64,000 bases of DNA from Rhodococcus sp. ARC_M6 (GTDB taxonomy: Bacteria > Actinomycetota > Actinomycetes > Mycobacteriales > Mycobacteriaceae): assembly GCF_022810305.1 (NCBI RefSeq), contig NZ_JALGQH010000002.1:1-64000 (forward strand), read 5' to 3'. Of this stretch, positions 1 to 64,000 are shown piece after piece. Below the pieces are notes generated by a model that saw only the letters and a list, made by a program, of their open reading frames with translations, did not search any database and was not told the origin of the DNA. Position numbers and translations under genes: made by a program. Positions within the stretch are counted from its first letter, which is position 1. Every line of letters starts with the position of its first letter.

Positions 1-955
1 ATGTGGAATCCGGCAGCATCCCGACTGCACACGGGTCGACCGGTCATATTCGGATACTGATTCGGGCCGTGAAAACATGATCGGCGAACCGCTCAGGCCG
101 GCAGCGGCCTCTCATGCAAGATTGAGGCTAACAGCGACTAGTACAGCACTGACCAGCGTGAGCAGGGTCCGCATGTAGGGCCTTTCAAGAGTTCCGACAA
201 TTGTCAGATTGAGGCACAATGACCTTTTTGCCCGACGGTGCTAGACAATAACTGCATTTTGGACATCCGTCCATCTTTTCGTGAATCTTGCTTGAAACGC
301 CGACTGATAGCCACAATTGGACGGCCCGGATCGACCCGGCGGCGGCGACTTCGACTCCCCTCTGATCTGGATTCGCAAGCACCAATTACGCCCAGCGGTT
401 GCCCGTACGTTCTCAGTACCAGTCGCGACGGCAGGTTCGGCGGCATTGCCACCGACTTAACCTTGCCGCGGGCCGCAGGCAAGCACACGATTCTTCTCAA
501 AGTCGTTGCATCCCTGATGGTTACACCACAATGCACGACACAGTGGCGATTGTCGTCGCATCGGAGGCGAATACTGGCGACGGCACCGCCACCCATACCG
601 CCGAGGTCCCTCATCGAGTGAATCCGAAGGCACCGCGGCGACCGAACGGTCACTCGGTGGCGGTCGGCGATGGATCTGTTCTAGGCTTCGCAGCCCCGAT
701 CCAGGTATTCAGCCTGAACTACTATTGCGAGGTCGCCGAGAATTCGCACGATGTCGCCGACGACCTCTGCTCCGCAGGATCCGAGAATCATTGTTGCGCA
801 AGAAGATCATTGCCCACAATTGGAAGAAAATGGCAAAAAACTGGCTGCGAACTGCACAAAATCAATAGTCGCCTGAAGCCGTTCCTTCAACTAGCGGTCT
901 AGTCTGGACTCAGCGCAATGAGGCTATGCACTACGTCACAACCGAGGAGCAGCCC
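1..955. other. No supportable gene; two doubtful micro-ORFs
   Basis: I find no open frame here with convincing protein character; the longer frames are Arg/Ser-rich and look like out-of-frame translations. Two very short minus-strand frames are noted without being called. One at 174-112 encodes a 20-residue hydrophobic peptide beginning MRTLLTLVSAVLVAV, with AAAGG a few bases upstream of its ATG. The other at 791-681 encodes 36 residues containing VVGDIVRILGDLAIVV but lacks a clear ribosome binding site. Either may be chance. Confidence 0.5.
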
Positions 956-1276
956 GTGGTATACGACAAAGCTCTCGTAGAACGCATCCGCGACGCTCTC
1001 GAGCACGAGACCGGCGTCAGTGAGGTCAAGATGTTCGGTGGCCTGAGTTTCATGGTCGACGGGCAGTTGGCGGTCAGCGCAAATTCACACGGAAACCTCA
1101 TGGTCCGATGCGAGCCGGACCACGTGGACGAACTGCTGACACACAAAGGCGCACATTGGGCCGAAATGCGGGGAAAGCCGATGAGCAAAGGTTGGCTGGA
1201 AGTTGATCGAACCGGCACAAGTTCCGGTAACGAGTTCGACGCTTGGATCCAAGAAGCACTGAACTTCGCTCGATGA
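956..1276 (+). CDS. TfoX N-terminal domain family protein
   Basis: A 106-residue protein that matches the stand-alone TfoX/Sxy N-terminal domain family: it opens VYDKALVERIRDAL, followed by the family's signature segment KMFGGLSFMVDGQLAV and later RGKPMSKGWLEV. Family members are usually 100-115 residues, so it is full length. I chose GTG at 956 because GAGGAG (944-949) sits 6 nt upstream and because homologues begin at the (A/V)YD motif; an in-frame ATG at 926 would add ten residues. Full TfoX/Sxy proteins help regulate natural competence in gamma-proteobacteria, but the role of the short actinobacterial versions is unknown. It stands alone on this strand. Confidence 0.85.
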   Translation: MVYDKALVERIRDALEHETGVSEVKMFGGLSFMVDGQLAVSANSHGNLMVRCEPDHVDELLTHKGAHWAEMRGKPMSKGWLEVDRTGTSSGNEFDAWIQEALNFAR

Positions 1277-1508
1277 CACCGGACTCGACAAATCAAAAAT
1301 CGCGGGTTCGGAGTGCGTGAATATCGATGCGGCTCAGCGGATATTGCCAATTTGATCAAAACCAGCGGGGCGGACTTTAGAATCCGAAATACGCTCGAGA
1401 GAAGCTCGACAGCGGCGTAAGAAATGGATGGTCCACCGAGTGACATACTCACCGAATCGACCGAATGAACAATATGCCGTCAGAAGTCCGCTGGAACTCC
1501 CCTCGACA

Positions 1509-1928
1509 ATGCCCAACAATTTCCGGCCGAATCTGATCGTTTCGATTTGGGCCTGTACGGGCATCATCTTCGGAAGCGTCGGGCCATGGATGACGAGCCA
1601 CACGTCAAGCCGGACCGGCGTTGACGAATGTGGCTCGATCACCCTCATCCTCGGCATCTGTGCGTCAATTGCTCTGCTTACACATCTTTTCCGCGGCATC
1701 ACTCCGGAAGTGAAGAATCACTGGGTAGGCCCCGTGGCTGGGATCGCTGTATTGATCGTCGCCGGGGCCAACGCTGCGACCATCCTTCAGCGGGGCATCG
1801 ACATCGCCGGAATGACTGTCGTCCCGTCAATTGGATGGGGACTTTGGCTGGTAGGCGCCTCGGCGATCGTTCTGTGCGTCTCGTCATCGACTGTTGCACA
1901 ACTCATCCGAGCGCAGGCAACCGACTAA
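1509..1928 (+). CDS. Small four-TM membrane protein, unknown function
   Basis: An unrecognised protein of about 139 residues with four probable membrane segments, roughly residues 8-27 (LIVSIWACTGIIFGSVGPW), 46-64, 75-96 and 103-130, and short polar loops. The C-terminal tail is STVAQLIRAQATD. The start is uncertain: ATG 1509 is used because the next upstream ATG (1428) adds a polar, low-character stretch, and neither has a strong ribosome binding site. It is followed after 4 nt by the convergent end of cadI, so the two genes end tail to tail with no room for a separate terminator. No function can be assigned. Confidence 0.6.
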   Translation: MPNNFRPNLIVSIWACTGIIFGSVGPWMTSHTSSRTGVDECGSITLILGICASIALLTHLFRGITPEVKNHWVGPVAGIAVLIVAGANAATILQRGIDIAGMTVVPSIGWGLWLVGASAIVLCVSSSTVAQLIRAQATD

Positions 1929-1932
1929 CCGA

Positions 1933-2421
1933 TCAGCAGCAAGACGAGCCGGTGGGCGCACTCGCATCGTTTTCGGTAGCGACGTTTTCGGTGGTAACAC
2001 AGCATGCGTCACCGGAGGCCACGACGTCGAGGTGTACCGGGCTGGAACCAAAGGTCTCGGAGTCAGCCAAAACCGTGTAGACCTCCCACTTTTCCCCGGC
2101 CGGCCCCGTGACCCACACCTTGTCCTGCGTCGCGAAGCAGCAGGTCGTACCGATTTCCTCGTCGGTGAACAGACCTTCCTCGGTCAGCCGGGCGATCTCT
2201 CGGTGTACAGTTTCGCTGGATTCCACCTCGACTCCGAGATGGTTGATGGTCCCGCCGGTTCCAGGGTTCTCGAGAAGTACCAGCTTGAGTGGCGGCTCGG
2301 CGATCACGAAGTTCGCGTATCCCGGCTTAAGTTTCGCCGGTTGGGTGTTGAAAAGTTTCGAGTAGAACGTGACGGCCTGATCAAGGTCGTCGACATTGAG
2401 GGCAAGTTGAACGCGGGACAT
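1933..2421 (-). CDS. cadI: ArsI/CadI-type vicinal oxygen chelate metalloenzyme
   Basis: A 162-residue glyoxalase/VOC-fold protein of the ArsI (C-As lyase)/CadI (cadmium-induced) family. It opens MSRVQLALNV, with Gln5, His61 (in TINHLGVEV) and Glu113 (in KWEVYTVL) at the places of the Gln/His/Glu metal triad I recall for ArsI, plus the vicinal thiol pair Cys94-Cys95 in GTTCCFATQDKVWV that binds trivalent arsenicals. The tail adds two more Cys pairs (DACC and a terminal SSCC), suggesting soft-metal binding. ATG 2421 is preferred over upstream starts because GGAGG lies just before it. It is divergent from the arsR gene at 2504, the arrangement seen around M. tuberculosis cadI (Rv2641). Expected role: metalloid or cadmium resistance. 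Confidence 0.88.
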   Translation of the reverse strand: MSRVQLALNVDDLDQAVTFYSKLFNTQPAKLKPGYANFVIAEPPLKLVLLENPGTGGTINHLGVEVESSETVHREIARLTEEGLFTDEEIGTTCCFATQDKVWVTGPAGEKWEVYTVLADSETFGSSPVHLDVVASGDACCVTTENVATENDASAPTGSSCC

Positions 2422-2438
2422 GGGGACCTCCACCTGTG

Positions 2439-2492
2439 TGACATATGTCGAATTACCCATTCAGTATGCGCCACCTTTTTGACGTATGTCAA
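2439..2492. promoter_or_regulatory. Two ArsR-type operator palindromes between cadI and arsR
   Basis: Two near-identical inverted repeats lie in the 82-bp divergent intergenic region: TGACATATGTCG at 2439-2450 and TTGACGTATGTCAA at 2479-2492. They share the core TGAC(A/G)TATGTC, and their centres are about 41 bp apart, close to four helical turns. The second site touches the arsR ribosome binding site (AAGGAGG, 2491-2497). Size and position fit ArsR/SmtB dimer sites that would repress both genes until metal binds. Binding itself is inferred. Confidence 0.65.
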
Positions 2493-2503
2493 GGAGGTGG
2501 AGC

Positions 2504-2875
2504 ATGATGGGACACATGCCCAAGGCCCTGCCCGTCATCGACACAACCGCACCGATCTGCTGCTCCCCCGTAGCCGCCGGACTGATCTCCGATGACGCCG
2601 CATTGCAGGTGGCCGTCCGACTCAAGGCACTCGCAGACCCAGCACGCATCAAGCTGATGTCGATATTGCTGACACATTCCGACGGCGAAGTCTGTACCTG
2701 CGACCTCGCCGAAAGCGTAGGACTGAGCGAATCGACAGTCAGTCATCATTTGGGTCAGCTGAAAAAGGCGGGCATGGTGATCGCCGACAGGCGGGGAATG
2801 AACGTCTACTACCGAGCGCGCCCCGACGCCTTGGAAGCGCTCCGCCTGGTACTGGATCCCAACTGCTGCAACTGA
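2504..2875 (+). CDS. arsR: ArsR/SmtB family metal-sensing repressor
   Basis: A 123-residue winged-helix repressor. The recognition helix region is GLSESTVSHHLGQLKKAG (about residues 73-90), followed by a wing RRGMNVYYRARP. Possible thiol ligands are Cys19-Cys20 near the N-terminus, Cys64/Cys66 (EVCTCDLAE) at the start of the DNA-binding core, and Cys121-Cys122 at the C-terminus. An N-terminal Cys pair plus a core Cys recalls the As(III) site of corynebacterial ArsR more than the classical E. coli CxCxxC site. ATG 2504 is chosen because AAGGAGG is 6 nt upstream. It is divergent from cadI and probably controls it through the palindromes at 2439-2492. Confidence 0.88.
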   Translation: MMGHMPKALPVIDTTAPICCSPVAAGLISDDAALQVAVRLKALADPARIKLMSILLTHSDGEVCTCDLAESVGLSESTVSHHLGQLKKAGMVIADRRGMNVYYRARPDALEALRLVLDPNCCN

Positions 2876-2990
2876 TTCAAGATATTGACGGCGAACCTAG
2901 CTACGGCGCCACCCACCCCCGATCGACAGAGGAAACCTTGCCGAAAGGAAGCCTCGCCGATCCGCCATGCCGGCGCCGCAGCAGTGAATA

Positions 2991-3048
2991 CCGGAATCAA
3001 GATTCCGGTTAGGCTGCTATTCTCCCTGAAGCGGAACTTCGATTCCGC
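2991..3048. promoter_or_regulatory. Paired TetR-type operators upstream of the MFS gene
   Basis: Two 18-bp inverted repeats lie ahead of the exporter: CCGGAATCAAGATTCCGG (2991-3008, perfect) and GCGGAACTTCGATTCCGC (3031-3048, near perfect). They share CGGAA-N6-TTCCG and are centred exactly 40 bp apart. A possible -10 (TATTCT, 3018-3023) falls between them, so occupancy would straddle the promoter. The likely ligand-responsive repressor is the TetR protein encoded immediately after the exporter; that link is inferred from position. Confidence 0.6.
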
Positions 3049-3068
3049 TTTGCTGGAGGAGCAACTTC

Positions 3069-4526
3069 ATGAACGAGACACCGCCCCAAAAGAATGCAGC
3101 CGTTCCCTACCAACTCACGTATCTGGTACTCGCGCTTGCCATCACGGCCTACTCGTTGTTGCAGTCATTGGTCGCACCGGTACTGCCGCTGCTAGAGCAA
3201 GACCTGCATACCGACCGAAACACCGTGACCTGGATCCTGACGGCATACTTGCTGGCCGCGGCCGTCGCCACCCCGATCCTCGGTCGCATCGGTGACATGA
3301 TCGGAAAGAAGAAGGTGCTGACCGCAGTACTGGCCATCGCCTGCATCGGGTCGATTCTCGGGGCATTGGCATCGTCGATCACCCTCATGATCGTGGCCCG
3401 AGCAATTCAAGGAATCGCGGGCGGCGTCATCCCCTTGGCGTTCGGGATCGTCCGCGACGAATTCCCGCGAGACAAAGTGACCGGAGCGGTGGGCGTCATC
3501 TCTGCATTGATCGGCGTCGGCGGCGGTCTGGGTTTGTTACTGGGCGGCCCGATCGTCGACAGGCTCAACGCGCACTGGCTGTTCTGGATTCCCGCTATCG
3601 CCATCGCTGTCGCCGCAATCGCGACACACCTGATCGTTCCCGAGTCCCCGGCACGAACTTCCGGCCGTGTGAGTTGGATTGCGGCCGTACTACTCTCGTC
3701 CTGGTTGATTGCCCTGCTCGTCGCAATCAGTGAGGCCCCCAAGTGGGGTTGGGCGTCGAGTTCAGTTCTCGGCTTGCTCGTGGCAGCTGCCATTCTTGCA
3801 GCGCTGTGGATGAGGTGTGAACTACGCAGTGACAGTCCACTGATCGACATGGCAATGATGCGCATCCCCGCAGTGTGGACGACCAACCTGGCGGCATTGC
3901 TGATCGGCATCGCAATGTACTCGATCTTCGCCTTTGTACCGGCCTTCCTGCAAGGAACACCGGAAGCCGGCTACGGTTTCAATTCGTCGATCACCGAATC
4001 CGGCTTGATCGTGTTACCACTGTCCGTGGCATTTCTTCTTGCCGGCATCGGTTCCGGCCCCCTGGCGCATCGTTTCGGAGCGAAGGTAGTCCTGGTTGGC
4101 AGTTCGGTTGTCGCAAGCGCATCTCTGCTGATCTTGGCATTCGCACACTCGGCGATCTGGCAGGTGATGCTGTCGATGCTCCTGATGGGAGCAGGTTTCG
4201 GCCTCGCCTTCTCCTCGATGTCAGGCATCATCGTGCACGCAGTTCCCTCACACCAGACGGGTTCGGCCAGCGGCACCAACGCGAACATTCGCACGATCGG
4301 CGGTGCGATCGGCTCGGCGATGATGGCCAGCATCGTGACCGCACACCTACTTCCCGACGGACTTCCCACTGAATCCGGCTACACCACCGGGTTTGCCATC
4401 CTCGCAATCGCCAGTGCCATCGGCGCCGCCGCGGCACTACTCATCCCGAGCAAGCCCACACCCATCACGATTCCCTCTGACATACAACTCACAGATACAC
4501 CGAACACCGCTACTATTTCGAACTGA
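3069..4526 (+). CDS. MFS multidrug exporter, DHA2-like (14 TM)
   Basis: A 485-residue membrane transporter with the drug:H+ antiporter pattern. Motif A-like GRIGDMIGKKKVL follows TM2, and a motif C-like glycine-rich stretch (ISALIGVGGGLGLLLGGPI) lies in TM5. Length and hydrophobic periodicity fit about 14 TM helices as in the EmrB/QacA (DHA2) group. The gene has a good ribosome binding site (GGAGGAG) before ATG 3069. It is followed after 1 nt by a TetR repressor gene, so the two form one transcript, and paired TetR-type operators lie upstream. Probable role: proton-driven export of a toxic hydrophobic compound sensed by that regulator. The substrate cannot be told. Confidence 0.85.
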   Translation: MNETPPQKNAAVPYQLTYLVLALAITAYSLLQSLVAPVLPLLEQDLHTDRNTVTWILTAYLLAAAVATPILGRIGDMIGKKKVLTAVLAIACIGSILGALASSITLMIVARAIQGIAGGVIPLAFGIVRDEFPRDKVTGAVGVISALIGVGGGLGLLLGGPIVDRLNAHWLFWIPAIAIAVAAIATHLIVPESPARTSGRVSWIAAVLLSSWLIALLVAISEAPKWGWASSSVLGLLVAAAILAALWMRCELRSDSPLIDMAMMRIPAVWTTNLAALLIGIAMYSIFAFVPAFLQGTPEAGYGFNSSITESGLIVLPLSVAFLLAGIGSGPLAHRFGAKVVLVGSSVVASASLLILAFAHSAIWQVMLSMLLMGAGFGLAFSSMSGIIVHAVPSHQTGSASGTNANIRTIGGAIGSAMMASIVTAHLLPDGLPTESGYTTGFAILAIASAIGAAAALLIPSKPTPITIPSDIQLTDTPNTATISN

Positions 4527-4527
4527 C

Positions 4528-5223
4528 ATGGCGACACAGAAGACTACAAGTGACAAACCGCTCCGCAGTGACAAACCGCTCCGCAAGGACAAACCGCTCC
4601 GCAGTGACAAACCGCTCCGCAAAGACGCGGCAGAAAACCGCCGACGGATCCTGGATGCCGCGGCTCAGGTGTTCTTCGCCTCCGGCCTCGACGCTGCTGT
4701 TGAAGAAGTTGCCCGCGTTGCCGGTGTCGGCGTCGGCACATTGTATCGACGGTTCCCCAGCAAGCAGGCCCTGATCGATGAATTGGTCGGCGAGATGAGG
4801 CTGGGTTTGGCTGCTGCAGCTCGCGAGGCGACGAGTCGAGACGACGGGTCCGGACTCGAAGCACTGGTGCTCGAAACCGGAAAACTCCAGTCGGTGCAGT
4901 GGGCGTGTCTGCCGCAGTTGTGGGATCACTCGAATGCAGAACCGGATGCCCTCGAAGAGTTTCGCACCCGCACCGCCGAGCTTCTCGAGAACGCACAACA
5001 GTGTGGTCGCATCCGACGCGATATCACTCCCACCGATATCAGCATGTTGTTCTGGGCGCTGCGAGGTATCAGTGAGACATCGCATTCCATTGCACCCGAA
5101 GCCTGGCGGCGTCACCTGGAGATCGTGTTCGCCGGCATGCGGCCGGTGGCCGACGGACCCTTTTCGACGCCATTGCAGGTGAAGGCGCTCTCTGCCACGC
5201 AAGTTCGCACGATCAACCGGTAG
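4528..5223 (+). CDS. TetR family repressor with N-terminal hexapeptide repeats
   Basis: A 231-residue TetR-type regulator. The helix-turn-helix domain is residues ~36-85 (NRRRILDAAAQVFFASGLD then VARVAGVGVGTLYRRFPSKQ), followed by a ligand-binding C-terminal domain. It begins one nt after the MFS stop, so it is translationally coupled; ATG 4528 gives the expected start just before the repeats. The unusual part is residues 8-31: four copies of (S/K)DKPLR encoded by perfect or near-perfect 18-bp units, giving a long basic arm in front of the DNA-binding domain. Basic N-terminal arms can contact the minor groove in TetR proteins, but repeats like these are not typical. Likely represses its own operon. 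Confidence 0.85.
   Translation: MATQKTTSDKPLRSDKPLRKDKPLRSDKPLRKDAAENRRRILDAAAQVFFASGLDAAVEEVARVAGVGVGTLYRRFPSKQALIDELVGEMRLGLAAAAREATSRDDGSGLEALVLETGKLQSVQWACLPQLWDHSNAEPDALEEFRTRTAELLENAQQCGRIRRDITPTDISMLFWALRGISETSHSIAPEAWRRHLEIVFAGMRPVADGPFSTPLQVKALSATQVRTINR
4549..4620 (+). repeat. 18-bp in-frame tandem repeat x4
   Basis: Four tandem 18-bp units (AGTGACAAACCGCTCCGC; the third starts AAGGAC) encode SDKPLR, SDKPLR, KDKPLR and SDKPLR at the N-terminus of the TetR gene. Because the unit is a multiple of three, slippage would add or remove hexapeptides without breaking the frame. Near identity of the copies suggests recent expansion. Confidence 0.95.
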
Positions 5224-5242
5224 GTCGTCAGCCGCTTTGATC

Positions 5243-5330
5243 CTGAAGGATCTCACTCGGTGAGCGAACAATATCCTTCAGAATCACGAAAGGGCCTGCG
5301 CCCGGTGCAGCACCGGATTCAGGCCCTTTT
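5243..5330. terminator. Tandem hairpins ending the MFS-tetR transcript
   Basis: Two hairpins follow the TetR stop. The first pairs CTGAAGGAT (5243-5251) with ATCCTTCAG (5273-5281). The second pairs AAAGGGCCTG (5289-5298) with CAGGCCCTTT (5320-5329) and is followed by T, giving a good intrinsic terminator. It lies between convergent transcripts (tetR on plus, small peptide genes on minus) and its stem has an A-run on the other side, so it may serve both. Confidence 0.8.
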
Positions 5331-5342
5331 CGAGTGTGGTTC

Positions 5343-5510
5343 CTAAGCAGTGCTACCCAGGCTCGCTGAGTCGAAGCTGCCGAGCCCGGTGCTACCGAGA
5401 CCGCTGCTGCCGACGCCGCCCAAAGTGAGTGCGTTAGCGCTTCCCGCGTTGAAGAGCTGGAAAACTACGTTGATGACAACGGGGTCGCCGGTGAGCGGAT
5501 TGATGAACAC
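5343..5510 (-). CDS. Small Gly/Ser-rich peptide A, FNAGS family
   Basis: A 55-residue peptide starting at GTG 5510, with AGG about 8 nt upstream; an in-frame stop upstream (the end of peptide B) limits other starts. Residues 11-24 are hydrophobic and end in NVVFQLFNAGS, the core shared with the peptides at 5764 and 6017. The rest is a GLGS-type repeat tail (SSGLGSTGLGSFDSASLGS). It has no cleavable signal peptide and no Cys. It is the last of four small genes in a row on this strand, all downstream of a PucR-type regulator. Function unknown. Small unprocessed amphipathic peptides of this kind include the mycolylated PorA/PorH porins of corynebacteria, but no sequence match is claimed. Confidence 0.65.
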   Translation of the reverse strand: MFINPLTGDPVVINVVFQLFNAGSANALTLGGVGSSGLGSTGLGSFDSASLGSTA

Positions 5511-5573
5511 AGGGTGACCTGCTTTCTGTTTCGCGAGTAAATCGCATGTGAGCGTGTGGAACGGCGGTGAGTG

Positions 5574-5714
5574 TCAAGACCCGCCGAGACTGCTGAATTG
5601 AACACTTCCGGCACTGCCGAACGACACCACTGAGCCGTTGCCGAGGCCGAGTGCCTGGGAAAGAGAGCTGAAGTCGATTGCCAGGCTTCCCTGGAGGTAC
5701 TGACCGTAGTTCAC
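5574..5714 (-). CDS. Small Gly/Ser-rich peptide B
   Basis: A 46-residue peptide from GTG 5714, with AGGAA 6-7 nt upstream. It opens MNYGQYLQGSLAIDFSSLSQ and continues with a Gly/Ser-rich tail (LGLGNGSVVSFGSAGSVQF). It lacks the FNAGS core of its three neighbours but shares their size, Ser/Gly content, absence of Cys and of a signal peptide, and position in the same unidirectional run. Could be a diverged member or a partner subunit. No function can be assigned from sequence. Confidence 0.55.
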   Translation of the reverse strand: MNYGQYLQGSLAIDFSSLSQALGLGNGSVVSFGSAGSVQFSSLGGS

Positions 5715-5763
5715 GTTAATTCCTGTCTGCGCCGCGGCGGGGTGATGCGAGCGGGTAGAGCGA

Positions 5764-5907
5764 TCAGGGTGTGGGCGGCGTGGTGGTGCCGCCACCGCCG
5801 AAGAGATCCGTATTATCGGTGTACAGGAAGCTGCTGCCCGCGTTGAACAACTGCAAGACAGTGTTCACGACGACGGCCAATGCGCCTGTGGTTGGTGAGG
5901 AAATCAT
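5764..5907 (-). CDS. Small peptide C, NTVLQLFNAGSS family
   Basis: A 47-residue peptide starting at ATG 5907, with AGGAGC 7 nt upstream. Residues 8-21 form a hydrophobic or amphipathic helix (GALAVVVNTVLQLF) running into NAGSS. The tail is FLYTDNTDLFGGGG followed by Thr/Pro. The NTVLQLFNAGSS core aligns at the same position (about residue 15) in peptide D and with one-residue offset in peptide A, so the three are paralogues. No signal peptide and no Cys. A strong hairpin pair (5948-6007) separates it from peptide D upstream. Confidence 0.7.
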   Translation of the reverse strand: MISSPTTGALAVVVNTVLQLFNAGSSFLYTDNTDLFGGGGTTTPPTP

Positions 5908-5947
5908 GTATTTGCTCCTGGTCTCAGCGGGGGCCCTGTCAAGGCCA

Positions 5948-6007
5948 CCCCCCAAGTTGGGGGGCTAGAGCGGGGTCCCGTGCGAAGAATTCTGCACAGG
6001 ACCCCGC
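5948..6007. terminator. Two hairpins between peptide genes D and C
   Basis: On the minus strand, directly after the peptide D stop, a 9-bp stem pairs 5999-6007 with 5970-5978 (GCGGGGTCC arms). A second, very tight G/C hairpin (CCCCCCAA / TTGGGGGG, 5948-5964) follows. Neither has a good U-tract. They could partly terminate or stabilise the D transcript, making peptide D the most abundant of the four; this is inference. Confidence 0.6.
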
Positions 6008-6016
6008 GAGCAGTAC

Positions 6017-6130
6017 TTAAGCTACGCCGCCACCGTCGACCGAGCCGGTGTTGCTGCTGCCAGCGTTGAATGCCTGGAGGATGGTGTTCAGGAAGGCACC
6101 GAAGACTGCGTTACCCTGGCCGTTGTTCAT
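6017..6130 (-). CDS. Small peptide D, NTILQAFNAGSS family
   Basis: A 37-residue peptide from ATG 6130, with AAGGGGAT 5-7 nt upstream. It reads MNNGQGNAVFGAF, then NTILQAFNAGSS, then a short Ser/Gly/Asp tail ending GGGVA. Residues 9-21 can form an amphipathic helix. It is the first of the four small genes and lies 126 nt after the PucR-type regulator gene, with A/T-rich sequence (CTATAAAAG) upstream that could hold a promoter. It is too short for most gene callers. The conserved core, good ribosome binding site and paralogues next door are the reasons to call it. Confidence 0.68.
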   Translation of the reverse strand: MNNGQGNAVFGAFLNTILQAFNAGSSNTGSVDGGGVA

Positions 6131-6256
6131 GTAGATCCCCTTTATTGTTACCGGTTTGTGCGGTGATTCGCACCACACTTTTATAGCCCGCTGGGGAGTG
6201 GGAAAGTGTGACGGAAGCACCAAGAGTGGAAAGTTACTAGTGAGTTATGTGAGGTT

Positions 6257-7552
6257 TCACAGTTTCACTGGACGAATGTCCACATCGGTGCTGGCGAAGG
6301 CCAGAGAGATCATTGCAGCACGCAGTTTGAGCAGCTCAGAGGGCAGAGTCGGGTCCAATCCGGTCAGGTGAGCAATGCGCTTAATGCGGTTGTCGACGGT
6401 GTTCGTATGCAGTCCCAGCGCCGATGCGGTGCGCTGTCTGTGCTGGTCGTTCGCCAGGTGCACCGACAGCGTCTGGAGCAGCTCCGGGTTGTTGTCGAGC
6501 GGTTTGAGCAGGTTGATCAGGCTGTCGCGGCCTGGGCCGCCCCGAGTCAGCTGATATTCCAGCGCGAGGTCCTCCATCCGATATGGACGGGCCGGCAGTC
6601 TCAGCCGTCGGACGAGGTTGGCCAACTCTCGGGTGGTGGCCTCGGCGGCCGAGATGTCCTCGAGCGCGGAGTTCTCACCGATAGCCGTGATCTCCACCCC
6701 GATCTCCTCCTTCGCCTGGCGGATTACCTCACACACCGATCCCCAGTGGGGCGTGCCCTCGATGAGCACCAGACCACGTTGCGGCGCGGGAGCCTCGAGC
6801 AGTGCCGCCCCGAAGTGGGCGGCAATCTTGGCTTGCACTGCAGCCAGGCCGCGGTAGGCCTGGATTCGATGGTGCGCACCGTCCTTGACTCCCGGACGAG
6901 GCCGCGGCAGGCTCACAAGTAGCCGCAGTACGAGATAGCTAGGCGTGAGCTCGATGCCCATCTGCAACGCGAGCTGAGTGGGATCGTTTCCGTCCAGCAT
7001 CGCTTTGACGAGAGCGCCGGCCGAGTACTCCTCGAGCTCCACGCCGGCTGGCATAGCAGCCAGGTAGCTAACCGAGACGAATGAGTGAAGTCGCTGCGCG
7101 GCCGCGAACAGGAGGTGGTTGAGCTCCTCGAGATTTGCGGAATCCTCCTCCTCCGCCCGGCTCAGAATGAGGTTGCGGAAAGCGGTAACCCCCTCATCCA
7201 TCAGAGCGAGAATTGCACTGAGTGGGACCCCTTTGCGCGCCTGCCGGACAGTCAGGGTGTAAATGCTGTCCAACTCGTCGTCGGTCGGGAGTTTCTTGTG
7301 GTCCATGAGCCGGATCGTCAGTTGCAGACCCTGCGCGGTCGCCGCGACCAAGTCCTCCTGCACAGATTCCATGCGGAAGGACTTGAAGATCGGATTCTCG
7401 CGGGAGAAGTGATTCACAAGTTCCGCCGCCAGCGGGACGAAGTCTCGGACAGCTGCGGAGGCTGGTTTACCTCCCAGCATGAGCGGCCCCAGGGCTTTCG
7501 GCAGAGCGGGGGTGTTCAAGAGCGCAGGTGTGTTCAGCAGAGCAGGGGACAT
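6257..7552 (-). CDS. PucR-type transcriptional regulator
   Basis: A 431-residue regulator with a C-terminal PucR helix-turn-helix: LLQTLSVHLANDQHRQRTASALGLHTNTVDNRIKRI is the family's terminal pattern (segments LSVHLANDQHRQRTA and LHTNTVDNRIKRIAHLTG). The middle resembles the GGDEF-like/CdaR linker domain, and the N-terminal part is an all-alpha RsbT-like sensor region. ATG 7552 is chosen for the AGAGGAGG about 10 nt upstream; a start at 7576 is possible. The N-terminus has a short duplication, ALLNTPALLNTPALP. PucR/CdaR proteins usually activate metabolic genes, but here the only co-directional neighbours downstream are the four small peptide genes, making them its candidate targets. Confidence 0.8.
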   Translation of the reverse strand: MSPALLNTPALLNTPALPKALGPLMLGGKPASAAVRDFVPLAAELVNHFSRENPIFKSFRMESVQEDLVAATAQGLQLTIRLMDHKKLPTDDELDSIYTLTVRQARKGVPLSAILALMDEGVTAFRNLILSRAEEEDSANLEELNHLLFAAAQRLHSFVSVSYLAAMPAGVELEEYSAGALVKAMLDGNDPTQLALQMGIELTPSYLVLRLLVSLPRPRPGVKDGAHHRIQAYRGLAAVQAKIAAHFGAALLEAPAPQRGLVLIEGTPHWGSVCEVIRQAKEEIGVEITAIGENSALEDISAAEATTRELANLVRRLRLPARPYRMEDLALEYQLTRGGPGRDSLINLLKPLDNNPELLQTLSVHLANDQHRQRTASALGLHTNTVDNRIKRIAHLTGLDPTLPSELLKLRAAMISLAFASTDVDIRPVKL

Positions 7553-7883
7553 TGCGGGCGGGCCTCCTCTAGACATGTACGTCGCGTGGCGCGATGGCCA
7601 ACGGCTCGGCGCGTTACGGAGTGCGGAACCCGCTGCGGTGAACGAACTTGATGTCCCATTCGCCACTAACGTCCGCCGTGCCCGATTGCGCCAGGCGTTG
7701 TGATGTCTACCACATGAACGAGTGTCCAACTGTGAAATGGACCAATGAGTAATGGAACAAACTATCCCGATCGATCCCAGTGGAGTAGCGGTGGAATTAC
7801 CCGGTGGATCGACAAAGCTGTCCGTCGTATCCGCATCACTGCGCGCCGGTAATCGTGGGTGGGTTGAACACCCGCGTGCCGAC
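7553..7883. other. Intergenic region between ppc and the pucR-type gene
   Basis: About 330 nt without a convincing gene. Just after the ppc stop on the minus strand an 8-bp stem (CACCCGCG 7869-7876 with CGTGGGTG 7854-7861) may end the ppc transcript, though it lacks a U-tract. The remainder should hold the promoter of the PucR-type gene; no clear -35/-10 or repeat stands out. Confidence 0.5.
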
Positions 7884-10673
7884 CTACCCGCTGTTACGCA
7901 ACGCCGTCGCCAAACCGTTCATCGTCAACTGAATACCTCGCCGGACCTGGTCACCCTCGTCGCCCGATCGGTAGCGCCTGATCAACTCCACCTGCAGGTG
8001 ATTGAGCGGTTCCAGGTACGGGAAGCGGTTGTGAACCGAACGTTCGAGACCAGAATTGTCGGCAAACAGGTCGTCGTATCCGGTAATCGACTTGTACATA
8101 CGAATGGTGCGTTCATGCTCCTCGGTGACCATTCCGAAAACCCGTTCACGCAGTTCGACGTCCGGAACCAACTCGGCGTATCGAGCAGCTAGTCCCAGAT
8201 CGGATTTCGACATCACCATCGCCATGTTGGACAGCACGGTACGGAAGAACGGCCATTGCTCGTACAAACGAGTGAGCGTCGCGAGGCGATTCGGATCGCC
8301 GTCGATCCATCGTTCGAAAGCCGCACCCGTGCCGTACCAACCGGGGAGCATGACGCGTGACTGGCTCCAGGACAGCACCCACGGAATCGCACGTAGGTCG
8401 GAGATCGCCTTGGTCTGCTTACGCGAAGCCGGTCGGCTTCCGATATTGAGGGCACCGATTTCGGCGACCGGCGTCGACGCCTCGAAGTACTGAACAAATC
8501 CTGGTGTGTCGTGGACCAATTCGCTGTACGCGGTACGAGCCAAGGCCGCCAGTTCGTCGAGGACCGCATAGGCGGCGTCCGCGCCGCTGCCGAGTCCTTC
8601 GACATCGAGCAGGGTTGATTCGAGAGTGGCCGCGATCAGAGTTTCGAGGTTGCGATGCGCCAATCGAGGTTCGGCATACTTGGCTGCAATCACCTCACCC
8701 TGCTCGGTGATGCGCAGCGAACCGGCAACAGCCCCGGGAGGCTGAGCGAGAATCGCTTCGTAGCTTGGTCCACCGCCGCGGCCGACGGTTCCACCGCGGC
8801 CGTGGAAGAGCCGCAACCGGATTCCGCTCTTTCGGGCGGCCTCGACCAAATCGAGTTCAGCGCGGTATAACGCCCAGTTGGCAGCGAGATATCCGCCGTC
8901 CTTGTTCGAGTCGGAATATCCGAGCATCACTTCCTGACTCTCGCCCCGCGAAGTGACGATGGCTCGGTAGATCGGAATATCGAGCGTGGCCAACAAGGTC
9001 GCGGCGCCGCCTTGCAAGTCCTCGATCGTCTCGAACAGCGGAACGATCCCGACGGGGCATGACGGTGCGCCTCCGACACCGGGGTCGAGCACGCCCACCT
9101 CTTTGAGCAGGACTGCAGCCTCGAGCATGTCGCTGACGGAGGTGCACATGCTGATGATGTAGTTGGGAATCGCGCCGGCGCCGAGCACTCGCACAGCATT
9201 CGCTCCGGCCGCCATGATCGCCAATTCCTTGGTGGTCAGTTCGGAGAACTGCGCATCCGGAGAAGTGAGCGGTCGCCTCGTGGTGAGCTCGGCGGACAGC
9301 AGTTCCACACGCTCCGCTTCGGAGAGCGACGTGTAGTCCGGATGGACGCCTGACCATGCGAGCAGCTCGGCGACAACGCTCTCGTGAACGTCGGAGTTCT
9401 GACGCATATCCAATCCGGAGAGGTGAAACCCGAACACTTCCACTGCTTCTCGGAGACGTTCGAGTCGATCATCGGCGATGGTCGCATCCCCGTTGCGGCG
9501 CAGCGACATATCGATGATCGCGAGATCGCGTTGGAGTTGCGCGGGTTCGGCGTAAGCCTCGAGTCCGTCATCGGACCCATGGTCCGGCAACTCCCCCAAC
9601 ACGGAAATGCCGGTGGCACTGAGCCGTCCCCGAATACCGCGAATTGCACGGCGGTAAGGCTCGTCAGCGCGGAAGGCGGAATCGTCACCCGACTTCGATG
9701 CCAGAAGATCCAATTCCGGAGTCACCGAGACAAGCCGAGCCGACATCGACAGTTCACGTTCGAGATGCTCGAGTTCAGCCAAGTGGTGCTGGATCGCGGT
9801 GGCCGCAGCCCGAGTAGTAGCGCGCTGGACGATCTCCCCCGTCACATACGGATTACCGTCTCTGTCACCGCCGATCCAAGAACCGGGACGTAAGATCGGC
9901 TCACGCAACAGATCAGCGTCAGGCCAGCGACCTCGAAGTGCTTTGCGCACTTCGGCATTGATCTTGGGAATGACCTCGAACAGGGCCGCGTCGTAGTAAC
10001 GCAAACCCACTTCAATTTCGTCTTGAATACGCAGGCGCGAGAGTCGAATCAACGCAGTCTGCCACAGTGTGAGAATCTGCCGACGCAAATCCAGATCAAC
10101 GTCGGCGGTTTCGTCGACGCTCAAGGCTGTGCGTTCACGAAACCGCATGAGTTCCGTAATACGGGACTGGGTCTCGAACACGGTCCGGCGCCTGGTCTCC
10201 GTCGGATGAGCAGTGATGACGGGTGACACCAACGCGCCGCGCAATGCATTTTCGACAGTCGCCGAATCGATATCTGCGCCGTCGAGCTTGGTGTAGGTGG
10301 CGGCAAGAGTGCTGTCACGCGGTGGCTCACCGGCGTTGATATGAATAGCGCGGCGACGCTCACGGTGGATGTCTTCGGCGAGATTGGCGAGCAACGCAAA
10401 GTGGCTGAACGCTCGAATGACCGGGATGGCATCTTCGGTGCCGATTCCGGCGAACAGCGATACCAATTCTGCGCGGTCAATTTCACTACGACGAACCCGG
10501 AACGATTCCACCCGGGCACGCTCGACGAGATCGAACACGGCATCACCGGCTTGCTCCCGAACAATTTGCCCCAGAATTCCTCCGAGAAGCCGAATGTCCT
10601 CGCGCAGTGGCTCAGTGGCTTCACGTGGTGTCTCACGCGGATGGTCTGTGCTCTGAGCGGCAAATTCGGTCAT
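7884..10673 (-). CDS. ppc: Phosphoenolpyruvate carboxylase
   Basis: A 929-residue enzyme that converts phosphoenolpyruvate plus bicarbonate to oxaloacetate, the anaplerotic feed of the TCA cycle. All hallmark segments are present: the catalytic His motif [14 protein letters not shown] (about residue 155), [11 protein letters not shown], the glycine-rich [16 protein letters not shown] with its catalytic His/Arg, and the C-terminal [12 protein letters not shown] that contributes to the allosteric site. Length is typical of bacterial Ppc. It stands alone behind the secG terminator and close to the tpiA-pgk-gap glycolytic genes, an arrangement conserved in related actinomycetes. Confidence 0.98.
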
Positions 10674-10692
10674 TGTTCAATTATCGGCCGAA

Positions 10693-10726
10693 ACGCAGAA
10701 CCCCGCTCGATGGCGGGGTTCTGCGT
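10693..10726 (-). terminator. Intrinsic terminator after secG
   Basis: A perfect 14-bp stem: ACGCAGAACCCCGC (10693-10706) and its complement (10713-10726) around a 6-nt loop. Read on the minus strand it lies downstream of secG and is followed by TTTCGG. It separates secG from ppc. Confidence 0.85.
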
Positions 10727-10750
10727 CAAAAACGTGATTCGGAAAGGAGG

Positions 10751-10984
10751 TCAGGCGAACTTGATCTCCAGGCCGATGCCGACGATCGAAATGAGCCAGA
10801 TCAGGGCAGTGAAGACCGTCAACCGATCAAGGTTCTTCTCGACAACCGTCGATCCGGACAGGCTGGATTGGACACCTCCACCGAACAGGCTCGACAAACC
10901 GCCACCCTTAGCGCGATGCAGCAGCACCAGCAGAATAAGGAGCAAGCTGGTGACGACCAGCAGGATATCCAAGAACAGTTTCAT
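10751..10984 (-). CDS. secG: Preprotein translocase subunit SecG
   Basis: A 77-residue protein with two membrane helices (residues ~3-25 and ~56-75) joined by the conserved glycine-rich loop HRAKGGGLSSLFGGGVQSSLSG, the SecG signature. It is the non-essential third subunit of the SecYEG channel in the cytoplasmic membrane and improves translocation efficiency. The position between ppc and tpiA on the same strand is the usual one in Corynebacteriales. It is followed by a strong terminator. Confidence 0.96.
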   Translation of the reverse strand: MKLFLDILLVVTSLLLILLVLLHRAKGGGLSSLFGGGVQSSLSGSTVVEKNLDRLTVFTALIWLISIVGIGLEIKFA

Positions 10985-11207
10985 GTCTGTCTACGTCCAC
11001 CAATCCAATAGGGACAACTACAACCGATAACACCATACAGGCGCATGCAGCTAACCCGACCACATACCCGTCTCGGGCATGTTTCCACACCGTAAGTCCA
11101 CCCACGTCACGATCGAAAATCTCGTTCGGTGGTACCGAACACATCACGAACCTTATCGCCCGCTAGTTTCGAGTTGACGCGACATTACCTCCGAAAGGCT
11201 AGTTTTG

Positions 11208-11999
11208 ATGCTCCCCCACACCAGTACCCCGACGGCAACCGCGAGCGGCAACAGCACCCCTCGCCTCGAATCCATCCACAACTTCCGTGACGTCGCCGGA
11301 CATGGGTATTCGACAGAGACTGGAAGCACACTGCGGCGTGGCGTTTTCTACCGCGCCAACGTCATCACACCAACGCCGGCGGACATGGCCGTGGTCGAGT
11401 CACTGGGATTGACCGCAATCTACGATGTGCGCTCCGAAGCCGAGGTCACCGAAACCCCGGATACCGTGCCCTCCGCCGCAACCTACACCAATATTCCGAT
11501 CCTGCCGGGAACAATTCAAGACTCCGCGATCTCCATCCGAACCATCGATGCCGCACAGGATTTCATGCGGCTCCTTAATCGGAGTTTCATCACCGACGGC
11601 GTCACCCGGGCAGGGTTCGGTCAGTTATTGACCGCTCTCGCAACAACTCCGGGGCCTCAGCTCTTCCATTGCACTGCCGGGAAGGATCGCACCGGCTGGG
11701 CGTCGGCACTGTTGCAAACGCTCTCCGGTGTGCCGCGCGAAACCATCTTCGACGACTACCTCCTGACCAACACCTACTCCGGCGCCTATGTCGAGGCAAC
11801 GGCAGAACGCATCGCAAAGACAGCCGTGATGGGACGGGCAGATGTGGTTCGCGTCATGCTCACTGTCGACGAAAGCTACCTGGGTGCGGCATTCGAGCAG
11901 GTCGAAGCGGATTACTCGTCGATCGAGAATTACCTGCACTCCGGACTGGGGCTCACGGCCGACACCATCGGAGCCCTCGAGACCAAGCTCGTCGGCTGA
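11208..11999 (+). CDS. PtpB-like protein phosphatase
   Basis: A 263-residue protein of the tyrosine/dual-specificity phosphatase family with the P-loop active site LFHCTAGKDRTGWAS (CX5R, catalytic Cys and Arg), identical in its core to M. tuberculosis PtpB. The N-terminus has the family's start ESIHNFRDVAG and the RSEAEV segment after the central strand. It would dephosphorylate Tyr/Ser/Thr or phosphoinositides. It has no signal peptide, so it is probably cytoplasmic. ATG 11208 has AAAGG about 9 nt upstream; TTG 11205 is a weaker option. It is transcribed against the glycolytic operon and ends at a very strong shared terminator. Confidence 0.9.
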   Translation: MLPHTSTPTATASGNSTPRLESIHNFRDVAGHGYSTETGSTLRRGVFYRANVITPTPADMAVVESLGLTAIYDVRSEAEVTETPDTVPSAATYTNIPILPGTIQDSAISIRTIDAAQDFMRLLNRSFITDGVTRAGFGQLLTALATTPGPQLFHCTAGKDRTGWASALLQTLSGVPRETIFDDYLLTNTYSGAYVEATAERIAKTAVMGRADVVRVMLTVDESYLGAAFEQVEADYSSIENYLHSGLGLTADTIGALETKLVG

Positions 12000-12022
12000 G
12001 TACACAAACGACCGAGTACGGA

Positions 12023-12069
12023 AAAGACTGTGGGCGCGTAACCGAAATGGTTACGCGCCCACAGTCTTT
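12023..12069. terminator. Bidirectional terminator with 21-bp perfect stem
   Basis: AAAGACTGTGGGCGCGTAACC (12023-12043) pairs without mismatch with 12049-12069 around the loop GAAAT, with A/T flanks on both sides. It lies between the phosphatase gene (plus) and tpiA (minus), so it can end both transcripts. Confidence 0.93.
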
Positions 12070-12109
12070 GACAATCAACTAGCTAGAGTTACCTCAGCTG
12101 GGCAGTGTC

Positions 12110-12898
12110 TCAGCTAGGCAGTGGCCCACCGGCTGCAATTGCAGACAGCGTGGCAAACTCGTCCGCCTTGAGCGAAGCACCGCCGACAAGAGCGCCGTCG
12201 ACGTCGGCTTGGCCGACGATCTCTCCGACGTTCTTGGAGCTGACGCTACCGCCGTACAGGACGCGAACGCCGGCAGCGACCTCGGCGTCGGCAAGCTCGA
12301 CGAGCGTTGCACGAACAGCCGCGCACACTTCCTGAGCGTCCGCAGCCGAAGCGACACGACCCGTGCCGATGGCCCAGACAGGCTCGTACGCGATGACGAT
12401 CTTGGAGATCTCCTCCGCGCTCAAACCTGCCAAGGACCCCTTGAGCTGTTCCACGTTGTAAGCGACGTGATCGCCGGCTTCGCGGATCTCGAGGCCTTCA
12501 CCGATGCACACGATCGGCGTGATGCCGTTCTTGAGCGCAGCCTTCGCCTTGGCGAGAACCAACTCGTTGGTCTCGCCATGCAGGGTGCGACGCTCCGAGT
12601 GCCCGACCACGACGTAGGTGCACCCGAGCTTGGCCAGCATGGAACCGCTGATCTCGCCGGTGAATGCGCCACTGTCCTGCGCCGAGACATCCTGCGCCCC
12701 GTAGGTGAGCAGAAGCTTGTCACCGTCGACCAGCGTCTGGATGCTACGGATGTCGGTGAACGGCGGGATAACCGTCACGTCGACCTTGTCGAAATACTTT
12801 GCAGGCAAGGCAAAAGCGATCTTCTGCACCAGAGCGATAGCCTCGAGGTGATTCAGATTCATCTTCCAGTTGCCGGCGATCAACGGCTTACGTGCCAT
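12110..12898 (-). CDS. tpiA: Triosephosphate isomerase
   Basis: A 262-residue TIM barrel that interconverts dihydroxyacetone phosphate and glyceraldehyde 3-phosphate. Visible active-site residues: Asn/Lys in AGNWKMNLN at the N-terminus, the electrophile His in [10 protein letters not shown], the base Glu in [13 protein letters not shown] (loop 6 follows), and phosphate-binding VLYGGSVSS. Third gene of gap-pgk-tpiA, 6 nt after pgk. Confidence 0.98.
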
Positions 12899-12904
12899 GT
12901 CGGA

Positions 12905-14116
12905 TCAGCCTTCCAGTACTGCGATGCCGGGAAGCTCTTTGCCCTCGAGGTATTCGAGGGAAGCGCCACCGCCGGTGGAAATGTGCGAGAAGCCTTCGTC
13001 CGGGATACCGAGCTGACGAACAGCCGCAGCTGAATCGCCGCCGCCGACAACACTGAACGCACCCTTGCTGGTTGCTTCCACGATGGCCTCGGCGACACCA
13101 CGGGTGCCGGCCTCGAACTTCGGGAACTCGAACACGCCCATCGGACCGTTCCAGAACACCGTCTTGGCTCCGGTCAGGATCGCCGCGAAGCGCTTGACCG
13201 ACTCGGGTCCGATATCGAGACCCATCCAACCGTCGGGAATCTCGTTGAACGGCACGATCTTCGACTCGGCATCAGCCGAGAAGGAGTCTGCGACAACAAC
13301 ATCCTGAGGGATGTGGATGACGTCCGCGTACCGGTCCAGGAGGTCCTTGCAGGTGTCGATCATGGATTCTTCGCAGAGCGAATTACCCACGGACAGACCC
13401 TGAGCCGCGAGGAACGTGTAGAACATTCCGCCGCCGATCACCAGCGTGTCGACCTTGGGCGCGAGCGCCTCGATGACAGCGAGCTTGTCCGAAACCTTGG
13501 ATCCGCCCAGAACGACCGCGTACGGACGCTCCGCTTCCTGCGTGAGCTTGGCAAGTACCTCGACCTCGGCACCCACCAGGTAGCCCGCGTAGTGCGGAAG
13601 CAACTTCGCGACGTCGAAGACCGAAGCCTGCTTGCGGTGAACAACACCGAAGCCGTCGGACACGAATGCGCCGTCGTCGCCGACCAACTCGACCAAAGCC
13701 TTGGCGAGCTTGACGCGCTCGGCCTCGTCCTTGCTGGTCTCACGCGGATCGAAACGAATGTTCTCGAGCATCAGAACGTCACCGTCGGTGAGTCCCTCCG
13801 AACGAGCCAAAGCGTCCTGTCCCACAACGTCACCGGCGAGCTGCACATTGCGACCGAGAATCTCGGCCAGCTTGGCGGCTACGGGTGCGAGCGAGAACTT
13901 GGGATCGGGCTGACCGTCGGGCCGTCCGAGGTGCGCGGTCACGATGACCTTCGCGCCGGCCTCGGCAAGTGCCCGCAGGGTGGGCGCGGATGCAACGATG
14001 CGACCCGGGTCCGTGATTTCTCCGCCATCCAACGGGACGTTGAGGTCGGAACGCACCAGTACGGTGCGCCCCTCGACCCCAGCATCCAGCAGATCCTTCA
14101 GCGTCTGAACTGCCAC
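12905..14116 (-). CDS. pgk: Phosphoglycerate kinase
   Basis: A 403-residue two-domain kinase that makes ATP from 1,3-bisphosphoglycerate in glycolysis. Signature segments: [14 protein letters not shown] (substrate Asp/Asn), [23 protein letters not shown], and the nucleotide-binding [12 protein letters not shown] near the C-terminus. GTG 14116 gives the expected [13 protein letters not shown] start and normal length; a longer frame upstream lacks family similarity and overlaps gap. It is 17 nt after gap and 6 nt before tpiA, in one operon. Confidence 0.97.
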
Positions 14117-14133
14117 TGTAATCGAAACTCCGC

Positions 14134-16296
<2,163 letters not shown>

Positions 16297-16306
<10 letters not shown>

Positions 16307-17352
16307 GAAGTGTTCTCCCTCTGTTCTGCTGCTGAATGGTCTGTGGACTCCCCGTTCGGGGAGTCGAGTTTGCCTACGCACCCGGCCAGTTCGGCCAGGA
16401 CCTCCGCGAGCCGCACCGGATCGTGTACGTGCGCTGACCCGGCTGCGGGGTCTGCGACTTCGGCGTAAACGACCTCGGCGCGGAATTGATTGGCTGCGCG
16501 AGCCAGATGTTCACGCTCGCGGCCCGCCGGTACCGAAGCAGAATCGACAACTACGTAGTCGACCCGGAAATCGGGCACATGCTGGGAGAGTACGTGCAGG
16601 TGACGCTCGGCGGAGAATCCGGCGGTCTCCCCCGGTTCCGGCGCGAGGTTGAGCACGAGCACTTTCCGCGCTGCGGTAGCCGAGAGGGCTTCCACCAGTT
16701 CGGGGACAAGCACGTGGGGAATGACACTCGAAAACCACGAACCGGGACCGAGCACCACAAGGTCGGCTTTCCCGATCGCGGTCACAGCTTCGGGGCTGGC
16801 AGGCGGACTCGCCGGCAACAGGCGTACGCGTCGTACCTTGCCCGGCGTAGTCGCAACGGCCACCTGACCCCGGATGCACCGACTGACGCGCGGATCCTCT
16901 TCCAGACCTTGGACGTCGGCTTCGATCTCGAGCGCGATCGGCGACATCGGAAGTACGCGCCCGCGCACACGCAACAGCCTCGCCATCTCGTCGAGGGCGA
17001 GGACAGGATCCCCGAGCACCTCGGTCAGACCGGCGAGAATCAAGTTGCCCACCGAGTGACCGGCCAGCGCACCGACACCGCCGAAGCGGTGCTGAATGGT
17101 ACGAGTCCAGTCTCTGACCTCGGGTTCGTCGGCAGCCAACGCTGCGAGCGCCATCCGGAGATCCCCCGGCGGAATCACACCCAATTCGGCTCGTAATCGG
17201 CCCGAGGATCCGCCGTCGTCGGCGACGGTGACCACGGCTGTCACGTCGGAGGTAAGCCTGCGGACAGCTTGAAGCGTCGCGAACAATCCATGCCCGCCGC
17301 CGAGGGCGACTACCGCCGGTTCGCTGCGACTCTGCGATACAGATTCGGTCAT
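16297..17352 (-). CDS. yvcK: YvcK/CuvA family gluconeogenesis factor
   Basis: A 351-residue protein of the CofD-like YvcK family. The nucleotide-sugar binding start [20 protein letters not shown] and following [29 protein letters not shown], and [11 protein letters not shown] are all family blocks. B. subtilis YvcK binds UDP-GlcNAc and links central carbon flow to cell-wall synthesis; the mycobacterial homologue CuvA does a similar job. It overlaps rapZ by 4 nt (ATGA) and whiA by a few bases, so the genes are translationally coupled. Confidence 0.95.
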
Positions 17353-18248
17353 TCGCGGCCCAGATCTCGGTGCACGATGCTGACCGCGAGGTCGTCCTCA
17401 CGCCCCAACTTGTGGGCAAGAGCTTCGGTCATAGCCACACTTCGGTGCTTTCCACCGGTGCAGCCCACAGCAATTGTCATGTAGCGCTTTCCTTCTCGAC
17501 GATATCCGGCAATCGTCAGCTCGAGCAGATGCAAGTAGGTATCGAGGTAGTCTTCGGCGCCGTCCTGGGAGAGGACGTAGTCGCGGACGTCGGCATCTTG
17601 GCCCGTGTGATCACGAAGTTCCGGAATCCAGTGCGGATTCGGCAGAAAACGAACGTCGCACACCAGATTCACGTCGACCGGTAAACCGTATTTGAACCCG
17701 AACGATTCAACTGTGACCTGCATGGTTCGATTGCCGGCGTTACCGAAAGCCGTCTCGATCTTCTGCCTCAACTGGTGCGCTTTGAGCGATGACGTGTCGA
17801 TCACCAGATCAGCAGCAGCCTTGACCACTGCCAACTGCCGACGCTCCGCAGCAATGCCCTCCGACAATGTGCCGTCGCTGCTCTCGTTCTGCAGTGGATG
17901 ACTACGACGAACGTGCTCGAACCTCCGGATCAAGACGTCGTCCGACGCCTCCAGATACAGGACGCGAGTGTGAATCGGTTCGGCTTCCAACTGGGTGAGA
18001 ACCGAGCCCAGATCTCCGGTGAAAAGTCGGCTACGCACGTCGAGTACCACAGCGAGGCGATCGACCGGCGGATCCGAAGTGAGGCTCAGTCCGACCATCC
18101 GCGAAATCAATTCCGGCGGCAGGTTGTCCGCGACATACCAGCCGAGATCCTCGAGGACCTTGGCCGCCGTACTGAGCCCGGCGCCCGAAAGCCCGGTCAC
18201 CAGAAGAACGTCCATGGTCCGACTGTCGTTTGCGCTGTCTGTGATCAC
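17349..18248 (-). CDS. rapZ: RapZ-like nucleotide-binding protein
   Basis: A 299-residue P-loop protein of the YvcJ/RapZ family. Walker A is [20 protein letters not shown] (Leu where many have Arg). The conserved DNLPPELI follows, and the C-terminal domain has [18 protein letters not shown], the segment that binds RNA or nucleotide sugar in E. coli RapZ. In E. coli it adapts RNase E to GlmZ sRNA; in actinobacteria the target is not established. The GTG start overlaps the uvrC stop by 4 nt, and the stop overlaps yvcK. Confidence 0.95.
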
Positions 18249-20422
18249 TCGGCACTCTGCCCTGTCGTCGGCCTGGATGATTCGCTCGACGCAGAATCCG
18301 GTACGTGCCGGACCGACTGATCCGACATTACGAACTCTACGGCCTGTTTATCATCCCCTACCGAGCCGGACTGTGCGACGGCTTCAGAGTCTGCCGGTGT
18401 GGAATCGGGGGTCGTGGAATCGGAACCCAATGCGCCCCGGACCGCGCGTGCGGTGGTCGCGCCGATGCCGGGGACCTCCATGATCTCCTCGACTGTGGCC
18501 GTCTTCAGATTCGCGACGGATCCGAAATGTGTCACCAGGGCCGTACGCCGTGTCTCCCCCAGCCCCTTCACAGCGTCGAGCACCGACGCCGTCATCCGCC
18601 GTGAACGCTTACTCCGGTGGAAAGTGATGGCAAAGCGGTGCGCTTCGTCGCGGATCCGCTGCAGCAAGTACAGCGATTCACTGGTGCGCGGCAAGATCAC
18701 CGGATCTTCCTCGCCCGGTACCCAGACTTCTTCGAGCCGCTTGGCCAGGCCGACAACTGCGACGTCGGTGACTCCGAGTTCGTCGAGGACCGCCGACGCT
18801 GCGTTCACCTGAGGTGAGCCGCCGTCAACGACAAAAAGGTTGGGCGGATAGGCGAAGCGCCGTGGCCGGCCTGTTTGTGGGTCGAGTGCCGCTTCGGGCG
18901 CAAAATCGCCGCCGTCAGCATCCATACCGGCGGCGGAGTTCGCCAGAATCCCCAGGTCGCGGTTGTGCCGCAGGAAGCGGCGACGCGTGATCTCGGCGAT
19001 GCTGGCGACGTCGTCGGAATGTCCGTCGCCGGCAGCCTCACGGATCGCATAGTGCCGGTAGTCGGATTTGCGCGGCAGGCCGTCTTCGAAGACGACGAGC
19101 GACGCGACCACGTCCGTTCCCTGTACGTGGCTGATGTCGACACACTCGATGCGCAGGGGCGCGGAATCCAGATCGAGGGCTTCCTGGATTCCCTGCAACG
19201 CTGCCGACCGGGATGTGAAGTCGCCCGCACGCTTGAGTTTATGTTGCGCCAGAGCCTCTTTCGCGTTGCGCTGGACGGTCTCGGCAAGATCCTTCTTGTC
19301 GCCGCGCTGGGGAACCCGCAATTGCACTTGCGAACCCCGGAGTCCACTGAGCCACGTCTGGAGCTCGGCGGCGTTGGGCGGAAGAACCGGGACGAGTACC
19401 TCTTTCGGTACCGCACTGAGCCGGACCTCGGGATCAGAACCTGGTTCGAGTGCTGCCTGCTCGCCGTAGAACTGGGTCAGGAACTGCTCGACCAGGATCG
19501 GGAGGTCGGACTCGGCATCGAGAGCCGCCCAGTCGATAGCGTCGCCGGCCTTCTCCACGACCCAGCCGCGTTGACCGCGCACACGTCCGCCGCGCACATG
19601 GAACACCTGAACAGCAGCCTCGAGGTCGTCGGTCGCAAACGCGACCAGGTCGGCGTCGGTTCCGTCGCCGAGCACCACAGCCTGCTTCTCGAGCGCCTTA
19701 CGCAAGGCCCCGATGTCGTCACGCAAGCGAGCTGCAGTCTCGAAATCGAGTTCCTCGGATGCCTGCTGCATCTTCTTCTCGAGGTCTCGGACCAACTTGT
19801 CGGTGCGGCCGGCCAAGAAATCGCAGAAGTCCTCGACGATCTGACGGTGTTCCTCGGGACTGACCCGTCCGACGCACGGCGCCGAGCATTTGTCGATATA
19901 TCCGAGCAAGCAGGGGCGGCCGATCTGGCTGTGGCGCTTGAACACTCCGGTGGAACATGTCCGGGCCGGAAAGACGCGTAGCAGCAGGTCGAGTGTTTCC
20001 CGGATCGCCCAGGCATGTGAATACGGGCCGAAATACCGGACACCTTTGCGCCGCGGACCGCGGTAGACGAACAACCGCGGGAACTCTTCATTGAGCGTGA
20101 CGGCCAGAACCGGATACGTTTTGTCGTCCCGATAGCGGACGTTGAACCGCGGATCGAATTCCTTGATCCAGTTGTATTCGAGTTGCAGCGCTTCGACTTC
20201 GGTACTGACAACCGTCCACTCGACGCTGCCGGCGGTGGTCACCATCTGCCGGGTCCGAGGATGAAGTGTGGTGACGTCCGCGAAGTACGAGTTCAGACGC
20301 GAACGGAGACTCTTGGCCTTGCCCACATAGATGACCCGACCATGCGGATCACGAAATTTGTACACTCCAGGCGCCGCCGGAATAGTTCCGGTAGCGGGGC
20401 GGTAAGTCGAAGGATCCGGCAC
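18245..20422 (-). CDS. uvrC: Excinuclease ABC subunit C
   Basis: A 725-residue nucleotide excision repair nuclease. N-terminal GIY-YIG domain ([20 protein letters not shown], Arg and Glu further on) makes the 3' cut; a central UVR motif ([20 protein letters not shown]) binds UvrB; the RNase H-like domain ([20 protein letters not shown]) makes the 5' cut; and tandem HhH motifs ([18 protein letters not shown]) bind DNA. About 60 extra residues rich in Ser/Thr/Asp follow the HhH region, longer than in most homologues and probably disordered. First gene of the uvrC-rapZ-yvcK-whiA operon. Confidence 0.97.
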
Positions 20423-20498
20423 AGTTCCACGTTAGCCGTCGCCACCGACCGATTCGGAAACCGCACTGCTGTGCGCCCCGAATCGGCCGTGGCGTACG

Positions 20499-22719
<2,221 letters not shown>

Positions 22720-22830
22720 GTGCTCGCACTCCAAAGTCTTGACTTTTCACATCATCGAATACAACGAGTGCACCCGAGCGGGTGCACCCCAACCCTACGA
22801 CCAATCGGACGGGTCCGATCAGGGGAGGTC

Positions 22831-23439
22831 CTACCGACCGGCGGCGTGCAACCGCTCGACGTACTTCGCGATCACGTCGACCTCGAGATTGACCGGTGTA
22901 CCGACCGTCGCAGTGCCCAGCGTCGTCAACTCCAAAGTGGTCGGAATCAGCGAGATTTCGAAGTACTCGAAACCACGGTCGCCGCCCAACGCCGACACGG
23001 TGAGCGATACACCGTCGACCGTGATCGAACCCTTCTCCACGACATAGCGCGAGAGGGAGTCGGGCAACGAGATCCGCACGATCTCCCAGTTCTCGGACGG
23101 CGAACGCGAAATGACGTGACCCGTGCCGTCGACGTGGCCCTGCACGAGGTGCCCGCCGAGTCGACTGTTCAATGCTGCCGCGCGTTCGAGATTGACGCGA
23201 CTGCCGACGCTCAGCTTCGACAGACTCGAGCGGTTCAACGTCTCTTGCATCACGTCGGCAGTGAAGGAACCGTCCGCCAGGACGTCCACGACAGTGAGGC
23301 ACACACCGTTGACTGCGATCGAATCACCGTGACCCGCATCGGAAGTCACCAATGGTCCACGCACCGTGAAGCGTGCGGAATCCACCAAGTCTTCCTTTGC
23401 GACAACTTCGCCGAGTTCTTCCACAATTCCTGTGAACAC
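22831..23439 (-). CDS. ribE: Riboflavin synthase, alpha chain
   Basis: A 202-residue enzyme that dismutates two lumazine molecules to riboflavin. It shows the internal duplication of the family: MFTGIVEELGEV at the start, GDSIAVNGVCLTVVD in repeat one and KGSITVDGVSLTVSALG in repeat two, with GHLVQGHVDGTG between. The start is the invariant MFTGI. It is 6 nt after ribD. Named ribC in mycobacteria. Confidence 0.97.
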   Translation of the reverse strand: MFTGIVEELGEVVAKEDLVDSARFTVRGPLVTSDAGHGDSIAVNGVCLTVVDVLADGSFTADVMQETLNRSSLSKLSVGSRVNLERAAALNSRLGGHLVQGHVDGTGHVISRSPSENWEIVRISLPDSLSRYVVEKGSITVDGVSLTVSALGGDRGFEYFEISLIPTTLELTTLGTATVGTPVNLEVDVIAKYVERLHAAGR

Positions 23440-23445
23440 GCTTTT

Positions 23446-24498
23446 CTACTCCTCGTTCCCCGGAGCAGAACTCTCCGGAACCAGACTCAACAAAATATCG
23501 GGACCGATCGTTACCGCGGACTCCAGACGGAACCGACGCGCGTCGGCAATGGTGTGTACTCCGGCGTCGACCAGTGCCGAAGCGCCGGCGCCCAGCAGGA
23601 TCGGTGCGATGTACGCCTCGATGACGTCGACGTACCCGGCAGCGAGGAACGCGCCGGCCAGCCGCGGGCCACCTTCGAGCAATACGTCTGTGTACTCGCC
23701 GAGCGCTTCGACAACCTCGTCGATGTTGTCGGTGTTCAGCAACAGGGTGGGCGCAGCCTCGTCGAGAACGGCTGCTGTCGAAGGGATTTCACGCTTCCCG
23801 ACTACCACTCGCACGGGCTGATGCGCAGCCAGCTCTCCGTTCGGTTGACGCGCCGTCAACCATGGATCGTCCGCAAGAACTGTGCCGGTTCCGACGATTA
23901 TGGCATCGATCTGGGCGCGCTGCGCATGCACCCGGGCGCGTGCCGCCGGACCGGTGATCCACTGACTGGTCCCATCCTCGGCGGCGCTGCGACCGTCGAG
24001 ACTGGCCGCGTACTTCCAGGTGATGTGCGGACGCCCGGTGCGCTGTTTGTGCAGCCACGCCCGCAGCGGGCCGGCTTCGGCCTCGGCCTCGCGCAATCCT
24101 GAGGTGACGGAGACTCCGGCACGCATGAGCGTCGCCGCTCCCCCGGAAGCCTCAGGATTGGGATCGCCGACGGCATAGACCACAGCTGAGATACCGGCGT
24201 CGATCAACGCCTGCGAGCAGGGCCCGGTCCGCCCCTGATGGTTGCAAGGTTCGAGGGTGACAACGGCGGTACCACCGCGCGCGGCAGTACCGGCTTCGGT
24301 CAAAGCCACGATTTCGGCATGCGGACCGCCGGGCGGCTGCGTCATCCCGACGCCCGCAATGGTCCCGTCGGCCGCCAGGATCACGGCACCTACCGGCGGA
24401 TTGGGACTGGTGAAACCGCGTGCGGAATCTGCTGCGGCCAGAGCGATCTGCATCGCGGCGTCGAGGTCAGCACTCGACGCCTGCGCGCCTTTTGCCAT
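23446..24498 (-). CDS. ribD: Bifunctional riboflavin deaminase/reductase
   Basis: A 350-residue two-domain enzyme for steps two and three of riboflavin synthesis. The N-terminal cytidine-deaminase fold has the zinc motif GGPHAEIVAL and TLEPCNHQGRTGPC. The C-terminal RibD_C reductase has WKYAASLDGRSA and the NADPH-binding LLEGGPRLAGAFLAA. It starts 4 nt after rpe ends, and ribE follows. I saw no FMN riboswitch-like leader upstream, but the gene is internal to the run, where none would be expected. Confidence 0.97.
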   Translation of the reverse strand: MAKGAQASSADLDAAMQIALAAADSARGFTSPNPPVGAVILAADGTIAGVGMTQPPGGPHAEIVALTEAGTAARGGTAVVTLEPCNHQGRTGPCSQALIDAGISAVVYAVGDPNPEASGGAATLMRAGVSVTSGLREAEAEAGPLRAWLHKQRTGRPHITWKYAASLDGRSAAEDGTSQWITGPAARARVHAQRAQIDAIIVGTGTVLADDPWLTARQPNGELAAHQPVRVVVGKREIPSTAAVLDEAAPTLLLNTDNIDEVVEALGEYTDVLLEGGPRLAGAFLAAGYVDVIEAYIAPILLGAGASALVDAGVHTIADARRFRLESAVTIGPDILLSLVPESSAPGNEE

Positions 24499-24502
24499 GT
24501 TC

Positions 24503-25183
24503 TCAGACCGACAGGGTCAGGTGGTGCGACGCCAAAGCTGCCTGCGCGCGGAGCTTGCGCACAGCTTCCCCCGGATCGCTGGCGCCATACACAGCGGAAC
24601 CGGCGACGAAGCAGTCGATACCCGCCTCGGCTGCCTGCTCAATTGTCGACGCATTGATGCCACCGTCGATCTCGACGAGCAACTTGAGCTCACCGGAATC
24701 GACAAGCTTGCGGATTGTCCGCGCCTTGTCGAGTACCTGCGGCATGAAGGACTGACCGCCGAAACCGGGCTCGACGCTCATGATCAGGAGTGTGTCGAAG
24801 TCCTTGAGGATTTCGAGGTACGGCTCAATCGGGGTACCGGGCTTGATGCTCAATCCGGCCTTGGCGCCGGCGGCGCGGATATCGCGAGCGACCGAACGCG
24901 GATCGTCGGTAGCTTCGGCGTGGAACGTGACGTTGTACGCGCCGGCCTCGGCGTACGGCGGCGCCCAGCGCTCCGGGTTGTCGATCATGAGGTGGCAGTC
25001 GAGCGGAATATCCGTCGCCTTGAGCAGGCTCTCGACGACGGGGAGGCCCAGCGTCAGGTTCGGAACAAAGTGCGCGTCCATCACGTCGACGTGAAGCCAG
25101 TCGGAGCCGGCAACAGCGGCCGCTTCATCGGCTAGGCGAGCAAAGTCTGCGGACAGAATGGACGGTGCGATCATCGGGGAAGC
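24503..25183 (-). CDS. rpe: Ribulose-phosphate 3-epimerase
   Basis: A 226-residue TIM-barrel epimerase that links ribulose 5-phosphate and xylulose 5-phosphate in the pentose phosphate pathway. Motifs: [33 protein letters not shown] (catalytic Asp and metal His), [20 protein letters not shown] and EIDGGIN (second catalytic Asp). The start is taken at GTG 25183 ([11 protein letters not shown]), by comparison with mycobacterial Rpe; ATG 25171 is possible and no strong ribosome binding site decides it. It leads into ribD, so pentose supply and riboflavin genes may be co-transcribed. Confidence 0.95.
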
Positions 25184-25249
25184 CACGTGCCCGAGTTTAG
25201 CGGTGACGCCACTCCCCCTGTGCACGCACGTCGGCGGCGGAGACGACTG

Positions 25250-25597
25250 TCAGTGATTGACTGCTGCGCGGAGCTTACGGACCTTGCTCGGGGCCTTGAT
25301 TCGCCACGCGTCCTCGAGCATCTCGGACAGCTGAATCTCGTCGATCAGTTCGAGATGAACGAGGATCGAACCGTGGCCGTGATAGTGGTCGGTGGTGAAA
25401 AACGGTGCTTGACCACTGGCGAGTAACGCCTCTTTTTCGTCCAGACCACACATCACTACCAATGCGCCTTCGGCTTCGGCGCGCAGACGCACAAACGTCT
25501 TGCCTGCCACCTTGAGTGCTGGAGTGTTGTACGAGGTCGATTCCTCCACCGAAGGAAGTTTCGACCCGAGCACAACAACCTGTTCCCACGTAACCAT
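25250..25597 (-). CDS. MmcQ/YjbR family protein
   Basis: A 115-residue alpha/beta protein of the MmcQ/YjbR (DUF419) superfamily: it opens VTWEQVVVLGSKLPSVEESTSY (read in parts), then LKVAGKTFVRL and FFTTDHYHGHGSILVHL, with a C-terminal LEDAWRIKAPSKVRKL. The fold resembles CyaY and double-wing DNA-binding domains; some members are annotated as DNA-binding, but evidence is thin. ATG 25597 is preceded by AGGG about 8 nt upstream. It is monocistronic, between the rsmB terminator and rpe. Confidence 0.85.
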   Translation of the reverse strand: MVTWEQVVVLGSKLPSVEESTSYNTPALKVAGKTFVRLRAEAEGALVVMCGLDEKEALLASGQAPFFTTDHYHGHGSILVHLELIDEIQLSEMLEDAWRIKAPSKVRKLRAAVNH

Positions 25598-25636
25598 GGA
25601 GGGAACCCTACGACTCTTGTGCCGGGAAGCAAACCC

Positions 25637-25680
25637 CTGTGCGCCTTTATTAACCGCCGGCGGCTGATAAAGGCGCACAG
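25637..25680. terminator. Terminator between the YjbR gene and rsmB
   Basis: CTGTGCGCCTTTAT (25637-25650) pairs perfectly with ATAAAGGCGCACAG (25667-25680), giving a 14-bp stem; the loop itself contains CCGCCGGCGG. It lies 5 nt past the rsmB stop (25685) on the minus strand, so it probably ends the fmt-rsmB transcript before the yjbR promoter. Confidence 0.8.
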
Positions 25681-25684
25681 CGAG

Positions 25685-27127
25685 CTAGGCCAGCGGCTTG
25701 CGCAACGCCGCCATGAACATCGCATCCGTACCGTGGCGGTGCGGCCACAGCTGAACGGAATTGCCGTCGCCGACGTTCGGAACTCCGGGAACCAATTCCT
25801 TGGTGTCGAGTTCGACAACGCCGTGACGTCGTACGGCATCAGCGACCACTGCGAGGGTCTCCGTCAGGTGCGGCGAGCAGGTGGAGTACAGGACCACGCC
25901 GCCGGGACGAACCAATTCGATTGCTGCTGCGAGCAATTCGCGCTGCAGCTTCGCCAGCGGAGCCACGTCCGACGGCTGACGACGCCACCGAGATTCCGGG
26001 CGACGACGCAGTGCGCCCAGGCCAGTGCAGGGTGCGTCGACGAGAATGCGGTCGTATCCGGGCTCGAGTCCCGATTCGCGGCCGTCGGCAACGTGCACGT
26101 CGACGGGAAGCTCACGGGTGGTCTTGCGGATCAGCTCAGCGCGATGCGGAACCGGTTCAACGGCGTCGAGGCGTCCGCCTTCGATACCGGCAAGGGCGCC
26201 GAGGAGTGCGGCCTTACCGCCGGGGCCGGCACAGAGGTCGAGCCAGCGGCCGGCGTCGTCACCTTCGAGCGGGGCGAGCGTGAGAGCGCGGGCGACCAAC
26301 TGACTGCCTTCGTCCTGCACGCCGGCCAGCCCCTGACGGACTGCGTCGAGCTGTCCGGGGTCGCCCCCGTCGAGGTGGACGGCGTACGGCGAGTAGGCGC
26401 CGATCTCGCCGCCGGTGACCAGTGCGAGTTCTTCGGCCGAGATTTCACCGGGACGCGCAACGAGGTGCACAGCCGGACGAGCGTCGTCCGCGATCAGTAC
26501 GTCTTCGAGCTCGCCGGCGGCTGCGCCGAGCGAATCAGCGAAGACCTGCGCGATCCACATCGGGTGCGCGTGCTCGAAGGCGAGGTGCCCGATCGGGTCC
26601 TTCGGCGCCAGCAGTTCCACCCACTCGTCCTGCGTACGCTCGGACACGCGGCGCAGAACAGCATTGACGAATCCTGCTCGGCCCTGGCCTGATTCGGCCC
26701 GCGCGAGATCAACGGACGTCGCTACAGCGGCATGCGGGGCAACGCGGGTACGCAGCAATTGGTACGAGCCCAGACGAAGCACATCGAGGAGGTTGCCGTC
26801 GATTTCCTCGACGGGCCGCCCGGACGCATGCACGATCACGGCGTCGAGAAGGCCCTGAGCGCGGGCTGCGCCATAGGCCAATTCCGTGGCAAGGGCAGCG
26901 TCGCGCGAGTCCAGCTTGCGGTCACGCAAGAGGCCGGGCAGAACGAGGTTGGCGTAGGCGTCGCGCTCGCGAACTGCGCGCAGGACGTCGAGTGCTGCCA
27001 AACGCGGCTTGTCGAGACCAGCCGTCGGATCGGGCCGCTCCACCTGCTTGGGCTTGTTGTTCCGGGACCCGTTGCGCTTGCCGCCCGGGCCTTGCGTCTG
27101 CCGTGCTGGTCGTCGTGATTCGGTCAT
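25685..27127 (-). CDS. rsmB: 16S rRNA (cytosine-967-C5)-methyltransferase
   Basis: A 480-residue RsmB/Fmu enzyme. The N-terminal NusB-like RNA-binding domain spans about residues 40-170 ([21 protein letters not shown], read in parts). The C-terminal SAM-dependent methyltransferase has motif [37 protein letters not shown] and [11 protein letters not shown], carrying the two catalytic Cys. ATG 27127 overlaps the fmt stop by 4 nt; the frame stays open upstream but only as a shadow of fmt. The first 35 residues are basic and low in complexity. Confidence 0.95.
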
Positions 27128-28047
27128 GCTGCCTTTACCTCCGCGTCGAGTCGGGCACCGCGTGCCCAGTCCCCTGCCGACATCAATTTCTTGCCCGGGG
27201 GCTGTATCTGCCCGAGTCGTACCGCAGTCGTCGCGGTACCGATGTAAAGACCATCCTTGCGCACTGCGATCTCGCCGACGTCCAACACCTCGTCCGTTAC
27301 CGTGACAGGTCCGACTTTGACCCGGAGGTCGCCGATCATCGTCCAGGCACCGGGAGCCGGCGTGACAGCCCGAATATGGCGGTCCACCGTCAGGGCGGGA
27401 AAGTTCCAGCGCACGCGAGCCGCGTCGACAGTTACCTTCGGAGCGTAGGAAACGCCGTCGACGGATTGCGGAACCGCGTTGATCTCGCCGGCTTCGATAG
27501 CGTCCAGAACGGATTCGAGCAGGCCCGCTCCACCTTCGGCCAGACGCCCGAGCAGATCGCCCGCAGTGTCGGTGTCGCGGATACGTTCCGTCATCACTCC
27601 GTAGACCGGGCCGGTATCCATACCGGCTTCGAGGCGAAACGCGCTCGCGCCGGTCACTTCGTCGCCGGCACTGATCGCTGCCTGCACCGGCGCGGCGCCG
27701 CGCCAGGCGGGAAGCAATGAGAAGTGCAGGTTGACCCAGCCGAATTTCGGTATGTCGAGAATGCTCTGTGGCAGCAGGTTTCCGTACGCCACGACAGGTG
27801 CGCAATCCGGTTCGAAACTCTTGAGTTCAGCCGCAAATTCGGGGTCGGACGCCTTGGCCGGCGTCAAGACGGGGATTCCGTATTCGTCGGCAAGCAGTCC
27901 GATGGGTGAGCGGGTGACCTTGCGGCCACGACCGGCGACGGCGTCGGGACGCGTCACTACGGCAACAACCTCATGGTTGGCCGACTCGATGAGTCGACGC
28001 AGTGAGGGAACGGCAGGTTCCGGGGTTCCGGCGAAGACGACGCGCAT
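27124..28047 (-). CDS. fmt: Methionyl-tRNA formyltransferase
   Basis: A 307-residue enzyme that formylates initiator Met-tRNA using 10-formyl-THF. It starts [16 protein letters not shown], carries the formyl-binding motif [20 protein letters not shown] and DTGPVYG, and has the C-terminal OB-type tRNA-binding domain. First gene of fmt-rsmB, overlapping rsmB by 4 nt. Confidence 0.97.
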
Positions 28048-28338
28048 GTCAGCCCTCCCGATTCTCAGGGCTGGTCAGACTGTGATCAGCCCGCTGGCCT
28101 ATCGAACGTGGTGGACTGCAACTCACGAAAGCGCTCCCGAATGTTTGTGTGGATGGAACTGTCAGTCTAAGGAGTGCTGCCACCGGTTTGTACCGCACGG
28201 CACATCGAACACAATTCTCAGCAAGTTCTTTGGTGAGAACGCTGCAGATTCACCCGTAGACGGTATTGACTGTCCCTGCCTCCACCACTTGGCGTCGAGA
28301 AGCAAGAAGCACATGCACCGACCACACGGAGGTACTTC

Positions 28339-28545
28339 ATGGCAGGCATCGACAGCAAGTTCGACAAGGCATATGCAGGTAAGTCCGTCGAAGATTTGGC
28401 CGATGCGCCAGCGGCAGCCTTGAACGGCGTAAGTGATTCGGATGCAGAGCATTTGAAGGCTGCATTCAATATCAAGACGGTCCGCGATCTGGGTACCAAC
28501 AAGTTTTTCCTGTGGGCGCAGGCTGCCGCCAAACTCGCTGAGTAG
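28339..28545 (+). CDS. Small helix-hairpin-helix-like protein
   Basis: A 68-residue acidic protein with a good ribosome binding site (GGAGG, 6 nt before ATG 28339). After a short lead (MAGIDSKFDKAYAGKSVEDL) comes DAPAAALNGVSDSDAEHLKA followed by AFNIKTVRDLGTNKFFLWAQ, the pattern of a single helix-hairpin-helix (PAAALNGVSxxDAxxLKxAFxI), like short HhH proteins seen in other actinomycetes. It could bind DNA or protein. It stands alone, with about 290 nt of featureless sequence upstream holding its promoter (TTGACTG near 28267 is a possible -35). Function unknown. Confidence 0.72.
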   Translation: MAGIDSKFDKAYAGKSVEDLADAPAAALNGVSDSDAEHLKAAFNIKTVRDLGTNKFFLWAQAAAKLAE

Positions 28546-28575
28546 TCGAGATTGACCGCAGTGGTCGAGCCGACC

Positions 28576-29535
28576 TCAGGAGTTTGAGTCGATGACCACC
28601 TGCAGAATATCCGCGCCGAGCGGTACGGCCGTGCAGGATACGTGCCGCTCGGCAGTCGGATCGAGTGACGTACGAATGATGTCGATCACGTACGGGTCGT
28701 AGGGCATCCGGAAGTGGCCGGTCAGGTTCTGGGGGCACACGTCCTGGAGGACGATGTTCTCCGCTCCGGGACCCCGTAAGGCGATGTTGCTGGACGGCTG
28801 AATCATCTCGTCGACCCGCGAACCGATGGTGGTGTAATGCACCCCCGGCACCGTGTCACCGCCGTCGTTGAGGCTGCGCAGCAGATCGGATCCCTCCATC
28901 TGTTCACTGACAGCGACGGAAAAGGTGTCCCGGACAAACTCGTCGGCGCCGGGGATCGCACGAACGATCGGCACGAGTCCGAACATCACGCCCCCATACG
29001 AGGGCGACGCCAGCCCGACCCACTGGTCGACGAACTCTGATCCACCGAGCTTGTTGATGTAGTACCGAGTCACGGTTGCGCCTTGCGAATACCCGACGAC
29101 GTCGACGCGATCAGCCCCGGTCGCTGATCGCACTTGATCAACGAATGCACTGAATTCACCGGCGCTAGAGACGATATCGCCGACGCCGTAGGTATCTTTT
29201 TCGGAATCTTTACCGTAGTTGAGCGCGAAGACGCAGTACCCGTCAGCCGCGAGTGCCGGTGCAACGGCCGCCCAATCGGTGTAGGCCTGAGTATCGGTTC
29301 CGTGCGCGAGAAGTACTGGCCGCGGATGCGCCGCACTGGGCTTGCAGTCGAAATTGTTGGACCCCGCCGGGGCCAAATCCGGATGTCCCTCGGCATATCC
29401 GGTGGCCGCGTGACGGGTAGTCTGCGGTGGCCCGACCACCGTCGGAGTGACGGCACCCGCGACACTGGGCACTGCCATCGCAATTGCAGCCGCCATCGAA
29501 AACACCAGTCCCGCGGACCTGGTCACAACCGTCAT
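28576..29535 (-). CDS. Secreted lipase, alpha/beta hydrolase
   Basis: A 319-residue exported hydrolase. The Sec signal peptide is residues 1-28 (SAGLVFSMAAAIAMAVPSVAGA). The mature part has the oxyanion segment PVLLAHGTDTQAYTDWAAV, the nucleophile elbow VDVVGYSQGATV (catalytic Ser), an acid around VPGVHYTTIGSRVDEM and a His in NLTGHFRMPYD. Cys in FDCKPS, YCVF, DVCPQ and VSCTA suggest two disulfides. It resembles class 2 triacylglycerol lipases of actinomycetes and would release fatty acids from extracellular esters. Convergent with the small HhH gene at 28339; 64 nt downstream of the MFS gene on the same strand. Confidence 0.9.
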   Translation of the reverse strand: MTVVTRSAGLVFSMAAAIAMAVPSVAGAVTPTVVGPPQTTRHAATGYAEGHPDLAPAGSNNFDCKPSAAHPRPVLLAHGTDTQAYTDWAAVAPALAADGYCVFALNYGKDSEKDTYGVGDIVSSAGEFSAFVDQVRSATGADRVDVVGYSQGATVTRYYINKLGGSEFVDQWVGLASPSYGGVMFGLVPIVRAIPGADEFVRDTFSVAVSEQMEGSDLLRSLNDGGDTVPGVHYTTIGSRVDEMIQPSSNIALRGPGAENIVLQDVCPQNLTGHFRMPYDPYVIDIIRTSLDPTAERHVSCTAVPLGADILQVVIDSNS

Positions 29536-29599
29536 AACTCGATACTCCCACCTTGAAAAGCACTGTGCAGAAACAGATCATAAGGTGCCAACCGACCGG

Positions 29600-31048
29600 T
29601 TACCCTACTATTGCCGGTTTCTTGATAAATACCGAACCTGCCACCGCAAGTAGGGAAATGACGCCACCCCACAAGAATGCGGTGTGGATGCCGGACTGCT
29701 GCGCTGCAATATCGGAAGCACCGTCGGCAAGTTGTGAAGCCGCTGTGTTCGACATGATCGTGACGAACAGCGCTGTGCCGGCTGCCCCGGCCAGTTGCTG
29801 CCCGGTATTGAAGATCGCGCTGCCGTGCGAATACAACTCGGACGGAACCGACCCCAGCGACGACGTCATCAACGGCGTCATGACCAAGGCGAGACCCGCC
29901 ATCAGCATCGAATGGATGCCGACAACCACCGGAAGAGCGGTCTCCGTATCGAGGAGCGTCATCAGCCACAATGCGCCACTGACCACGACCACACCGGGGA
30001 TGACCAACGGGCGTGGACCGACACGGTCGAATACGCGTCCCACGAACGGCGCCAGAACTCCCATGAGTAGACCCCCGGGAAGTAGCAACAAACCGGTCTT
30101 CAAGGTGTCGAGGCCGCGCACATTCTGGAGGTACAAAGGCAACAGGATCAGCGCACCGAACAGTGCCATCATGCTGATCGCCAACATGGCGAGTCCGATG
30201 CTGAACGTGGGAGTGAGGAAGGGTCGCAAGTCGAGCAGTGCGCGTCCACTCTCCTGCCGAGAGAGCTGACGCAAAACGAACACGACCAGAGCGACGACGC
30301 CGACCACCAGCGGTATCCACACCGGCACACCCGATCCTTCGGCAGAGTGTCCGATGCTGCCGAGTCCGTAGACGATGCCACCGAACGCAAAGACGGACAA
30401 GATAACTGACAGGCCGTCGAACGGAGCCGCGCCGGTTGTCGTGAGGTTCTTGACCAATACCGAGCCGATGGCAAACGCGACGAGTCCGATCGGCAATACG
30501 ATCCAGAACATCCAGCGCCAGTCCAGTGAGCGCAAAATCACACCGGAAAGGGTGGGGCCGACAGCCGGAGCGACGGCAATCACGATGGAGATGACGCCCA
30601 TCATGGCGCCGCGTTTATGTACGGGGACAACACGCAGGACCGTGGTCATGAGCAGTGGAAGCATGATGGCGGTGCCGCCGGCTTGGACAACGCGACCCAC
30701 CAGAAGCAGTTCGAATCCGGGTGCAATTGCCGCCAGGAACGTGCCGACACTGAAGAGTGTCATGGCTGCGGCAAAAACTTGTCGGAGTGTGAATCGCTGG
30801 AACAGGTAGCCCGTTGTGGGGATGACGACCGCCATGGTCAGCAGAAACCCGGTGGTCAGCCACTGCGCCGTACTGGCAGTGATGTCGAGATCTACCATCA
30901 GACGCGGCAGTGCAACGCCCATGATCGTCTCGTTGAGGATCATGACGAATGCGGCGACCACCAACACGCCGATCAACAATTTGCTGCCGCGGTCAAGATC
31001 GTCCGCGTGAACCGCGTCCGATTGAGCTTCTGTCTCTTCAATATGCAT
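29600..31048 (-). CDS. MFS multidrug exporter, DHA2 type (second copy)
   Basis: A 482-residue, 14-TM transporter. It begins with a charged N-terminus then TM1 (LLIGVLVVAAFVMILNETIM) with the DHA2-typical LNETIMGVALP. Motif B-like RVVQAGGTAIMLPLLMTTV and motif C-like SIVIAVAPAVGPTLSGVIL follow, then RSLDWRWMFWIVLPIGL. Best placed with LmrB/EmrB-type exporters. It differs clearly from the exporter at 3069, so they are not recent duplicates. No adjacent regulator: gpx lies upstream across 217 nt. Substrate unknown. Confidence 0.88.
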   Translation of the reverse strand: MHIEETEAQSDAVHADDLDRGSKLLIGVLVVAAFVMILNETIMGVALPRLMVDLDITASTAQWLTTGFLLTMAVVIPTTGYLFQRFTLRQVFAAAMTLFSVGTFLAAIAPGFELLLVGRVVQAGGTAIMLPLLMTTVLRVVPVHKRGAMMGVISIVIAVAPAVGPTLSGVILRSLDWRWMFWIVLPIGLVAFAIGSVLVKNLTTTGAAPFDGLSVILSVFAFGGIVYGLGSIGHSAEGSGVPVWIPLVVGVVALVVFVLRQLSRQESGRALLDLRPFLTPTFSIGLAMLAISMMALFGALILLPLYLQNVRGLDTLKTGLLLLPGGLLMGVLAPFVGRVFDRVGPRPLVIPGVVVVSGALWLMTLLDTETALPVVVGIHSMLMAGLALVMTPLMTSSLGSVPSELYSHGSAIFNTGQQLAGAAGTALFVTIMSNTAASQLADGASDIAAQQSGIHTAFLWGGVISLLAVAGSVFIKKPAIVG

Positions 31049-31265
31049 GCGCTGCTACGGACTCTCTGAATTTAGTCGACAAACAAATCTATTGATTCAA
31101 CAATATCGACCATTTCGAGAGTCACCGTCAAACTAATTTCGACGCCGGAACCCGGAGCGACCCCGGCCGCGACTGCCTGATCGCAGCCGCCGGGCACTCG
31201 CCTGAGACCTCCACTCCCGGGAACGCGCACAGATACTCCCGGGAATGGATGTCCGTATCAACGAT

Positions 31266-31799
31266 TTACAGCAGATCCGAAATCTCCGCGGCAATCTGCT
31301 CCGGTGTCACCGTCGACTCGAAGCGGCGGACCACCGCTCCGTCCTGATCGACGAGGAACTTGGTGAAGTTCCACTTCACCTCGTCGGTACCGATCGCTTC
31401 GGGGCGAGTCTTGCTGACGTGGTCGAAAAGGAATCCGATTTCGGGTCCGAACTCACCCGGCGCTTCGCTGCGGAGGTGCGTGTACAGCGGGTCTGCGTTG
31501 TCACCGTTGACCTCGAGCTTGGCGTGAACGGGGAACGTGACGTTGTAGGTGGTGCTGCAGAATTCCTGGATTTCCGCGTCCTGACCGGGTTCCTGGTCGC
31601 CGAACTGATTGCACGGGAATCCGATGACTCGGAGACCGCGGTCCTTGTTCTCGCGGTACAAGGCGTCGAGGCCTTCGTACTGCGGTGTGAATCCACACTT
31701 GCTCGCCACGTTGACGATCAACAGTAGGTTGCCTTTGTACTGGCTCAGATCCTCGGTGGATCCGTCGGCAGCCTTGACGGCGAAGTTGTGGACAGTCAT
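31266..31799 (-). CDS. Glutathione peroxidase family, 2-Cys type
   Basis: A 177-residue peroxidase. The catalytic Cys35 lies in IVNVASKCGFTPQYEGL, Gln65 in GFPCNQFGDQEPG and Trp/Asn in VKWNFTKFLVD. Cys81 in EFCSTTYNVTFP is at the place of the resolving Cys of yeast Gpx3-type enzymes, so it probably uses thioredoxin rather than glutathione, which fits an actinomycete that makes mycothiol. Reduces H2O2 and lipid hydroperoxides. Single gene between the PadR and MFS genes, same strand. Confidence 0.93.
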   Translation of the reverse strand: MTVHNFAVKAADGSTEDLSQYKGNLLLIVNVASKCGFTPQYEGLDALYRENKDRGLRVIGFPCNQFGDQEPGQDAEIQEFCSTTYNVTFPVHAKLEVNGDNADPLYTHLRSEAPGEFGPEIGFLFDHVSKTRPEAIGTDEVKWNFTKFLVDQDGAVVRRFESTVTPEQIAAEISDLL

Positions 31800-31878
31800 G
31801 AATTCTCCCGGTTATCGAAGTGATTATCTTGCTACCCAAGCTAGTTCATGCTTCGCCAGCAATCATGGCCGGCCGCAC

Positions 31879-32463
31879 TCAGTTGTCCGAGTCGGTGGAC
31901 CCATCTTCGGCCAGCACCCGATACAAAGACTTGCGAGCTTCGATCAGAACATCTGCCGCCGCCTTGACCTGTGCCGGCGTTCCCACGGCGGCAACTTGAC
32001 CGGCAGCACCCATGAGTTGTCCGATCAGCTCACGCAAATCCTGTTCCGGCGCACCGACGCTGTCGCGAACGTCGTCCCACGGCGAACCCAGATCGGTTTT
32101 GTGCTCCGCGACGTAGGCAACACCTTCCGCGGTGAGCCGGGCGGTCTTGCGTCCGGCGACCTTGTCGATGATGACGAGGCCTTCGTCTTCGAGTTGCGAC
32201 AGAGCGGGGTAAATCGAGCCGGGACTCGGCTTCCACACACCGCCACTGCGCTCGACGATCTGCTGAATCAGTTCATACCCGTGCATCGGTTCTTCGGCGA
32301 TGAGAAGCAGAACTGCCGCCCGGACGTCACCACGTCGACCCCGACCACCGCGGCCACGTCCTCGACCCAGATGCGCGCCCGGCCCAAACCCTGGCCCGCC
32401 AGGTCCGAAGTGGCCCCGACCGCGCCCTCGTCCACGATCGCCGTCTGGGAAATGCCTGTCCAT
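31879..32463 (-). CDS. PadR family regulator with Gly/Arg-rich arm
   Basis: A 194-residue PadR-type repressor. Residues ~1-45 are a very Gly/Arg/Pro-rich arm (GDRGRGRGRGHFGPGGPGF and GRGRGRGGRGRRG). Then the winged-helix domain: VRAAVLLLIAEEPMHGYELI, SGGVWKPSPGSIYPALSQL, EGLVIIDKVAGRKTARLT. The C-terminus is a helical dimerisation domain with an acidic end. ATG 32463 is preferred, with GAGG 6 nt upstream; GTG 32475 is possible. TATC/GATA-type palindromes immediately upstream suggest autoregulation. No obvious partner transporter is adjacent, so its target is unknown. Confidence 0.88.
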   Translation of the reverse strand: MDRHFPDGDRGRGRGRGHFGPGGPGFGPGAHLGRGRGRGGRGRRGDVRAAVLLLIAEEPMHGYELIQQIVERSGGVWKPSPGSIYPALSQLEDEGLVIIDKVAGRKTARLTAEGVAYVAEHKTDLGSPWDDVRDSVGAPEQDLRELIGQLMGAAGQVAAVGTPAQVKAAADVLIEARKSLYRVLAEDGSTDSDN

Positions 32464-32477
32464 GTCCACCCTCACTC

Positions 32478-32506
32478 ACTATCGTTGATAGTTCGACGAT
32501 ATATCG
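32478..32506. promoter_or_regulatory. Probable PadR operator
   Basis: ACTATCGTTGATAGT (32478-32492) is a perfect 6-bp-arm inverted repeat, followed at once by CGATATATCG (32497-32506), a perfect palindrome, and a further TATC. GATA/TATC half-sites of this kind are typical around padR-type genes. They begin 15 nt upstream of the padR start. Confidence 0.6.
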
Positions 32507-32547
32507 CTATCTGAGGCGGGGCAATTCTGTCTACGGATCACCACCGC

Positions 32548-33219
32548 CTATCGAACGGTCGCAATGCCGGACAGGATGAGGTCGATGCCCGCGACAAATT
32601 GTTCGCGGTCGTCATGCTCGCGCAACTGGGTCGCCGCACTACTCAGGAACGGATACTCCGCCGCGTCGAGTTGTTCCCATCGCGCGGCGATGTTTCCGAG
32701 GAAGGCCGTTCGATCCGTCTCGCGCGCAAGGAGTCTGGCACCCGCGGCATACTGCCCGGCGAGACCGAGGACGTAGTTCACGAGCGCGGACGCGCAATCG
32801 AACCGCGCATCTTCCGGAACGCCGAGTGCTTGAAGTTGCCCGCCGACGCTTTCGAATATCTGCAGCACCGCCCACTGCCAAGGCTCACGTGAGAGTTGAG
32901 TGCCCACCCAAGGGTGTGCATCGATCGCGTCGAACAGTCCGAGGGAAATTGCCCGGATCGCTTCCCGGGGCGCCACCCCCTCGATCGTCCCGGTCACGAC
33001 GCGAGCAATGACGTCGTCGGTCGTCGCGGCGAGCAGTTCGTTCTTGTTGGCGACGTGCCAGTAGATCGCCCCGCTCCCCGTCGACAGACGAGCCGAAAGC
33101 GCCCTGAATGTGAGCGCCTTCTCACCCTCGGCATCCAGGATCTCGATCGCTGCCTCGACGATTCGCTCCTTCGAGAGCGCGTCCGTACGCCGTTCGGTCC
33201 GCTGTGACTCGGTATCCAT
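32548..33219 (-). CDS. TetR family repressor of the flavin monooxygenase
   Basis: A 223-residue regulator. The HTH domain is residues ~17-65 (KERIVEAAIEILDAEGEKAL, then LSARLSTGSGAIYWHVANKN); the C-terminal part (HPWVGTQLSREPWQWAVLQI) resembles the TetR_C domain of TetR(E)-like and monooxygenase-linked regulators. ATG 33219 or ATG 33228 may be the start; neither has an ideal ribosome binding site. It is divergent from the FAD monooxygenase at 33298 with two palindromic operators between them, so it very likely represses both genes until a small-molecule substrate binds. Confidence 0.87.
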   Translation of the reverse strand: MDTESQRTERRTDALSKERIVEAAIEILDAEGEKALTFRALSARLSTGSGAIYWHVANKNELLAATTDDVIARVVTGTIEGVAPREAIRAISLGLFDAIDAHPWVGTQLSREPWQWAVLQIFESVGGQLQALGVPEDARFDCASALVNYVLGLAGQYAAGARLLARETDRTAFLGNIAARWEQLDAAEYPFLSSAATQLREHDDREQFVAGIDLILSGIATVR

Positions 33220-33238
33220 GGGCTCCATCTTGACAGAT

Positions 33239-33279
33239 TTGGAACGCCGTTCCAAGATTGTCAATGGAACAACGTTCCA
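33239..33279. promoter_or_regulatory. Two TetR operators in the divergent promoter
   Basis: TTGGAACGCCGTTCCAA (33239-33255, perfect arms) and TGGAACAACGTTCCA (33265-33279) share TGGAAC-N3-GTTCCA. Their centres are 25 bp apart in the 78-bp gap between the tetR gene and the monooxygenase gene. Binding is inferred. Confidence 0.72.
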
Positions 33280-33297
33280 GCCTCGAAAGGAAACGCT

Positions 33298-34428
33298 ATG
33301 ATAACACCAGTCACGATCATCGGTGCCGGCCTCGGCGGCCTCACCCTCGCACGCGTCCTCCAGGTCCACGGCATCCCCGCGAAAATCTACGAGGCGGAGC
33401 CCTCTGCGGCAGCCCGCATCCAGGGCGGCCAACTCGATATCCACGAGCACAACGGACAACTGGCACTCGAAGCTGCCGGTCTCATCGACGAATTCCACGC
33501 GATCATTCACGAGGGCGGCGCGGCTTCGCGAATACTCGACCAACACGGCACGATGCTGCTCGACGAACCCGACGACGGCACGGGCGCGCGCCCCGAGGTG
33601 CTCCGCGGAGACCTGCGTCGGATCCTGCTCGAATCATTGCCCGACGAGACGATCCAATGGGGACGCAAAGTCACGAGCGCCAGCCCCCTCGGCGACGGAC
33701 GACACGAGCTGACCTTCGCCGACGGCTCGACCCTGACCACAAACATTCTTGTCGGTGCCGACGGTGCCTGGTCGAAGATCCGCCCGCTGCTCTCCGGCGC
33801 CAAGCCCGAGTACGTCGGCACCGTATTCATCGAAACCTACCTGCACGACGCGGACCAACGGCATGCCGCGGCAGCCAAAGCTGTCGGCGACGGTGCGATG
33901 TACGCACTCTCTCCGGGAAAAGGCATCACCGCACACCGCGAAGCTGGGGGCGTGCTTCATACGTACGTCCAACTGAACCGCTCCGCTGAGTGGATTGCCG
34001 ACATCGACTTCGGCGACGCCGACGCAGCGACTGCTCGAGTCGCAACCGAGTTCGACGGCTGGGCAACAGAACTCACGGCCCTGATCACCGATGCCGACAC
34101 CCCACCAGTTCCCCGCAGGATCTACGCGCTTCCGGACAAGCACCGCTGGAATCGAGTTCCCGGTGTGACACTCCTCGGCGATGCCGCTCACCTGATGGTG
34201 CCGTCCGGCGAGGGCGCGAACTTGGCGATGTTCGACGGCGCCGAGTTAGGGAAGGCAATTGCCGCACACCCCGACGACGTCGAAGCCGCACTCACCTCCT
34301 ACGACGAGGCAATGTTCGCGCGCAGCGCGTCGGAAGCCGAAGACGCACACGTCATCCTGGACCTCTGCCTCGGCGACCGGGCACCGTTCTCACTCGTCGA
34401 TTTCTTCACCGGCACCCTCGACGAGTGA
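33298..34428 (+). CDS. TetX-like FAD-dependent monooxygenase
   Basis: A 376-residue class A flavoprotein hydroxylase. The FAD fingerprint is VTIIGAGLGGLTLARVLQ near the N-terminus, followed by EAEPSAAARIQGGQLDIHEH, which lines up with the ARIxGGxLDLH segment of the tetracycline destructase TetX. LRGDLRRILLESL (the R-x-x-L block) and the second FAD motif LLGDAAHLMVPSGEGANLAM follow. Length equals TetX and lacks the thioredoxin-like C-terminal domain of larger phenolic hydroxylases such as rifampicin monooxygenase. Predicted to hydroxylate a polycyclic or aromatic compound with NADPH and O2; tetracycline is only one possibility. Good ribosome binding site (AAAGGAAA). Divergent TetR controls it. 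Confidence 0.88.
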   Translation: MITPVTIIGAGLGGLTLARVLQVHGIPAKIYEAEPSAAARIQGGQLDIHEHNGQLALEAAGLIDEFHAIIHEGGAASRILDQHGTMLLDEPDDGTGARPEVLRGDLRRILLESLPDETIQWGRKVTSASPLGDGRHELTFADGSTLTTNILVGADGAWSKIRPLLSGAKPEYVGTVFIETYLHDADQRHAAAAKAVGDGAMYALSPGKGITAHREAGGVLHTYVQLNRSAEWIADIDFGDADAATARVATEFDGWATELTALITDADTPPVPRRIYALPDKHRWNRVPGVTLLGDAAHLMVPSGEGANLAMFDGAELGKAIAAHPDDVEAALTSYDEAMFARSASEAEDAHVILDLCLGDRAPFSLVDFFTGTLDE

Positions 34429-34438
34429 GCCCTGGCAA

Positions 34439-36457
34439 TCAACCGATTCGGCGCGGATCAATCTGAATCCGCACCGGACCCGAGGACTTCCGCGCACTCC
34501 GAGCTGCACGTGCGTGAGCGAGCGCATCAGCCAACGCACGCCCGTCCTTGCGCGGCACCCGAATGAGCATCCGCTCCGGAGCCACTCCGGCTTCATCTTC
34601 ACCCGAATACGGAAGGCGCTCCCCCGCCGGCAATTCCACCGGACCGAGCAGTACAGCACTGCTCGGCAATTCCGCCGACGCCACCAACTCCGCAATCGCG
34701 GCGCTGCCACCGTCAATGGCCGCCAGGTGTACAGCCGGCGGAAACCCGACCTCTTCGCGTTCGTCGAACTGATTGCGGGCGTGACCGATCGGATCCCAGC
34801 GCACCAACGCCTGGACCGTCGGGATTCCCGAATCCGCGACCACCACCACTTCGCCGCCTTCGGACAGCGGAATCACCAAGGCCGCGGCCGACATCCACCG
34901 CCTCAGCGTCTCTTCTTCGGCTCGCAGATCAGCGCGGCCGAGCAACGCCCAACCGTCGAGCAACAGAGCGGCGCCATAACCTCCGGTCATCACCGGTTCT
35001 GCGCCGACGGTCGAGACCACCAAAGCTGGACCTTGGGGAACTTCCTTGACCACGTCGCCGCCACCGGACAACACAACCTTCACCCCGGGGAACGCCCGGC
35101 CGAGTTCCTCGGCGGTACGACCTGCGCCAACGACAACCGCCCGCAACGCCTTCGCACCACAGGCATGACACCGGTACGCCGCATCGGCGACGCCGCACCA
35201 CCGGCACTCGGGAATTCCGGCACCGTCCGGACCGGCAGCTGACGGTAATGCCAAGGGCCCGTTGCATCGTCGGCAGCGCGCCGGTGCGCGGCATTTCCCG
35301 CAGGCAAGGGTCGGCACGTAACCGCGGCGCGGCACTTGAACCAACACGCCGTGGCCTTCGCGCAATGCGCGTCGTGCAGCGGCAAAAGCAATGGCCGGCA
35401 AGCGTGCCGCCCGGGCACCGGGGTCGCGGGCCAAGGCCTGATCACTATCTGCCAATGCGGTGATCTTGGGCGAGCAATGCCGGACGACGTCGCGGGCTGC
35501 CACCAAATCGTGAGCCCAACCGGAATCGACGAGTGCCTGGGATTCCGCGGTCCGTGAGAAACCGCCGATCACCACGGCGCATCCAGCGACATGGCCTCGC
35601 AAGACTGCAGATTCGCGGGCATGCGGATACGGCGAACGCGGCTCCGCCAGGTTGTCGTCGCCGTCGTCCCACACCACTACGAGTCCGGTATCCGGGGTCG
35701 GAGCAAAAACGGAGCTTCGAGTGCCGACCACGATCCGCGCGCTTCCGCGGAGCGCCGCCAACCACCGTCGATATCGCATTGCCGGACCCAGGCCGGCTGA
35801 CAGTCCCACCACCGCTTCAGTGCCGGACACAGCCTCGCAGGCCGCAAGCACACGATCGAGATCGCGCTGATCGGGTACAACGATTACAGCGCTCTTCCCT
35901 ACGGCTGCAACAGATCCCGCGAGTTCGGCCAGACGCATCGGCCAGTCTTCACCGGGCAATGCCTGCCACACCGCACGCGGAGCGCGAAATTCACGGACGG
36001 CGGTGACAAACGCTTCGCCGTGTTGATAGAGGTGCCAGCCTCGTTCGTCCAGGGTGGGCGCCGCGATGTCACCGCACGGCTCCCATGGCTCAGCTTCAAC
36101 TTTTGCATGGCGAGGGGGCACGGCCAATCGCAGGACATCGGCACGCGTCCCGGCATAACGCTCGGCGACACGGTCGACCAACTGCGCTACCTCGGCAGTG
36201 AGTACGCGCTCGGCGGAGATGACACGCTCGAGCCAGCCGAACTTGCCCTGATGATCGCTGGTCGCCTCACGGGAAACGATGAAGCCGTCGACCAGACGAC
36301 CAGCAAAGCGGATGCGCACCCGTACACCGGGTTGCGCATCCGCTTCGAGTTCACGGGGAACGAGATAATCGAACTCCCGATCGAGGTGAGCGAGGGGAAG
36401 CATCGGTAGAACCCGGGCAACCGGATCAACCTCTGCCGCTACTCTTTCCGCGCCCAC
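34439..36457 (-). CDS. priA: PriA-like primosomal protein, helicase-degenerate
   Basis: A 672-residue protein with PriA architecture: the N-terminal 3'-DNA-binding domain (VLPMLPLAHLDREFDYLVP), a helicase-like core, and the zinc-binding Cys cluster (CGKCRAPARCRRC, then CRWCGVADAAYRCHACG). The ATPase is lost: the Walker A position reads SVAAVGKSAVIVVPDQ instead of GxTGSGKT, and the DEEH box reads VWDDGDDNLAEP. The same loss is known in mycobacterial and other actinobacterial PriA. It may still load replisome parts at stalled forks as a scaffold. GTG 36457 has a weak ribosome binding site. Located after metK, as in relatives. Confidence 0.93.
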   Translation of the reverse strand: MGAERVAAEVDPVARVLPMLPLAHLDREFDYLVPRELEADAQPGVRVRIRFAGRLVDGFIVSREATSDHQGKFGWLERVISAERVLTAEVAQLVDRVAERYAGTRADVLRLAVPPRHAKVEAEPWEPCGDIAAPTLDERGWHLYQHGEAFVTAVREFRAPRAVWQALPGEDWPMRLAELAGSVAAVGKSAVIVVPDQRDLDRVLAACEAVSGTEAVVGLSAGLGPAMRYRRWLAALRGSARIVVGTRSSVFAPTPDTGLVVVWDDGDDNLAEPRSPYPHARESAVLRGHVAGCAVVIGGFSRTAESQALVDSGWAHDLVAARDVVRHCSPKITALADSDQALARDPGARAARLPAIAFAAARRALREGHGVLVQVPRRGYVPTLACGKCRAPARCRRCNGPLALPSAAGPDGAGIPECRWCGVADAAYRCHACGAKALRAVVVGAGRTAEELGRAFPGVKVVLSGGGDVVKEVPQGPALVVSTVGAEPVMTGGYGAALLLDGWALLGRADLRAEEETLRRWMSAAALVIPLSEGGEVVVVADSGIPTVQALVRWDPIGHARNQFDEREEVGFPPAVHLAAIDGGSAAIAELVASAELPSSAVLLGPVELPAGERLPYSGEDEAGVAPERMLIRVPRKDGRALADALAHARAARSARKSSGPVRIQIDPRRIG

Positions 36458-36491
36458 CCCGCTATGTCCACCCCGCTAGGTCACTGAGCAA

Positions 36492-37706
36492 TCAGAGACC
36501 GGCTGCGCTACGGAGCTTGTCTGCACGATCCGTGCTCTCCCACGGGAGATCGATATCGGTGCGACCGAAGTGGCCGTACGCAGCGGTCTTCGCGTAGATC
36601 GGGCGCAGCAGATCGAGATCGCGAATGATCGCTCCCGGACGCAGGTCGAAGACCTCGGTGATGGCCTGCTGAATGCGAGCCGGATCGGTCTTCTCGGTGC
36701 CGAACGTCTCGACGAACAGACCAACCGGAGCTGCCTTGCCGATGGCGTAGGCAACCTGAACTTCGATGCGGTCGGCGAGGCCGGCAGCAACTGCGTTCTT
36801 GGCAACCCAGCGCATGGCGTAGGCGGCACTGCGGTCCACCTTGGACGGGTCCTTGCCGGAGAATGCGCCGCCGCCGTGGCGAGCCATTCCGCCATAGGTG
36901 TCGACGATGATCTTGCGGCCGGTCAGACCGGCGTCACCCATCGGTCCACCGAGGACGAACTTGCCTGTCGGGTTGACCAGCAGGCGCACGTCTGTGGTGT
37001 CCAGGTTGGCAAGGTTCACGTCGGCGAGAACCGAGTTGAGTACCTTCTCGCGAAGATCCGGGGTCAGCAGATTGTCAAGATCGATGTCGGCAGCGTGCTG
37101 CGTCGAGATGACGACAGTATCGAGGCGAACCGGCTTGTCACCGTCGTATTCGATGGTCACCTGGGTCTTGCCGTCGGGACGCAGGTACGGCAGGATGCCG
37201 GTCTTGCGAACCTCGGTGAGGCGACGTGCCAGTCGATGCGCCATCGCGATAGGGAGCGGCATCAGTTCCGGAGTATCGGTGGTGGCGTAACCGAACATCA
37301 AGCCCTGATCGCCGGCGCCCTGACGATCGATCTCGTCGTCGAGCGTTCCGTCGACACGAGCCTCGTGCGAATGGTCAACGCCCTGAGCGATTTCCGGGGA
37401 CTGCGCACCGATCGCGACGTTGACACCGCAGGAGTTGCCGTCGAATCCCTTGGCTGAGCTGTCGTAACCGATCTCGAGGACCGTGTCGCGGACAATCTTG
37501 GGGATGTCGGCGTAGGCGGTGGTCGTGACCTCGCCGGCTACGTGCACCTGACCGGTGGTGACCAGAGTTTCCACGGCGACGCGAGCACGCGGATCCTGCG
37601 TCAGGATCGCGTCGAGAATGGAGTCGCTGATCGCGTCACAGATCTTGTCCGGATGCCCCTCGGTCACGGACTCGCTGGTGAATAGCCGACTGCCGGACTT
37701 GCTCAC
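36492..37706 (-). CDS. metK: S-adenosylmethionine synthetase
   Basis: A 404-residue enzyme that joins ATP and methionine to form SAM. Motifs: [20 protein letters not shown] (N-terminal ATP and Mg site), [12 protein letters not shown] (methionine loop) and [19 protein letters not shown] (P-loop-like phosphate binding). GTG start, with GAGGGAG upstream. It is 172 nt after coaBC; the gap contains a short CCACC/GGTGG hairpin but nothing I recognise as a SAM riboswitch. Confidence 0.98.
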
Positions 37707-37878
37707 AGATCTCCCTCTCGACGCCTGAGTTCTTTTGACTACAGCTTATGGAAATACTCGAACCACCGTCGGTGGCCGTTTTGCCGTACTTAATGTATAG
37801 CTGCGCCGACCATAGTCGCCGCACAATCAACGCAACACCCTTATACGCACCCGAATTGGGTGTGATAGGTCTCACCAC

Positions 37879-39506
<1,628 letters not shown>

Positions 39507-39544
39507 CTACATGAATCGACTGTATGCATCGAAATGGATGAAAA

Positions 39545-40141
39545 TCAGTTCCCGACCAACAAGGATACCAACTCATCGCAAGCACGGCTTACATCTTCGT
39601 TCACGATGACCGTGTCGAACTCGTCCTGGGCTGCCAATTCCACTCGCGCGGTCTCGAGCCGCCTCGTGACAACGTCTTCGGTTTCGGTGCCACGGCCGGT
39701 CAGCCGCTGGACGAGAACGTCCCAACTCGGCGGAGCCATGAACACCAGGAGTGCTTCGGGTTTTGCCTTGCGGACCGCACGGGCTCCGGCCAGATCGACC
39801 TCGACCAACACGGGCCGTCCTGCTTCGAGAGCTTCTTCGACGGGTGCCGCTGGGGTGCCTGATCGCTGTAGTCCGCCGTGAATGTCAGCCCATTCGAGGA
39901 GTTCACCGGAATCGATCATCCGTTGAAACTCGTCTCGAGTGGTGAAGCGGTAGTCCTTACCGTCCACCTCGCCGGGGCGAGGATCGCGGGTCGTTGCCGA
40001 CACGCTGAACATCAGCTCGGGCAACCGAGTTCTGAGTTCGCGGACCACGCTCGACTTGCCGACAGCCGAGGGGCCGGCTAGTACAACCAGCCGACCCCTC
40101 CGCACTGCAGTCTTGCTCTCTGACACAGCCTCAGCACTCAT
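39545..40141 (-). CDS. gmk: Guanylate kinase
   Basis: A 198-residue kinase converting GMP to GDP. P-loop [19 protein letters not shown], the GMP-binding [21 protein letters not shown] (read in parts) and [20 protein letters not shown], and the lid [19 protein letters not shown]. ATG 40141 is chosen; no strong ribosome binding site is visible, and an ATG at 40162 would add seven residues. Lies between mihF and rpoZ, the standard order. Confidence 0.96.
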
Positions 40142-40201
40142 AAGAAACTGTTTGTGCAGCACTCATCATTACTGTTGCGCCAGTTTTCATCACGGTTCGA
40201 C

Positions 40202-40522
40202 TCAGACCTCGAAGTCGAACTTGGTGAGGAGAGCCCGACGCTGACGATCACCGAGGCCGCGGATGCGACGGGTCGGAGCGATCTCCAGCTCGGTCATGAT
40301 TTCCTGAGCCTTGACCTTGCCCACCTTCGGCAGAGCCTCGAGCAGAGCCGAAACCTTCATCTTGCCCAAGATTTCGTTGTCTTCGGCATCCTTGAGGACC
40401 TCTTTGAGGTCGGTGCCGCCGCGCTTCAAGCGCTCCTTGAGCTCAGCCCTGGCCTTGCGGGCAGCTGCTGCCTTCATTAAAGCAGCAGCGCGCTGCTCAT
40501 CCGTCAACTGGGGAAGGGCCAC
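40202..40522 (-). CDS. mihF: Mycobacterial-type integration host factor
   Basis: A 106-residue nucleoid-associated protein of the actinobacterial sIHF/mIHF family: it opens MALPQLTDEQRAAALMKAAA, then GKMKVSALLEALPKVGKVKA, carrying the H2TH-like DNA-binding motif, and the C-terminal PTRRIRGLGDRQRRALLTKF. It bends DNA, is needed for lysogenic phage integration in mycobacteria, and shapes the nucleoid. It is unrelated to proteobacterial IHF. GTG 40522 has GGAGG 5 nt upstream. Probably transcribed from its own promoter in the 369-nt gap upstream, ahead of gmk. Confidence 0.97.
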   Translation of the reverse strand: MALPQLTDEQRAAALMKAAAARKARAELKERLKRGGTDLKEVLKDAEDNEILGKMKVSALLEALPKVGKVKAQEIMTELEIAPTRRIRGLGDRQRRALLTKFDFEV

Positions 40523-40891
40523 GGTTCCTCCGTCTCATCGTGTGCAAATTTGTCTATTCCGCTGGATAACCAGCAGCGATAGCGACCGTACTCACGCCTG
40601 GCGCGAATTGCTAACCCGCCCCCCGCGGTCCGGTGCAGATCACGGTGGGTTATGCGTGTTGAATCAAGTCCGAGAATCGACGCCTTCGACAGCGCGATCG
40701 CGGCCGAAACAAAACGGCACGTACGTAGGTACGATTGCGAAATCTACTGTAGCACAACAGATTTCAAGTTCAAGACAGTGCGCCGCTCCGAACTACTTGG
40801 AACCTCGATCATCAGTTCGACAAACGTGCTTGTCGACACAGTCAAATTTTTCGGTGCAATTCGGCGCGTATGCGCGTGTCGCGGCCGATTT
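40523..40891. other. Intergenic region upstream of mihF
   Basis: No gene seen. The region must hold the mihF promoter. An inverted repeat GAAATCT (40739-40745)/AGATTTC (40759-40765) with a 13-nt centre stands out in an A/T-richer stretch, near a GTACGTAGGTAC run (40720-40731); either may be a regulatory or supercoiling-sensitive site. No clear terminator for the upstream pyr/GT87 transcript was found. Confidence 0.45.
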
Positions 40892-42169
40892 TCAGGCCGG
40901 AAGCGAGGATTTCGGGTCGTCGACGCCGAATTCTGCATCGGCTTTTCGAGTCGAACCCGGTACGGCCAGGGCCACAACGACCACCAATACCGCCCAAAGC
41001 AAAGAGTTCTCCAAGACAAACCCCAGGATCGGGATGTTCAGATCTGCGCCCACTCGTGGCAATCGGAAAAGCACTACGACGGCAGTGAGAGCTGCCGCCA
41101 CCGCGGACCACGCGGGAATCCCCCGTCGACCGACGACTGGTGTCAGCAGCACACCCACGGCCGGCACCAACCACACGAAGTGGTGGGTCCACGCGATCGG
41201 TGTGACCACCGCAGCCAGCAGTGCAACGACGGTGAAGGCTGCCAGATCCCCCCGTAAGCGCGCAGCGCGCCGGGTAGCGAGAATCCCCAGTACGGCCAAC
41301 ACTGCGCAGGCAGCCAGCCATACAGGACCCACCAAGGCATCCGGGAGTTCACGCAACGCCATACCGCGAAGAGATTGGTTCCCGAAGACCGCCGGGTCAC
41401 CCACCGCGACCTTGCCCGACAATGACGCGATGTCGCCGAAGTAGTCGATGGTCTGGCGCGGCAGTACCGCGAAGCCCAACAACGTCGCGCCGGCAAAACC
41501 GGCCAGCCCGCCGCCGAGAGCCTTCCACTTTCCGGTAATCAGGTAGTAACCGAGATACACGATCGGAACCAGTTTGATGGCACCGGCAATGCCGACCAGG
41601 ACGCCCTCGGGCAACCACTTGGGCCGCGCCAGTACGTCGATCAGGCACAGCATCGTCAGAAACAACCCGACCTGCCCGTATCCGAGATGATCCGAAATCG
41701 GGGAGGCCACCGTCCACAGGATCAGAAATCCCGCGTACACCGCGAGCGGTCGCTTACGAGTCAGCGGAACGCCCCGATAACTCAAGACGATGATCACCGC
41801 CAGCATCAGGAGACTGACAAAAGTCCACTCCCACTGCACGAACCCCCACGTTCCGATCGCGATCGGAACAGCAACGAGCGCTGCGAACGGTGGGTAGGTG
41901 AACGGAAGCCGGGCGTTGAACGTGGAGTCGTACAGACTCGAGCCGTCCAGAACTGCTTGCCCGGCCGTCCGATACACCGCGAGGTCGTCGCCGTGTACTC
42001 CGGTCACAGCTTGAAATACCGTGGCCAGCACGGCGCACAGCACAACAAGCACTGCGGCCTGCCACCAACGACGCTCATGCCACCAACGACGCTTCGCCCC
42101 ACCCGATCCGTTCACCGCCGGACGGTACCACCGGGATCTGACAGCGTTCGAAACGTCGTTATCGCTCAC
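40892..42169 (-). CDS. GT87 polyprenol-phosphate mannosyltransferase-like membrane protein
   Basis: A 425-residue GT-C glycosyltransferase of the GT87 (DUF2029) family, with about 10-11 membrane helices. The first extracytoplasmic loop carries GVHGDDLAVYRTAGQAVLDG and LPFTYPPFAALVAVP, with the catalytic-type Asp of GT-C enzymes, and GYGQVGLFLTMLCLIDV and GAIKLVPIVYLGYYL are further family blocks. Mycobacterial relatives (PimE-like and LM/LAM branching enzymes) add alpha-1,2-mannose from polyprenyl phosphomannose to phosphatidylinositol mannosides or lipomannan. It starts 3 nt after pyrF ends, so it may be co-transcribed with the pyrimidine genes, though no functional link is known. Confidence 0.88.
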   Translation of the reverse strand: MSDNDVSNAVRSRWYRPAVNGSGGAKRRWWHERRWWQAAVLVVLCAVLATVFQAVTGVHGDDLAVYRTAGQAVLDGSSLYDSTFNARLPFTYPPFAALVAVPIAIGTWGFVQWEWTFVSLLMLAVIIVLSYRGVPLTRKRPLAVYAGFLILWTVASPISDHLGYGQVGLFLTMLCLIDVLARPKWLPEGVLVGIAGAIKLVPIVYLGYYLITGKWKALGGGLAGFAGATLLGFAVLPRQTIDYFGDIASLSGKVAVGDPAVFGNQSLRGMALRELPDALVGPVWLAACAVLAVLGILATRRAARLRGDLAAFTVVALLAAVVTPIAWTHHFVWLVPAVGVLLTPVVGRRGIPAWSAVAAALTAVVVLFRLPRVGADLNIPILGFVLENSLLWAVLVVVVALAVPGSTRKADAEFGVDDPKSSLPA

Positions 42170-42172
42170 GGA

Positions 42173-42990
42173 TCAGTTCGCCAATGCTGCTTCGATCTCA
42201 TCCCGATCACGCATGGCCGCCTCACGCAGAGCCGTCACCGACGGGCCGTGCTTGAGGATGCCACGCGAAGAGTTGGGCAGGAGCAGCTCCGTGGAACCGG
42301 CGAATATCTCCGCCAGGTCCGCGGCCGTCGCGCCCTGTGCACCCAATCCGGGAGCCAGGATCGGACCGCTGAAGTTGCTCAGGTCCAGTCCGTGATCGCA
42401 GGTGGCACCCACCACCAGTCCGACGGTGTCGTGGCCGTCGGCATTTGCGGCGATCGCGTCGTCGACTATCGACTGGGCAACCGACACACCATCGGCCGAA
42501 GACTGCTGCAGTCCCCCACCCTCGGGATTGGAGGTGCGCGCAAGCACGAAGATTCCGCGCGCATTCTCGCGGGCCAACTCCAAGGCGGGAGCCAAGGCGC
42601 CGAAACCGAGGTAAGGCGACACCGTCACCGAATCCGAGGTCAACGGCGATTCTCCGAGCCAGGCCTGCGCGTACGCATCCATGGTGGAACCGATGTCGCC
42701 GCGCTTGGCATCCGCGACAACCAGTGTCCCGGCGTCGCGCAGTACCGAGATGGTGCGCTCGAGGACAGCAAAGCCTTCGCTGCCGTACGCCTCGAAGAAC
42801 GCGACCTGAGGCTTCACGATGGCAACTTCGCCGGTGAATGCCTCGACGCAGATCTCGGCAAAAGTTTCGAGACCCTCAGCCGAGCGGGGCAGGCCCCACG
42901 CGTCGAGTAGCGCCGGGTGTGGGTCGATGCCCACACACAGCCGCCCCCGGTGCGCGATTGCGGACCGGAGACGGTGACCCCAGCTGTGTG

Positions 42991-42994
<4 letters not shown>
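42173..42994 (-). CDS. pyrF: Orotidine 5'-phosphate decarboxylase
   Basis: A 273-residue type 2 (mycobacterial-style) OMP decarboxylase, the last step to UMP. It opens [20 protein letters not shown] and has [36 protein letters not shown] (catalytic Asp-Lys-Asp) and [13 protein letters not shown] 42994 overlaps the carB stop by 4 nt and gives the expected length; the frame stays open upstream but only as a shadow of carB. Confidence 0.97.
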
Positions 42995-46346
<3,352 letters not shown>

Positions 46347-46347
<1 letters not shown>

Positions 46348-47522
46348 TAGTTCTTGACTCCGGTTTCTTTCCGTGCGGAGAGCAGGCTGGTGAAGCGGTC
46401 GAAGAGGTACGCGGCGTCGTGCGGGCCGGCAGCAGCTTCGGGGTGGTACTGAACCGAGAAGGCTGAATCGTCGAGCAGGCGAACGCCTTCGACGGCTCCG
46501 TCGTTGGCGCAGGTGTGGCTGACCACGGCCCGGCCGAACGGTGTGTCGAATTCCTGGCCGGCTTCGCCTTCGAGCGCGAAGCCGTGGTTCTGAGCGGTGA
46601 TCGCGATGCGACCGGTCTGATGCTCGATGACCGGGACGTTGATGCCGCGGTGGCCGAACTTCATCTTGTACGTGCTCATTCCGAGCGCACGGCCCAGGAT
46701 CTGGTTGCCGAAGCAGATACCGAACAGCGGCAAGCCCTGTCCGATGACCTCTTTGGTGAGGTGAACAGCACCGTCGGCGGTGGCCGGGTCACCCGGACCG
46801 TTGGAGAGGAACACTCCGTCGGCCTTGAGATCGAGGATCTGCTCGAGCGTCGCGTTGGACGGCAAGACGTGAACGCGGATGCCGCGCTCGGCGAACATGC
46901 GCGGGGTGTTGGTCTTGATGCCGAGGTCGATGGCGGCGACGGTGTACAGCGCCTCACCACCCTTGGGCTCGACGATGTAGCCACTGGTGGTGCTGACCTC
47001 GCTGGCGAGATCGGCACCGAGCATGGTCGGCTGATCCTTGACCCGCTCGACCAGAACATCATCGGCTGCAAGCGCGTCACCGGAGAAGATGCCGGCCTTC
47101 ATGGAGCCGCGGGTACGCAGGTGGCGGACCAGCGCGCGGGTGTCGATGCCGGCGATGCCGACTATCGACTGCTCTTCGAGCTTGGCCTGCAGCGAACCCG
47201 TCGCGCGCCAGCTCGAGGTGACCCGCGATGGGTCGCGGACAACGTAACCGGCGACCCAGATCTTGGCTCCGGCGGAATCTCCGGTGGGTCCGACGGACTC
47301 GTCGTCTTCGTCGTTCCAGCCGGTGTTGCCGATCTGGGGAGCGGTGGAGACCACGATCTGGCGGTGGTAGCTGGGATCGGTGAGCGTTTCCTGGTAGCCG
47401 GTCATGCCGGTGCTGAACACCGCTTCGCCCAGGGTCTGGCCAACCGCGCCGAAGGTGGTTCCGCGGAACACCCGTCCGTCTTCGAGGACCAGTACTGCGG
47501 GGCTGTTGTCAAAGCCGCTCAT
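46347..47522 (-). CDS. carA: Carbamoyl-phosphate synthase small subunit
   Basis: A 391-residue glutaminase subunit. The N-terminal CarA domain includes [20 protein letters not shown]. The C-terminal class I amidotransferase domain carries the catalytic Cys in [18 protein letters not shown] and His/Glu in [13 protein letters not shown]. It releases ammonia from glutamine for CarB. The ATG overlaps the upstream PH-domain gene by 4 nt, placing it firmly in the pyr operon. Confidence 0.98.
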
Positions 47523-48076
47523 GCGTTCTTTCCGTTCTGCTCGATCTCGCCAGAGCTTGCGTCTTCGTTGTTTTTAGTCTTATTCGAGACATCTAAGGGC
47601 TTGACCCAGTCGGGGTAGACCAACTTGTCGTCGCCGCGCACACCCGTGTCGATCTCGGTGCCGCTCGGCAACTCCCAGCGGATGACCAGGACGCCGTCCT
47701 TGCTCATGACCTTGCCGGCGAGACCGTTCTCGGTGCGGATCGCGCGGATCGACTTCTGGGGAATCCAGATGGCCGACGCACCGGTGCGCTCCAGCAAGAT
47801 TCCGCCGGAGTAACGGCTGATCTCGCAGGTGGACCGGAACCCGAGGTCGCCGACGGCGATGCGGTCCTGCCAACTGGGTGCGATGGTGCTGCCGACGTAC
47901 AGGCCCGTGGTGGGCATGACGAGCAGTTCACCCAAAGTTGCCGGTACCGTGGGCAACTCGCCGATCGAGTCTTTCTGACGTCGGGCACGGCCGCGCCACC
48001 CGATGAACATGAGGCCGATCATGGCGACCCAGAAGATCACCAGTCCTACGACCCACAGAACTCTTTCCATCTCCAT
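47519..48076 (-). CDS. PH-like membrane protein in the pyr operon (Rv1382-like)
   Basis: A 185-residue protein with one N-terminal membrane helix ([20 protein letters not shown]) and a following beta-rich domain ([40 protein letters not shown]) of the bacterial PH/transporter-associated kind, ending in a charged tail. It sits between pyrC (5-nt gap) and carA (4-nt overlap), exactly as Rv1382 does in M. tuberculosis. Its role in pyrimidine synthesis, if any, is unknown. The conserved position suggests a membrane-linked regulatory or assembly function, which is inference. Confidence 0.88.
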
Positions 48077-48081
48077 GACGC

Positions 48082-49386
48082 CTACTCCTCGCTCAGCAGC
48101 CGGGCGGACCCGTCGTGTGCGGTAATCCGGCCACGTAACAGTGTGGTCGTGACCCGGGCGGGCAAAGTCATCGACTCGTACGGAGTGTTATTCGCGACAC
48201 TCGCCAGCTCGCGTCCATGCACTGTCCACTCGGCGGAAGGATCGACCAGCGTCAGGTTGGCCGGCTCCCCCACCGCGATGGGACGACCCTGATCGTCGAG
48301 TCCGACGATCGATGCGGGACGCTCGCTCATGACGCGGGCAACGCCGCGCCAATCGAGCAGGCCCGGCTGAACCATCGTTTGCACGATGATCGAGAGGGCA
48401 GTTTCGAGGCCGAGCATGCCCGGGCGGGCAGCGGCGAACTCACAGCACTTGTCCTGCTCGGCGTGCGGAGCATGGTCGGTGGCGACGCAGTCGATGATGC
48501 CCTCGGCCAAACCCTTGCGCAGGGCAGCAACATCGCTGGCCTCGCGCAGCGGCGGGTTGACTTTGTTGATGGCGTCATACGTCTCGAGACGCGAATCGTC
48601 GAGCAGCAGGTGGTGCGGCGTGACCTCGGCGGTAATCGAGATACCCTGGCTGCGAGCCCACTTCACGAGTTCGACGGTTCCAGCGGTCGAGGCGTGGCAG
48701 ATGTGAACCCGAGCGCCGGCGTCGCGAGCGAGAAGCGCGTCGCGGGCAACGATGGACTCTTCAGCAGCGCGCGGCCAGCCGGCCAGGCCCAAGCGAGCGG
48801 CCGTCGGACCCTCGTGCGCTACTGCGCCGACGGTCAGACGTGGCTCTTCGGCGTGCTGAGCGATCAGAACACCGAGTGAGCTGGAGTATTCGAGCGCGCG
48901 GCGCATGATCAACGGATCGTCGACGCAGTGGCCGTCGTCGGAGAACATCTTGACCTTGCCGATACCGGCGGCCATGGTCGCCATTTCGGCGAGCTGCTTG
49001 CCCTTCAAGCCCACCGTGACAGCGCCGACAGGGTGGACGTCGACGAGGCCGACTTCCTGTCCGCGTCGCCAGACGTGATCGGTGATGACTACCGAATCGG
49101 CAACCGGACTGGTGTTAGCCATTGCGAACACGGCGGTGTAACCGCCGAGAGCGGCTGCAGCGGAACCGGTTTCGATGGTCTCGGTGTCTTCACGGCCGGG
49201 CTCACGCAGGTGCGTGTGCAGGTCGACGAAGCCGGGAAGAAGAATTTGCCCGCTGCCGTCGATCACCTCGGATGCAGTGGCCGGATCCAGGTTTGCGCCG
49301 ATCTCGAGGATGGTGCCGTTGCCGACCAGTACGTCGACGGCATCCCCTTCTCCGTAGATCAAAACATCCTTGAGCAGGACACTCAC
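48082..49386 (-). CDS. pyrC: Dihydroorotase
   Basis: A 434-residue class I dihydroorotase that closes carbamoyl-aspartate to dihydroorotate. Metal ligands are visible in [37 protein letters not shown] and [25 protein letters not shown] lies between. GTG 49386 ([14 protein letters not shown]) has GGAG 8 nt upstream and matches mycobacterial PyrC; an earlier GTG at 49416 overlaps the pyrB stop as GTGA and could also be used, adding ten residues. Confidence 0.97.
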
Positions 49387-49412
49387 GGGTGATTCTCCGT
49401 TCTGATTCTTGG

Positions 49413-51003
<1,591 letters not shown>

Positions 51004-51079
51004 GTTAAAGGATGTCTGACGGTCCCCACCCTATCAGCCGACAGACCTGATCCCGCCGTGCGAACGCGTCCTCAGACGG

Positions 51080-51157
51080 GTTGTGTTCAGACACACAACT
51101 TCGCCCACGCAGTGACACTTGTGCGACTCGCACGGTGACATTTGTGCGACTCGCACG
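51080..51157. repeat. Inverted repeat and 23-bp tandem duplication upstream of pyrR
   Basis: GTTGTGTTCAGACACACAAC (51080-51099) is an inverted repeat with 7-bp arms. It is followed by two tandem 23-bp units (51112-51134 and 51135-51157) that differ at one base; each contains GTGCGACTCGCAC, itself a palindrome (GTGCGA-C-TCGCAC). The cluster lies between the nusB stop and the pyrR leader, where either the nusB terminator or the pyr promoter should be. Confidence 0.8.
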
Positions 51158-51177
51158 GCGGGTGGTGGAACTGAAAA

Positions 51178-51675
51178 CTACTCGGTTTCCGAATCAGTTT
51201 CCTGAGCGCGCTGGGACGTCGCGGCAGCAGCCGAACGAACCTGCGGCGCTACGAGAACGACCTGGCCGAGGATGCCGTTGACAAACCCCGGTGAATCGTC
51301 CGTGGACAGCTGCTTCGCCAATTCGACGGCCTCGTCGACGGCCACAACGGGCGGAACGTCCGTCGCGTGGAAAAGCTCCCACACGGCGATACGCAGGATC
51401 GCGCGGTCAACTGCCGGCAGACGCTGGAGCGTCCACTCCTGCAGGTGCGAGGAGATGACCTGATCGATTCGATCCAGGTTTTCTGCAACGCCGGACACCA
51501 AGGTGACCGTGTACTGAGCAACCGGAGCCACCGAATCGTCCTTGACGGACAGATCGGAACGCTCAGATGTCAGTGCAACCGGATCGAGGTCACGTGCTTC
51601 GGCTTCGAAGAGGAAGTCGACGGCACGCTTCCGCGCCTTGTGCCGCGCACCGAGTTTCTTATGTGTGCCGGACAC
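51178..51675 (-). CDS. nusB: Transcription antitermination factor NusB
   Basis: A 165-residue all-helical NusB. It begins [20 protein letters not shown], has [39 protein letters not shown] and [20 protein letters not shown], and ends with an extra Ser/Ala/Gln-rich tail after [11 protein letters not shown]. It binds boxA with S10 to antiterminate rRNA operons. It lies 1 nt after efp, in an efp-nusB transcript as in relatives. Confidence 0.97.
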
Positions 51676-51676
51676 T

Positions 51677-52240
51677 TTAGGAATTCACACGCCCGAGGTA
51701 GTTGCCGTCACGCGAATCGACCTTGAGCTTGTCACCGGTGTTGATGAACAGCGGAACGCTGATCTCGGCGCCGGTCTCGAGGGTCGCCGGCTTGGTGCCA
51801 CCAGTGGAGCGGTCACCCTGCAGGCCCGGATCGGTGTGCTGAACAACAAGCTCGACCGTGACCGGGAGCTCGACGAAGAGGGGAACCTCTTCGTGGGTCG
51901 CAACCTGGACGAGCATGTTCTCGAGGAGGAAACGCGACTGGTCGCCAACGACTGCTTCGCTGACCGGAACCTGGTCGAAAGTGTCGCCATCCATGAAGAT
52001 GTAATCGCTACCGTCGTGGTACAGGTAGGTCATGCTACGACGGTCGACCGTGGCGGTCTCGACCTTCACACCGGCGTTGAAGGTCTTGTCCACTACCTTG
52101 CCCGAGAGAACATTCTTGAGCTTGGTGCGAACGAAAGCGGGGCCCTTGCCAGGCTTGACGTGCTGGAACTCGATGATCGTCCACAGCTGGCCTTCGATCT
52201 GCAGAACCAGACCATTCTTGAAATCACTGGTGGAAGCCAC
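51677..52240 (-). CDS. efp: Elongation factor P
   Basis: A 187-residue three-domain EF-P that relieves ribosome stalling at polyproline. The tip loop reads [20 protein letters not shown], with Lys32 at the tip in the actinobacterial PGKGPAF context, where the Lys acts without the beta-lysyl modification of E. coli. The C-terminal OB fold includes [20 protein letters not shown]. Third in the pepQ-efp-nusB order on the minus strand. Confidence 0.98.
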
Positions 52241-52276
52241 TTGCTTCGCGTCTCCTAGAGGGGGTCGGGAACCGTC

Positions 52277-53371
52277 TTAGACGACGGTAAGGTCTTTTGC
52301 GGTCAGTGTGAGCAGCTCTGGCCCCTGCTCACGAACAACGAGCGTGTCCTCGATCCGTACGCCTCCGCGCCCGGAGAAATACACGCCCGGCTCGACGGTC
52401 ACCGCCGCGCCGGAAAGAAGTGTACCGGTGCCGAGCTTGCCGATTCCCGGTGCTTCATGGATTTCCAGCCCCACGCCGTGTCCGAGGCCGTGCAGAAACA
52501 ACTCGCCGTACCCGGCATCGTCGATCACTGCGCGTGCTGCGGCGTCTACCGCGGCACATTCTGCGCCAGGGATCAGTGCCGCACGTCCGGCTGCCTGAGA
52601 CTGTGCGACGAGCTCGTACACCTCCCGTTGCCAATCGGAAACAGTCTCCAAAACGTACGTTCGTGTCATGTCCGAGTGGTAGCCACCGATCTGTGCACCG
52701 AAGTCCAGTTTCACGAAGTCTCCCGACGCCAACACTGCTCCCGTCGGCCGGTGATGCGGAATCGCCGAATTCGCGCCGGCAGCCACGATGGTCTCGAAGG
52801 AGATGCCGTCGGCGCCGTTGTCGAACATGAGGTTTTCCAGTTCCCGGCCCACTTCGCGTTCGGTTCGCCCCGGTCGCAGTCCGCCGCGAGCGATCAACTG
52901 CGCCAACGCATCATCGGCGGCAGTACACGCCGCGCGAAGCAAGTCGATCTCGTGTTCATCCTTGACCATCCGCAATTTTTCGACGAGTCCGCTCACCGGT
53001 TCGAACCGGGTGGACGGGGCAGCCTCCGTCCAGGATCGGTGTTCCGCGAATGTCGCAATGTGAGACTCGAAAGCCAACGCTTCGCTTGAGAACGTCGAAA
53101 TCAGATGGCGAGCACTCGAACGATTGATTTCGGCCCGAAGGTCCGGCACCTGCTCCGCCACCTGAGTGACGTAGCGGCCGTCGGTGCAGATGACCGTAGC
53201 CTTCTCGTCAGCCGCCGAACCCGCGGCATTCACCAGCAACGCGGCATTGGAACCCGTGAATCCCGTCAGGTATCGAATGTTCACAAGATCTGTGACGAGA
53301 ATCGCGTCGAGTTCCCGCGCGATCAAGAGTTCGCGGAGCGCTTGACGACGGGACCGGTGATCAGCTGACAT
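52277..53371 (-). CDS. pepQ: Xaa-Pro dipeptidase/aminopeptidase, M24 family
   Basis: A 364-residue metallopeptidase with the creatinase N-terminal domain (LVTDLVNIRYLTGFTGSNAA) and the pita-bread M24 catalytic domain. The five metal ligands are visible: two Asp in KLDFGAQIGGYHSDMTRTY, His in LHGLGHGVGLEIHEAPGIG, and two Glu in VTVEPGVYFSGRGGVRIED. It cleaves dipeptides or peptides with Pro in second position. Located 36 nt before efp, as in mycobacteria (Rv2535c). Confidence 0.96.
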   Translation of the reverse strand: MSADHRSRRQALRELLIARELDAILVTDLVNIRYLTGFTGSNAALLVNAAGSAADEKATVICTDGRYVTQVAEQVPDLRAEINRSSARHLISTFSSEALAFESHIATFAEHRSWTEAAPSTRFEPVSGLVEKLRMVKDEHEIDLLRAACTAADDALAQLIARGGLRPGRTEREVGRELENLMFDNGADGISFETIVAAGANSAIPHHRPTGAVLASGDFVKLDFGAQIGGYHSDMTRTYVLETVSDWQREVYELVAQSQAAGRAALIPGAECAAVDAAARAVIDDAGYGELFLHGLGHGVGLEIHEAPGIGKLGTGTLLSGAAVTVEPGVYFSGRGGVRIEDTLVVREQGPELLTLTAKDLTVV

Positions 53372-53482
53372 GACTCGAACCTACCGCTCGCGGCGGCGTG
53401 TTCCCCACCCCACAACACGCGGTAACAGCAATAGTTGTGGGTTAGACCACATAATGGAATCTGTTCTAGTTAGGCTGTACCT

Positions 53483-54088
53483 ATGAACGCGTGGTTGGTA
53501 CGTGGCCTCGGCATGGCCCTGATACATGTTGTCTTTCGTGCATTGCTCGGTGCGGCTATCTCGCAGTGGCCACTGCAGGGGTCCACCCTGCGATGGCTGT
53601 CGCTGCTGATCGTCATCGTCGCGGCGGCAATTTGGGGCGGAATCGACGGCATTCGTGATCGCCGTCAGTTCCCGGAAGCCGAGGACGGCGCAGACCTCAC
53701 AATGCTCTGGCTCAAGGCTGCACTGGTCGGCGGATTTGTCGCCGGTGCCGCAAGTTGGGCCCTCAGCCTCGTCCCTGCCCTGGAACTGACACAGCAGGGC
53801 CTGTTCTTCGAAATCACGTCCGGCGCGGCCTTCACCATCCTGCTCATCTTCGTGCCCGCGATGATCGCCGTCACGCTCGGCCGGTTCATCACAGGCCGCG
53901 AACAGCGCAAGAACGGCACCGCCCCTCAGACGCCGTCACATGAGCGTCACCGCGAGCAGGTTCCGGTCAGCGAGGGCTACGACTCCCCCACCGGCCAGCA
54001 CGCCTACAGCGGCAGCGCGGCAATGTCCGTCGAAGAGTCCGATGCCGACACCACTGTCTTTCCTCCCATCGATCTGGGCAAGCAGTAA
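53483..54088 (+). CDS. B-4DMT family membrane protein (Rv2536-like)
   Basis: A 201-residue protein with four membrane helices (residues ~5-25, 35-55, 75-98, 108-132) and a cytoplasmic hydrophilic tail of about 65 residues rich in Ser, Gln and acidic residues. It matches the actinobacterial B-4DMT group by position and layout, opposite pepQ and before aroQ, like Rv2536. A small-solute transport role is proposed for the family from fold similarity to DMT transporters; there is no direct evidence. It ends at a strong bidirectional terminator. Confidence 0.85.
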   Translation: MNAWLVRGLGMALIHVVFRALLGAAISQWPLQGSTLRWLSLLIVIVAAAIWGGIDGIRDRRQFPEAEDGADLTMLWLKAALVGGFVAGAASWALSLVPALELTQQGLFFEITSGAAFTILLIFVPAMIAVTLGRFITGREQRKNGTAPQTPSHERHREQVPVSEGYDSPTGQHAYSGSAAMSVEESDADTTVFPPIDLGKQ

Positions 54089-54102
54089 CGCTGTTACCAA
54101 CA

Positions 54103-54140
54103 AAGTCGGGCCCCCAGGAAGTTTCCCGGGGGCCCGACTT
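54103..54140. terminator. Bidirectional terminator between the B-4DMT gene and aroQ
   Basis: AAGTCGGGCCCCC (54103-54115) pairs perfectly with GGGGGCCCGACTT (54128-54140), a 13-bp stem with a 12-nt loop that contains GGAAGTTTCC. It sits between convergent genes and can end both transcripts. Confidence 0.9.
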
Positions 54141-54150
54141 GTGTGCTTGT

Positions 54151-56235
<2,085 letters not shown>

Positions 56236-56269
56236 GTCGGACCTCTCAGGACCGTCTATTTCGGATCTC

Positions 56270-57457
56270 TCAGCGAGGCGGTCGGGCTGCGATGCCGTCG
56301 GCGTAACTACGGAAGTTGGCTGTGGTTTCTGCAATGGAATCACCGCCGAACTTCTCGAGTGCCACCTGAGCGACGACGAGTGCAACCATGGATTCCGCAA
56401 CCACACCGGCAGCCGGAACCGCACACACGTCACTGCGCTGGTGGATGGCAACTGCCTCTTCACCCGTTTCCATGTCGATAGTTGCCAATGCCCGCGGAAC
56501 CGTCGAGATGGGCTTCATTGCGGCGCGAACCCTCAGAGCCTCACCGTTGGTCATGCCGCCTTCGATACCGCCGGCGCGGTTGGTGGAACGAACAACGCCG
56601 TCCGGGCCGGGGCGAATCTCGTCGTGAGCTTCGCTGCCGCGTCGACGCGCGGTCTCGAAGCCGTCACCGACCTCAACACCCTTGATGGCCTGAATTCCCA
56701 TGAGCGCAGCGGCAAGTCGAGCGTCGAGACGCTCGGCGCCACTGACAAACGTTCCCAGGCCGACGGGCAGTCCGTGGATAACAACCTCGACAACACCACC
56801 CAGGGTGTCGCCGTCCTTCTTGGCAGCTTCGATCTCGGCGATCATCGACTCTTCGGCAGCCTTGTCGAAGGCGCGAACCGGGCTCGCGTCAATCGCGTCC
56901 AGGTCTTTGCCTTCCGGCACGGGTCCGACGTAGGGATCGGAAGCACCGATAGAGATGACGTGCGAGACAACCTCGACGCCGAAGACCTGACGGAGGAAGG
57001 AACGAGCAACGGTGCCGGCGGCAACACGAGCTGCGGTCTCACGAGCACTCGCGCGCTCGAGGATCGGGCGGGCGTCGTTGAAGCCGTACTTGAGCATGCC
57101 GCTGTAATCGGCGTGGCCGGGACGCGGGCGCGTCAACGGGGCATTGCGGGCCTGATCGGCAAGTAGATCCGGATCCACCGGATCGGCAGACATGATGGTT
57201 TCCCACTTCGGCCACTCGGTGTTGCCGATTTCAATGGCGACGGGACCACCGAGCGTAAAGCCGTGGCGGACACCACCAATGATGGTGACCTTGTCGGCCT
57301 CGAACTTCATCCGCGCGCCACGGCCATAGCCGAGTCGACGGCGAGCAAGTTCAGACGAGATGGCCTCAGAGGTCACTTCGACCCCCGCAACCATGCCCTC
57401 GAGCATCGCGACGAGGGCGGGACCATGGGATTCTCCAGCAGTTATCCAACGCAGCAC
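56270..57457 (-). CDS. aroC: Chorismate synthase
   Basis: A 395-residue FMN-dependent enzyme that converts EPSP to chorismate. It starts [20 protein letters not shown], with [34 protein letters not shown] and the FMN/EPSP-binding [20 protein letters not shown] and REVxG-type segments. GTG 57457 gives the normal start ([12 protein letters not shown]). First gene of aroC-aroK-aroB-aroQ; called aroF in mycobacterial annotation. Confidence 0.97.
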
Positions 57458-57821
57458 GACGCCTATCTTTCCACGTCCCAAGCAATGGTTGTGACAGTGG
57501 TCCTGCGACCGCCGTCCGATTGCGCGGCGTCACATCAACTGAGTAGCGGTGGCGCACTCAAACATGAGGTGACTTGCACCTGCCGCTGCCCGAATCGCCG
57601 TCGGCCTGGCGCGCAAACCTTTCAGGCCGACAGCGACATCGCAAGCAAGTTTGGGCCTGCGACTCATCCCCGCATTCGCGGGGAACACCTGCCGCATCTG
57701 GCAGCTCTGCCAGCGTCACTTATCCAATGAGTGGTGGAACTCGATATTCAGTATCAACCAATCGCCAGCGCAGGACCGGGAGCCGGACCGTGAGATCTGT
57801 AGTAAAACACGGCGCTGCGGC
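57458..57821. other. Intergenic border of the accessory island
   Basis: No intact gene seen. The part next to aroC should hold the aro operon promoter. Further right, the only structured feature is an isolated CRISPR-like repeat (57661-57690). Base composition and the loss of coding signal mark the start of the accessory region that runs to about 61600. Confidence 0.5.
57661..57690 (+). CRISPR. Solitary type I-E CRISPR-like repeat
   Basis: The sequence CTCATCCCCGCATTCGCG followed by GGGAACACC carries the type I-E repeat hallmarks: a CCCCGC/GCGGGG stem around a 4-nt loop, TCATCC before it and GGAACAC after it. Frames through it give the well-known false peptides IPAFAGNT and HPRIRGEH seen in mis-annotated I-E arrays. 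I find no second copy at the expected 61-bp spacing on either side; a weaker look-alike at 57719-57741 is at the wrong distance (about 55 bp). No cas genes are in the window. Confidence 0.5.
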
Positions 57822-58099
57822 ATGCCGGACGACGCGATCGTGGAGGCCCTGTACCCGATCAGCGCATACGACCTGGCAGACGAATGCGTCCGATTCGGCC
57901 TCGAGCCTCAGACGGAGACAGAGGAGGCGCCGTTTGCCAGTAAGAGATCTCACGGCGTACCAAATCTCGAACGCTGCCCGAACTGGTTACTCTGGCACAA
58001 GCAGTCAATGAGGACTATGAGACTTCACTAGTGACACATCTAATTTGCCTTGCCGACGCTCGCGGCGTGGCAGGTGAATTTAAAAACATAATCTTCGCT
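57822..58099 (+). pseudogene. Frameshifted fragment of a defence-neighbourhood-like protein
   Basis: Two overlapping plus-strand frames read as one protein broken by a frameshift near 57945-57970. The first, from ATG 57822, reads MPDDAIVEALYPISAYDLAD, then PFASKRSH. The second, from 57968, reads RTLPELVTLAQAVNEDYETS, then ARGVAGEFKNIIFA, after which similarity is lost at about 58099. The KR-YV/LPEL/GV-GE-KN-IFA order matches what I remember of actinobacterial proteins annotated near abortive-infection genes, but the family name is not certain. It lacks its C-terminal half, and the adjacent IS6 element begins at 58250. Confidence 0.5.
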
Positions 58100-58249
58100 C
58101 ACTCGACTGCGGCCTCCTTGGGCCGGGGCAAGAGGGCGACCTTCGCTAAATCTCCACCTTCCTCGTGCAGTGCGAGAAGTCCGAGACCTGGCATTGCCAT
58201 GACGGCGACGTGCCCGCCGCCGGCGATGACAGATGCGAGAAGACCGATC
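58100..58249 (-). pseudogene. Short unidentified coding-like fragment abutting the IS element
   Basis: On the minus strand, entering from the IS left end (58249), an open frame reads IGLLASVIAGGGHVAVMAMP, then GLGLLALHEEGGDLAKVALL, and stops near 58100 after PRPKEAAVE. It has coding-like composition but no start, being cut by the insertion element, so it looks like the 3' end of a gene whose remainder was deleted. I do not recognise the family. Confidence 0.35.
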
Positions 58250-58817
58250 GGCACTGTCAAGTTGTTGACATCGCCTGATCTGGGATAAGGCGGTGGTGTC
58301 GTCGACGTACAAAGGGTTCCGGTTTCCGCGGGAGATCATCGCGCACTGCGTGTGGCTGTGTCACCGGTTCACCCTCTCATTCCGCGAGATCGAGTTGATG
58401 ACGGCGGCCCGAGGGGTCGAAGTGTCGTACGAGACGATCCGTGCTTGGTGTACTCGGTTCGGGCCCGAGTTCGCCCGCTGGCTACGGCAGAGCGCACCCC
58501 GACCTGGCGATAAGTGGCATCTCGACGAAGTGTTCATCAAGGTCGGCGGGGTGCGGAAGTACCTGTGGCGAGCGGTGGACCAGGATTACGCTCCGTCGGT
58601 ACAGCTCAACGGTTTCTGGCCTCGTTCAGTCGTATCTCCCCGTACTTCCGCCTACCCCGCCACCATATGACTGCGAGCGACCACCGAACCGAAGTCGCCA
58701 CACGATTTCAGGTGTGGGATCAGGTCGTCGAACAGGCCGTCGCTGCCTGACCGATCGTTCCGTGTGTTGCCTTACTACGCCCGAAAACTGCTGCACTCCA
58801 AACAACTTGACAATGCC
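58250..58817 (+). mobile_element. Internally deleted IS6-type insertion sequence
   Basis: Terminal inverted repeats GGCACTGTCAAGTTGTTGA (58250-58268) and, at the right end in reverse, GGCATTGTCAAGTTGTTTG (58799-58817) bound a 568-bp element. Intact IS6-type elements of this sort are about 800-880 bp, as is the second copy at 60616. The GGCACTGTCA... ends are typical of the family. No 8-bp target duplication is visible in the flanks, which suggests later rearrangement. Confidence 0.85.
58293..58750 (+). pseudogene. IS6 family transposase, internal deletion
   Basis: The N-terminal part (STYKGFRFPREIIAHCVWLC, VSYETIRAWCTRFGPEFARW, GDKWHLDEVFIKVGG, ending WRAVDQD) is followed near 58590 by a frame change into the C-terminal part (AQRFLASFSRISPYFRLPRH to VWDQVVEQAVAA). 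Compared with the copy at 60701, about 90 central residues are missing, including the second catalytic Asp and the Glu of the DDE triad. The first Asp (WHLDE) remains. The protein cannot be active. Confidence 0.88.
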
Positions 58818-58978
58818 AGCAAAACGCAGCACCACTGCATTGCGCGATCTCGCCACAGTTACCGCAATTCGTCCGTAGTGGCTGATCAATTGCGATACCT
58901 TGATCCCGATCAAAGTGCTGGACGCTCGTCTAGGCGCTCGTGTAGATCCGTTGCGTCGACGTCTCAAGAAAGGGAACC

Positions 58979-60424
58979 ATGAAGCAGAGCAAAACTCTTC
59001 GCGCAATCGGAGGCCTGAGCGTATGCGCTGTGGCCGCCGGATTCGCGGTCGCGATCGGCGGCGGAATTGCAACTGCGGCGCCGGGTTCGACCACCTGGAC
59101 CGACCATTACAGCACCTTCACCCGCACCATTGACAACGCCACCCCCACCGGCGACGACACCGTCACCGTCACCACCAAATGGGCCCGCATCGACTCCAAC
59201 TGGGAAAAACTCAATTGGGTGAAGGACTACCACTCGACCTGCCTGACCTACGTTTCGGGTTCCGCGAAGGTCACCGACGCCGCCGGCGTCCACACCATCG
59301 AACCCTACGTCGAGATTGCCGCCGACTACACTGCCGTCGACTTCACCAGCCTCGGCTACCAGCCGACCGCAAAGAGGGGTGTCGACACCCCGATCCTGAG
59401 CATCCAGTACAAGGTCGGCTACGACTGCGACCGCGGCACCATCCTGACCGCCGGTCTGATCTACAACGGCTCACGCGGCACCGGCATCTACACCAACCCA
59501 GGCCCGTCGATCAGGGTCGCCAAGAATACCTCGACCACCACACTGGATGCGGTCCCCGCGCGCACGAAGGTGGGCCAAACGGTGCCGCTGAGCGCCGCGG
59601 TCACGGGCGGCGCCGATGGAGACATCGTCGAGTTCTACGACGGTACAACCAAAATCGGGGAGGGTTCGTTGGCAGCCGGCAAAGCGACGATGACGTGGAC
59701 GCCGGCGCTGGGCGCGCACATCCTGACCGCGAAGTTCCTGGGCACGACGAAGGCCAACGAGTCGGTCTCGGCAGCACAGAACGTCCCGGTCGCCCCGGCG
59801 GACGTCGCCACCACCACGTCGGTGACCGGTCCGGCCACCGCGGTTGCGGGCACGGACGTGATTCTCGGCGTACAGGTTTCGCCCGCCCCGGCCCTCGGCG
59901 GCAAGGTCCAGTTCAAGGACGGTGGCGCCGACATCGGCGGCCTGGTCGACCTCGACGCCCAGGGCAACGCCTCCACTACGGCGGCACTCGCTGCCGGCAA
60001 CCACGCCATCACCGCAGTGTTCACCGGATTCAACGAACACCTGGCATCGACCTCAGGTGCACACAACATTGCGGTCACGCCGGCCAACGTCGACACCACA
60101 ACCACAGTGACAGCTCCGGCCACCGCAACAACGGGAGTCGAAGTAGAACTGGTCGTGAACGTCTCCCCGACCTCGGCCGGTGGAACCGTCCAGTTCATGG
60201 ACGGCGACAACAAGATCGGCCTTCCGGTCACAGTGGTCAACGGCAAGGCGACGCTCAAGCACACCTTCACGAGCGCCGGCACCAGCAATATCACCGCGGT
60301 CCATAGCGACGCCGCAGGTAACGTCATCTCGACCTCCGAGATCCGCACGGTCACAGTTACCGATACCGAGACCCCCGGCGGCGGCAACATCGGCGGTTCG
60401 CTGGGGAACATCTTCGGATCCTGA
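58979..60424 (+). CDS. Secreted Ig-like repeat protein
   Basis: A 481-residue exported protein. The signal peptide is residues 1-34 (LSVCAVAAGFAVAIGGGIAT, cut near TAAP). A unique N-terminal domain (about 35-180) holds two Cys (STCLTY, GYDCDRG) that probably form a disulfide. Three bacterial Ig-like domains follow (~185-272, 275-368, 370-462), each with TTTT-x-V start, the (V/I)(E/Q)F-x-D/K-G strand (IVEFYDGTTKIG, VQFKDGGADIGG, VQFMDGDNKIG) and HxITAVF-type end. The C-terminus is Gly-rich with no LPXTG. Probably a surface or adhesion protein. Ribosome binding site AAAGGGAA. It lies between two defective IS6 elements and ends at a terminator. Confidence 0.85.
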   Translation: MKQSKTLRAIGGLSVCAVAAGFAVAIGGGIATAAPGSTTWTDHYSTFTRTIDNATPTGDDTVTVTTKWARIDSNWEKLNWVKDYHSTCLTYVSGSAKVTDAAGVHTIEPYVEIAADYTAVDFTSLGYQPTAKRGVDTPILSIQYKVGYDCDRGTILTAGLIYNGSRGTGIYTNPGPSIRVAKNTSTTTLDAVPARTKVGQTVPLSAAVTGGADGDIVEFYDGTTKIGEGSLAAGKATMTWTPALGAHILTAKFLGTTKANESVSAAQNVPVAPADVATTTSVTGPATAVAGTDVILGVQVSPAPALGGKVQFKDGGADIGGLVDLDAQGNASTTAALAAGNHAITAVFTGFNEHLASTSGAHNIAVTPANVDTTTTVTAPATATTGVEVELVVNVSPTSAGGTVQFMDGDNKIGLPVTVVNGKATLKHTFTSAGTSNITAVHSDAAGNVISTSEIRTVTVTDTETPGGGNIGGSLGNIFGS

Positions 60425-60518
60425 AGAACTGTCTACTGAGGCCAACAATATGATTGTGGACCAACAGAATTGAACTAGTTCCCGATCATTGAACTGGTCG
60501 CATAAGAGCCTGAACCCC

Positions 60519-60560
60519 AAGGGCCTGGGTCCGGTATCGCACCTGGATCCAGGCCCTCTT
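60519..60560 (+). terminator. Terminator after the Ig-repeat gene
   Basis: AAGGGCCTGGGTCC (60519-60532) pairs with GGATCCAGGCCCTCTT (60545-60560), with one mismatch/wobble, followed by CGGTT. A strong intrinsic hairpin for the plus strand, about 95 nt after the stop codon. Confidence 0.8.
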
Positions 60561-60615
60561 CGGTTCCTGGTCAGTCCTCGCTAACCCACAGCGTCAGCGC
60601 CACACCACTTGAGAA

Positions 60616-61457
60616 GGCACTGTCACGTCAATTGAAAGAAATATCGGCGCAGTTGTTTTGGAGTTTTCGGTGACGTAAACCCTTTGGGGTTGTTCACGTT
60701 TCAGGAGGCAACTCCGCTCGCGGTGACTTCCCGCCAGACCACGAATCGATCGGCCATCTCGGTGCGCCACTCGGGCGCAGTCAATCGATACCGGCGGGGC
60801 ATGAAATGCGGTGAGATCGAGCTGTACGCGGACAGGAATCGTTGCGCGTGTGCGACCGATGTGAAGCGTTTCATCGCCCGCTCCCGCTGCCGGGTCGGCT
60901 GATGGAATTCTCGGCCCGGTTGCTGAAAGTACTTGGATCGGCGATGCTCGACCGAGGCCAACAACTCACGGTGCGCCAACTGGTATCTGCCCAGCTTGTC
61001 GGTAACGATCACCCGCGGTACCTAGTGCAAGCCCTTGAGCAGCCTACGGAAGTATCGATTGGCGGCGTTGCCGTTTCGGCGGGACTGGACCAGCACGTCG
61101 AGCACAGTGCCGTGCTGGTCGACCGCACGCCACAGATAGTGTTGCCGACCATTGATACGGATGAACACCTCGTCGAGATGCCACTTGTCACCGGGTTGTG
61201 CCCGCCGTCGGCGCAGTTGGTTGGCGTAGGTCTGCCCGAACTTCGCGCACCACCGGCGGATCGTCTCGTAACTGACCACTACACCGCGTTCGAGCATGAT
61301 TTCCTCGACTTCACGGAAGCTGAGCGGGAACCGGAAGTACAACCACACGCAGTGGTTGATGATCTCGGCCAGGTAGCGGTGGCCTTTGTACGACGGCATT
61401 GCAGTGCTCACCCCACCGATTCTCCCAGTTCGCCGACTTCAACAACGTGACAGTGCC
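60616..61457 (-). mobile_element. IS6-type insertion sequence, near full length
   Basis: An 842-bp element bounded by GGCACTGTCACGTCAATTGA (from 60616) and, in reverse at the right end (to 61457), GGCACTGTCACGTTGTTGAA; the first 13 bases are identical. Length and ends fit the IS6 family. It is in opposite orientation to the deleted copy at 58250. The flanking 8-mers (CTTGAGAA left, GACCTGAT right) do not match, so no target duplication is preserved. Confidence 0.85.
60701..61411 (-). pseudogene. IS6 family transposase with in-frame amber stop
   Basis: A 237-codon frame with the DDE residues in place: Asp80 in GDKWHLDEVFIRINGR, Asp138 in VPRVIVTDKLGRYQLAHREL and Glu168 in PGREFHQPTRQRERAMKRF. 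It is split only by a TAG at 61022-61024, between LLKGLH and VPRVIVTDKL, with no frameshift. Homologues have Tyr there (usually LRYVPRV), so a TAC-to-TAG change is likely. Without readthrough the product would stop after 129 residues, before the second Asp. Confidence 0.88.
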
Positions 61458-61493
61458 GACCTGATAACCAGGGGTTCTGATACCTCACCGGCC

Positions 61494-61600
61494 AACTCCT
61501 ACGCGGCGGTGTCCGCACGAGCGTCCCGGCACTCGAGAAAAACGTCCGGGAATGGATCGCCAAGGTGCACGACCGGGCACTGCGGCCCCCTACTCGCTAC
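61494..61600 (+). pseudogene. IS630-like transposase C-terminal remnant
   Basis: A plus-strand frame starting about 61494 reads LTGQLLRGGVRTSVPALEKN then VREWIAKVHDRALRP, which matches the C-terminal part of IS630-type transposases (LTDKxLRRGxxxSVxxLExxIRxWI...NxxPRPF). Nothing of the catalytic core is present to the left, where the IS6 element ends at 61457. Probably a remnant truncated by that insertion. The rest of the 61458-61746 gap shows nothing else. Confidence 0.5.
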
Positions 61601-61746
61601 CGACCAGCCGCCGACTGCACCATGGATACGAAAGGAACTGCGCACCATCGAGATTCACACTATGCAATGCATCGACAACGTCAGACTGTTGCCCACAGCA
61701 GCCTGAAAGTCGAGACAGCTCTCAAACTCCTGGCGGCCAAGGGTCG

Positions 61747-64000
61747 CTATTGTTCTGCGAGATCGGTTCTCGATTCCACCACCCACGCGGCGACCTGCGA
61801 CCGCGAGGTGAATCCCAGCTTGACCAGCAGATGTTCGACATGCCCCTGCGCGGTACGTGGAGAAATCACCAAACGAGCGGCGATCTCCCTGTTCGTCAGA
61901 CCCTCGGCAATCAGGTCCGCGACCTCGAGTTCACGCTTCGTCGGGTGGGTCGATGGGCCGGCAGAAGGGGTTCGAGCGTGCGTTTGTTGCTCGCCCAGTG
62001 CGTAGTCGACGGCAGCGCGGAATCCGAGCGCGGCACCCTCACGGTGGGCGGCAGCGAAGGCCCGCTCACCCAGCGAGTTTCGGACCTCGCGTTCACACGC
62101 GTCTTGGAAGATGGCCAGTCCGGGCACAACAACGCTCGTGCCTCCCACCGATCGACTCACCTCGTCCGCGGCGCCCATCAATACAGCTGCGCGCCGGACA
62201 TCTTTGTCGTCGACCGCGACCCAGGACAGAGCTTGCAGACACATGCTGGCGTTCAACCGGTCATTGACCTTCCGCCCCAGTCGCAGCGCCTGCTTCAGCA
62301 GCCGAGCAGGTCGATCGTGATCACCTTGCCTCCATTCCGCAATGGCAAGCGCCCACAGCACATACGACCGATATATCGTTTCACCGTGCTCTTCGGTAAT
62401 GGCGAGCGCACGCTCGTAGTATCCGATTGCCTGGCCCGTCTCGTTCAGCAGTTCGAGTGTTAAACCGAGGGTCAACATGGCGGTGACCTGGAAGGGCAGG
62501 TTTCCTTGTTCGGTAAACAACGCAACAGCCTTTTCGAGGTGTGAACGCGATTCGGCGAGGTCCTCGGTGAACAGTGCCAGATATCCTTCCGTGTGATGGA
62601 TATATGCGTGCAGCAGAAGGTCTGTCGTCTGGTCCGCAAGGACCCGGCCCTCCTCCACCAGGGCTGTCGACGCCAGAAGATCGCCCTGCACTGCCGCCAA
62701 GAGAGCTCCTGCGTGAATCGCTTTGGCTCGCTCGACGGTTGGCGGGCCGGTTCGGAACTCACGGAAACGGCTAAGCCACTGCCGACCTTCGGTAATCGCC
62801 TGGGAAATCCAGAACGCAAACAGGGCAGCGGTGATTCGAGTAGCGATGTCAGGGCTCTCGGACACACAGAACTCCAAAGCCTCCCGCAGATTCGACTGCT
62901 CTCGAGTGATAGTGGTGATCAACTCGACCTGCCGGGGACTGATCCAGTCGGCTTCCGCGGCGAGCGCCACACCTTCGCACCAATGAAGATGCCGGCGGCG
63001 AAGTTCGGTGTACTCGTACTCACCTGACTCCTGCGCCTTCTCCCGGCCGTAGTCACGCAGGGTTTCGAGCATCCGAAAACGCACCGTTGCCCCCGACTCC
63101 TCTCGGATCAGGATCGACTTGTCGACCAGCGACATCACAGCGTCAAGGATTTCGGTCGATGTCAGATCTCCGCCGCACACCTGTTCTGCGGCGTCGAGTT
63201 CGAAACCGCCGGAGAACACGGACAGCTGAGCCCATGCCGCTTGCTCCGCGGGGGTGCACAAGTCGTAACTCCAGTCGATGCACATCCGCAGTGTCTGTTG
63301 CCTCGACGGCGCGTCTCTGCTGCCACGAGTCAACAAGTCGTAGCGCTCGGTCAGCCTCTGCAGGATTTGTTCGGGAGACATCGCCCGAAGCCGGGCCGCT
63401 GCCAACTCGATCGACAGCGGATGCCCGTCCAGTTGCCGACAGATCGATCCGATGGCGACCTTGTTGTCCTCGGCGAGTTCGAACCCGGGGACAACAGCTG
63501 CACCGCGATCGACAAACAGTTTCACCGCGTCATTGCTGGGTGCGCCTTTCGGTTGGCGACCAGGGTTAGGGACGGAAAGCGGAGGAACGAGAAGGATGAC
63601 TTCCCCTCCGATGCCGATCGCTTCGCGGCTCGTCGCAAGAATTCGCAAGTCAGGGCACACGCGCAATAGAAATTCGGCTAGCTGCGCCACCGCAACAATC
63701 ACCTGCTCGCAATTGTCGAGCATCAACAATAGTTCCCGCTGAGCGAGGAACTCTGCCAGCACATCCCGCACCGGTATGGTCGACCGATCTTGTACCCCCA
63801 GGGCTCCGGCCACCACACCCGGTAACAGCGTTGCATCGCGCAATTCCGCCAACTCCACCAGTCGTACGCCGCAAGAAAAGCTGCGTTGCGACTTGGCGGC
63901 GATCCGTAGTGCGAGACGGGTTTTCCCGACACCGCCGATTCCAGTCAAGGTCACCAGTCGCGCGGTCGACAGCAGGTTCTTAGCTGTGGCAAGTTCGGTG
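61747..64000 (-). CDS. ATPase-LuxR family transcriptional regulator (5' end outside window)
   Basis: At least 750 residues; the frame is still open at the window edge (TELATAKNLLSTARLVTLTG), so the start lies beyond. Domains in order: AAA/NB-ARC-like ATPase with Walker A TGIGGVGKTRLALRIAA, Walker B ELLLMLDNCEQVI and sensor LRILATSREA; winged-helix-like SVFSGGFELDAAEQVCGG; a TPR-like helical middle (about residues 350-620); and a C-terminal LuxR/GerE HTH (KRELEVADLIAEGLTNREIA, SPRTAQGHVEHLLVKLGF). Homologues usually begin with a few dozen residues before the P-loop, sometimes with a BTAD domain. A signal-dependent activator; targets not evident in this window. Confidence 0.88.
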   Translation of the reverse strand, partial: TELATAKNLLSTARLVTLTGIGGVGKTRLALRIAAKSQRSFSCGVRLVELAELRDATLLPGVVAGALGVQDRSTIPVRDVLAEFLAQRELLLMLDNCEQVIVAVAQLAEFLLRVCPDLRILATSREAIGIGGEVILLVPPLSVPNPGRQPKGAPSNDAVKLFVDRGAAVVPGFELAEDNKVAIGSICRQLDGHPLSIELAAARLRAMSPEQILQRLTERYDLLTRGSRDAPSRQQTLRMCIDWSYDLCTPAEQAAWAQLSVFSGGFELDAAEQVCGGDLTSTEILDAVMSLVDKSILIREESGATVRFRMLETLRDYGREKAQESGEYEYTELRRRHLHWCEGVALAAEADWISPRQVELITTITREQSNLREALEFCVSESPDIATRITAALFAFWISQAITEGRQWLSRFREFRTGPPTVERAKAIHAGALLAAVQGDLLASTALVEEGRVLADQTTDLLLHAYIHHTEGYLALFTEDLAESRSHLEKAVALFTEQGNLPFQVTAMLTLGLTLELLNETGQAIGYYERALAITEEHGETIYRSYVLWALAIAEWRQGDHDRPARLLKQALRLGRKVNDRLNASMCLQALSWVAVDDKDVRRAAVLMGAADEVSRSVGGTSVVVPGLAIFQDACEREVRNSLGERAFAAAHREGAALGFRAAVDYALGEQQTHARTPSAGPSTHPTKRELEVADLIAEGLTNREIAARLVISPRTAQGHVEHLLVKLGFTSRSQVAAWVVESRTDLAEQ

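Follow-up and report, generated by a model that had tools for sequence, protein, structure and literature searches.

Four conserved micro-protein genes beside a PucR-type regulator in Rhodococcus and Tomitella: a candidate cassette for a mycomembrane channel

In the window, which here means the whole 64,000-nucleotide stretch of Rhodococcus sp. ARC_M6 DNA that was analysed, four tandem micro-genes (P1–P4; Table 1) lie behind the gene of a PucR-type regulator. We find that they are real, conserved protein genes, shown in silico to be under protein-level selection and to have remained linked to one clade of regulators through relocation and re-orientation. Weighing the comparative evidence, we lean towards reading the module as a regulated cassette that moves horizontally and encodes a small-peptide channel of the mycomembrane, which would work in the manner of PorA/PorH. 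The mycomembrane limits the uptake of mycolic-acid bacteria, and few small mycomembrane proteins are known outside corynebacteria; if this reading is true, a channel operon and its regulator could be named for the R. erythropolis group, and a replacement of one porin type by another, unrelated one would be suggested.

Peptide Genes and Their Conservation

An earlier note, made from the letters of the window, had reported four minus-strand frames, three with a shared core and none with Cys, and all of this was recovered in the window copies, with N-[TV]-x-[LF]-Q-x-F-N-A-G-S common to P1, P2, and P4 and P3 aligning as a possible diverged paralogue of the three. The window peptides also lack Lys and Arg, are acidic (net charge −1 to −2), and carry hydrophobic segments followed by Gly/Ser tails, which are long in P3 and P4, their Ser residues sitting among Gly, Ala, and Ser. 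P2 contains GSSFL, quoted as the ghrelin acylation motif in the part of PMC11066868 available to us, a likeness to which we give no weight. The helix moment yielded p 0.02–0.05 for P1, was borderline for P2 (0.04–0.07), and was not significant for P3 and P4. Across the 14 module genomes, the orthologues measure 37–59 aa and their N-termini are not basic. No Pfam match was returned for P1, P2, or P4 at E 1, and P3 matched only GerPB (E 0.093); none of the four reaches a Pfam or NCBIfam cut-off. The operon encodes nothing besides P1–P4, and no description of it was found in those parts of the open-licence PMC literature that were accessible.

Table 1. Coordinates of the peptide genes, the regulator, and the putative control elements in the window (SD, Shine-Dalgarno sequence).
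Feature	Position	Strand	Details
P1	6017..6130	−	37 codons, ATG start, SD AAGGGG, core NTILQAFNAGSS
P2	5764..5907	−	47 codons, ATG start, SD AGGAG, core NTVLQLFNAGSS
P3	5574..5714	−	46 codons, GTG start, SD AGGA, without FNAGS core
P4	5343..5510	−	55 codons, GTG start, SD AAAGCAGG, core NVVFQLFNAGS and Gly/Ser tail
PucR-type HTH regulator	6257..7552	−	431 aa, PF13556 E 1.5e-16
Palindrome TGTGA-N4-TCACA	6248..6261		putative operator of the peptide operon, overlaps regulator stop codon
Inverted repeat GGTG-CGAAT-CACC	6162..6174		candidate operator or 5′ leader hairpin upstream of P1
CRP/GlxR-like site TGTGGTAGACATCACA	7699..7714		upstream of regulator
Strong hairpin between P1 and P2	5970..6007	−	from folding and alignment
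Second P1–P2 hairpin, CCCCCC-AACTT-GGGGGG	5948..5964	−	from sequence reading
Terminator-like hairpin behind P4	5289..5330	−	−32.0 kcal/mol in the window

A search of 28 genomes of the genus with a profile of P1–P4 recovered the full set in ten, in each case in the same order, behind the same regulator, and with a Shine-Dalgarno sequence before every gene, in agreement with the ribosome binding sites that had been proposed. Tomitella biformata carries the regulator and all of P1–P4, and three other Tomitella genomes (genus g14) carry P1, P2, and P4, so that both the frames and their ribosome binding sites persist in sister species. Orthologues of P1, P2, and P4 each occur in all 14 module genomes, with the ribosome-binding sites kept in 14 of 14, and P3 is present in 11, not being found in the three divergent Tomitella. 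Between clades, dN/dS is 0.27 for P1, 0.22 for P2, 0.37 for P3, and 0.08 for P4, a substitution pattern other than that of non-coding DNA. The peptide alignments comprised 12 (A2) and 15 (A4) module sequences.

The codon choice of P1–P4 is of the highly expressed type: 51/59 of the codons considered end in C, compared with 511/750 for seven other genes of the window (p 0.003), a share near those of tpi (49/59) and pgk (68/85). For the module peptides of the 14 genomes, the share ranges from 0.74 (G016) to 0.96.

A search of 401 genomes of the family returned 20 with a match at E 0.01, comprising ten Rhodococcus, four g14, and six marginal genomes. In five of the marginal genomes, the matches fall inside longer frames (249–5,821 aa), which we read as parts of other proteins, and the strong matches are limited to the two genera, Rhodococcus and Tomitella. 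Named records among the matches are Rhodococcus erythropolis, R. qingshengii, R. globerulus, three Rhodococcus sp., and Tomitella biformata. At the order level (397 genomes, E 0.001), the genome of the window was alone in matching; the sample held no other carrier and therefore says little about the spread of the module.

Other identities for the frames were tried and rejected. The dN/dS values speak against non-coding frames, and the hairpin behind P4 against the frames being uORFs or leader peptides that belong to a larger gene. No Rfam RNA reached its gathering threshold in the window, one P4 query found no match in 72,556 plasmid records, and the search for a solved relative gave one match, at E 0.2.

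Regulator and Module Mobility

The regulator scores 60.4 bits against PF13556, the PucR C-terminal HTH (cut-off 27), and no second domain reached its Pfam cut-off. The regulators of the ten module genomes of the genus are 74–93% identical to that of the window, and those of the three other Tomitella are 40–41% identical and divergently oriented. A tree of 34 regulators (midpoint root, with a long-branch warning from the tool) groups all 14 peptide-linked sequences in a single clade (100/100) that excludes the 20 unlinked homologues; within it, the sequence from T. biformata is nested, weakly (89/66), among those of Rhodococcus.

The module adjoins ppc in clades A and B; in clade C it does not, and ppc is found at other places. 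In the two g14 genomes examined, its neighbours are azlD on one side and, on the other, a class II tRNA synthetase gene read here as glyS. A transfer of the module between Rhodococcus and Tomitella is the simplest reading of this tree and these neighbourhoods. The linkage of the tiny genes to the PucR-type regulator, proposed earlier from adjacency, is thereby strengthened: it recurs in 10 of the 28 genomes, involves a single regulator clade, and is accompanied by a conserved palindrome.

Eight loci of other rhodococci (L075–L082), which contain regulator homologues of 35–38% identity, were searched for adjoining tiny genes with a ribosome-binding site and few Lys/Arg, and nothing family-like was seen. 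Beside two such unlinked homologues, ORFs at L077 8863-9993 and L080 7292-8416 have CAGNAPIGGRSDGG in common, close to a C-terminus that is short or Gly/Ser-rich. A short repeat (DKPLRSDKPLRK..) was also noted in the window at 4550-4620, at the N-terminus of a TetR-type protein.

Control Elements and Hairpins

All 14 module genomes have the palindrome TGTGA-N4-TCACA, with variable N4, at −130 to −134 of P1; in the three divergent Tomitella, this position is intergenic. A single copy is present in the window against 0.04 expected; genome-wide there are four sites, as there are for the reversed control, and since the motif is thus no commoner than the control, the argument for an operator comes from its conserved position. 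An inverted repeat at the position of GGTG-CGAAT-CACC is found at −44 of P1 in 11 of the 14 genomes. Further upstream, TGTGGTAGACATCACA is likened to a CRP/GlxR site on what we take to be the consensus, and a site of this kind lies at −155 to −162 of the regulator in all nine upstream regions extracted from the 14 genomes, the start pattern not being found in the rest. A comparable site is seen at −244 of P1 in the three divergent Tomitella.

The strong hairpin that had been said to separate the first gene from the others folds in 11 of 11 main-lineage genomes (−34.1 to −44.4 kcal/mol), and the three other Tomitella have a hairpin of different shape behind P1 (−24.9 to −26.1). In an alignment of ten of the 11 main-lineage intergenic regions (A5; G013 left out), 4 of the 20 consensus pairs are changed on both sides, and two sequences break four pairs. 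The second P1–P2 hairpin retains just three consensus pairs in the alignment. Behind P4, a local hairpin is predicted in 14 of 14 genomes (−22.9 to −50.6), its sequence being unconserved between clades.

Related Tiny-Gene Arrays in Genus g6

A weak match in one g6 genome (G214, E 0.0075) proved to be a 25-codon gene within a tandem of tiny genes. The first gene of these arrays, Pa (37 aa, MGSAA..TSGSAA), was recovered from 30 of the 37 g6 genomes, and its variation is concentrated in third codon positions (2199, 1813, and 5157 for the three positions). In the array listing, which was limited to frames that have a ribosome-binding site and contain few Lys/Arg, Pa was located at 28 of 30 loci, later at all 30, and at each of the 28 at least one further tiny gene (23–42 codons, with a ribosome-binding site) follows it. 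Two g6 tiny genes (L162, L168) contain exactly LFSAGSS or LFNAGSS, and others contain LFAGGSS, LFSGISSSS, or LLALGSS.

When the profile of the window family was compared with those of two further array members, the score was 25.8 for Pb (best of 150 column shuffles, 12.6; hhalign probability 83%) and 17.7 for Pc (best of 150, 12.1; 13%), the value for Pb including a slight built-in selection, as one of its members was found via the window profile. No match was obtained between Pa and the window family: 7 of the 150 shuffles scored as well. The alignments used (A7, A8, and A9; 13, 8, and 12 sequences) were picked by eye from the 30 g6 loci.

The g6 arrays lie beside ppk2, the gene of a polyphosphate kinase 2, which is 157–167 bp upstream of Pa at 24 of the 30 loci and 1,020 bp upstream at one; no ppk2 was found within the flank at the other five, nor in the window or at the 14 module loci. 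In the arrays downstream of ppk2 (L162–L191), Pb begins MSAELG.. and Pc reads MELLAILLQLL..GSS, and three loci have a further tiny gene, Pd (28 aa, MLE..FINSQLFWFS..). None of the four g6 tiny genes tested (Pa–Pd) belongs to a Pfam or NCBIfam family.

Distribution of MspA-Type Porins

Neighbouring MspA-type genes, defined as PF09203 matches extending to the profile's end in adjacent genes, were counted in the 28 genomes of the genus by eye and then recounted. They are present in 15 of the 18 module-less genomes versus 0 of the 10 module genomes (Fisher 2e-5, a value that overstates independence because the ten module genomes form one clade). These ten are exactly those with a Ppc at least 93% identical, the next being 84%, and the MspA pair was probably lost in one event, not ten. 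The three module-less genomes without a pair are 74% complete (G017), 75% complete (G020), and divided into 610 contigs (G019).

Loss of the pair is not loss of the family. MspA-family genes, one or more, are retained in all ten Rhodococcus module genomes; in six of these (G001, G002, G012, G013, G016, and G022), a single MspA gene (E 1e-48 to 1e-52) outscores the lost pair, and Tomitella G101 likewise keeps a high-scoring one. The other three g14 module genomes have no MspA match, and G116 (g14, 81% complete, without a module match) has one.

A near-universal, distant MspA paralogue (profile 2-177) was also observed besides the neighbouring pairs in the 28 genus genomes, as was the single high-scoring copy, which is found in clade C, G016, and G010. 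In the wider family sample, an MspA match at E 1e-20 was obtained for 158 of 201 genomes, and the 43 that lack one include every listed genome of g3, g4, g21, and g24, genera which we regard as places to seek micro-peptide channels.

Proposed Function and Alternatives

As we picture it, one PucR-type regulator and a four-micro-protein operon would make up a self-contained cassette, in which the regulator may bind TGTGA-N4-TCACA and switch the operon, with a probable CRP/GlxR-type input upstream of its own gene, and the hairpin behind P1 could set a dosage of P1 different from that of P2–P4. The acidic peptides, which carry no Sec signal, would reach the mycomembrane by the same route as corynebacterial PorA/PorH and would probably be O-mycoloylated on Ser of the AGSS core or Gly/Ser tail. 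As short membrane segments, they may assemble into a hetero-oligomeric, probably cation-selective channel that would stand in for the neighbouring MspA-type genes lacking in module genomes.

We favour a channel because of the complementarity with the MspA pair and the position of the g6 relatives at ppk2, the porA/porH neighbourhood, and the retention of a single MspA gene in six of the ten module genomes lowers its odds slightly. The same evidence bears on the earlier suggestion of mycomembrane or surface peptides, which gains from the first two observations and is weakened by the high-scoring MspA genes of those six. It also bears on what we see as the main competitor, in which P1–P4 are lipidated structural peptides forming no channel, either ProtX-like or a hydrophobic coat for adhesion or contact with oily substrates. 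The localisation evidence is the same for both, and P3 and P4, with their long Gly/Ser tails and no significant helix moment, suit a structural role, as does the persistence of MspA-family genes; the MspA-neighbour complementarity and the porA/porH-like position of the g6 relatives point instead to a channel, and we think a purely structural role fairly unlikely.

Conserved small peptides adjoining a dedicated regulator, with P4 so strongly constrained, would also fit secreted signals sensed via the PucR-type protein. We give this a slim chance, as no leader or processing site is apparent in P1–P4, the operon has no transporter, protease, or receptor gene, and four paralogues with differing tails would be unusual for a signal. 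Small leaderless peptides in tandem, with hydrophobic segments and an apparent history of movement between genera, likewise recall leaderless multi-peptide bacteriocins or PSM-like amphipathic surfactants. The former are cationic as a rule, the net negative charge of the window copies and their lack of Lys and Arg do not fit, and the module has no immunity or export gene, making this origin slimmer still. Equally improbable are soluble intracellular micro-proteins, such as modulators of the regulator, for which the position of P1–P4 outside any Pfam or NCBIfam family leaves room, but to which the hydrophobic segments with Gly/Ser tails and the ppk2-side relatives in g6 are ill matched. Protein-like substitution and the universally kept ribosome-binding sites leave next to no chance that the frames are spurious and untranslated.

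If the channel reading is taken further, PorA/PorH-type micro-peptide channels might form a broad and rapidly evolving class, encoded by tandem micro-genes and spread across the mycolic-acid bacteria. In the R. erythropolis group and Tomitella, a mobile, self-regulated, four-peptide version would then have taken over from the neighbouring MspA-type genes as principal mycomembrane channel, giving a gene to the R. erythropolis channel of 2000. We offer this broader proposal tentatively, and with some doubt. The channel reading itself, if right, would supply a rule for finding more unannotated envelope peptides: to look for micro-genes in tandem whose products combine a short hydrophobic segment with an AGSS-like core, and which in one genus lie beside ppk2.

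Comparison with Known Systems

According to the accessible parts of PMC3792995 and PMC5944148, corynebacterial porA/porH are flanked by groEL2 and ppk2, a position that led to the discovery of C. jeikeium porA, for which BLAST gave no clear match. The portion of PMC12632848 available to us describes PorA, PorH, and ProtX as having no recognisable signal; that of PMC11066868 places the mapped O-mycoloylation sites of C. glutamicum on Ser among Gly/Ala/Ser; and that of PMC5310785 reports MytC orthologues for Rhodococcus. From these excerpts, PorA, PorH, and ProtX resemble P1–P4 in being very small (40 aa for C. jeikeium PorA) and without a Sec/Tat signal, and PorA/PorH further resemble them in their tandem genes and mycolic-acid hosts, the ppk2 neighbourhood being also that of the g6 relatives of the window peptides. 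Unlike porA/porH, the window module has four genes, a dedicated PucR-type regulator, and apparent horizontal mobility, and we do not class it as a PorA/PorH member because it is not beside ppk2.

MspA-type porins (PF09203), such as PorARr/PorBRr of R. ruber and PorARc, are cell-wall channels of rhodococci in the part of PMC9233653 that we could consult. They have the role proposed for P1–P4 but, unlike these, are ~200 aa in length, have signal peptides, and contain the PF09203 domain, which P1–P4 lack. The distribution of their neighbouring genes is complementary to that of the module.

The remaining point of comparison is a small channel protein of R. erythropolis, reportedly described by Lichtinger, Reiss, and Benz in 2000 as strongly cation-selective, with a partial sequence that is said to have had no match at the time and a reported mass of 8.4 kDa. 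This mass exceeds that expected for 37–55 residues; the protein comes from the same species group as the module carriers.
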